From Fidelibacterota bacterium (GTDB taxonomy: Bacteria; Fidelibacterota; Marinisomatia; SCGC-AAA003-L08; D37C17), in assembly GCA_002731795.1 (NCBI GenBank), contig PCCQ01000025.1, forward strand, positions 14,049 through 58,321: 44,273 nucleotides of DNA, written 5' to 3'. Below, piece by piece: positions 1 through 44,273 of this stretch. The notes under the pieces are model-generated. The model was not told where the DNA came from. It did not search any database and saw only the letters and a list, made by a program, of their open reading frames with translations. The translations under genes and the position numbers were made by a program. The first letter of the stretch is position 1. The number at the start of each line of letters is the position of its first letter.

Positions 1-2886
1 CTGATAAGATAGCGCAAAGGGAAAAGAATAAAAAGAGGAGCCATTTAGCCTGAACTCAATACCATTTGAATGATAAAATGTTCCACACTCTCCTTGACTA
101 CACTTTTGAGCAATTCCTGATTGAAAAATATAGTTTATTGATGCGTTTTGAATTATAAAGTTTAAAAAACCATAACTCTGTTCTAAAAAAACAGGTATTC
201 TTATAGCATTTGTAAATAAATACAATTCAGTCCCTGAAATTTTTCTATCATAAAAAGTATACCCGCGCAATCCTGTTAGACCACCTCCAAAATAATAAAA
301 GAAATCATCAATATTTTTATTTGAAACATATCCTAAGTCAAATTTTTGATTTAATGCAATTCGTCTTGATTTAATAATTGAAATATTATTTTTTAAACTA
401 GCATTAAATCTATACGTATCATGATTTGAAAAAACTAAACTAAGTGTACCATAATCTTCACTGACTTCAAACGATGGATCAAATTGATTTCTTTCTAAAG
501 ATAAATCAGCTATAATTTCGTATCCATTCTGCGGAATCATATTAAACGCATATCGATAAGAATAATTTTTCAACATATAACCCAATGTAAACTTATGCCC
601 TCTGAAATAGTCATAGGTTAAATCAAATAAGTATGAATTTTGCACCTCATTATTATGAGAGATTTGAGTAAAACCCTGTGAGTGAGCTGTATATTTTGAA
701 TAATTATAATTTAAACTAATATTTTGTCCTTTGTAGGATACCTTTGAACCTAAATCAGCTGAAAACATTATATAGGTATCATCAGATTTAAATTGAACAT
801 TATCATACACTTCACCACCTATTGATGTCGGACTATCCTCCCTACTTAGATTTCTGGTAACCCAATAAAAGTTTGCATATAATGTTGGATAGTATTTTTT
901 TAGTTCAAATAACAAAAAAACATCAAGGTCTTTTACTGAATTTCTAGAGGCCCCACCAAATAAAAAGTATTTACTTAAAGGATCAGTGGCATAAAAATAA
1001 AAACCAGGCTTGATCGTTCCATAATCATATAAAATTCTTGGAAAAATAAAGGGTTTGGACAATTCTTGGTCATATTTTTCTTCTTTCCACTGATTATTTC
1101 CAAATGTAAAATTTTTCATACTATTTAGAGCAAAGATAGAATAATTAGGCTCTAAAGATGTATCGCTTTTGGATAGATTGATAATTGCAATTTTATACTT
1201 ACCATTATCATACAAGCTATATAAAACTTTATCTTCCAATAATGATGGCATAAAAGCGCCTCCAGATACATCAGTAATGGATGATTGTTGATTTCCATTT
1301 GATACATATAAATTATAAATTCCATTTAAATCAGATGAATAAACCAATACACTATCATTAAAAGAAGGATCTCTTTCATCCCATATATCTTGACTATTAG
1401 CCTTGAGACTTTTATCTTCATAATTTAAAAGATATAAGTCTCTTCCATGGTCACGATCTAATACATCAAAAATAATATCCATTTTTTTATAGCATAATGA
1501 AAATATTTTCTCACCATTACTTAAATTTGTTATCTGTTTGAAGTCAATAGAATCTAGGGAATCAGGATTAAAATCTGCTTCATATATATTTGAGGTTCCA
1601 TCTAATATCCCTACTGCTGCAATTTTATTACCAGCTTCATTAATTATTGGAGATGTTAATCGCATATCAACTGAAAGCCTTATAGGCTTATTTTTTTTCC
1701 CAATAGTTTTATTAGCATATAAATCATAAAACCTTGATCCTTGTTTATTAGGTTTAGATCTTTTGCTATACACTAAGGTTGAATCATTAATCCAAGCTGG
1801 AGCGGAGAAAACACCTGAATCTATTTTCTTTGATGAGGAATCAGAAAAATTATAAACGTATAAATCTGTTTGCCCAAAGTAATCTTTTTCTGAATTAGAT
1901 AAATATGCAAATTGATCATTTTCCGGTGACCATGTAGGATGAATATTTACTGTTCCATCATCAATAAGAATATTGCCTGTAACATTATCTCTTCCTTTAA
2001 ATGATTTATAATTATTTGAAGTTGAATCATACCAATCAGAGTATATTTGATCAATAGTTATATCTGTAGCTTTTTTAACTGCACTTGCAAATGAATAGTT
2101 GATCGGACTAGAGATTGCATCAGTAATTGTTTTAAATATTGAATAACCAAATCGATCAGTTAAGTATGAAGCTATTGAATATCCTTGGTTATATATTTTT
2201 TCATTACCAATTCCTTTTTTACCGAAACTACTTATCTGATCTATTGAAAATACTTTATCATTAATAAATGAATCTCTTAAAATCATATCTCTATGCGTAT
2301 CCCAAATATCATAATTTGCATTATTAAACATATGCTGAGCCACTCCTTCAGCAAACCATGGAGGAATAGTTATAGATGGGATTGCATATGATGTTATAGC
2401 ATTTGGGTATCCATATAAAACATCTTTACGTTTTTCATCTTCATACCCCATTGATTGCAAATACATAGCAGGAAAATGACGATCATATTTTAATGATGCT
2501 CCAAGTTGTATAATATGAACAAATTCATGAGTAATAACATTTTTTATCCAATCATGACTACCCCTTAAATCAAAATCTAGTGGATTTGACCAAATCTCAA
2601 TTTTATTATCGAAAAAAAATGCTGAGCCATTAGAAAAATCATCTGTATCACGAATTATAATATGAGTTTTACCATCTGGATAAAAATCATATAAATTGGT
2701 GATAGGCAAATAAACAAACTCTGCAATTTCTAATGCAGCTACAGCTGTTCTCTTTGTTCCATTGTGATAGTGCACTAGAAAGTGCTCAGATTCAAGAGTA
2801 TTCCAATCTAGTTCAGGATGGTTTACATTTGAGAGAATAAATGAAAATAGAGTAAATATAAATACAATTTGGATTAACTTATTCAT
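1..2886 (-). CDS. Partial (runs off left edge) zincin-like metallopeptidase domain + TolB/DPP-like beta-propeller + Omp85/BamA-like outer-membrane barrel protein
   Basis: Manual reverse-strand translation from ATG at 2886 (MNKLIQIVFIFTLFSFILSNVNHPELDWNTLESEHFLVHYHNG...) is open to position 1; absent from the ORF track because it has no stop in the window. Contains NVITHEFVHIIQLG (HExxH at 2515-2529), propeller-like repeats (HPTWSPENDQFAYLSNSEKDYFGQTDLYVYNF) and C-terminal FYYFGGGLTGLRGYTFYDRK (Omp85-type LRGY motif, ~240-300). Confidence 0.85.
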   Translation of the reverse strand, partial: MNKLIQIVFIFTLFSFILSNVNHPELDWNTLESEHFLVHYHNGTKRTAVAALEIAEFVYLPITNLYDFYPDGKTHIIIRDTDDFSNGSAFFFDNKIEIWSNPLDFDLRGSHDWIKNVITHEFVHIIQLGASLKYDRHFPAMYLQSMGYEDEKRKDVLYGYPNAITSYAIPSITIPPWFAEGVAQHMFNNANYDIWDTHRDMILRDSFINDKVFSIDQISSFGKKGIGNEKIYNQGYSIASYLTDRFGYSIFKTITDAISSPINYSFASAVKKATDITIDQIYSDWYDSTSNNYKSFKGRDNVTGNILIDDGTVNIHPTWSPENDQFAYLSNSEKDYFGQTDLYVYNFSDSSSKKIDSGVFSAPAWINDSTLVYSKRSKPNKQGSRFYDLYANKTIGKKNKPIRLSVDMRLTSPIINEAGNKIAAVGILDGTSNIYEADFNPDSLDSIDFKQITNLSNGEKIFSLCYKKMDIIFDVLDRDHGRDLYLLNYEDKSLKANSQDIWDERDPSFNDSVLVYSSDLNGIYNLYVSNGNQQSSITDVSGGAFMPSLLEDKVLYSLYDNGKYKIAIINLSKSDTSLEPNYSIFALNSMKNFTFGNNQWKEEKYDQELSKPFIFPRILYDYGTIKPGFYFYATDPLSKYFLFGGASRNSVKDLDVFLLFELKKYYPTLYANFYWVTRNLSREDSPTSIGGEVYDNVQFKSDDTYIMFSADLGSKVSYKGQNISLNYNYSKYTAHSQGFTQISHNNEVQNSYLFDLTYDYFRGHKFTLGYMLKNYSYRYAFNMIPQNGYEIIADLSLERNQFDPSFEVSEDYGTLSLVFSNHDTYRFNASLKNNISIIKSRRIALNQKFDLGYVSNKNIDDFFYYFGGGLTGLRGYTFYDRKISGTELYLFTNAIRIPVFLEQSYGFLNFIIQNASINYIFQSGIAQKCSQGECGTFYHSNGIEFRLNGSSFYSFPFALSYQ

Positions 2887-5641
2887 CAAGCACTAAAACC
2901 TTAATAATCTTAGAATCTTTCTGCTCATTGTTTAAGAATGAAGTTAAATTAGCAATATAAACTCCAGGATTATATAAACTAACATCTAAATTAATTTCAT
3001 TATATTGATTCTCATGAATTGAATGAAGATTTATATCTTCAATAAGAAATCCTGAAGAAGTATAAATTTTTAATTTTGCACTACTTGCTGAATTTAAAAA
3101 GTATCTAAAAGTAGTATAATCAGTTGTAGGGTTAGGATAGTTATAAAATTCAGATATAGTAGTTTTTGTCTCTGCATCAACTTGATTGTGAATTGAAAGA
3201 GGATTGACATGAGGCAGATTATTTGATAGACCACCAGGATTTAACCAATAACCATTGAAAATATCTCTTTGATTAAAAAGTAGGCTCCTATTGCCATCAA
3301 CTAAGTTAATATAGTTTCCCCAATTAGGCACCAAATGTAAAGGTGTAATTGAATCAGAAGGAATTGAATTTACAATAATACCATTATTTGATAAAATATG
3401 AATCAACTCACCTTCTCTAACTATAATTTCAGGAAAAATATCATCAACGATATCAGCAATTATTATATTTTCAAAAAAATTTCCTTTTATAGGGAAATTA
3501 TTACAACCAATTCCATTAGCTTCATAACATTCAATAGATTCGTTATCAATTAAGATTAATAGCTCATCAAAACCATCTAAATCTATATCACCGATCGCAA
3601 CTTTATGATAGAACCAATCCTCATTCCAACTTGGATAACTTATTGTAGAGCCTGTATTGTCAAAATAGCCTTTTGGAATATAATTATTAAGACTTACACA
3701 ATCATTTTCAGTGAGATCATAGTAAAAATCATCTAAGCATGATTGTATATTGAACTCATCATCAATAACTGAAAAATAATTTTCTTCAAAAAGACTTTCT
3801 AAGCCAGTAGGAATGGTTGCATTAGAAAATACTCTTTGAAATTCACCTGCATCATGATTATTAATAATAATATATCCTGAGTTATCATACACCCCTGAAC
3901 CTACCACCTCAAAATTAAGAGAATCTGAAATCATTTCTGGAATGAATAGATCTTGCTCAAAGAGTGGGTAAAATTCTATTCTGGAGGAGTTATTTGTATA
4001 TTTTATATCATAAAGATTAATGTAAGATCTTACACCTAAATTATTTCTTGATGATGGTAAGGTATTTGAATTAAAACTCAATCTATTTTGTGTTGGATTA
4101 ACAAAAAAATAAGCTTCATTATCAGGGAACCATAAATCCCACTTCCATCCTAAGCTAGGATTAGCAATCGGATAAAGGTAATTTTCAGATCCAATATCTT
4201 GCGCTCCATCAGCTTCAATAATTTTAACAGTTCTCTGGTTTAAGTTATCATTTAGATTTTCTAAATTTGATTCATCAATATGCCAAATTGCAAGACCACT
4301 TGCAGGTAAACCGTAATCATAGTTATTTGAGCATATAATTACATTCGTTTCATTATCTACTGTTAAATGAAAGTTTTCATTACATTCGGTATCATATGAG
4401 ATAACTCCATCTATTAATAATAATTTGTCAAATATTGATACAGCAGAGTCAGGTAATAATATGCCATTTAAACTATCTGCATATTGAATGTCTTCAAATG
4501 ATAAATTATCTATAATTTTATTATCAATATTCTCAACAAGATAGTATTCTGAATTTGAAATGTTTAATCTAAATAATGTACTATCATTTTGATTTCCAAA
4601 ACCTGAATATCTCTTATTGATTGATATATGAGAGTTATTTGAAAAATCATTTATAATTGCTTGATTCCAACCAGCTTGTATTCTTGACCATGGATTAGGT
4701 GGTGCAGGGATAACTCCTCTCAAATTAAAAGAACCGACGTCCATTAATCCAAATTGTCCAATTCCAGTTTGTCCACTATTTCTATTAAACATTTCAGAAA
4801 GGCCAAATTCATAACCTAATAAGTAAGAAAAAAGACCAGTCATACCAATTTGAGCATCACATAAAAAATTTTCTGAACATCCATAAATATCTTCAATCGT
4901 TTCATAATATATAAGATTTAATCCTTCTGGAAGTAAAATCCCTTTATCAATATTATTTTGTTTCATCCATGAAGATTCTGGAACCAACCCAAGCATAGTT
5001 TCCTCAATATATCCACTTCTAATATCATAATTAGCTGGATCAAGATAACCCTCAAATGTATAGTCTTCTCCAACACCTGCGTGGAACATTACTATAAGAA
5101 TATCATTAATTTGTTTGCCTGTAGAATTAATATGATCTTCAATTTCATCTTTTGCTAATTCTAGACCATCTGAATAAAGTAATGCTATACTCTGCTCTGG
5201 TTCATTATAATTTGATAATTCAGAGTATTCAGCCATTTTTCTATCTAATTGATAAACACTATCAATAACATGATATTCAAAAGAAAAAATATTATTATAG
5301 GAAGTATTTAAATAATAATTTTTTACGGCTTCTATTTGACTTTCAAAATATGAACTATTGTGAGGGGGTGGGTCAATTAAAAAACCTGAACATCTTGAAT
5401 CTTGACTATTAAAACAATTTACCAGTGAATCTATATTTGAATGTTTGAGAAAAGTACCATTTCCAGTAGTTCTAGGATCATCTACTATTTCTGGTTCAAA
5501 TTCAACCATTATCCCAATTATATATACTGAATTACTTTGTCTTTCTATATCAGTTGAATTTAGAGTTGGTAACAGGTTTGACGAAAAAACTATACCCGAA
5601 CTTATTATTGATAAAAGTATATATATAAACTTAGAGTTCAA
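2879..5641 (-). CDS. Secreted M6-metalloprotease-like protein with degenerate active site and T9SS type A C-terminal sorting domain
   Basis: 920 aa, signal peptide; M6-like context YLLGYEFGLSEMFNRNSGQTGIGQFGLMDVGSFN; C-terminus FYNYPNPTTDYTTFRYFLNSASSAKLKIYTSSGFLIEDI...GVYIANL resembles a T9SS CTD. Confidence 0.75.
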   Translation of the reverse strand: MNSKFIYILLSIISSGIVFSSNLLPTLNSTDIERQSNSVYIIGIMVEFEPEIVDDPRTTGNGTFLKHSNIDSLVNCFNSQDSRCSGFLIDPPPHNSSYFESQIEAVKNYYLNTSYNNIFSFEYHVIDSVYQLDRKMAEYSELSNYNEPEQSIALLYSDGLELAKDEIEDHINSTGKQINDILIVMFHAGVGEDYTFEGYLDPANYDIRSGYIEETMLGLVPESSWMKQNNIDKGILLPEGLNLIYYETIEDIYGCSENFLCDAQIGMTGLFSYLLGYEFGLSEMFNRNSGQTGIGQFGLMDVGSFNLRGVIPAPPNPWSRIQAGWNQAIINDFSNNSHISINKRYSGFGNQNDSTLFRLNISNSEYYLVENIDNKIIDNLSFEDIQYADSLNGILLPDSAVSIFDKLLLIDGVISYDTECNENFHLTVDNETNVIICSNNYDYGLPASGLAIWHIDESNLENLNDNLNQRTVKIIEADGAQDIGSENYLYPIANPSLGWKWDLWFPDNEAYFFVNPTQNRLSFNSNTLPSSRNNLGVRSYINLYDIKYTNNSSRIEFYPLFEQDLFIPEMISDSLNFEVVGSGVYDNSGYIIINNHDAGEFQRVFSNATIPTGLESLFEENYFSVIDDEFNIQSCLDDFYYDLTENDCVSLNNYIPKGYFDNTGSTISYPSWNEDWFYHKVAIGDIDLDGFDELLILIDNESIECYEANGIGCNNFPIKGNFFENIIIADIVDDIFPEIIVREGELIHILSNNGIIVNSIPSDSITPLHLVPNWGNYINLVDGNRSLLFNQRDIFNGYWLNPGGLSNNLPHVNPLSIHNQVDAETKTTISEFYNYPNPTTDYTTFRYFLNSASSAKLKIYTSSGFLIEDINLHSIHENQYNEINLDVSLYNPGVYIANLTSFLNNEQKDSKIIKVLVLDE

Positions 5642-7481
5642 TTGGAGTTAGATCCATACTAATTGAGAAGAACATTGTATTAGCTCTCGCATGTCCTTCA
5701 TCTCCAGCTGTATATCCAAAATCAAATGCGTATTGACCAAATTTAATTCCTGCCCCAAAAGTAGGATTCATTATTTTACCTTCTCGATCATGTATATATC
5801 CTGCCCTAAGAACAAAATTATCAGTATACCAATATTCAAGTCCAACATTAGCTATCAATTCTTTTAGTTCGTCAGAAAATGAGTAGTCATCTTTTGATCC
5901 TACCTCTTTTTTACCATTTTGATTATTTTTAGAGTAACCTCTATCAAATCCACCATTTTGATTAATATCAACCCATGGTTCTGCCGAAGTATGAGAAGCA
6001 TCACCATTCCAATCAACAAAAGATTCACCCTCATTGTAGACTTTATCACCGGGATTTATTGCTACTATATCTTGACCATCAGTTTCGACTAATACCATAG
6101 CTCCTGGGCTTGAATTATAATAAATCCAATATTGATTATTACCTTGACTGTTACCAATTAACATATGGTTGTAATCTTCAATATCCAATGAATATCCTTC
6201 AAAAATCATATTACCTTGATCATCATAAAAAGGTTCACCAACATCCCATTGATTGTTAGAATTTAAATCTGAAAAATTTCCACCAGGCATACTTTGAATT
6301 TGAACAAAGCCACTGCCTTCATCATAAAAAGGTTCTGCGGGATTCCAAATTCCATCTGAGTTGAGATCATTAAACTCATCAGCCTGATCTAAAAAATTAA
6401 GATCCGTGAACCAATTGTATCCATTATAGTAATATCCACTTTGACTACAAATGCCTGCATTGCAACCAGATGGATTAAATAGTGGGTCATCAAGATCTTG
6501 AGTATATCCAGGAATAGTAAGATTTTGATCAACATATTCAAGGCCGTCATTAAAAGCTCTAAATCCACCATTAACTTGGTCGTATCCTCCAATCATTCTA
6601 TCACCATCATAATCTCTGTTGTATTTGTAATACCAATCATCAAGCCAGCATGTTACAAGAGCTTTATACCATGGGTCAGAGTAGCCCTCTTCTTTAGTTC
6701 CTAAATCAATTATACCATCATTATCCCAATCCATTGAAGCATATTTTGCTACAAGAAGTCTATTTATGTCAAAAATTAAACCTACTTTATTATAATCATT
6801 TATAATAAACTGTTTATAAAGACCAAGTCTTAAATTCGTAGGAGCAGGATCTGCTTGTTCATTATCTATAAAATCAATTTCTTGACCAATATTAGATATA
6901 GACATCCCAAAGTTAAAGATTCCATCTTCAGGCTTTGAGAATTGTTTTAAATAGCCTAGATCAAAAGCAAAATCAGTTGAATATGGCTTACCACTTTCTG
7001 AACCAGTTGCTGTATTTGCTAGCTTTTGGTGAAAAACTTTAAAGTTTAAACCTATTGAAGAAGATGATGTTAATTTTGCTCCATAGCTTGCTGATGCAGC
7101 CCACATCATACTTTTAAATGTTTCAGTTGGATTACCAAACTCATCCATTCCTTGCTGTTCACCTAAATTTAAATAAATTAAGTGTCCACCAACAGTACCA
7201 TAACCAATAGGTTGCTTGAAGGCTAAAAACTCATAATATAAATCATCCGCAAGATTAGGAAGCCAGTTAACATGCATGCCTGAGAATCCTGATCTATCTT
7301 GAAAACCTAAGCCTGCTGGATTATAGTATGAAGCATAAGAGTCGTCTACCTTAGCAACTTGAGCTTCTCCTGTACCTGCAGCTGATGCTCCTGGAGCTAT
7401 TAATAAGAAAATAGCACCCGCTTCTCCCACTGCAAAAACATGTGATAATAATAATAATAATGATATAATTTTATTTTTCAT
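5631..7481 (-). CDS. PorV/PorQ-family outer-membrane protein with a large Asp-rich insertion
   Basis: 616 aa; N-term AIFLLIAPGASAAGTGEAQVAKVDDSYASYYNPAGLGFQ and C-term VGLEYWYTDNFVLRAGYIHDREGKIMNPTFGAGIKFGQYAFDFGYT typical of the PorV/UPF0164 family; ~270 aa Asp/Gly-rich insertion between. Confidence 0.8.
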   Translation of the reverse strand: MKNKIISLLLLLSHVFAVGEAGAIFLLIAPGASAAGTGEAQVAKVDDSYASYYNPAGLGFQDRSGFSGMHVNWLPNLADDLYYEFLAFKQPIGYGTVGGHLIYLNLGEQQGMDEFGNPTETFKSMMWAASASYGAKLTSSSSIGLNFKVFHQKLANTATGSESGKPYSTDFAFDLGYLKQFSKPEDGIFNFGMSISNIGQEIDFIDNEQADPAPTNLRLGLYKQFIINDYNKVGLIFDINRLLVAKYASMDWDNDGIIDLGTKEEGYSDPWYKALVTCWLDDWYYKYNRDYDGDRMIGGYDQVNGGFRAFNDGLEYVDQNLTIPGYTQDLDDPLFNPSGCNAGICSQSGYYYNGYNWFTDLNFLDQADEFNDLNSDGIWNPAEPFYDEGSGFVQIQSMPGGNFSDLNSNNQWDVGEPFYDDQGNMIFEGYSLDIEDYNHMLIGNSQGNNQYWIYYNSSPGAMVLVETDGQDIVAINPGDKVYNEGESFVDWNGDASHTSAEPWVDINQNGGFDRGYSKNNQNGKKEVGSKDDYSFSDELKELIANVGLEYWYTDNFVLRAGYIHDREGKIMNPTFGAGIKFGQYAFDFGYTAGDEGHARANTMFFSISMDLTPIEL

Positions 7482-7493
7482 CTTAACCTCTTT

Positions 7494-7528
7494 AAAAAAA
7501 AACCGAGCATAATAGTAATCGCCCGGTT
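7494..7528 (-). terminator. Intrinsic terminator downstream of the mla operon / in the porV-like leader
   Basis: Minus strand AACCGGGC-gattactattat-GCTCGGTT followed by seven or more T; 8-bp stem with one G-U pair. Confidence 0.7.
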
Positions 7529-7680
7529 AGTTATAAGCAATTATTAATGGATATAAATATAAAAAAACAAACTATGTAAAAATTAATATCCTATAACAAT
7601 TCTACCTATATATATCTCCTTGTAAATCTATTTTATTTTTCTATCATATTCAAATACTAGTCTTAAATTGATAAGTTCCG

Positions 7681-8697
7681 TTATTTTTTCTTTTTTTCTT
7701 CTTTTTTAATATCTTTTTCTGCTTGACGAGTTGCTTTATAATATTTATAAAAGTATTCAGACTTATTATCTTCAAAGTCATCTACCAAATCACTAAACCC
7801 TTTAATTAGATTATTAATATTATCAGAAAGCTCAGAAGTAGATAATAACTTGCCAATACTTCCTTTTCCATTTTCAATATTTTTAACGATCTTATTTAAA
7901 CTTGCAATTGAACTATTTAAAGCGTTGCCACTCTCATTATAGCTTTTTAATACTTTTTGGCTTTCAATGGTCAACTCATTAATTCCATCAATTGTTGAAA
8001 TTAGTTTATCCTCAGAAGTTAGTGTTTTTAGGTTTTTACTAGTCGCATTTAAATTTTCAAAAAATTCACTAATGTTTTTTCTATCATCATTAGATATTAA
8101 GATGTTTTTCATATCACCCTCAACAATTTCACTAACACCTTTTATGATACTGTCTAACTGAGAGCTTATTGACTCAACGTTAGAAAGGGTTTGTTTGATT
8201 TCATCTTTTTTGTTGTCATCTAAAATAGCTCGAAGGTTTCTAGAAAACGCTGCCAAATCATTTGTAATTGGCTGAATATCTGGGATAGCATCTCCCAAAC
8301 CAACTTCTCTTTTGCCATCAATTACTTCACCATTGGATATACTACTTTTAGTATTTACTCCTGGTTTTATTGAAATAAACCTTGCGCCCATCAAACCATC
8401 ACTTTTTACTTCAATTTGAGAATCAATTGGTATATTAAATGCAAAACTCTGATCAATTCCTACTTCAACGGCAACCCTACTACCCATTATCCTCGTTGCT
8501 CTAACTTTTCCAATCCTTTTTCCAAGCATATTAACATCATCGCCTTCATTTAAACCTTGTACATTATCAAACATTACAGTAAAAGCGACACTTGGCTGGT
8601 TTAGTGAAATATCTTGAAGATACATCAAACCAAATACAAAAATTACAAACGAAGTTGTAATTGTTAGTCCAATCCAAAACAATCTTGATAATTTCAT
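7681..8697 (-). CDS. mlaD: MlaD/MCE family lipid-transport substrate-binding protein
   Basis: 338 aa; MCE domain VMFDNVQGLNEGDDVNMLGKRIGKVRATRIMGSRVAVEVGID...LMGARFISIKPG; adjacent to ATPase and MlaE permease. Confidence 0.88.
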   Translation of the reverse strand: MKLSRLFWIGLTITTSFVIFVFGLMYLQDISLNQPSVAFTVMFDNVQGLNEGDDVNMLGKRIGKVRATRIMGSRVAVEVGIDQSFAFNIPIDSQIEVKSDGLMGARFISIKPGVNTKSSISNGEVIDGKREVGLGDAIPDIQPITNDLAAFSRNLRAILDDNKKDEIKQTLSNVESISSQLDSIIKGVSEIVEGDMKNILISNDDRKNISEFFENLNATSKNLKTLTSEDKLISTIDGINELTIESQKVLKSYNESGNALNSSIASLNKIVKNIENGKGSIGKLLSTSELSDNINNLIKGFSDLVDDFEDNKSEYFYKYYKATRQAEKDIKKEEKKKK

Positions 8698-8709
8698 ATT
8701 ATTACCTAT

Positions 8710-9447
8710 TTATCCTTTATAAGTACTATCACCATTCAGGAACGCCACAACAGTAGGGTCATTACTATTTAAAAAAGTATCGGTAGTTCCATCAAATTGT
8801 ATTTTTCCATTGTGCAACATTATTACCCTTTCTGATGCATCTCTAACTGTCTTCATCTCGTGAGTAACTACAACTGAAGTCACATTACCATTACTATGAA
8901 AATTATTTATCAACCTATTTATGCTATCTGTCATAATAGGATCAAGGCCAGTTGTAGGCTCATCATATAACATATATTCAGGATTTAAAGCTATTGCTCT
9001 TGCTATACCAACTCGTTTTTTCATTCCACCTGATAGTTCTGATGGCATTTTATCCTGAGTATTTTCCATATTGACTTCTAATAAACTATTAGAAATTCTT
9101 TCATTTATTTCAAATCTATCACAATTTGTTAACTTCTGCAAAGCTAAACCTATATTTTCTCCAACTGTCATTGAATCAAACAATGCACCAAATTGAAAGA
9201 CCATACCAAATTTTGAACGTAATTTTTGAAGTTTTTTAAAAGAAATTTTATTGATATCTTGATCATCTATAGTTATGGAGCCGTTATCTGGTCGAAGTAG
9301 GCCTATAATAGTCTTTAGAAGAACGCTTTTCCCAATTCCACTTTGACCTATAATTGCAATTTTATCACCATGATTGATTGTAAATGACAAATTATCCAAA
9401 ATAACTTTATCACTGAAAGATTTAGAAATATTATTAATAGATATCAT
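8710..9447 (-). CDS. mlaF: ABC transporter ATP-binding protein, MlaF type
   Basis: Walker A GQSGIGKSVLLK, signature LSGGMKKRVGIARAIALNPEYMLYDEPTTGLDP. Confidence 0.93.
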   Translation of the reverse strand: MISINNISKSFSDKVILDNLSFTINHGDKIAIIGQSGIGKSVLLKTIIGLLRPDNGSITIDDQDINKISFKKLQKLRSKFGMVFQFGALFDSMTVGENIGLALQKLTNCDRFEINERISNSLLEVNMENTQDKMPSELSGGMKKRVGIARAIALNPEYMLYDEPTTGLDPIMTDSINRLINNFHSNGNVTSVVVTHEMKTVRDASERVIMLHNGKIQFDGTTDTFLNSNDPTVVAFLNGDSTYKG

Positions 9448-10217
9448 AAAAGTATTGCAGCTAATAAATAGTTTAGTATTACAATAGTTATGCAGGAGAC
9501 TACTACAGTTTGTGTTGTTGATTTACCAACACCTTCTGCGCCACCAGTTGTATAATAACCAAAATAACATGCAATTGACGTAATTGCTATACCAAAAGAA
9601 AATGCTTTGATAACGCCAAATATTGCATACCAAGGAACAAACCAATCTCTTAAACCATATACATAATCATAAGAGGATATACCTATTGAGGTCGTAGCAG
9701 CAAAAAATCCTCCCAGCAATCCAAATAAGTCTGCAATAACAACCATAACTGGAAACATTATTGCTCCAGATATTACTCGAGGCATAATAAGAAATGATAC
9801 TGGATCAAAAGATAGTGTTTCAAGAGCATCTATTTGCTCACTAACACGCATAGTACCAATTTCTGCCGCAATACTAGCGCCTACCCTTCCTGTCATTACT
9901 AATGCTGTAATCATTGGACTCAATTCCATTAAAACTGAAACGCAAACTATTCCACCTACATAAGAGTCAGGAATGAAACCTGACTCCAACTGGTAAGCTG
10001 TTTGTACAGATGTTACCATCCCCGAGAATAAACCGGTAACTACAACAATTGGCAGAGCAGATATGCCAAGTTTCATCATATGTTCTGGTAAAAATCCTAT
10101 ATATAAATGCCAAGTTGTAAAGGATCTTAAAGTCTTACTCATTAAGTCAAAATATCTACCTATATGCTCAAATAAGGATATTATATATGTAAAAGGCTGT
10201 AGGATTATATTTTTCAT
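9444..10217 (-). CDS. mlaE: MlaE family ABC permease
   Basis: 257 aa; GRVGASIAAEIGTMRVSEQIDALETLSFDPVSFLIMPR is the MlaE signature. Confidence 0.93.
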   Translation of the reverse strand: MKNIILQPFTYIISLFEHIGRYFDLMSKTLRSFTTWHLYIGFLPEHMMKLGISALPIVVVTGLFSGMVTSVQTAYQLESGFIPDSYVGGIVCVSVLMELSPMITALVMTGRVGASIAAEIGTMRVSEQIDALETLSFDPVSFLIMPRVISGAIMFPVMVVIADLFGLLGGFFAATTSIGISSYDYVYGLRDWFVPWYAIFGVIKAFSFGIAITSIACYFGYYTTGGAEGVGKSTTQTVVVSCITIVILNYLLAAILL

Positions 10218-10664
10218 TTAATTAGATAAATCATCAATTTGAGATTTAAACTCGCCTAAATCTTCAAATTCTCTATATACTGAAGCAAACCTAATAAAAG
10301 CAACTTTGTCAATATTTTTAAGCTCATTCATTACAAACTCTCCTATTTGCCTCGATGATATTTCAACATTATTGAAATTATTTACCATTTCTTCAATCTT
10401 CATCATTGATTCTTGGATAACTTTTTCAGAGATAGGTCTTTTAGTGCATGAAATGCGAATACTATTTTCTAGCTTAATTCTATCATATTCTTGCCTTACC
10501 CCATTTTTCTTAATTATAATCTTTTTAGCAAAAACATATTCATAGGTTGTAAACCTAAAACTACAGGATTCACAAACTCTTCTTCTTCTTATTGTATAAC
10601 CTTTTTCTGTAACTCTTGAATCGATAACCCTAGTCCTCATGCTATCACATTTAGAGCATTTCAT
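10218..10664 (-). CDS. nrdR: Transcriptional regulator NrdR
   Basis: 148 aa; [43 protein letters not shown] zinc ribbon plus ATP-cone. Confidence 0.95.
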
Positions 10665-11964
10665 GTTCGCATTCCTTATGTAGTGGAAAATTTGATGTCA
10701 ATTCTTTCACTTCAATTGCAATTTTATCAAGCATAGCATCATCATCTATATTTCGTATGGCTTTATCAATCATTACAGAAATTAAATTCATCTCGGTCTC
10801 TTTCATGCCTCTTGTAGTAAGCGCTGGTGTTCCAATTCTTATGCCGCTAGTGACAAGTGGACTTTTTTTATCAAATGGAACCATATTTTTATTAGTCGTG
10901 ATGCCAGCCCTTTCTAGTCTCCTCTCAACATATTTACCAGTTAGATTTTTATTAGTTAAATCAATTAGAACAATGTGTGTATCAGTTCCACCAGAAATTA
11001 TTTTATAATCAAGCTCAATTAATTTTGATGAAATAAACTTGGCATTTCTAACTACTTGTTCGCAATAATCTTTAAATGATGAGTCTAAGGCCTCTTTAAA
11101 TGCAACTGCTTTAGCGCATATAATATGCATTAGAGGACCTCCTTGAATTCCTGGCATTACATTTGTATCAATTAACTCAGATACCATTTTTGTTCGTCCA
11201 CTTTTAGGGGCTACAATCCCCCATTTATTTTCAAAGTCTGCGCCCATTAAGATTATTCCTCCTCTAGGGCCTCTTAGTGTTTTATGAGTTGTAGATGTAA
11301 CAACGTCACAATATGGCCATGGCGAAGGATGCACTCCGGATGCAATTAATCCCGATGGGTGTGCCACATCTGCCATTAAATATGCATTTATAGATTTTGC
11401 GATTTCACTAAATTGCTCAAACTCAATAAACCGAGGGTAAGCTGACCCTCCACATATAATAAGTTTTGGCTTATGATCTTTCGCTAGTTTACTAATTTGA
11501 CTAAAATCAACACGTCCAGAGTCTTTATCTACTTGATAAGAAACAAAGTTATAACTTTTACCTGAAAAATTAACTTTGCTACCATGGGTAAGATGGCCTC
11601 CATGGGAAAGATCTAGTCCCATAACCGTATCTCCATGTTCTAAAAATGTATGAAATACCGCCATATTAGCCTGAGATCCAGAATGGGGTTGTACATTAGC
11701 ATATTCACAATTAAATAACTTCTTCAAACGATCTCGTGCAATATCTTCGACTTTATCAACTGTTTCACAACCACCGTAATATCTATTTCCAGGGTAACCT
11801 TCTGCATACTTATTTGTTAGAATACTCCCAGCTGCTTCCATTACAGCATCACTTGCAAAATTTTCAGATGCAATCATTTCTAAAGTTGACTTTTGTCTAT
11901 TATGTTCCGCTTCAATTAGCTTTAAAATTTTGTTATCATTTTCACTTATTTTTTGATATTTCAT
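10651..11964 (-). CDS. glyA: Serine hydroxymethyltransferase
   Basis: 437 aa; [56 protein letters not shown]. Confidence 0.97.
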
Positions 11965-12389
11965 AATTCTATTTTTTCAATCCTATTTTGATGTCTTCCT
12001 CCCTCAAACTCAGTATCTAAAAATTTACTAATGATACTAAACATTTCATCAATAGGTGTAATTCTTGCACCCAATGCAATAATGTTTGCATCATTATGTT
12101 TTCTTGACATCTCAGCATGGAATTCAGATGTGCATAATGCTGCTCTAATACCTCTATGTCTATTTGCTGCAATGGAAATACCTATTCCTGAACCACAAAT
12201 TAGTATACCAAAATCATAATTATTATTTTGTATCTCTTTTGCTACTAACCTTGCATAATCCGGATAATCAACTGAATCATTGCTAAAACAGCCAAAATCT
12301 TTTACTAAAAAGTTTTTATTTTCTAAATATGTTATCAAATTATTTTTTTCATCAAATGCTGCATGATCACAACCAATAGCTATTTTCAT
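11961..12389 (-). CDS. rpiB: Ribose-5-phosphate isomerase B
   Basis: [71 protein letters not shown]. Start moved from 12425 to ATG at 12389, giving an ATGA overlap with the upstream gene. Confidence 0.93.
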
Positions 12390-13741
12390 TTTTTCTTTAC
12401 CTTTGTTGAAATAAATGAATAACAATCCTTTAAAGAATCTTCTATTTTATCATTTTGACAACTAGGACAGACCTCATTTACTCCTGATGCATATTGTGCC
12501 CAATCACTTGGAGTCGTTATATAATAATTGTCTTTTTCAAGTTCATTAACTCTCAATTGAGCATTGTAATTTTTAAGTTCATATGCTTTCTTATAATCTT
12601 TTAATGCAATCTCGTAAACAATTTTATCCCAAAAACTAATACTTTGATCCTGACAACTTCTACCAAGGTAAAAAAGTACTTCTGCCTTTTGAAAAATTGC
12701 TTCGCCTTTTCCTTCTTGATTAGGATTAGATTCTGCTGATTCAACAGCTTCCTTTGCCCATTTAAATGCATCTTTAAAGTTAGAGTCTTCGACAAGTATT
12801 TTTGATATATTTACAGCATATTTAAAATCACTAGTGACATCATATAATCTTTCATATGTAGAAATAGCTTCAGAGTACTCAAACTCAGTTTCTTGGGCTG
12901 CAGCTTTCATTTCCAAAATACCAATATTACTATTATCATAGAATAACATCTCATCAGCATATTCAATAATACTGTACCAATCTTCTTGATCTCTTAAAGC
13001 TTTAAGATAAAAAAGTCCATACTGCATATTACTTTTATCAGCTTCCCATCTTTCTAAATCAACTTCTGAAGTTTCAAGGCCTTGGAATTGATAAGCTCTT
13101 TTCTTTTCACTGATTGCTTTTTTATATTTTTTTGGTGTAATACAAACATAATCTTCATCTTTATTAATATCAGAATCAGAGCCACAAATTTCAAAATCAA
13201 GCCATAAATCTAAAACTTCCACTTGTTCGTCGTATCTTTCTTGCTTGCCATACAAAGAGCTTAACTTTTCAAGTGCTCTTTGATTATTTGGATAAAGTTC
13301 TGATACTTCTTCAAGATAATAAAGCTGATCGTCGATATTATTTGTTTTTTGAGCAATATAAGCACCTAATTCTAGTAAAACTTCAGTTTCACCATTAATA
13401 TCCATACCAGCCCTTAAAGCCCAGAATGCACTATCTGCTTTCTCTGTAGATAACTCAATAAAAGATCTTGAAAGGTTATAATAATTAACACGATTTTCAG
13501 AAAGGTCGCAATTCAAATCCATCATATACATATTACAATATATACAACGCCTATAATTTTTTTCTTTCCAATAATCAGATTGCCAACTAGAATACTGCAT
13601 ACACTCTTTAGTATCGTCATCAGATAGAATACTTGCTTTAGAGTTTATTTGATTTGATCCTTCTAATCCTGATGAGGTATTTGTTGCACAACTAAACAAA
13701 ACCATACAAATAAATATTAAATAATAGTTTATTGTCTTCAT
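12386..13741 (-). CDS. Tetratricopeptide-repeat lipoprotein
   Basis: 451 aa; lipobox-like FICMVLFSCATNTSS; TPR-like helices. Confidence 0.65.
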   Translation of the reverse strand: MKTINYYLIFICMVLFSCATNTSSGLEGSNQINSKASILSDDDTKECMQYSSWQSDYWKEKNYRRCIYCNMYMMDLNCDLSENRVNYYNLSRSFIELSTEKADSAFWALRAGMDINGETEVLLELGAYIAQKTNNIDDQLYYLEEVSELYPNNQRALEKLSSLYGKQERYDEQVEVLDLWLDFEICGSDSDINKDEDYVCITPKKYKKAISEKKRAYQFQGLETSEVDLERWEADKSNMQYGLFYLKALRDQEDWYSIIEYADEMLFYDNSNIGILEMKAAAQETEFEYSEAISTYERLYDVTSDFKYAVNISKILVEDSNFKDAFKWAKEAVESAESNPNQEGKGEAIFQKAEVLFYLGRSCQDQSISFWDKIVYEIALKDYKKAYELKNYNAQLRVNELEKDNYYITTPSDWAQYASGVNEVCPSCQNDKIEDSLKDCYSFISTKVKKK

Positions 13742-13746
13742 TTCTG

Positions 13747-15108
13747 CTATCTCCTAGATCTGGTAAACCATTTTTCACCAATATTGATTGATAAACTTCC
13801 TTTTACATAATTTTGTTGTTCAAAATTTGGAGCTGCAATACGGCCAAACTTGACTCCAAAATCAACTAAATGCGAATAGTCATTTAGAGAAACACCTAAT
13901 CCAACAGTTAAAGCCATATCAGTTCCATCATTTTCTACAAAACTATAATTTCTATAATAACCACCAATTCTAAGGTTTATACTGTTAAAAAAACTAGACC
14001 TTGAATTTTCATATCTTTTATATAAGCCTAAATGATATGAGTTTGATTTAGGCTGTTTATTGTTTAAAATACTTATATCTTGTTGATTAAGAGAGAAATT
14101 CTCAAATAAATCTTCATAGTGGAGTTCGAATATAATCCCTCTATCATTTAAATTATATTGATACCCAAAGGATATATCATTAATTCTACTAAACATGTGT
14201 GAAGGAAAAGATTTAAAGTTAATATCGTCTTTGATATTGTCTGAAAAATCTGGATCATACGTAAGTAAATCATCACCTGAAGTTAACTGAAGAAAGCTAT
14301 AGTCTTGCAAGAAATATCTATCATATGGATCAGAAATCTCATACAAATCATAATATTTTTTTAAGTTTATAGTTATTGGACCCATCATAGTAAATGACAT
14401 TCCAAAGCTGTGGTCATTAAGAGTACTATTCAAATCACATTGAATTGAAAATCCTGAAAACTGATTTAAAATTATTTGTGAGGTTGAGTCCTGATCTATA
14501 TATTCAAAATTTGATTGTTCATTTAAACTAGAAAAAGATGGACTAAGGGTTGAAATTATTATCTTATTTGTTTTTAGTTGATTTCCAAATAATCCATTGA
14601 ATTTTAAACCAAAAGAAATATTCCTGTTAATCTTGGATGAAAAAGCTGTATATAAATTAGAGATACCACCATAAAAACGATATTCAGATCTTGAATTAAG
14701 AGCAGAATCTATAAAGTCTGATATACTTTGACCAATTATATCTCCACTTTCCTCAATTAATTTAATATTAGATCTGGTGTAAGGAGCTAAGCCAATCAAT
14801 AAAGCTTTATTTTTTGAAACCGGAAAGGAAAATGAAAAAAATGACACATTTATATCTTTATTATTATAGCCATCTATATTTGAGTAAAAGTTAGATGAAA
14901 AAGATAATCTTGTTAAATCAGAGCGCCATAATGAAGCTACAGATGTACCGCTGAACTTATTCTTGCGATCTGAAAAAAAATAGCTATCACCCAAGCCGAT
15001 TTCCATAGCATTAAATCCATGAAATCTTTCTCCCGTACCATGGAGCTCTAGAGAGCTTGCAAAAAGTGGGGATAACTGTATTATAAGTATTGCAATTATC
15101 AATTTCAT
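13747..15108 (-). CDS. Conserved outer-membrane beta-barrel protein
   Basis: 453 aa; signal peptide; amphipathic strand pattern throughout (ARFYGGISNLYTAFSSKINRNISFGLKFNGLFGNQ type segments); stop overlaps next gene start. Confidence 0.55.
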   Translation of the reverse strand: MKLIIAILIIQLSPLFASSLELHGTGERFHGFNAMEIGLGDSYFFSDRKNKFSGTSVASLWRSDLTRLSFSSNFYSNIDGYNNKDINVSFFSFSFPVSKNKALLIGLAPYTRSNIKLIEESGDIIGQSISDFIDSALNSRSEYRFYGGISNLYTAFSSKINRNISFGLKFNGLFGNQLKTNKIIISTLSPSFSSLNEQSNFEYIDQDSTSQIILNQFSGFSIQCDLNSTLNDHSFGMSFTMMGPITINLKKYYDLYEISDPYDRYFLQDYSFLQLTSGDDLLTYDPDFSDNIKDDINFKSFPSHMFSRINDISFGYQYNLNDRGIIFELHYEDLFENFSLNQQDISILNNKQPKSNSYHLGLYKRYENSRSSFFNSINLRIGGYYRNYSFVENDGTDMALTVGLGVSLNDYSHLVDFGVKFGRIAAPNFEQQNYVKGSLSINIGEKWFTRSRR

Positions 15109-18053
15109 CGTGAGTAGAAAACCTCAAGTTTTGGAGATAAATCTTCATTGTTCTTGTGCATTACTAATCTAGAACGATTATCATAAACTCCATCAATATA
15201 AAAAACAATGCTATCTGAAAGACTAAGTTCACCATCTATGTAGTCTTGTATTACACTTGAAAATGGAACTAAAATTTCATCATTACTACTTGCAGAAATG
15301 CTCGTTAAAAACTTACTATTATCTCCTATTGCTGCCCACAAATTAATTTGATTTTCAAAGAAATTATAGTTAGAATTTTCATGTATAACATTCAATCCAA
15401 GGGTAGTATAACTTTCATTTATATGAATCCCAGGATTAGATTCAATAAAATCATTTAGGCCATTAAAAAATAGTGAAAAGCGTATAGCATTTAAATAATC
15501 TAGAACTAGAGTGGTATCAGAATTAAAGTCATAGTTAGTAAAAGAATTTTCATAATCAGAAATATCATCAATAATTTCATGCTGGTCTATTTTTCTTACG
15601 ATTTCATCTCTATGAACTAATTCAGTGGATTCAATTACATATGGGGAATGATTAAGCCTAAATTGCAACGCTTTAAAAGGAGTATTTGCTACTAACTCCA
15701 AAATAATCTTATTATCATTTATACTTTTTATATCCAAAACTATATCTTTTGAGAAATCTAAATCATTTGATATATCTGACATATTTTGTCCAATTGTATA
15801 AGATATAGTCTGAGGAGCAGAATATGATAGCAGATTATCAGTAGTCAATGCTTCAAGACTATCAGGTAGATGATCATACCCCCAATCATAATAAAATTCA
15901 TTCATAGATTGATTAAAATCATATTGATTGTTGCCCTCAACTCCTTCGCCTTCATCCCATAGGCCATTGCCCTCTGTGCCAAGAGGATTACCGGTGCTCC
16001 AATTATCATTTGATGGATCAGGATTATCTTCTATGTCAAAATCAATTTCATCTTTATCACAAAACCCATCTGAGCCACAATCAAGCCAATTATCATCATT
16101 CGGATCTATATTATAATCATCTAAAATATCACCATCATTACATATACCATCTTCACCGCAATCATATTCACTGGGAAAGATTTCGCCAATATCAAATTTA
16201 TCATTCCGTTCTGTACCATTTGGATTATAACCTGGCTCATCAATAGTAAACAGAGCATCGAGACCAGTATCTTCAAAAGGTTCTCCAAAATCATATATCT
16301 GATTATTTTCTGTATTAAAACCATAAGAATCTATATCATTAATACAGTTGAAACAATTATGCTCTTCTGATTCAGGGACACCATTTCTACCCCAATCATA
16401 AAATGGCTCACCTAAATCATAAATACCATTACCCTCTTTTCCTTCACCTTCATCCCAGACACTATTTCCCTCCGTACCAAGAAGATTATCAGCGCTCCAA
16501 TTATCATTTGATGGATCAGGATTATTTTCTTCATCAAAACCAATTTCATCCTCATCACAAAGTCCATCTGAACCACAATCACGCCAATCGTCATTGCTGG
16601 GATCAATTGAAAAATTATCTTCATTGGGATCAGTTCCATCTTGATATTCAGGATTAATTTCATCTAAACATGTTGGATTTCCTTGATCATTTAGACCTCC
16701 CTCTTTTTCATCTGAACATCCATCGATTCCAGTATCTGCAATTAATGGAAATTCTTCACCAGGATCATGTTGATTATTCCCTTCAGTCCCTGTATCGTTA
16801 TAGATAATATATTCTTCTAAAATATCGTTACAAGATTCGGGGTTTGCAATAAAATCACATAGACATTCATTATCAAGACCAGATTCATATATATCTGGGC
16901 AGAAATCATAACCTAAATCAACAAATATCTCAGTCTCGGTACTATCAGCAGAAATATTGAAAACACCATTACCCTCCGTCCCATTCGGAGAATTGTCTTG
17001 AGCTGGATCACCAGTATCCGCAACTACTATGATACTATCTAAAATAAAATCAATTATTGAAATTGAATCCTCTATTTCACTATTAATATTAATTCCTAGT
17101 TCAATTTCATATGTACCAGGATTAAAAATTGAACTAGTTAAAGATAAGTCTTTAAGAAATATGTTCTGGCTATTAATTGAATCAGATAACCCATCTGGCA
17201 TATTATTTAATAAAAATACCTTTGAATGAGTACTTAGAGTGTCATTAGAAACATAAAAGATATCTTCAAGGCTAGAGTTAAGCAGGGCTGAACTAATGAT
17301 AAACCTATCTTTATAATCAATAATCTGGTTGAATTCATTATATGAAAAAGAAAGTGATGGTCTGTAAGCATCAGAAATCCCTGAAGAATACTGAGATGAT
17401 GTGAATTCCAAGCATTGAAAATCATGTGAAAGATCAGGTGTATAGGAAATTACAATGAAATATTGTTCATTAGATTCACACCAACTATTATTAAAAGGTA
17501 AGTCTAACCTTATAGTATAATCCTCAATTTCAACATAAGAATCATCAAAGGATATCATATTTGATGGCAAGCTAATATTTGTATAAAGAGGTAGACTATC
17601 TTCATCCCAATTATCAATTACTCCAAAACCTCCCGAAAAATTTAATGCAGTATTATCAAATAGGACTAGACTATCTTCATTAATTAATTCATCAAAAGAT
17701 CTTAGAATAATTTTCAAACTATCTAAAGAATGAATAGTTGAATCTGAAAGAGAAACTGAATCAATCATACAGTATTTACTCGATGCCAAAACCTCAGCAT
17801 CAATTCTTAAAACTATTTTACTATTAACTTCTCCAATATTACCTGAATATAGGCGATAGCTATTTCCAACTCCTGAATGATAATCTTGAAATGTATAGGA
17901 TTGTGATGGCATGATGTCGAAAGATTGCATGAAAAATGAATTACTATCTGCGAATGAATTATCTACTGAAACAGGATCATTTTCGCATGATAAAATAAAT
18001 AGCAAAGAAATCATTAATAATAATTGATTTATTTTAGTTTTTAAGCTAAACAT
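15105..18053 (-). CDS. Large lipoprotein with Asp/Gly-rich calcium-binding-like repeats
   Basis: Lipobox LLFILSCENDPVS. Probable start MFSLKTKINQ at 18053 rather than 18104. Repeats such as EGNGIYDLGEPFYDWGRNGVPESEE, DWLDCGSDGFCDKDEIDFD and LGTEGNGLWDEGEG. Confidence 0.7.
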   Translation of the reverse strand: MFSLKTKINQLLLMISLLFILSCENDPVSVDNSFADSNSFFMQSFDIMPSQSYTFQDYHSGVGNSYRLYSGNIGEVNSKIVLRIDAEVLASSKYCMIDSVSLSDSTIHSLDSLKIILRSFDELINEDSLVLFDNTALNFSGGFGVIDNWDEDSLPLYTNISLPSNMISFDDSYVEIEDYTIRLDLPFNNSWCESNEQYFIVISYTPDLSHDFQCLEFTSSQYSSGISDAYRPSLSFSYNEFNQIIDYKDRFIISSALLNSSLEDIFYVSNDTLSTHSKVFLLNNMPDGLSDSINSQNIFLKDLSLTSSIFNPGTYEIELGININSEIEDSISIIDFILDSIIVVADTGDPAQDNSPNGTEGNGVFNISADSTETEIFVDLGYDFCPDIYESGLDNECLCDFIANPESCNDILEEYIIYNDTGTEGNNQHDPGEEFPLIADTGIDGCSDEKEGGLNDQGNPTCLDEINPEYQDGTDPNEDNFSIDPSNDDWRDCGSDGLCDEDEIGFDEENNPDPSNDNWSADNLLGTEGNSVWDEGEGKEGNGIYDLGEPFYDWGRNGVPESEEHNCFNCINDIDSYGFNTENNQIYDFGEPFEDTGLDALFTIDEPGYNPNGTERNDKFDIGEIFPSEYDCGEDGICNDGDILDDYNIDPNDDNWLDCGSDGFCDKDEIDFDIEDNPDPSNDNWSTGNPLGTEGNGLWDEGEGVEGNNQYDFNQSMNEFYYDWGYDHLPDSLEALTTDNLLSYSAPQTISYTIGQNMSDISNDLDFSKDIVLDIKSINDNKIILELVANTPFKALQFRLNHSPYVIESTELVHRDEIVRKIDQHEIIDDISDYENSFTNYDFNSDTTLVLDYLNAIRFSLFFNGLNDFIESNPGIHINESYTTLGLNVIHENSNYNFFENQINLWAAIGDNSKFLTSISASSNDEILVPFSSVIQDYIDGELSLSDSIVFYIDGVYDNRSRLVMHKNNEDLSPKLEVFYSR
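15925..16608 (-). repeat. Internal direct duplication within the lipoprotein (copies ~15925-16107 and ~16421-16608, offset 498 bp)
   Basis: Shared gctccaattatcatttgatggatcaggattatt/c... at 15996 and 16494; protein NPDPSNDNWSxxNxLGTEGNxxWDEGEGxEGN in both copies. Confidence 0.75.
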
Positions 18054-18063
18054 ATTTCTACAA

Positions 18064-18894
18064 CTATATTTTCCTAAGTAGTGTTTCAATTTTTTTTGAA
18101 ACATCAGACCATTTTGATTTTTCAGGAACTGTTAAATACATAGTCTTTGTTTTTTTATGTGCATTAAAAAGCTTTTTATGTTTTTTAAATTGTTTTGAAA
18201 GATTTTTTTTCTCATCATCAACAATAACTAAATAATCACTATGCAAAATTGCTTGCTCAAGATTATCTATTTCAGATGATCCTCCATCAAGTCCTACATA
18301 TTTATATGATTCATTAGAATATACTCTATTTTCATCTATACTATGAAGGAAGAATACAGTTTTAATATTCTTGTAGTACTCATCGTTCTTATAAATCTTT
18401 TTTAACAATATAGGTAGCATGGACATTTGCCAATCATTGCATACAATAATATCGGGTTGCCAAAATAATCTTTTTATTGTTTCCAAAGCTACTTTACAAA
18501 AAAATGAAAATTTCAAATCATTATCTTTATAATATCTTCCATTTTTTGACTTATATAATAGTTCCATTAACGGTTTAAAGTGCTTTTCACTTTCAGTAAA
18601 ATATATTTGTACTCTTGAGTTTGGTATAAAAGCTGATTTCAGATTAACAGAATCTTCACCAGAATTAAATTCTATTAACATATCTCTTAATCTAATTACT
18701 TCTCTGAGAATATATTTTCGTTCGCTTATATATCCATACTTTGGCTGATTAAGTCGAATATCAAAATCTTCAATGTCATGAAGTCTGGAACATACTTTTT
18801 GTGAGAACTCTGAAAGAGAATATGTATTAGAAAATGGATCAACTTCAGATGATAGGTAGTATATTTTCTTGGACATTTTATTTGTTTCCTTCAA
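18064..18894 (-). CDS. Glycogen/starch synthase N-terminal (GT5) domain protein, stand-alone
   Basis: 276 aa; KKIYYLSSEVDPFSNTYSLSEFSQKVCSRLHD and WQPDIIVCNDWQMSMLPILLKKIY resemble the GlgA N-terminal domain; ends before any GT-B C-terminal domain. Confidence 0.7.
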   Translation of the reverse strand: MKETNKMSKKIYYLSSEVDPFSNTYSLSEFSQKVCSRLHDIEDFDIRLNQPKYGYISERKYILREVIRLRDMLIEFNSGEDSVNLKSAFIPNSRVQIYFTESEKHFKPLMELLYKSKNGRYYKDNDLKFSFFCKVALETIKRLFWQPDIIVCNDWQMSMLPILLKKIYKNDEYYKNIKTVFFLHSIDENRVYSNESYKYVGLDGGSSEIDNLEQAILHSDYLVIVDDEKKNLSKQFKKHKKLFNAHKKTKTMYLTVPEKSKWSDVSKKIETLLRKI

Positions 18895-19807
18895 TATATT
18901 TTTTCGATTTACTAATTAGGTCCTGATTATTGGGATATTCTTCAATTATATATTTAAAATGTTTAAAGGCTAAATCATTGTTTCCAAGATTAATAAATGA
19001 TAGTGCAATCTTATAATCTGCATCAGCAGCCTTATTTCCATCACCTAAACTAGATACTTTTTCATATTCACTTATTGCTAGATTATATTTTTTTTGTAAA
19101 TAATATATTTGGCCAATCCAAAATTGAGCATTATCAGCCAAAGCATGACTATCCTCATTTTTCACTAAGTCATTAAATGCTTTTAAACTATTCTCATAAT
19201 TTTTATTCATGTAAAGTTCAATAGCTCGATCATAATATTCTTTATAATCAACAATAGTATATGTTGATTCTTGTTGGTCAACTGAATCAAAGTTTTGAGT
19301 ATTACTAGTTACAATTGAGCTAAGATTAGTCAAGTTATCAATATTTTGATTCAAATCCTCAATCTGAGATTCAATTATAACTAAATCATTTAGCAAATTG
19401 AAATATAGACTATCAGAGTAAAAAATTTTATCTTCAATGATATTCAACTTGCTCTGAATACGAATTAATGAATTAATTATATCTTGATCTGAAGATATTG
19501 AACCAACTTCTAGTTGACCACTTGTGCTTATTGAATCTCTTAAAGTGTTAATTTTGCTAGTATTTGAATCAATTTTTTCTTTAAGAATTGTAAACCTCTT
19601 ATCATATTCTGTTAAATTATTATCGTTTGTGATGCTTGATTCTTTATTGGCTAAATATGAATTCTTAATAGATTCTATTTCTTTTTTATTTTCTTGAAGT
19701 TGTGATTTTATGTCATCAGAGACCGAAGTGTCCGTAACATAACAACCCAGGGCAGTTAAAATAAAAAGAAGAAGGCATTTATTTCGTATAAAAAGAAAAT
19801 GTCCCAT
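18878..19807 (-). CDS. CpoB/YbgF-like coiled-coil TPR protein (Tol-Pal associated)
   Basis: 309 aa; lipobox-like ILTALGCYVTD, coiled coil, then YYDRAIELYMNKNYENSLKAFNDLVKN...DNAQFWIGQIYYLQKKYNLAISEYEKV. Confidence 0.72.
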   Translation of the reverse strand: MGHFLFIRNKCLLLFILTALGCYVTDTSVSDDIKSQLQENKKEIESIKNSYLANKESSITNDNNLTEYDKRFTILKEKIDSNTSKINTLRDSISTSGQLEVGSISSDQDIINSLIRIQSKLNIIEDKIFYSDSLYFNLLNDLVIIESQIEDLNQNIDNLTNLSSIVTSNTQNFDSVDQQESTYTIVDYKEYYDRAIELYMNKNYENSLKAFNDLVKNEDSHALADNAQFWIGQIYYLQKKYNLAISEYEKVSSLGDGNKAADADYKIALSFINLGNNDLAFKHFKYIIEEYPNNQDLISKSKKYIEGNK

Positions 19808-19847
19808 TATAATAATTTACAAAATTTTTAATATAAAAAGAATCTAA

Positions 19848-21095
19848 TTAAAGATCGTTATTTATAATATTGTTAATAATCGCAATCATAATAAAACATG
19901 ATAGCATAAAAGAGCCACCATAACTTATGAATGGAAATGGTAATCCAATTACTGGAAACAATCCTGAGACCATACTCATATTAATAATAATATGAAAAAA
20001 TAGAATTGAACAAAAACCTACTAGACAAAGAGAATAAAACTTATTAAAAAGTCGCTGAGCATAATCAATCACAAAATACAAAAATACTAAAAAAGTAATG
20101 ACTATTGTAGTTACTAAGAACAACCCCATCTCTTCTGATATGACAGATAAAATAAAATCAGAGTCTTTAATTGGAAGAAATCTTAAGTATGATTGAGTCC
20201 CTTCACCTAAGCCTTTACCTAAAAAACCCCCAGACCCTATTGCAACCTTTGATTGAAATGCCTGATAGCCAATCCCCATCAAATTTGAGTTTTCTGGATT
20301 AAAAATACTTTGCATGAAATCAATTATTCTTCCTTTATGATAATCTTTGAGTAAATATGTCCAAGCATAAGCATTAAACAAACCAAATGTTATATTAATA
20401 ATAAAATTAAAAATAATTGTATCAAGTCTGAATTTATGATATACAAGAATGAAAATTAAAAAAACCATCCACATATAGTATGCTAATAAATTCATCGCTG
20501 CAAGCATACTTAATATAGGAAATAAATAAAGGGATAAAATTTTAAACTTGACTCCAGACCAATATAACATTGGTAGCATTGGTAGCAAATACATTAATCC
20601 TGTACCATAATCTGGTTGCTTAAAAATAAGTAATAATGGCAATAATCCAATTATAAAACTAAAAATAATTAACTGATTATCATTTAACGTATCTTTATAA
20701 TCTGATATAAACCTTGCCAAAGCAAATATAATTATAATTTTTCCAAATTCTGAGGGCTGGAACTGAAAAGACCCAATTAAAATCCATCTTGTTGAATTAT
20801 TTATTGCAGGCATAAATAGTGTTGCAGCAATTAATAAAAGAAGAATAAAATACAAGATATATGCATATTCATAAAAAGCCTGATTTCTAATAAATTGAAA
20901 AAATATAAATATAAGCAAACCACAAAATAACCAAACAAACTGCTTATAGAATACTGAGTGCTCACCAAGAGTATCAATGCTAGTACTTTTTAGTGCAATC
21001 AATCCAATTGCACATAAAAATAAAATAGGTATCATAACTCTAAAATTTATTTTTATAATATTGTTTAGTCTGAAAATATTTATTAAAGCATCCAT
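19848..21095 (-). CDS. rodA: Rod shape-determining protein RodA (SEDS)
   Basis: 415 aa; STRWILIGSFQFQPSEFGKI; LRFLPIKDSDFILSVISEEMG; GLPFPFISYGGSF. Confidence 0.95.
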   Translation of the reverse strand: MDALINIFRLNNIIKINFRVMIPILFLCAIGLIALKSTSIDTLGEHSVFYKQFVWLFCGLLIFIFFQFIRNQAFYEYAYILYFILLLLIAATLFMPAINNSTRWILIGSFQFQPSEFGKIIIIFALARFISDYKDTLNDNQLIIFSFIIGLLPLLLIFKQPDYGTGLMYLLPMLPMLYWSGVKFKILSLYLFPILSMLAAMNLLAYYMWMVFLIFILVYHKFRLDTIIFNFIINITFGLFNAYAWTYLLKDYHKGRIIDFMQSIFNPENSNLMGIGYQAFQSKVAIGSGGFLGKGLGEGTQSYLRFLPIKDSDFILSVISEEMGLFLVTTIVITFLVFLYFVIDYAQRLFNKFYSLCLVGFCSILFFHIIINMSMVSGLFPVIGLPFPFISYGGSFMLSCFIMIAIINNIINNDL

Positions 21096-21096
21096 A

Positions 21097-22917
21097 TTAG
21101 TCTTGATTATCTATAAAATATTCAAAAAAATCATGAGCCATATTTGAAGCTACACCAGCGCCACTACCTCCATTTTCAACAAGCACAACTAGTGACATTT
21201 TTTTTAAAGTTTTTTTAGATGTTACGTATCCTGCAAACCAAGAATGATCTTCTCCTTGAGGGTTTTGAGCTGTCCCAGTTTTTCCTCTTACAATAGCATC
21301 AGAATTTAAAATATCTGCATTTTTACCCGTACCTTCCTTTACTGCATTATAAATTGCATTATCTAAAAATGTCCAAATCCAAGGGGATAATTCAATATCT
21401 TTTCTAATAACATTATCTTTATTTTTTATTAAATGTGGAGAATAGATATATCCTTTATTTGCTATGAAATTAATTAAATTGACAACCTGTAGCGGAGTTG
21501 CTAAAACCTCTCCCTGACCAATACCCATATTTGCCTTTGCTCCACCAACTGCCCAATTAGTATGCAATACACCTAATTCATCTCTGTATCTATATTTTTT
21601 ATTCATATACTTTCTTGTTGGAATAAGACCTTTCTTCTCATTTGGAAGGTCAATACCAACTAAATCTCCAAAGTTAAATTCTTTAGAAATTTGAACTAAT
21701 TCATCAAAAGATAATTTTTCTACTGCTTCATAAAAATAGACATTACATGAGTTAATTAAAGCATCTTTCAAATTGAGTTCGCCATGTCCTTCTGTATTCC
21801 AACATTTTTTTACAACATCTTTGGTAATTTGATACTCACCATCACATTTATACTTTACTTCCTCTTTACCGGATTTTAAAATCAAACTAGCTGTAACCAA
21901 TTTAAAAACTGAACCAGGAGGATATTGCCCGCTAATTGGTCTATTAAGTAACGGATTATTGGGATCACTATTCCACGTATCCCAAATGTCTTGGGGTACT
22001 GGGCCTTTATTAAAAGGTTTTAAGTCAAAATCAGGGGAGCTGGCAAATGCTAAGATTTCTCCATTAGTTGGATCCATACAAATAATTGCTCCAACACTAT
22101 CTTTTAAAAAATTTTCAGCAATTCTTTGAAGATTTATATCTATACTTGTTATTAATGATGGACCATTTATTACATCCCTACCATCTTTATTGTTAAATAC
22201 TCCCTGATCAACACCTCTATAATCAATTAATCTATACTGTGCACCATTCGCTCCTCGAAGATATGATTCGTAACTTTTTTCTAAACCACTAAATCCATAT
22301 ACGTCACCATAAGAATATTGAAAAAGTGTGTCCTGCTTATTTAGTTTAATTTTTCGCTCATTATCAACTAATCTTACATAGCCAAGAACATGAGATAAAT
22401 TTACATCTGAAACATGTGTCCTTGCAGGTATCTCAGAGAAAATTACACCAGGAAGGTCTATAATATGCTCCTTAAGCATTACCATATCATTGAAATCAAC
22501 AAATCGTTTAGCGATAAATGGATGAAATTTTTCAATTCCTTTGTTTCGACTATATATTTTTTTTGTTAACTCATTCTTATTTATACCAATTATTGAATCA
22601 ATTAATGCAAAGTTGAATTTTTGATAAATTTCTTTACTTCTCTTATCAATTATATCTATAGGCATTATTTCAAAATTATAATTATAAATATTATCTACAA
22701 GAGGAATGGAATCCCTATCATATATTATTCCTCTTGGTGCTTTAATTTCTATTGCTCGTAAACTATTATTACCTGCTAATTTTTTATATTTGTTATAATC
22801 AATAACTTGTAGTTCAAAGAATCTAAACAGTATTGGAAGAAATATAATTACTGCTGAATAGAATAAGGCTTTTTTTCTAAAATAAGTATTCAATCTATTT
22901 AATAATCTTATTATCAA
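21097..22917 (-). CDS. mrdA: Penicillin-binding protein 2
   Basis: 606 aa; APRGIIYDRDSIPL; RPISGQYPPGSVFKLVTA; SCNVYFY; RGKTGTAQNP. Confidence 0.95.
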   Translation of the reverse strand: MIIRLLNRLNTYFRKKALFYSAVIIFLPILFRFFELQVIDYNKYKKLAGNNSLRAIEIKAPRGIIYDRDSIPLVDNIYNYNFEIMPIDIIDKRSKEIYQKFNFALIDSIIGINKNELTKKIYSRNKGIEKFHPFIAKRFVDFNDMVMLKEHIIDLPGVIFSEIPARTHVSDVNLSHVLGYVRLVDNERKIKLNKQDTLFQYSYGDVYGFSGLEKSYESYLRGANGAQYRLIDYRGVDQGVFNNKDGRDVINGPSLITSIDINLQRIAENFLKDSVGAIICMDPTNGEILAFASSPDFDLKPFNKGPVPQDIWDTWNSDPNNPLLNRPISGQYPPGSVFKLVTASLILKSGKEEVKYKCDGEYQITKDVVKKCWNTEGHGELNLKDALINSCNVYFYEAVEKLSFDELVQISKEFNFGDLVGIDLPNEKKGLIPTRKYMNKKYRYRDELGVLHTNWAVGGAKANMGIGQGEVLATPLQVVNLINFIANKGYIYSPHLIKNKDNVIRKDIELSPWIWTFLDNAIYNAVKEGTGKNADILNSDAIVRGKTGTAQNPQGEDHSWFAGYVTSKKTLKKMSLVVLVENGGSGAGVASNMAHDFFEYFIDNQD

Positions 22918-23389
22918 TTAGTATGAATCTATTTACAACTAATAAAAGAATAAGCATAAAAATTGATTCAAGAATTGATGATTTAAAAGTAAATGCTAAA
23001 GAGGTAATACTTCTATCAAACATCATATAACATGCAAAAATATAATGAATTTGAAAAGTAAGGAATAAATAGCCTAATTTAATTTTGTTGTTCCAGACTC
23101 TATCATATTTAGACAATAATCCAAGCATAAATCCAGCTATAGTTTTTGAAAATGCAAATAAACCTATAAGATTGCTCTGAGAAACAAAATCTTGGAATAG
23201 ACCAAGAACAAATCCAATAATGATTAAATAATATCTCTCATAAAGCAATGAAAGATAAACTAAATATATTAGGACTAAATCAGGAAAAAGCATTATATCT
23301 CTAGATATAACATAACTAGGGATATAAAGTTGAGCTATTATCAAAAAAAGCAGTATATAAATTTGTCTTAAAATTCTAATATCTATCAT
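22895..23389 (-). CDS. mreD: Rod shape-determining protein MreD
   Basis: 164 aa hydrophobic protein between MreC and PBP2; LFPDLVLIYLVYLSLLYERYYLIIIGFVLGLFQDFVS. Confidence 0.88.
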   Translation of the reverse strand: MIDIRILRQIYILLFLIIAQLYIPSYVISRDIMLFPDLVLIYLVYLSLLYERYYLIIIGFVLGLFQDFVSQSNLIGLFAFSKTIAGFMLGLLSKYDRVWNNKIKLGYLFLTFQIHYIFACYMMFDRSITSLAFTFKSSILESIFMLILLLVVNRFILIDNKIIK

Positions 23390-24150
23390 AGAACCACAAA
23401 TACATGATTAAAGTTAATAAGATCTGCTAAAATTTGAACTTCAATATCTTGAAATGGGCTATCATTATTTTTATTTATCCTAACTACTTTTGCAACTGGA
23501 ATAGAACTTGGATATATAGTTGAAATTCCAGAAGTATATACAATATCACCAACCTCAATATTAGCAGTTTTTCTTACTCCATAAATGATTCCAAGCCCTT
23601 TATGTGTTGCTTTAAATTCCCCCACAACCATATCACTTCCAACTCTAACTGATATTACAAAGTTTTTATCTGTAATTAATTGTACTTTTGATGCACGATC
23701 TGAACAGACTTCTATTTTACCTATAAGACCATTGATATCTACTACAGGCAAATTAGATTCTACACCATCTTTTATTCCTAAATTAATTGTAATTGTTCTC
23801 ATTAAATAAGTATAGTTATCATTAACAACCTTAGCAATCTTCAAAGACCATGGCTGTTCATCATAAAAATCTAATAAATTTTTTAATACAGAGTTTTCAT
23901 GCTCATAATGAATTAGTTCAGAGTTTAGCATGTTCATTTGTACTAGCTTTTGCTTTAATAACTCATTATCTTTTTTTATAGTCATTAGATTTGAATAATA
24001 AGTTTGGGGATAAGTTACTATTGAAATAAAATCAGCTATTTCAGCTTTAACACTATAAACGACAGTTGATTTTGAGGAAAAATATAGTAAGAGTGATAGA
24101 AGCAAACAGAGAAATAAAATTATAACATCTCTATTTATATATTTTATCAA
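23386..24150 (-). CDS. mreC: Rod shape-determining protein MreC
   Basis: 254 aa; VVDINGLIGKIEVCSDRASKVQLITDKNFVISVRV. Confidence 0.92.
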   Translation of the reverse strand: MIKYINRDVIILFLCLLLSLLLYFSSKSTVVYSVKAEIADFISIVTYPQTYYSNLMTIKKDNELLKQKLVQMNMLNSELIHYEHENSVLKNLLDFYDEQPWSLKIAKVVNDNYTYLMRTITINLGIKDGVESNLPVVDINGLIGKIEVCSDRASKVQLITDKNFVISVRVGSDMVVGEFKATHKGLGIIYGVRKTANIEVGDIVYTSGISTIYPSSIPVAKVVRINKNNDSPFQDIEVQILADLINFNHVFVVL

Positions 24151-25178
24151 GGTTGTATTAAAACGTTTTGAAATTTTTTAAGGCTGTCTAAAACTATGCC
24201 AGTACCTTTAACAACTGAATAGCATGGATCTTCAGCTACATGGACTGGTAATCCTGTTTTATTTTTAATATGCTCATCAAGTCCTTTAAGCTGGGCACCA
24301 CCTCCAGTCATAATAATACCAAAATCAATTAGATCTGATGCATGCTCTGGAGGGGTTTTATCTAAAGCTCTTTTAATTGCTGCTGTTATCTGATAAACTG
24401 TTTCTGATAATGCTTGTCTTATTTCATCAGATGAGACTTGTACTGTTTTAGGTATTCCAGTAATCAAGTCTAATCCTTTTACTGCTATAGATTTACCTGA
24501 AGTTCTAACTGCAGAACCAACTGTACATTTAATTTCTTCTGCTGTTCTCTCACCAATTGCCAATTTATGATGATCTTTAAACCACTGGACTATAGATTCG
24601 GTCTGTTCATCACCTGCAGTATTAATGGTTTCAAGAGCCCCAATTCCATTTAATGAAATTACTGCAATTTCAGTTGTGCCACCTCCAATATCTACAACCA
24701 TACTCCCAACAGGTCCATTAACATCAATACCAATACCTATCGCTGCAGCCATTGGTTCTTCAATTAAATATACTTCACTTGCATTTGCATGCTCTGCAGA
24801 TTCTTTAACAGCTCTTTGTTCAACATCAGTTCTTCCTGATGGAATACAAATAACGATTCTTGGCCTTGCAATCCTACTCATATTTAATTTTCTTATAAAG
24901 CCTCTAATCATAGCATCAGCCATTTTATAATCAGCTATAACTCCATCCCTAAGGGGTCTAATTGTTTCTATACCTTTATGAGTTCGACCGAGCATTGCTT
25001 TAGCTTCTTTTCCGACAGCAATAATTTTATTAGTAATCTTATCCCTAGCAACGATGGATGGCTCATTTAAAACGACCTCTTGATTTTTCATCCATATCAA
25101 AGTATTTGCAGTTCCTAAATCAATTGCAATATCCCCTGAAAGCATTTTTCTAATTGATGACATTGAGTAATTTGACAT
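24147..25178 (-). CDS. mreB: Rod shape-determining protein MreB
   Basis: 343 aa; DIAIDLGTANTLIWMKNQEVVLNEPSIVA; VGSMVVDIGGGTTEIAVISLNG; IMTGGGAQLKGLDEHI. Confidence 0.97.
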   Translation of the reverse strand: MSNYSMSSIRKMLSGDIAIDLGTANTLIWMKNQEVVLNEPSIVARDKITNKIIAVGKEAKAMLGRTHKGIETIRPLRDGVIADYKMADAMIRGFIRKLNMSRIARPRIVICIPSGRTDVEQRAVKESAEHANASEVYLIEEPMAAAIGIGIDVNGPVGSMVVDIGGGTTEIAVISLNGIGALETINTAGDEQTESIVQWFKDHHKLAIGERTAEEIKCTVGSAVRTSGKSIAVKGLDLITGIPKTVQVSSDEIRQALSETVYQITAAIKRALDKTPPEHASDLIDFGIIMTGGGAQLKGLDEHIKNKTGLPVHVAEDPCYSVVKGTGIVLDSLKKFQNVLIQP

Positions 25179-25188
25179 ATTTTACACC

Positions 25189-26727
25189 TTAATGATAGAA
25201 GTGTCTAGCTTTAGTAAACAACATTGATAATCCTAAATCATCCGCGACATCTATAGCATCAGAATCTTTTATTGATCCACCAGGTTGAATTATTGATTTT
25301 ATACCTGCTTTAGCAGCAATCTCAATACAATCTGGGAAAGGGAAAAAAGCATCTGAAGCCATAATTGCTCCTTCTAAACTTAAACCAGTTTCTGAGATTT
25401 TCCTAATAGCATTTTTTACAGAATCTACCCTCGACATTTGTCCCGCTCCCGCAGCAAGAACTTGATTGTCATTTGCAAAAACTATAGCATTTGACTTTAC
25501 ATATTTAACTAATTTCCAACCTAACTCTAAAGCATTGATTTCATTTGGTGCAGGTTTCAACTTTGTAACTACATCGCAATTATTGATATCAAAAGATAAT
25601 TGATCTCTGTCCTGTACTAAATAGCCGCCTAATGCATTTTTAATCATTTTATTTGAAAGTGTAAATCCTTTTGAAGTTTTTATTAATCTCAAATTCTTTT
25701 TTGATTTAAAAATCTCTAAACTTTGATCATCAAAATCTGGAGCAACAATGCATTCTAAAAATGGCTTAACTAATATTTCTGCAAGCTCTATTTCAACTAT
25801 TGAGTTAAAACCCACTATACCTCCAAAATAGCTTACTGGGTCAGAACTAACTGCCCGTTCAAACGCCTCAACTGTATTATCTCCAATAGCAAAACCACAA
25901 GGGTTTGCGTGTTTAATAATACTACAAGATATCTGCTCAAAATCATTAACAATTGAAAAAGCAGATTCAATATCTGTATAGTTATTATAAGAAAGTTGCT
26001 TTCCCTGAAGCTGACTCCAAGAATTATCATTGTCTTTTAAGGTATAAAAAGCAGCTTTCTGATGAGGATTTTCTCCATATCTTAGCTCATCTTTTTTAAC
26101 CGCATTTATTGTTATTTTATCAGCAAGCCCCTCATTTTTATCTGACTTTAAATAACTAGAAATTTGCATATCATATTGAGTTGTAATTTCAAATATCTTA
26201 GTCGCATACTGTTGCCTATGTTCGATTGATATCTGACCATTTGAATTATCAAATTTACTTATGAAATCTTCATAATCACTAGAATCGCACAAAGGAATAA
26301 CACTTTCATGATTTTTAGCTGCAGCTCTTAACATAGAGGGACCACCAATATCAATAAATTCAATTGCTTTATTTATTGGTAATTTTTTTTCAATTGCCTG
26401 TTCAACAAATGGATATAGATTAACTACAACTAAGTCAATTTCAAATGCATCCATGGCTAACAAGTCAGATATGTGAGAATTATTTTTTCTATCTGCCAAG
26501 ATTCCACCAAAAACCTTTGGATGAAGTGTTTTAACTCTACCATCCATTATAGATCCGAAACCAGTTAAATCTGAAACAGATGTTACTGGGATATCATTTT
26601 GCTCAAGTAAACTTTTTGTACCTCCAGTGGATAGTATTTCAAAACCTCTTTCAACTAGAGATTTTGAAAATTCTACAATTCCAGTTTTATCCCATACACT
26701 AATTAATGCTTTTTTATTCATTTTCAA
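25189..26727 (-). CDS. purH: Bifunctional AICAR formyltransferase/IMP cyclohydrolase
   Basis: 512 aa; ALISVWDKTGIVEFSKSLVERGFEILSTGGT; GRVKTLHPKVFGGILADR; LRYGENPHQKAAFY. Confidence 0.97.
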   Translation of the reverse strand: MKMNKKALISVWDKTGIVEFSKSLVERGFEILSTGGTKSLLEQNDIPVTSVSDLTGFGSIMDGRVKTLHPKVFGGILADRKNNSHISDLLAMDAFEIDLVVVNLYPFVEQAIEKKLPINKAIEFIDIGGPSMLRAAAKNHESVIPLCDSSDYEDFISKFDNSNGQISIEHRQQYATKIFEITTQYDMQISSYLKSDKNEGLADKITINAVKKDELRYGENPHQKAAFYTLKDNDNSWSQLQGKQLSYNNYTDIESAFSIVNDFEQISCSIIKHANPCGFAIGDNTVEAFERAVSSDPVSYFGGIVGFNSIVEIELAEILVKPFLECIVAPDFDDQSLEIFKSKKNLRLIKTSKGFTLSNKMIKNALGGYLVQDRDQLSFDINNCDVVTKLKPAPNEINALELGWKLVKYVKSNAIVFANDNQVLAAGAGQMSRVDSVKNAIRKISETGLSLEGAIMASDAFFPFPDCIEIAAKAGIKSIIQPGGSIKDSDAIDVADDLGLSMLFTKARHFYH

Positions 26728-27310
26728 CCTTATTTATTATTTGATTTATTATTTTTGAGTACAATTTATGTTCATAGCTTAAAACTCTTTTTGATAAAGA
26801 TTCTGCAGTATCATTTTTATAAACCTCGATAGGTTCTTCATGTATTGTTAGACCTTTATCATATTCTTCATTAACATAATGAATCGTTACAGCTGTTGAG
26901 TTGACTTGGCTGCTTATTACAGCATTATGAACATTCATTCCATAAAAGCCTTTACCTCCAAACTCTGGAAGCTTGCCTGGGTGAATATTTATAATTTTAT
27001 TTTTAAATGCTTCAACAACTTCTTTTGGAATTAGTTTCATATAACCAGCTAAAATAATTAAATGTGGTTTACATGACAATAACCGATCATTTAAACTTTT
27101 TATATATGCTGATCTATTAGGATGTGTTTTTTGATTAACTATAAAAGTGTTAATTGAATTATTTTTTGCAAATGACACTGAACCTGAATTAGAATTATTT
27201 GATACTAAAAGTTCAATCTTCGCATTCTCGATTTTTTGGTCTTTAATATTATTATATATAGCTTTAAAATTTGAACCACTACCTGACGCAAAAATAACTA
27301 ATCTTTTCAT
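26714..27310 (-). CDS. purN: Phosphoribosylglycinamide formyltransferase
   Basis: 198 aa; LVIFASGSGSNFKAI; LAGYMKLIP; INIHPGKLPEFGGKGFYG. Confidence 0.95.
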   Translation of the reverse strand: MKRLVIFASGSGSNFKAIYNNIKDQKIENAKIELLVSNNSNSGSVSFAKNNSINTFIVNQKTHPNRSAYIKSLNDRLLSCKPHLIILAGYMKLIPKEVVEAFKNKIINIHPGKLPEFGGKGFYGMNVHNAVISSQVNSTAVTIHYVNEEYDKGLTIHEEPIEVYKNDTAESLSKRVLSYEHKLYSKIINQIINKVENE

Positions 27311-28887
27311 TATAATTCTAATTGACTAACTGTTTGTATCTCAGTTAAGGATTCAAGTTCACTAATTTTAGCTTTATCTAGTTTTTCATCAACCTTTATT
27401 ATAGAATATGCAGATTTATTTTTTATTTCTCTGCTCAAAATATAACTAGCAATGTTAATATTATTATTTCCTAAAAATGTTCCAACTTTTCCAATAACTC
27501 CAGGAATATCTTCATTCTTAACAAATAACATTACACCTTCAGGAAATACATCAATTTTATATCCCATTATATTTACTATACGAGGATGATTTTCAGCAAA
27601 GACACTACCCCCTATGGAATACTTACCACTAGGAGTTGTGACCGTTGCCATAATTAGATTTGAATAACTAATTTTCTCAGATGAGTAAGAATGAGATATC
27701 GAAATCCCTCTTTCTTCTGCTACAGAAATAGCATTGATAAAATTAATTCTATTATCTGTGACTTTATTAAAAAGCCCTTTTAAAAATGAAATTGTAATAG
27801 GCTTAACCTCATCAATAGATCCATAACATTCAATTTTTACTGAACTTACCGATTCAAATATTAATTGAGATAAAATTACACCTAACTTTTCACTCATATC
27901 TAAATAAGGTTCAATTTTTCTCAATATAGACATATCAGCAATTGGAATATTAAGTACATTTGACATCTTTTGATCTAGCAAATAATCTTTAACTTGTTCA
28001 CATATACCCTTTGAGACTCCTTCTTTTGCTTCAACTGTAGATGCACCGAGATGAGGAGTAATTAATAAATTTTTGGTTGATAAAAAAGGATGATCATTTT
28101 CTATCGGCTCCTTTACAAAAACATCTATCGCAGCTCCAGCAATTACACCATCATTCAAAGCTGCACTTAAATCTTTTTCATTGATTATGCCGCCTCTTGC
28201 AACATTAATAATTCTAGATGATGATTTCATCATTTTTAAGCGATTTATATCAAATAAATCCCGTGTCGCATCTATAAGAGGTACATGTACAGTAATAAAA
28301 TCACTTTCAGTGGTAAGATAATCGATATCAACAATTTTGATTGTATCTGGATCAAACATTTCTTGATTAACAAAGGGATCATGACCTATTACATTCATAT
28401 CATATGACAATGCACGCTTCATAACTTCTCTGCCAATTTTACCTAATCCAACAATACCAATAGTTTTATCTTTTAACTCATTGCCAACTAACTGATGTCT
28501 ATTCCACTCTCCTTTCATTAATCCCAGGTGACCTTCATGAACATTTCTTGAAAGCGCTGATAGTAAAGACATTGTGTGCTCAGCTGCAGATATTGTATTG
28601 CCATCAGGAAGATTCATAACAACCACTCCTGATGATGTTGCCGCATTAATATCAATATTATCTACTCCAACACCAGCTCTTCCTATAATTGATAATGATT
28701 TTGCTTCTTCAATATGTTTCTTTGAAATATTTGTTCCACTTCTTATGATCCATCCATTAATAGTTGGTAATAATGCTTCTAGTTCATCATTAGATATCGA
28801 TGGTCTATATATTATCTCAAGATTTTCATCTTCAAGTATTTTTAATCCATTATCTGAAATTGGATCTGTAATTAAAATTTTATGCAT
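27310..28887 (-). CDS. serA: D-3-phosphoglycerate dehydrogenase
   Basis: 525 aa; long SerA with C-terminal ACT domain; GRAGVGVDNIDINAATSSGVVVMN; GIVGLGKIGREV; NVARGGIINEKDL. Confidence 0.95.
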   Translation of the reverse strand: MHKILITDPISDNGLKILEDENLEIIYRPSISNDELEALLPTINGWIIRSGTNISKKHIEEAKSLSIIGRAGVGVDNIDINAATSSGVVVMNLPDGNTISAAEHTMSLLSALSRNVHEGHLGLMKGEWNRHQLVGNELKDKTIGIVGLGKIGREVMKRALSYDMNVIGHDPFVNQEMFDPDTIKIVDIDYLTTESDFITVHVPLIDATRDLFDINRLKMMKSSSRIINVARGGIINEKDLSAALNDGVIAGAAIDVFVKEPIENDHPFLSTKNLLITPHLGASTVEAKEGVSKGICEQVKDYLLDQKMSNVLNIPIADMSILRKIEPYLDMSEKLGVILSQLIFESVSSVKIECYGSIDEVKPITISFLKGLFNKVTDNRINFINAISVAEERGISISHSYSSEKISYSNLIMATVTTPSGKYSIGGSVFAENHPRIVNIMGYKIDVFPEGVMLFVKNEDIPGVIGKVGTFLGNNNINIASYILSREIKNKSAYSIIKVDEKLDKAKISELESLTEIQTVSQLEL

Positions 28888-29956
28888 TCATTGCCTTTTC
28901 AAATTCATGTAAGTATTCTTGTAAATCTTCCATGAAAATATTTCCCATATGAGCTATTCTAAATGCCTTTCCCCTAAGTTTCCCATAGCCTCTATCCATC
29001 CGAAAACCTTTTTCTAGCAACTTGTTATATATTTTATCAATATTCCAATTCTGAATATTTTTTATACATGTTATTGTATTAGACCTGCATCCTTCTTCAG
29101 CAAAAAATGTTTGACCTTTTTCTTTTGCCCATGACATGGTATAATCTTTCATTTCAATATGTCTTTTCCATCTTTGATCAAGACCTTCATCCTCAATTAA
29201 ATCTAAAATATGCTTCAATCCAAATAGGTGAGGTATTGATGGAGTTGAAGGAGTTTGAAATTTATTATAATATTTTTCATAGACCTTTAAATCTAAAAAA
29301 TATCCTTTATTTTTAATCGATTCAGACTTTTTTGAAATTTTATCAGATACAGAGCATATTGAAAATCCTGCAGGTAGACCCCATGCTTTTTGAGTTGAGG
29401 ATAACATGAAATCTATTCCAAGTTTATCTACTTCCACCTTAACACCAGCCATAGAACTTACTGCATCAACGAGCCAAATCACATCTGGATACTTAGATGA
29501 TAATAAATTAGAGATATCTTCTAAATTACTCATTGTTCCAGTTGAGGTTTCATTGTGAACCATAGCCAATACATTATATTCACCAGTTGAAAGCTCTTTA
29601 TCAATATCATCTACTTTTACACCTTTACCCCAATTATATTCTATAATTTTATTTTTAAATCCACACGCTTGAGAAACTTTACCCCATTTAGAACTAAATG
29701 CGCCATTATCACAATGCAAAACCCCTTTATCAACACTATTACGTAATCCCATCTCCCATAAACCCGTTGCCGCATGAGATATTAAGTAAATATTATTTTT
29801 AGTATACAAAACCTTTTGAATACCCTTAGTTATATATTCAATTAAATTAGATATTTCTTCAGTTCTATGTCCAATTTGAGGCGTAGCAAGAGCCTCCATG
29901 ACACTTTGGGGTACATGAGTGGGACCAGGAATGAATAGCTTTGGAAAAGAATTCAT
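28880..29956 (-). CDS. Class V aminotransferase (serine-pyruvate/phosphoserine aminotransferase type)
   Basis: 358 aa; FIPGPTHVPQSVMEALATPQIGHRT; LVDAVSSMAGV; STQKAWGLPAG (PLP lysine). Overlap with serA suggests serine biosynthesis. Confidence 0.85.
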   Translation of the reverse strand: MNSFPKLFIPGPTHVPQSVMEALATPQIGHRTEEISNLIEYITKGIQKVLYTKNNIYLISHAATGLWEMGLRNSVDKGVLHCDNGAFSSKWGKVSQACGFKNKIIEYNWGKGVKVDDIDKELSTGEYNVLAMVHNETSTGTMSNLEDISNLLSSKYPDVIWLVDAVSSMAGVKVEVDKLGIDFMLSSTQKAWGLPAGFSICSVSDKISKKSESIKNKGYFLDLKVYEKYYNKFQTPSTPSIPHLFGLKHILDLIEDEGLDQRWKRHIEMKDYTMSWAKEKGQTFFAEEGCRSNTITCIKNIQNWNIDKIYNKLLEKGFRMDRGYGKLRGKAFRIAHMGNIFMEDLQEYLHEFEKAMNA

Positions 29957-30039
29957 TATAAAATTTTATTATTTGCACACATATGAAGAGTAATAAATTA
30001 AGTATTAAATTATCTATGTCAAATATTAAATTTCTTTAA

Positions 30040-30693
30040 ATGAACAACAATAAAATATTAAAAATAAATGAGATCTTCAAAAGCATTCAAGGAGAGTCAA
30101 CTGTAATGGGAAAACCATGTGCTTTTGTACGACTCACGTACTGTAATCTTCGTTGTAGCTATTGCGATACGGAGTATTCTTTTCATGAAGGCAAAAACAT
30201 GAAAATAATTGATATAATTGAAGAAGTTAAATCTATGAATACAAATTTAGTAGAAATAACTGGGGGTGAACCAATGCTTCAAAAAAATGTAATTCCTCTG
30301 ATGAAGGAATTTTTAAACAATAATTTTGAAGTTATGCTTGAAACGTGTGGGGCTATTTCACTGAAAGATGTTCCAAAAAAAGTTAAAAAAATTGTTGATT
30401 TTAAATGTCCATCAAGTAATATGAAAGATAAAAATTTATGGTCAATTCTAGATGAGCTTTCATCCCATGATGAAATTAAATTTGTGATTGGCAATAGAAC
30501 TGACTATAAATGGACATTAAATAAAATAAAGCAATATAATTTAGATTCAAAGTGGACCATTCTACTCTCACCTGTTTTTAATAAATTAAAACTTGATAAA
30601 CTTGCAAATTGGATTCTTGAAGATAACTTAAATGTCAGGCTGCAGCTTCAAATGCATAAATATATTTGGGATCCAGAAATGCGCGCAGTTTAA
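30040..30693 (+). CDS. queE: 7-carboxy-7-deazaguanine synthase (radical SAM)
   Basis: 217 aa; IFKSIQGESTVMGKPCAFVRLTYCNLRCSYCDTEYSF; VEITGGEPMLQ. Confidence 0.95.
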   Translation: MNNNKILKINEIFKSIQGESTVMGKPCAFVRLTYCNLRCSYCDTEYSFHEGKNMKIIDIIEEVKSMNTNLVEITGGEPMLQKNVIPLMKEFLNNNFEVMLETCGAISLKDVPKKVKKIVDFKCPSSNMKDKNLWSILDELSSHDEIKFVIGNRTDYKWTLNKIKQYNLDSKWTILLSPVFNKLKLDKLANWILEDNLNVRLQLQMHKYIWDPEMRAV

Positions 30694-30796
30694 TTTGAAA
30701 ATTTTTGCATTTTTATTTTAAAAATGTGATTTACATGACATTCTTCCGCTTTCTTATAAATATTTATTTGATATAAAGTAATTTTCATTTTAATTT

Positions 30797-30811
30797 TGAG
30801 AATGATTCTCA
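30797..30811. promoter_or_regulatory. Fur-box-like perfect 7-1-7 palindrome
   Basis: TGAGAATGATTCTCA (arms TGAGAAT/ATTCTCA are exact reverse complements); extended gagaatgattctcattatc matches 16/19 of GATAATGATAATCATTATC. Upstream of the heme operon. Confidence 0.75.
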
Positions 30812-30819
30812 TTATCATT

Positions 30820-30955
30820 TAGAACTTTAGCTATTATCATTTGTTTTCTGTGTCGTAAACAATCTTTTTGGCAAAAAGAATATGTGATGAGCAATCATAA
30901 ACAGACGTCATAAAAGGGGGTTAAAGAAATACCCCATTGCTTTAACCCCCTTTTT
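30820..30955 (+). ncRNA. Candidate Fur-regulated leader RNA or sRNA ending at a strong terminator (5' end approximate)
   Basis: Non-coding stretch between the Fur-like box and an intrinsic terminator; internal small hairpin cttttt-ggc-aaaaag at 30864-30878; no supported ORF. Confidence 0.35.
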
Positions 30956-30956
30956 T
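30912..30956 (+). terminator. Strong intrinsic terminator or attenuator hairpin
   Basis: AAAAGGGGGTTAAAG - aaataccccattg - CTTTAACCCCCTTTT TT: 15-bp perfect stem, 13-nt loop, T-tract. Confidence 0.85.
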
Positions 30957-30989
30957 CTGACATAAATATTAATAAGGAGTTTTAAAGAA

Positions 30990-32807
30990 ATGAATCTATT
31001 GAAATCAATTGTAATATTAAATTTAACAGGGTTTTTACTAGCTGTTTGCCCTTCTGGTTTTTACGAAGATGACTGTGGTAACTGCTGGTTACCTTACTGC
31101 TATGACTATGTATCCCATAATGTAAGTTATGATTCATCAGAAAGTTCTTGCAATGGTCCTACAGAGATGTGGGTGATACCTGGAGATGAAGGTGATCCTT
31201 TCTTCAATAATTACTGTGATTCTTGTCCTGAAGGTTTTACACCAGATAATTGTGGCCACTGCTGGCAAGGATACTGCTATACTCTATTTGCTGATCCTCC
31301 CCATACTGTATTTTGGGATTTATCAGAGACTGAATGTATAGATGCAGGCTATGGATTTTACCCTCCAGGATCAAGTGATGGCGACCCGTATTTTGGATAT
31401 AATTGTGAAGGTTGTCCTGATGGAGAAATTGAAGATGATTGCGGTGTATGCAATACTGGAGAAGATAGTCCGTATTGGAATATGACATGCGGTGATTGTA
31501 ACGGAGATGCTAATGGATATGCAATGGTTGATGACTGTGGTGATTGTCAACTTTCCTACTGCTATGACTATATAACTCACGAATCTAACTTTGATACACC
31601 TTGTGATGGAGCAACAGAAGTTTTAGTCATGCCAGATAGTCCTTCAAACCCTTTATGGAATAGCGGATGTGATCCAAATGCGTGTCCTGATGACCAAGTT
31701 GAAGACTGCGCTGGAGTATGTGGTGGATTTGCAATGGTAGATGACTGTGGTGTATGTTCAGACAATTACTACTGCTATGATTATGTAACACATCAAACCA
31801 ATACAGACTTCCCTTGCGATGGACCAACTGAGATGATGGTTATGCCTGATAGTGACTATAACTCAGATTGGAATGCTTCATGTACAGATTGTGCAGGTGA
31901 AGTAAATGGATATGCAATGGTTGATGACTGTGGTGATTGCCAATCAGCATATTGCTATGATTATGTAACACATCAAACCAATACTGACTTCCCTTGCGAT
32001 GGACCAACTGAGATGATGGTTATGCCTGATGACCCTTCAAATCCTTATTGGAATAGCGAGTGCAGTGGATGCGCACCTGGCGATGTTATAAATGATGGCT
32101 CTATTGATGTGCTAGATGTGGTTGCAATTGTAAGTTATATACTAGGTAATAATCCATTAGCCCCTGATGTTATAGATTGTGCAGATTATGTTCAAGATGG
32201 TAGTGTCGATGTTCTTGATGTTGTAGCTATTGTTAATATCATAATTGATGGAAGAATTACATCAAGCGCAACAGAAGCTAACCTTAATATAAATGATAAC
32301 AAAGTAACATTACATGCTAATGGATTTATAGGAGCAGTTCAAATGACTATTAGTCATGACAGCAACTTCTCTATAAATTTAACTAATAAGGCAATGGTTG
32401 CTGATTATAATACTAATGGCAATAGTACATCTCTAATTATTGTTGCCCCTGATAGTGAAGAACTATTTTATACAAGTGGTAATTTCATTATTGAGGAAAT
32501 AATAGTAGCTAATGAAGAGAGCTATATACCTGTAGATATGCCAAGCGAGTTTATGGTAAGCAAGGCATACCCTAATCCTTTTAATCCATCTACAAGTGTT
32601 AGTATTTATGTTCCTACAAATGATTTTGTAAATGTTAGCGTATACAATGTCATGGGACAAAAAGTTGCAACTCTTTATAATGGGTCAATGGCTGCAGGAA
32701 ATCATATCATTAGATGGAATGCATCTAATATGACCAGTGGGATGTATTTCATTCGCACTGAATCAAAATCGGATGCATCAATTCAGAGAGTTTCTTTAGT
32801 TAAGTAA
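30990..32807 (+). CDS. Secreted Cys-rich repeat protein with dockerin type I and T9SS type A C-terminal domain; candidate heme/metal-binding
   Basis: 605 aa; RBS aaggag; repeats VDDCGDCxxxYCYDYVTHQTNTDFPCDGPTEMMVMP; dockerin DGSIDVLDVVAIVSYILG...DGSVDVLDVVAIVNIIIDG; C-term SKAYPNPFNPSTSVSIYV...NVMGQKVATLYNG...SGMYFIR. Confidence 0.8.
   Translation: MNLLKSIVILNLTGFLLAVCPSGFYEDDCGNCWLPYCYDYVSHNVSYDSSESSCNGPTEMWVIPGDEGDPFFNNYCDSCPEGFTPDNCGHCWQGYCYTLFADPPHTVFWDLSETECIDAGYGFYPPGSSDGDPYFGYNCEGCPDGEIEDDCGVCNTGEDSPYWNMTCGDCNGDANGYAMVDDCGDCQLSYCYDYITHESNFDTPCDGATEVLVMPDSPSNPLWNSGCDPNACPDDQVEDCAGVCGGFAMVDDCGVCSDNYYCYDYVTHQTNTDFPCDGPTEMMVMPDSDYNSDWNASCTDCAGEVNGYAMVDDCGDCQSAYCYDYVTHQTNTDFPCDGPTEMMVMPDDPSNPYWNSECSGCAPGDVINDGSIDVLDVVAIVSYILGNNPLAPDVIDCADYVQDGSVDVLDVVAIVNIIIDGRITSSATEANLNINDNKVTLHANGFIGAVQMTISHDSNFSINLTNKAMVADYNTNGNSTSLIIVAPDSEELFYTSGNFIIEEIIVANEESYIPVDMPSEFMVSKAYPNPFNPSTSVSIYVPTNDFVNVSVYNVMGQKVATLYNGSMAAGNHIIRWNASNMTSGMYFIRTESKSDASIQRVSLVK
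31773..32030 (+). repeat. Near-identical 78-bp direct repeats at 180-bp period (31773-31850 and 31953-32030)
   Basis: tgctatgattatgtaacacatcaaaccaata[c/t]... to ...atgatggttatgcctgat, one mismatch in 78 bp; 180 bp = 60 codons. Confidence 0.9.
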
Positions 32808-32819
32808 AACTATAAGACT

Positions 32820-32858
32820 GTACAAATGGGCATAATAGTATATTATGCCCATTTGTAC
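32820..32858 (+). other. Long perfect hairpin in the intergenic/leader region before hmuT
   Basis: GTACAAATGGGCATAAT - AGTAT - ATTATGCCCATTTGTAC, 17-bp perfect stem; no T-tract follows. Confidence 0.85.
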
Positions 32859-32876
32859 TATATAAGGAATAAAACT

Positions 32877-33731
32877 ATGAAAGTTATAATTAAAAGTATT
32901 TTAATCACATGGGTTGTAAGCTTTATTTTTGCTTCTCCATCTATAAAATCAGATAATAGATTAGTTACCATTGGAGGTAGCGTGACTGATATAGTTTTTG
33001 CTCTGGGTGAAGGAGACTTAGTGGTAGCAGTTGATCAATCGAGCACACTCCCTGAAAAAGTTAAAGATTTGCCTCAAGCTGGATATGTAAGAGCTATATC
33101 AGCAGAGGGAATACTTTCTATGCTCCCAACAAAAATATTAGCATCATCTGATATAGGTCCTCCTAATGTTATTAATCAATTAGAGTCATCTGGTGTAGAA
33201 TTTGAAATTTTTAATTCTCCAAAATCATTTAGAGATGTTATTAATCTTGTAGAACAAATCGCATCATTTTTAAATGTAGAAGAAAGAGGATTAAAACTCA
33301 AAGAGAAACTTATATCAGATCAAGAAAGAATTAATGAAATGAAAAAAGATTTAATAGATCCTCCAAGTATTGCTTTTTTCATGAATCCCTCAACTACTGG
33401 GAATTATAGTGCAGCAGGCAGTGGAACTAGAGCTGACTATCTAATAGATTTCATTGGTGGTATAAATGTTTTTAAAGATAGTTTTATACGATATAACAAA
33501 GTTAATAAAGAAACGATACTTGATTATAACCCAGATATAATATTTGTTGCATCCACAGGAAGTGGGGAAAATAGTAAGTCTGTTTTTCTTGATGATCCAA
33601 CTTTTAAAAATATAAGTGCTGTTAAAAACAATAAAATTATTTTTCTGGATTTAGGTTATCACCTTACTTTTGGAAGTGTGTTTGGAGAATCAGCTATTCT
33701 TGCGTTAAGTTTAGTACTAGGTGATGAGTAA
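32877..33731 (+). CDS. hmuT: Hemin ABC transporter substrate-binding protein
   Basis: Start moved from 32826 to ATG at 32877 (signal MKVIIKSILITWVVSFIFASP, upstream aagg). RLVTIGGSVTDIVFALGEGDLVVAVDQSSTLPEKVKDLPQAGYVRAISAEGILSMLPTKILASSDIGPP. Confidence 0.9.
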   Translation: MKVIIKSILITWVVSFIFASPSIKSDNRLVTIGGSVTDIVFALGEGDLVVAVDQSSTLPEKVKDLPQAGYVRAISAEGILSMLPTKILASSDIGPPNVINQLESSGVEFEIFNSPKSFRDVINLVEQIASFLNVEERGLKLKEKLISDQERINEMKKDLIDPPSIAFFMNPSTTGNYSAAGSGTRADYLIDFIGGINVFKDSFIRYNKVNKETILDYNPDIIFVASTGSGENSKSVFLDDPTFKNISAVKNNKIIFLDLGYHLTFGSVFGESAILALSLVLGDE

Positions 33732-34791
33732 AAAATATGAAAAAAATACAATAATATTTTTAATAGGATTATTTCTCCTTGCAATAATTTCACTAGTTTC
33801 AACAACAATTGGTCCCGTAAAAATATCTATACTCCAGATTATAGATATTCTTTTTGAAAGTATTAACATTAATACGAATTTAAGTTCATCTGAAATAAGT
33901 CAAGCCTTTAAAACTGTAGTTATAGATATTAGATTACCTCGAATTTTGATGGGTATAATTGTTGGAATTGCGTTAGGAATTTCTGGAGCAATACTTCAAG
34001 GACTTTTTAGAAATCCACTTATTGACCCCGGCTTTATTGGTGTTTCAAGTGGAGCGGCAATTGGTGCCATGTTTGTGATTATGTTTTCACAATTAATAGC
34101 TATAGAAAATAATTTTTATATTCAATTCCTATTACCAGTATTTGCTATGTCGGGAGGTTTAAGTACTACTATTCTAGTATATAAAATGTCACAAATGTCA
34201 GGAAAAACAAATATCATGGCTATGCTCTTATCAGGAATAGCTGTTAATGCATTTTCTGGATCAATTATTGGATTTTTAGTATATAGAGCTTCTGATATGG
34301 AATTAAGAAGTTTTACATTTTGGACTCTGGGAAGTCTTGATAATTCAAATTGGCTAATAGTATCAATTGCAGTTGTTGCAATTTTAATACCAATTATTAT
34401 ATCGATTAATTTAAGAAAAAAATTAGATATTTTTATGCTTGGAGATGCTGAAGCTGGATATCTTGGACTAAATATAGAGAAATTAAAAAAAAGAATAATT
34501 TTTATATCAGCTCTTATGGTTGGAGTTACTGTTGCATTTTGTGGTATGATTGGTTTTATTGGTTTAGTGACGCCTCATCTTGTTAGATTAATAATGGGGC
34601 CAAGTCACAAAACATTAATATTTGGATCAGCGATATTAGGAGCTATAATATTAATTCTTGCAGATTTTATTTCAAGAATTATTATTGCTCCAGCTCAGCT
34701 TCCTATAGGTATAATAACCTCAGCATTAGGGGCACCTTTCTTTCTATGGTTAATTGTTTCACAAAAACAAAAAATTAGATATGAAAAATAA
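33724..34791 (+). CDS. hmuU: Hemin ABC transporter permease (FecCD/BtuC family)
   Basis: IRLPRILMGIIVGIALGISGAILQGLFRNPLIDPGFIGVSSGAAIGA; GFIGLVTPHLVRLIMGPSHK. Confidence 0.92.
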   Translation: MSKKYEKNTIIFLIGLFLLAIISLVSTTIGPVKISILQIIDILFESININTNLSSSEISQAFKTVVIDIRLPRILMGIIVGIALGISGAILQGLFRNPLIDPGFIGVSSGAAIGAMFVIMFSQLIAIENNFYIQFLLPVFAMSGGLSTTILVYKMSQMSGKTNIMAMLLSGIAVNAFSGSIIGFLVYRASDMELRSFTFWTLGSLDNSNWLIVSIAVVAILIPIIISINLRKKLDIFMLGDAEAGYLGLNIEKLKKRIIFISALMVGVTVAFCGMIGFIGLVTPHLVRLIMGPSHKTLIFGSAILGAIILILADFISRIIIAPAQLPIGIITSALGAPFFLWLIVSQKQKIRYEK

Positions 34792-35572
34792 ATCAACTAA
34801 TATTTTAACTGTAGTAGATGTCTCTTACGAAATAAATGATATTACAATAAATAAGGGTATCAATTTTAATATAAACCTCGGAGAAATAGTTTCAATAATT
34901 GGTCCGAATGGTTCTGGCAAAACAACCTTATTAAGATTAATATCAGGTGATATTGTTCCTTCATATGGAAATATTGAGTTTAGAGAAAAAGATTTAAATA
35001 ATTATGACCCAAAAGAGATATCAACTATGCGTGCTGTACTTCCACAAAATAGCCACATCTCATTTCCGTTTACTGTTAATGAAATAATTCAAATGGGAAG
35101 ATTTCCACATCCTGAAAATTATAAATCAGATAAGACTATTGTCGATGATTTAATTAAAACTTTTGATTTAAATGATTTTTTAGGGCGCGATTTTACCTCA
35201 TTGTCAGGAGGTGAAAAACAACGAGTACAACTAGCAAGAGTTTTTGCACAGATTTGGTCTGAAGATAGCTATAATGGGAAATTACTAGTTTTAGATGAAC
35301 CAACATCATTTCTAGATATTAAACATCAACTTGATTTTTTTGAAATTATTAATGATTTTAAAAATAATGGTTTGACAATTATTATGGTATTGCATGATAT
35401 AAATCATGCAAGTTCGTTTTCAGATAAAATAGGGATGATGAAAAAAACAGAATTAATTTATTTTGGAGATACTAGAGATGTAATAAATTCTCAAAATTTA
35501 AATGATGTTTTTGATATAAATCTTAAACTTATTAATATTGATTCTAATGGAAGAAAATTAATCTATCTATAA
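34781..35572 (+). CDS. hmuV: Hemin ABC transporter ATP-binding protein
   Basis: IIGPNGSGKTTLLRLISGDIVPSYG; LSGGEKQRVQLARVFAQIW; LLVLDEPTSFLDIKHQ; start probably ATG 34781 overlapping hmuU. Confidence 0.92.
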   Translation: MKNKSTNILTVVDVSYEINDITINKGINFNINLGEIVSIIGPNGSGKTTLLRLISGDIVPSYGNIEFREKDLNNYDPKEISTMRAVLPQNSHISFPFTVNEIIQMGRFPHPENYKSDKTIVDDLIKTFDLNDFLGRDFTSLSGGEKQRVQLARVFAQIWSEDSYNGKLLVLDEPTSFLDIKHQLDFFEIINDFKNNGLTIIMVLHDINHASSFSDKIGMMKKTELIYFGDTRDVINSQNLNDVFDINLKLINIDSNGRKLIYL

Positions 35573-35586
35573 TTAAGGATTTAAAA

Positions 35587-36096
35587 ATGAATGAAGTTAT
35601 AAAAGAAAAAAATAATTTAATTAATAATATGAGCTCATTAATCCTTGGAACTACAAACAATAAGAACCTTCCTAATTCTAGCTATGCTCCATTTGGTATT
35701 GATAATGAAAATAACTTTTATATTTTTATTAGTGAGTTATCAAAACACACAAAAAATATAATGTTAAATCCAAATGTCTCACTTATGATTATTGAAGATG
35801 AATCTAAATCTAAAACCATTTTTGCTAGAAAGCGTCTAACAATAACTGGTAAGGCGTCAATAATAAACAGGAATGAAAAAGATTGGAATCAAAAAATAAA
35901 AATTTTAGAAAATAAATTTGATGATACATTTACTTACTTAAAAAATATGGAGGACTTCCATCTATTTAAAATTACTCCAATATCAGGATTACTAGTATTT
36001 GGATTTGCAAAAGCATTTAATCTTGAAGGACCTGAATTAGTAAATGTTGTTCATCTTAATGAAAAAGGTCACAGGCCTAAAAAGGAGAAACAATGA
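35587..36096 (+). CDS. hugZ: HugZ-family heme utilization protein (PNPOx-like split-barrel fold)
   Basis: SSYAPFGIDNENNFYIFISELSKHTKNIMLNPNVSLMIIEDESKSKTIFARKRLTITGKA; EDFHLFKITPISGLLVFGFAKAF. Confidence 0.85.
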   Translation: MNEVIKEKNNLINNMSSLILGTTNNKNLPNSSYAPFGIDNENNFYIFISELSKHTKNIMLNPNVSLMIIEDESKSKTIFARKRLTITGKASIINRNEKDWNQKIKILENKFDDTFTYLKNMEDFHLFKITPISGLLVFGFAKAFNLEGPELVNVVHLNEKGHRPKKEKQ

Positions 36097-36626
36097 AAAG
36101 AATTTTAACTATAATTTTATTTAATTTTATATTTTCAGCACCTGAACTAGTAATTGGTGAAGAACGAATTGCACCAGGTATTAAATTTATTTTTGAAGGT
36201 GCAATAAAAGATCATATTATGCCACATAAAATGCATTTAGATGAAAACTTAACTCATGTCCATATTGAAGCCAGGGTAAATTGGGATACTTCAAATATTC
36301 CTGAGGGAGCAGTTAAAGGTGGATTTGTACCCTATCTTCACATAACTGCAGTCGTAACTAATGAAAAAACCGGCCTTAGGACTTTTATAGACTTAGTACC
36401 ACATATCAACTTGATCGATAATTTTCATTATGCTAGAAATATTTCTTTACCTGGATCAATTGATGATAATTATAGCGTAGAGTTCAATATTATACCTCCA
36501 ACACATATAGATTTAGCTCTACATAAAGATTGGCATGATCTATATGGAGATAATCTAATTTCATCAAACAGTTTTAATTACAAAAAAGTAAATTTCAAAG
36601 AAATCGCTAAAGCTAGACGCCATTAA
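36093..36626 (+). CDS. P19/Tp34-family periplasmic iron-binding protein
   Basis: 177 aa; signal peptide; DHIMPHKMHLDENLTHVHIEARVNWD; GGFVPYLHITAVVTNEKTGLRTFIDLVPHINLIDNFHYARNISLPG follows the P19 pattern (DIHLEA / IPYL / TG / PHYG.NI). Confidence 0.75.
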   Translation: MKRILTIILFNFIFSAPELVIGEERIAPGIKFIFEGAIKDHIMPHKMHLDENLTHVHIEARVNWDTSNIPEGAVKGGFVPYLHITAVVTNEKTGLRTFIDLVPHINLIDNFHYARNISLPGSIDDNYSVEFNIIPPTHIDLALHKDWHDLYGDNLISSNSFNYKKVNFKEIAKARRH

Positions 36627-37413
36627 CAATTAGTCCAATAAGAAGTATAACGTCAAATATATCAATATTTAAATCTTGATTTATATCATGTAATTCAAAA
36701 TCTGTAGTTTCTAAATTAGAAGATAGAATAAAATCTAATAGTGAAATAATATCAAGTATATTAATACTTGAATCTTGATTAATATCTCCATCTAGAAGAC
36801 ATGTATTGTTATTTCCTCCACAGACGCCACAATAATCCATCCCAAACGTACAATCTATATCATCATTGTACAATACAGATATACGTCCGCTGCTACCCAC
36901 ATCATTATAATAGTTATATGGCCATATTTTAATAAAATTCTGTCCATCAGCAGTCCTAACTATTAACTGATTATCTGAAGGTACAAGTGTGTAGTTATTA
37001 TCAAAATCAAAATCTCCCCATGTTTCTAATGAGGGACTTGTTGACCCCCAAGACATTGTGTGTGTTGATAAATCATAAAAAGTTTGTAACATTGTATCCT
37101 GATGAAATTCTGTATTCATTGGAACTGCAGTTAAATTATTAAATTGGTCTGCGGTCCATATATTAATAGAATCAACAGATGCTCCACCAAATCCATTACC
37201 AGAAGTACCACTATTTGTTTTAATGTGATTCCTCTGAAATGCTATATCCCACCCTAAAGAATTCTCAGGATCAGAAATTACAACCTCTGAATGCAATGCA
37301 AAATTATAGTATACCCAAGAGCTATAGCTACTTGCATCAATCTCAATTGAATAGTTTTCAGAGAATATAATAGATAGATATATAAAAGATACCAAGTTTA
37401 AATATTTATTCAT
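36613..37413 (-). CDS. HmuY-like heme-binding domain protein with C-terminal dockerin type I
   Basis: IDASSYSSWVYYNFALHSEVVI...LGWDIAFQRNHIKTNSGTSGNGFGGASVD is the HmuY-family signature; C-term DGDINQDSSINILDIISLLDFIL...HDINQDLNIDIFDVILLIGLIV is a dockerin pair. Confidence 0.82.
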   Translation of the reverse strand: MNKYLNLVSFIYLSIIFSENYSIEIDASSYSSWVYYNFALHSEVVISDPENSLGWDIAFQRNHIKTNSGTSGNGFGGASVDSINIWTADQFNNLTAVPMNTEFHQDTMLQTFYDLSTHTMSWGSTSPSLETWGDFDFDNNYTLVPSDNQLIVRTADGQNFIKIWPYNYYNDVGSSGRISVLYNDDIDCTFGMDYCGVCGGNNNTCLLDGDINQDSSINILDIISLLDFILSSNLETTDFELHDINQDLNIDIFDVILLIGLIVNGV

Positions 37414-39643
37414 TTTTCATTTCCTTTTTAAAATTAATAACCAAGTTAAAATAAAATCTTCTACCAGGATCATAACTGGTAAGTATATCTGGGCTTTCGT
37501 CGCCTAATCTTTTTGGATCCTTATAATCAAAAAGATTTTTAACTCCCACATTCCAATAAATATTTGGCAAAGAAAATGAAATAAAAGTATTGGAAATAGA
37601 ATATGCATCCAGATTGTTATCATAAAGAGTTTTACCAGTTAAATATCTGTTAGAAAGTGTGAATTTTATATTATCATTAAACGAATAAGAAAAAATAGTT
37701 TTAATTGAATATTTACTAACTCCATCAAGGTAAAATCTATATTTCTCAGGAGCATCCGTTATACTAAAAGTGAACATTAAAGAAGCTTTGTCAATTAAGT
37801 TATTAAAATTCCAAGATGTATTTAGACCATATAATACAACCTTATCAAAATTTTTTGATTGGTAGTATGAATCTCCATCAACTTCAGTGTTTGGATCGAT
37901 AAGTTTATAGCCAATTCTGTTATAATCATTACTATAGTATAATTCTAATGAAGAACTCTTGCTATCTTCATAAGAGAAACTAAAGTAATTAGATGTTTGA
38001 GGCTTTAAATCTGGATTTCCATAGATGGGAGGACTGTGCTCAGGAAATTCGTAATATAATTCTTTAACCGTTGGAGATCTATAATTTGAGCTTAAATTGA
38101 TTCTAAATATATGATTATTGAAATCTTTTTTTATACCAATTGATGGTGAAAATTTAAATTTATATGAGTTATTATAGTTTATTCTTATTCCACTATTAAT
38201 AAAAAGATTATCACTTTGCTTAAAGTTATCAGCAACATAGAATGAATATCTACTTGATGAAAAGGTTGTATCAATATTAAAAATTGAAGGGTAAGTTACA
38301 TTATTCTGCTGGTCGATAATATTTTTACTTGAAGTTTCGTTATAGATAGCTTCAAAACCAGTGATTAAAATATGATTATTTAAAGATGCTGTTTTATATA
38401 TAGCATTAATTGCACTAAAATTAGACTCTCCCCAATCAAAAACTTCTTCATCTATAATTTGTTGATCATAATCGCCATAATAGTATGGATATCTAATGTT
38501 TTTTGTATACAATTCATTCTGAATAGAAATTGTAAAATTAGTTTTACTATTAATTATCTTTGAGTATTTCAATATATAATTTACGTCTCTATAAATGGGA
38601 AGTTCAGGTGCATCTACTATACTACCTGTAGGTATACCATAAAAAACTTCCTGCGCTCCACTTGTTTTAACTTTTTTAAATATATTTCTATCATATTTTT
38701 TTAAATAAAAACTCAAATTACTATCTTTATCAATTTTAAAGTTGAAATTACTTGATATTATATTACTTTCATTTTCATCAAGAGTCTTATCAATTCTATT
38801 CGACGTTGATTCTTGTGCAGGAGTTAAATCATATCCATTAGAATATTTATTGCTAAAGCTTAATGCAAAACTAATTTTTTTATAATCAAAACCAAGATTA
38901 AATGAGTTATTTATTACCATAGGATCATCATAATTTTTTGAATACTCAAGCCAATAACTGTTTGTTTTTTGTTTAGATATTAAATTAACTACTCCACCTA
39001 CAGCACCTGAGCCATATAAAGTTGACATTCCACCGCGAACGACTTCAATATTTTGAATATTTGATAAATTAATCATTTCAAAATCTACATTTCCTGCATG
39101 CTCTCCAGAGATTCTTTGACCATCTATCAGGAATGCTATATTATTAGTTTGATATCCTTGTATTTTCATTGTTGGTACACCATGAGGGTCCCAAATGAAT
39201 TGAATATTAGGAATTGTATTTTCAAGTACTTCAATAACATTTGAAGAACCCGAACTCTTTATTTTTTCCTCTGTAATAACATGGGTAACTACAGGAGTAT
39301 CTTTTAAATTCATAATACTAGTATTTTCACTAATTTGAATTTCTTCTGATGCTATGGGATCAAGTTTTAGAATAATTTTTTTTAACTTAGAATTTTGGGG
39401 ATTATAAATAATTTCTTGATCTCTATATCCTATATGTTCAATAATGACCTTGTATTCTTTTTCTTGATCAATACTTATTGAAAAATATCCATCCTGATTT
39501 GAGATTGCATATAATGAAATTTCAGGAATGATTACTGATGCATTCGATATAGGGTTATTATTTATATCATAAATGAAGCCCTCTATATTCTGGACTGCAA
39601 ATATTAAATGAATACATAATATAAAATATAATTTACTTTTCAT
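37406..39643 (-). CDS. TonB-dependent heme receptor, HmuR/HemR type
   Basis: 745 aa; CarboxypepD_reg-like N-term, plug VLENTIPNIQFIWDPHGVPTMKIQGYQTNNIAFLIDGQRI; NYRSPTVKELYYEFPEHSPPIYGNPDLKPQ matches the FRAP-His-NPDL heme receptor motif; barrel end RRFYFNLVINFK. Confidence 0.88.
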   Translation of the reverse strand: MKSKLYFILCIHLIFAVQNIEGFIYDINNNPISNASVIIPEISLYAISNQDGYFSISIDQEKEYKVIIEHIGYRDQEIIYNPQNSKLKKIILKLDPIASEEIQISENTSIMNLKDTPVVTHVITEEKIKSSGSSNVIEVLENTIPNIQFIWDPHGVPTMKIQGYQTNNIAFLIDGQRISGEHAGNVDFEMINLSNIQNIEVVRGGMSTLYGSGAVGGVVNLISKQKTNSYWLEYSKNYDDPMVINNSFNLGFDYKKISFALSFSNKYSNGYDLTPAQESTSNRIDKTLDENESNIISSNFNFKIDKDSNLSFYLKKYDRNIFKKVKTSGAQEVFYGIPTGSIVDAPELPIYRDVNYILKYSKIINSKTNFTISIQNELYTKNIRYPYYYGDYDQQIIDEEVFDWGESNFSAINAIYKTASLNNHILITGFEAIYNETSSKNIIDQQNNVTYPSIFNIDTTFSSSRYSFYVADNFKQSDNLFINSGIRINYNNSYKFKFSPSIGIKKDFNNHIFRINLSSNYRSPTVKELYYEFPEHSPPIYGNPDLKPQTSNYFSFSYEDSKSSSLELYYSNDYNRIGYKLIDPNTEVDGDSYYQSKNFDKVVLYGLNTSWNFNNLIDKASLMFTFSITDAPEKYRFYLDGVSKYSIKTIFSYSFNDNIKFTLSNRYLTGKTLYDNNLDAYSISNTFISFSLPNIYWNVGVKNLFDYKDPKRLGDESPDILTSYDPGRRFYFNLVINFKKEMKNE

Positions 39644-39652
39644 GCTTCTAAA

Positions 39653-39667
39653 TGAGAATGATTCTCA
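39653..39667. promoter_or_regulatory. Fur-box-like perfect 7-1-7 palindrome
   Basis: TGAGAATGATTCTCA, identical 15-mer to 30797-30811; about 10 bp upstream of the TonB receptor start codon. Confidence 0.78.
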
Positions 39668-39737
39668 AAATCATTTACTTAATTTAAAAAGGGAATGATT
39701 AACTATAAAGTTAATTCTCTAAAAAATAAGACATTTT

Positions 39738-41939
39738 TTAGGATAAAATTATATTAACAACTTGGACAATATCTAAGATATTAAGTATGCCATCAGAATT
39801 GATGTCTCCTGCCTGAAACTCTAAATCAGAAGGGTTAGTACTTTCAAGTACAAAATTTACTAAAAGAACAATATCCAAAACATCAACATTAGCATCAAAG
39901 TTCAAATCACCAGAAAGTATTGGCTCGGATTCAACATATGAATACAAAATAAAACTATCAATGAACGCCGCATCATCACAGTTTGTATTACTACAATCTG
40001 TAGATCCCCCACCACCATCTTTACTATATGTCCAAGTTAATGTATATTCTCCTGGATCTAAAGAGGTACTGTAATTTATCCAAGGGCTTTGCCCATTAGC
40101 ATCAGGTTGATATTGACCAATTTGTTCGCCATTTATAGAAAAAGTTAATCCATCATAAAAGTTACTTCCAGAGGGACTATATTCTGATGACACTCTATAT
40201 GAAAACTCTAGAGTACTCAGTGTAGTTGCAAGTAGTGTTAATGATGCTGTAGACTCTTGATTATCTCCTATAGCACCTGATCGAAATGAGTTAGATCCAG
40301 AATTAGAAATATCTGAAGTAGTATACCAATCTGAATTTCCTGATAAATTCCATTCACTCAGATCTTGGTTGTTTTCAAAATCGTATACAATTACTGGCTC
40401 AGGAACTCCTACTATAAGACTGATTGTAGATGTGGATTGTGAACCATCAGGCAATGTCATAACTAAAGTTATCTCCATTTCAGAACCTGATGGGACAAAT
40501 GGAGATATATAAAATTCATTTATACCATCTAAATTGATAAATGACCTGGGATCAAGATCTGAAATTTCAATATTGGGATCCAAGAAATCAATACCTGGAG
40601 TAGCTAAAAATTCTAAATTAATATTGCCATTTGTTGATGATAAGCCAGTATTAGCTAATGATATATCTATTGAATAAGAATCATCAGAGGTATATGGACC
40701 AGCCTCAACATTTACAATTGATGATACTAAAGCACCAGCATAAAGAGCAGTCCTAATATTTGGATATAAATTTTCTTCAGCAAGTGGGACAATTCTATTT
40801 GTTGGTGGCCAAAATCCATCACTTGAATTACCTACCTCCGGAGTATATGCAAAAATACCATGTTCGCCATACATCCAATCACACGCCTCTCCATTAACAG
40901 GATACAATATATCTGGACCAGTTCCCCATACATAGTTATTATATTGAGTCATATCTTGAGCATATTCAATAAATGTATTCAAATCATCTTGATCCATATT
41001 GTTTTCATACGAATAGCCAAAAGGATATATCAATAGATTACTATAACTATGGTAATTCATAGCTATCTTAAAATCTCTTTGTTCAACAAAGTTCTTTACA
41101 GCTTGTGTTTCAGATTCTGAGAATGGACTCGTTCCTCTATAAGTTTCACTGCAAGGGTTAGAACTAGAACCTTGATCATCCAATCCCCACATATAACCAT
41201 AGTTTCTATTTGGATCAATTCCATCTGCAGAGCCATTACATGTTTCTCTCATATTTTTTCTTTGCATACCACCACCATTAGGTGCAATTGATCGATTATA
41301 TTCATAACCGTCAGGATTAACTATTGGAACAAACCACAATTCACGATTATCAATAATATTTCTAGCCTCATCATTTATCTCATAATTCTCTAAAAGCCAA
41401 TATATATAATAATATAAATTCATAAAACTCATAGGTTCTCTAGAATGATGCATACCAGTAAATAGTACTTCCGGTTCATTCTCATCTAAATTAGGATTAT
41501 TGCTAATTTTAATTGCCCAAATATCTCTTCCTTCGAAAGTTTGTCCCAGTGAAAATTTTTCTGAAACAAATTGAGGGTATTCATCATGGATATAATCTAA
41601 TCGTTGAATAGCCTCATCAAGAGTATAATATCCTCCCATAGACCCAAGGCCAAATTCTCTTGTATAATTTGATGTCAACCTACTCTCATAATGCTTCTGA
41701 AGATCATGATGCACTACTTGATATTCATATCCTAAATTATTTAAAATAGATAAATCTCTGTTCGAAATTGCAAATTCTATATACTCACCTCTTCTGTAAT
41801 CAGCATGGTCAAATTCTATACCACTATATTGAAATAATGAGATATCATCATCTGATACATTATCAACTTTTATTTGGTGGTAAATTTCATTTGAAAATAA
41901 AAAACTTACAATGCATATATATATTAATCTTAATATCAT
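39738..41939 (-). CDS. Secreted M14 zinc carboxypeptidase with C-terminal dockerin
   Basis: 733 aa; zinc/active residues MHHSREPMS, DPNRNYGYMWG, NYHSYSNLLIYPFGY, YTPEVG; C-term SGDLNFDANVDVLDIVLLVNFVLE...GDINSDGILNILDIVQVVNIIL. Confidence 0.92.
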   Translation of the reverse strand: MILRLIYICIVSFLFSNEIYHQIKVDNVSDDDISLFQYSGIEFDHADYRRGEYIEFAISNRDLSILNNLGYEYQVVHHDLQKHYESRLTSNYTREFGLGSMGGYYTLDEAIQRLDYIHDEYPQFVSEKFSLGQTFEGRDIWAIKISNNPNLDENEPEVLFTGMHHSREPMSFMNLYYYIYWLLENYEINDEARNIIDNRELWFVPIVNPDGYEYNRSIAPNGGGMQRKNMRETCNGSADGIDPNRNYGYMWGLDDQGSSSNPCSETYRGTSPFSESETQAVKNFVEQRDFKIAMNYHSYSNLLIYPFGYSYENNMDQDDLNTFIEYAQDMTQYNNYVWGTGPDILYPVNGEACDWMYGEHGIFAYTPEVGNSSDGFWPPTNRIVPLAEENLYPNIRTALYAGALVSSIVNVEAGPYTSDDSYSIDISLANTGLSSTNGNINLEFLATPGIDFLDPNIEISDLDPRSFINLDGINEFYISPFVPSGSEMEITLVMTLPDGSQSTSTISLIVGVPEPVIVYDFENNQDLSEWNLSGNSDWYTTSDISNSGSNSFRSGAIGDNQESTASLTLLATTLSTLEFSYRVSSEYSPSGSNFYDGLTFSINGEQIGQYQPDANGQSPWINYSTSLDPGEYTLTWTYSKDGGGGSTDCSNTNCDDAAFIDSFILYSYVESEPILSGDLNFDANVDVLDIVLLVNFVLESTNPSDLEFQAGDINSDGILNILDIVQVVNIILS

Positions 41940-41943
41940 TTTA

Positions 41944-43224
41944 TTATCCTGTAATTTGATTTACTAATGAAATAACATCTAAAATATTTAAAATACCATC
42001 ATCATTAGAGTCGCCAATTTGGATCTGAGTGCTAGATGCTTCTACCGCACCCAAAACAAAATTAACTAGAAGTACAACATCTAAAACGTCAATAGAGTCA
42101 TCCATATTAACATCTCCATCAGCATATGATGTATAAGTTAAATCGGGTATACCCTTAACTCTACAATGAAGTGCATCTGTAGATTGCCATGAACCTGTAA
42201 AACCAAGTATTTCATGATCAGGCATAGCTGCCTGATAAACCTCAAGAGCATCATCATCCCATTGACTGTTCATAATTGGAACGAATACTTTATTATTCAA
42301 AATCAAGGAATTTGTATAGGGTTGATCATTAGGAGTATAAACTCGAAAGACTTCCCATTCAGTCCCAGATGCTGTAAGTGTATTTTCAAAATAAGTTGCC
42401 ACTTCTTCAATTTCATTATATTGAGGATGAGATATTGGCACTTCTCTAATTAACATTCTAGAAGGAGATAAATATTTACCCCAACAATCAATATGGTCAA
42501 TATATTCATCGTTTGGGTCAGCAACTACATGATATGTATCGATTCCATAATAATCGTACATAATATTATCAACATAAGCACACGGAGCAAGAGGAACACT
42601 TGACTGATCATTAGTTCCACATTGACTATTTTCAGTATATGCTATTTGAGTTGCAGCAGCAATACCATTTCCATCTGTCATGTAATTACCCCCAGTAGAT
42701 ACCACATCTGCTGAAAAGTATGGTACGTCTAAATGTTGTGATACTTTATAAGGAGCAGCATTATCATTAGGTCGAGGTCGATTATAAGTAAAATCTACGA
42801 TACCTATATCACCATTCCCATCAACTACCCACCATGGGCCATAATCACGAGTCCAATAAGAATCTGTTGAGCCAATAATAAATTCAACATTATTCATATC
42901 AACATCTGCATTATTCATAGAATTATAAGCAGAGCTTTGCTGGTTGGATGAAACTAAACAATAAATAACTACATCCTCAGCCATTTCCCTAATTAAGGAA
43001 GTTGATATACCAAAAGGATATCTTATTAGAACTCCCTGCATAGGCTCATATTCTGCAATATTTCTAATAGGAGTCTGCGGTGGGTCTGTCCTATACCCCA
43101 TCTCATCAATTAGATGTCTATTTTCCCATTCCTCTGGCGTAAATCCAATAGGCAACTCATCACCTCTTATATCAGAAAATATTGAAAATCCTAATAACAA
43201 ACTTAAAACTATATAATTAACCAT
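41944..43224 (-). CDS. Secreted agmatine deiminase / bacterial peptidyl-arginine deiminase (PPAD) family protein with C-terminal dockerin
   Basis: 426 aa; signal peptide; DSYWTRDYGPWW, STGGNYMTDG, HIDCWGKYLSP, DALHCRVKGIPD; C-term GDVNMDDSIDVLDVVLLVNFVLG...GDSNDDGILNILDVISLVNQI. Confidence 0.9.
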   Translation of the reverse strand: MVNYIVLSLLLGFSIFSDIRGDELPIGFTPEEWENRHLIDEMGYRTDPPQTPIRNIAEYEPMQGVLIRYPFGISTSLIREMAEDVVIYCLVSSNQQSSAYNSMNNADVDMNNVEFIIGSTDSYWTRDYGPWWVVDGNGDIGIVDFTYNRPRPNDNAAPYKVSQHLDVPYFSADVVSTGGNYMTDGNGIAAATQIAYTENSQCGTNDQSSVPLAPCAYVDNIMYDYYGIDTYHVVADPNDEYIDHIDCWGKYLSPSRMLIREVPISHPQYNEIEEVATYFENTLTASGTEWEVFRVYTPNDQPYTNSLILNNKVFVPIMNSQWDDDALEVYQAAMPDHEILGFTGSWQSTDALHCRVKGIPDLTYTSYADGDVNMDDSIDVLDVVLLVNFVLGAVEASSTQIQIGDSNDDGILNILDVISLVNQITG

Positions 43225-43308
43225 TTTATTCCTCGTAATATCTGTAAATTAATATATTCAATAACTTAAAATTAGAATTTAACTGTAACAGTATGTTTTA
43301 AAAAAATG

Positions 43309-44273
43309 TCAACAATCTAGACAGGTACCAAAGCAAGAATTGACAATAAGTGTATCAGAGTTTTCAATCAATAGATTTCTAAATCCATTATTTATACAAT
43401 CTTCTTCTTCTAATTGCTCTTCTATGTACATCCATGAGTCAACACATCCAACTCCTTCAATCCATTCTAAATTTGAAGTTTCACAGGAGGCCTCATCTAC
43501 TAAATTATTATTAATTGAATTTGGAACCTGCATTGAAAAACTATATTCATATACAATTGAGTTAAGTGAATTTATACATTCTACTATTTCATTATTAGTA
43601 AGACTAAAAGTTTCATTAACTAAATCAATACAAGGAAACAATGGAGTAAGAGATTTGTCAATTTCAAATTCACCATTACCATTTGAAGACATTTCAAACA
43701 AATGTTTATCTTGGCCCTGAAAACCACCATTCAAAAAGATTTTATAAGAATTTTGAATATCATTATTATTCACTTTAAAATTAACATTTGTACTTTGTGA
43801 ATCTATCATTAGAATTTCTTGTAAGGCTTGATTGTAATCTTCAATTTGTAAAAATAATTGAGCTCTTAATAAATGTAAACTATTCGAATTTATATTTTCT
43901 GGACTATAGGTAAATAAATAATTTGAATCATCAGAAATTACAAGTTCTGAATAATTCAAAGCATTAGCAACAAATTCTTCAGTACTCCCAGTTAGCATAT
44001 AAGGATCAAATTCATTATATAAAACTAATGAGCTGTAAGTATATGCTAATCCAGCATTAAGATCTAGGATTAAATTGTCTGGTAAGGGCTTTTCTTCAGC
44101 ATAGCTATCTACTACATCAATCACCTCAAAGAACCAGTCTTTTGCTTGACTTCGCAAATCAAATCTGTTTGCAAATGAGAGCGAATCAGTTCCTAAAATA
44201 TCCTTTGCTTCAAATAAGGTCGAAAATCCTAAACCCAAATATGCTTCAGAATGATAATAATTAATTATTGAAG
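43309..44273 (-). CDS. TPR-like protein, N-terminus cut by right edge
   Basis: Reading frame is open from the listed TTG start (44238) to the window edge (...SIINYYHSEAYLGLGFSTLFEAKDIL), so the start lies outside; helical repeat-like content. Confidence 0.6.
   Translation of the reverse strand, partial: SIINYYHSEAYLGLGFSTLFEAKDILGTDSLSFANRFDLRSQAKDWFFEVIDVVDSYAEEKPLPDNLILDLNAGLAYTYSSLVLYNEFDPYMLTGSTEEFVANALNYSELVISDDSNYLFTYSPENINSNSLHLLRAQLFLQIEDYNQALQEILMIDSQSTNVNFKVNNNDIQNSYKIFLNGGFQGQDKHLFEMSSNGNGEFEIDKSLTPLFPCIDLVNETFSLTNNEIVECINSLNSIVYEYSFSMQVPNSINNNLVDEASCETSNLEWIEGVGCVDSWMYIEEQLEEEDCINNGFRNLLIENSDTLIVNSCFGTCLDC

Follow-up and report, generated by a model that had tools for sequence, protein, structure and literature searches.

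In uncultured Marinimicrobia (SAR406), whose use of heme has hardly been studied (the literature that we found on Marinimicrobia and heme concerns other matters), we describe a repeat unit of ~54 amino acids that is, judged by the genes around it, a new module linked with heme uptake of the HmuY type. The reading that we favour, and consider fairly likely, is that the protein carrying five such units in the analysed stretch of DNA (44,273 nt, hereafter the window) serves as a cell-surface accessory of this uptake system, with heme or a heme protein as its putative ligand. A role in surface heme acquisition accounts best for a conserved linkage to heme genes, a fusion to HmuY, a unit that stays constant while its anchors change, and a Fur/TetR promoter.

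The gene (working name CYT, 30990..32807, plus strand) is an open reading frame for a 605-aa repeat protein, longer than the range first proposed for it (30990-32260), which ends inside the frame. Its product consists of a signal peptide, five Cys units, a dockerin, a beta region of 110 aa and a T9SS tail. The signal peptide-like N terminus (residues 1-19, 31046 being the last position of 30990..31046) was recognized from sequence, with a helix over residues 2-17 in a low-confidence model. For the units we used an HMM built from those of other genomes only (avoiding circularity), which recovered all five predicted repeats at 45-78 bits: unit 1 (residues 27-80, 31068..31229, 77.8 bits), unit 2 (residues 86-143, 31245..31418, 47.1 bits, a form with a longer hairpin loop), unit 3 (residues 181-233, 31530..31688, 64.9 bits), unit 4 (residues 251-302, 31740..31895, 45.1 bits) and unit 5 (residues 312-362, 31923..32075, 68.4 bits), all on the plus strand. 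As 1000 shuffles of the region scored 9.3 bits at best, an origin of the units as chance repeats is ruled out, and the score of unit 2, originally listed as divergent, identifies it as a true, if divergent, unit; the pair of units 1 and 2 is kept in relatives (L033, L034, L036, L037). Between units 2 and 3 lies a collapsed unit that lacks the hairpin (DDCGVC...SPYWNMTCGDC, residues 149-171, 31434..31502, plus strand, partial HMM matches), and units 4 and 5, which are 98% identical over 81 nt, are evidently a recent duplication. The units are followed on the same strand by a type I dockerin-like domain (32076..32237, PF00404, E 1.2e-4; at 22.6 bits just short of its cut-off of 22.9), by the ~110-aa beta-rich stretch, which has no clear family, and by a T9SS C-terminal sorting domain (32568..32789; PF18962, Por_Secre_tail, E 2.4e-9; TIGR04183, 6.8e-10). 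Dockerin and T9SS tail were the only matches in the CYT protein, and the repeat unit itself falls under no family of Pfam, NCBIfam or the PDB. The two features sought for T9SS cargo were both found, the TIGR04183 tail on the protein and an SprA_N match in the window's genome; the predicted secretion by way of a T9SS tail is thus upheld at the level of sequence, and the protein is presumably located at the cell surface.

The consensus of the unit, DDCGxCWxxYCYxxxxHxVxxDxxxxxCxxxxxxxVxPxxxxNPYWNxxCxxC, contains a Tyr-Cys-Tyr triplet that is nearly invariant and a hairpin His that is kept in ~85% of the heme-linked units (unit 1 of G022, unit 4 of G016 and the two units of G011 lack it or carry it at another position) and is absent from the non-heme paralogs of the g3 genus described below. 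Met is not conserved: the Met-rich TEMMVMP core of the original prediction is present in units 4 and 5 but peculiar to them, [M/x]WV-x-P being commoner across units. Cysteines appear to be lost in pairs, since both units of G012 lack C4 and C3 (with an ambiguous base at C3 in one of the two), and unit 1 of G013 has lost C1 and C5 together. These two cases would imply disulfides C3-C4 and C1-C5, leaving C2-C6, and the pairing so derived suggests that the cysteines form disulfides and are not metal ligands; in a secreted protein, disulfides are the default expectation. An AlphaFold2 model of units 1-2 (7 rows, mean pLDDT 69, ~76-89 across the core of unit 1) places strands at YCYD, H-x-V and EMWV, and the full-length model, which at a mean pLDDT of 42 served for the strand pattern alone, repeats them in the other units, from which we infer, with moderate confidence, a beta-hairpin fold.

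Foldseek returned no solved relative of the unit at E <= 0.001 (the best matches being chance) and a profile search of PDB sequences yielded no relative; nor did Pfam, NCBIfam, PDB and Foldseek give any heme-binding domain or structural match for the units. The same holds specifically for NEAT, HasA, CFEM and HtaA (by Pfam, PDB profile, or Foldseek at E <= 0.001) and, in Pfam searches, for HmuY (PF14064), if the distinct HmuY domain of the G011 fusion is set aside. The ends of the unit (DDCGxC...CxDCAG, that is C1-C2 and C5-C6) do resemble the ordinary CGVCGG/CTDCAG linker of secreted Marinimicrobia proteins, from which the unit differs by its inserted YCY...H...C...MWVP hairpin and NPYWN segment and by the occurrence of full units only in heme loci. 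The unit may therefore have arisen by placement of a hairpin and NPYWN between C2 and C5 of such a linker.

In agreement with the original prediction, the CYT gene precedes a heme ABC importer, encoded by genes for an HmuT-like substrate-binding protein of heme/corrinoid type (32826..33731, PF01497, with IsdE/BtuF models below cut-offs), an HmuU-like permease (33721..34791, PF01032) and the HmuV heme ABC ATPase (34754..35572, NF010068 above cut-off). A HutZ/HugZ-type heme-degrading protein (35587..36096, TIGR04110, E 1.3e-48, below cut-off) and a P19/Tp34-type iron transport protein (36093..36626, PF10634, with P19/FtrA/Tp34 relatives in the PDB) follow, likewise on the plus strand. Convergent to this block of CYT, HmuTUV, HugZ and P19 genes, on the minus strand, lie an HmuY domain joined to a dockerin (36613..37413; PF14064, E 2.3e-20; HmuY structures 3h8t and 8b6a) and its partner TonB-dependent receptor (37406..39643; PF07715; TonB-hemin subfamily, E 6e-23, below cut-off), so that both components by which an HmuY system was recognized are at the locus. 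Further along (41944-43224), a dockerin-bearing protein resembling agmatine/peptidylarginine deiminases (family assigned by eye) is encoded beside an M14-like peptidase, and these two genes stay beside HmuY in congeners.

CYT is the first gene behind a Fur box, as originally proposed: GAGAATGATTCTCATTATC (30798..30816, plus strand) matches the E. coli consensus at 17/19 positions, better than any other site in the 44-kb window, while a second Fur-like box (39654..39672, minus strand, 15/19) is found upstream of the receptor-HmuY pair. With weaker boxes upstream in G016, G013 and G011, iron (Fur) control is predicted at the level of these boxes. About 100 nt after the Fur box of the window, and ending ~35 nt before the CYT start codon (30798-30957), a 15-bp G+C-rich hairpin precedes a T run (30912..30954, plus strand; z = -5.7 for the 136-nt stretch) in the manner of an intrinsic terminator. 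It is possibly an attenuator/terminator, or else a short RNA under Fur control; relatives yielded no conserved copy of it, and an Rfam search of the stretch gave sub-threshold matches only. The promoters of relatives carry a further element, the palindrome TTCGA-N8-TCGAA (or a form with one arm shorter), which is present before CYT in G009, G008, G016, G013, G020 and G021 and precedes the fusion gene of G011, in several cases with Fur-like boxes just downstream, and G009, G008 and G016 have a TetR-family gene (PF00440) immediately upstream of CYT; the window's CYT promoter has the Fur box only. TetR gene and palindrome likely represent a local repressor, perhaps heme-sensing, and its operator. 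Among heme-locus promoters, the gene and/or the palindrome were located at L033:8618-9484, L034:936-1726, L035:8273-8986, L036:10396, L039:1723, L040:10322 and L041:907.

A profile of 27 units (A1), run over 245 Marinimicrobia genomes, detected full units in 11, all of the window's family, and all of them among the 30 genomes of the phylum that encode HmuY (hypergeometric 1.4e-11, uncorrected for phylogeny). Within the family, units were found in 11/14 genomes with HmuY vs 0/9 others (P = 3e-4). The three HmuY-bearing members without units (two of these genomes being only 58-65% complete) indicate that CYT is not essential to the HmuY system. In all 11 unit genomes CYT adjoins, with gaps of 5-150 nt to its heme-locus neighbours, or is fused to, genes for heme-type TonB receptors, HmuY or HugZ, and the linkage to heme uptake originally drawn from a single locus thus holds throughout, HmuY fusion included. 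As these genomes are all related, the adjacency may reflect few independent events. The gene orders comprise CYT-TonBR-HmuY (G009, G016, G020, G021, and as 3' fragments at contig ends in G007 and G008), CYT-TonBR (G012), HugZ-CYT (G022), HmuTUV-HugZ-TonBR-HmuY-CYT (G013), HmuTUV-HugZ-TonBR followed by HmuY fused to units (G011), and the CYT-HmuTUV-HugZ of the window. At the same chromosomal site two congeneric species (L108 and L109, from G017 and G018, compared with window 30040-41939) lack CYT-HmuTUV-HugZ-P19 and retain QueE, TonBR, HmuY, the M14 peptidase and the deiminase-like gene, which implies that the block was gained or lost together.

Unit copy number and anchors vary among relatives while the unit persists: the T9SS tail is replaced in G013 by a dockerin alone, in G022 by a C-terminal hydrophobic tail and in G011 by the fusion, and short members of 172-219 aa exist, of which that of G022, with 172 aa and two units, is little besides units. 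The G011 fusion (L039:2-1633) is a 544-aa frame, cut at the contig end, that comprises HmuY, a unit, a cupredoxin (E 0.0011), a second unit and a dockerin. It would place a copper-protein domain within a hemophore, where it perhaps oxidises ferrous hemoproteins ahead of heme extraction. Within the phylum the repeat was not widespread in unrelated contexts, the exceptions being an archaeal-like contig (C68, see below) and a His-less unit in the g3 genus, three genomes of which encode long CGVCGG linker proteins with one divergent unit outside heme loci (L113:1-1827, L114:1-1479, L115:8543-9958). No relatives were found on phages, plasmids or viral contigs. As a separate matter, HemB (ALAD) was not found in 9/14 HmuY-bearing genomes of the family (three of them 91-93% complete), which are possible heme auxotrophs within SAR406; heme auxotrophy as a driver found no support, HemB being absent from 9/14 HmuY genomes vs 3/9 others (P = 0.2) and present in the window's own genome.

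A search of the phylum with a 30-column hairpin profile (A4) returned essentially the heme-locus proteins, two marginal matches and contig C68 of the window's assembly. This contig (G000:C68, L116:3560-12328) encodes secreted proteins of plastocyanin/fasciclin type with CYDxxxHxV...C...MWV hairpins and His/Asp-rich stretches, and by its GC content (0.40 vs 0.30), halocyanin/plastocyanin domains, fasciclin-like repeats and PGF-like tail it is probably an archaeal contaminant of the bin. Its hairpins (C-Y-D-xxx-H-x(8-11)-C-...-MWV) are like that of the unit in their invariant C, Y, H and C, but they lack the C1/C2/C5/C6 frame and are tied to copper proteins, their partner domains, instead of heme loci. 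The hairpin thus seems common to different domains of life, and its recurrence in archaeal-like plastocyanin proteins indicates that it is not heme-specific in origin and that the Tyr/His pattern belongs to the hairpin and is no proof of heme ligation.

How the units would act may be construed in several ways: they might take up heme itself, attach to heme proteins or to HmuY, or serve as a stalk. The original prediction, a multivalent hemophore or metal chelator, stands as regards the linkage to heme uptake and falters on the chemistry, given that the cysteines look disulfide-bonded, the Met-rich segment is unconserved, the Tyr/His pattern recurs in C68 and no structural relative of the unit was found among hemophores. 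Direct ligation of heme iron by the YCY Tyr and hairpin His of each unit is conceivable, about one chance in four in our estimation: besides the locus linkage, most heme-linked units retain both Tyr and the His, the non-heme g3 paralogs have lost the latter, and the ligand type has precedent, as two papers (PMC6200708, PMC12106395) describe His/Tyr, His/Met or bis-His ligands in known hemophores. The His is, however, missing or moved in the units of G022, G016 and G011 named above, a 54-aa disulfide hairpin leaves little room for a heme pocket, and a similar pattern occurs in the archaeal-like plastocyanin proteins. Slightly more doubtful still is the further-reaching proposal that the unit founds a new hemophore class, a ~54-aa disulfide-pinned beta-hairpin binding heme through the tyrosines of YCY and the hairpin His, arrayed in tandem on T9SS-exported proteins and sharing its bare hairpin with marine archaea. 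These estimates overlap with that for the favoured reading, as direct heme binding is one way in which a surface accessory could work.

The resemblance of the unit's ends to an ordinary linker, the occurrence of a divergent, His-less g3 unit away from heme loci, in long linker proteins, and the separation of HmuY, cupredoxin and dockerin by the units of G011 would also be consistent with a stalk, in which stiffened CGVCGG-type linkers hold a T9SS anchor, dockerin or HmuY off the surface and bind nothing. We regard this as improbable, on a par with the founding of a new hemophore class: in 11/11 genomes full units occur nowhere but in heme loci even though CGVCGG linkers are present elsewhere in the same genomes (which, leaving aside the single divergent unit of three g3 genomes, weakens the reading as an unspecific linker), YCY, H and C4 of the hairpin are conserved although a plain linker would suffice there, and some members, as in G022, are hardly more than units. 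Still less credence is due to copper or iron handling, whereby Met, His and Tyr of the hairpin would bind Cu or Fe together with P19 and cupredoxins (e.g. in redox steps freeing heme or iron). The P19-like gene in the window's operon, the cupredoxin between the G011 units and the plastocyanin domains and His/Asp-rich stretches beside the archaeal-like hairpins weakly keep metal chelation alive; on the other hand, Met is unconserved, the cysteines appear disulfide-bonded, P19 shares the operon only in the window among CYT loci, and in most of these loci HmuY/TonBR is present but no copper gene.

The locus is of the same type as the Hmu system of Porphyromonas, in which HmuY and a TonB receptor are often joined by HmuTUV and a heme-degrading enzyme. 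One CYT relative (G011) fuses HmuY to units, but the units have no similarity to the HmuY family (PF14064), and the repeat protein is additional to that system; we know of no gene like CYT in P. gingivalis hmu. The multidomain hemophores of Gram-positive bacteria (NEAT-domain, HtaA/ChtA) are comparable in manner of working only, as iron-regulated tandem surface modules ahead of a heme importer, whereas the units show no sequence or fold match to them, are ~54 aa long, disulfide-rich and exported by T9SS. The CFEM proteins of fungi take up heme by way of small, disulfide-rich modules at the surface; this likeness too is one of working, the Cys pattern of the units being different and a Pfam CFEM match lacking.

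Returning to the surface accessory of HmuY-type uptake as the preferred reading, the CYT protein would be made under iron shortage (through Fur, probably joined in relatives by a local TetR repressor), exported by T9SS, and would display one to five small modules, each a disulfide-pinned beta-hairpin, working ahead of HmuY, the hemophore, and of its TonB receptor. There they may catch heme or heme proteins, the heme then being passed, in a presumed order, to HmuY, the receptor, HmuTUV and HugZ. Taken together, the 11 loci, a naturally occurring fusion to HmuY and the short members (172-219 aa) suited to expression and heme titration define a previously unnamed module tied to heme uptake, and the CYT protein is probably a new part of the heme-scavenging machinery of Marinimicrobia. 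If the units bind heme or heme proteins, they would amount to a new device for capture at the cell surface, and the gene could be used as a marker of heme scavenging in metagenomes from the ocean.
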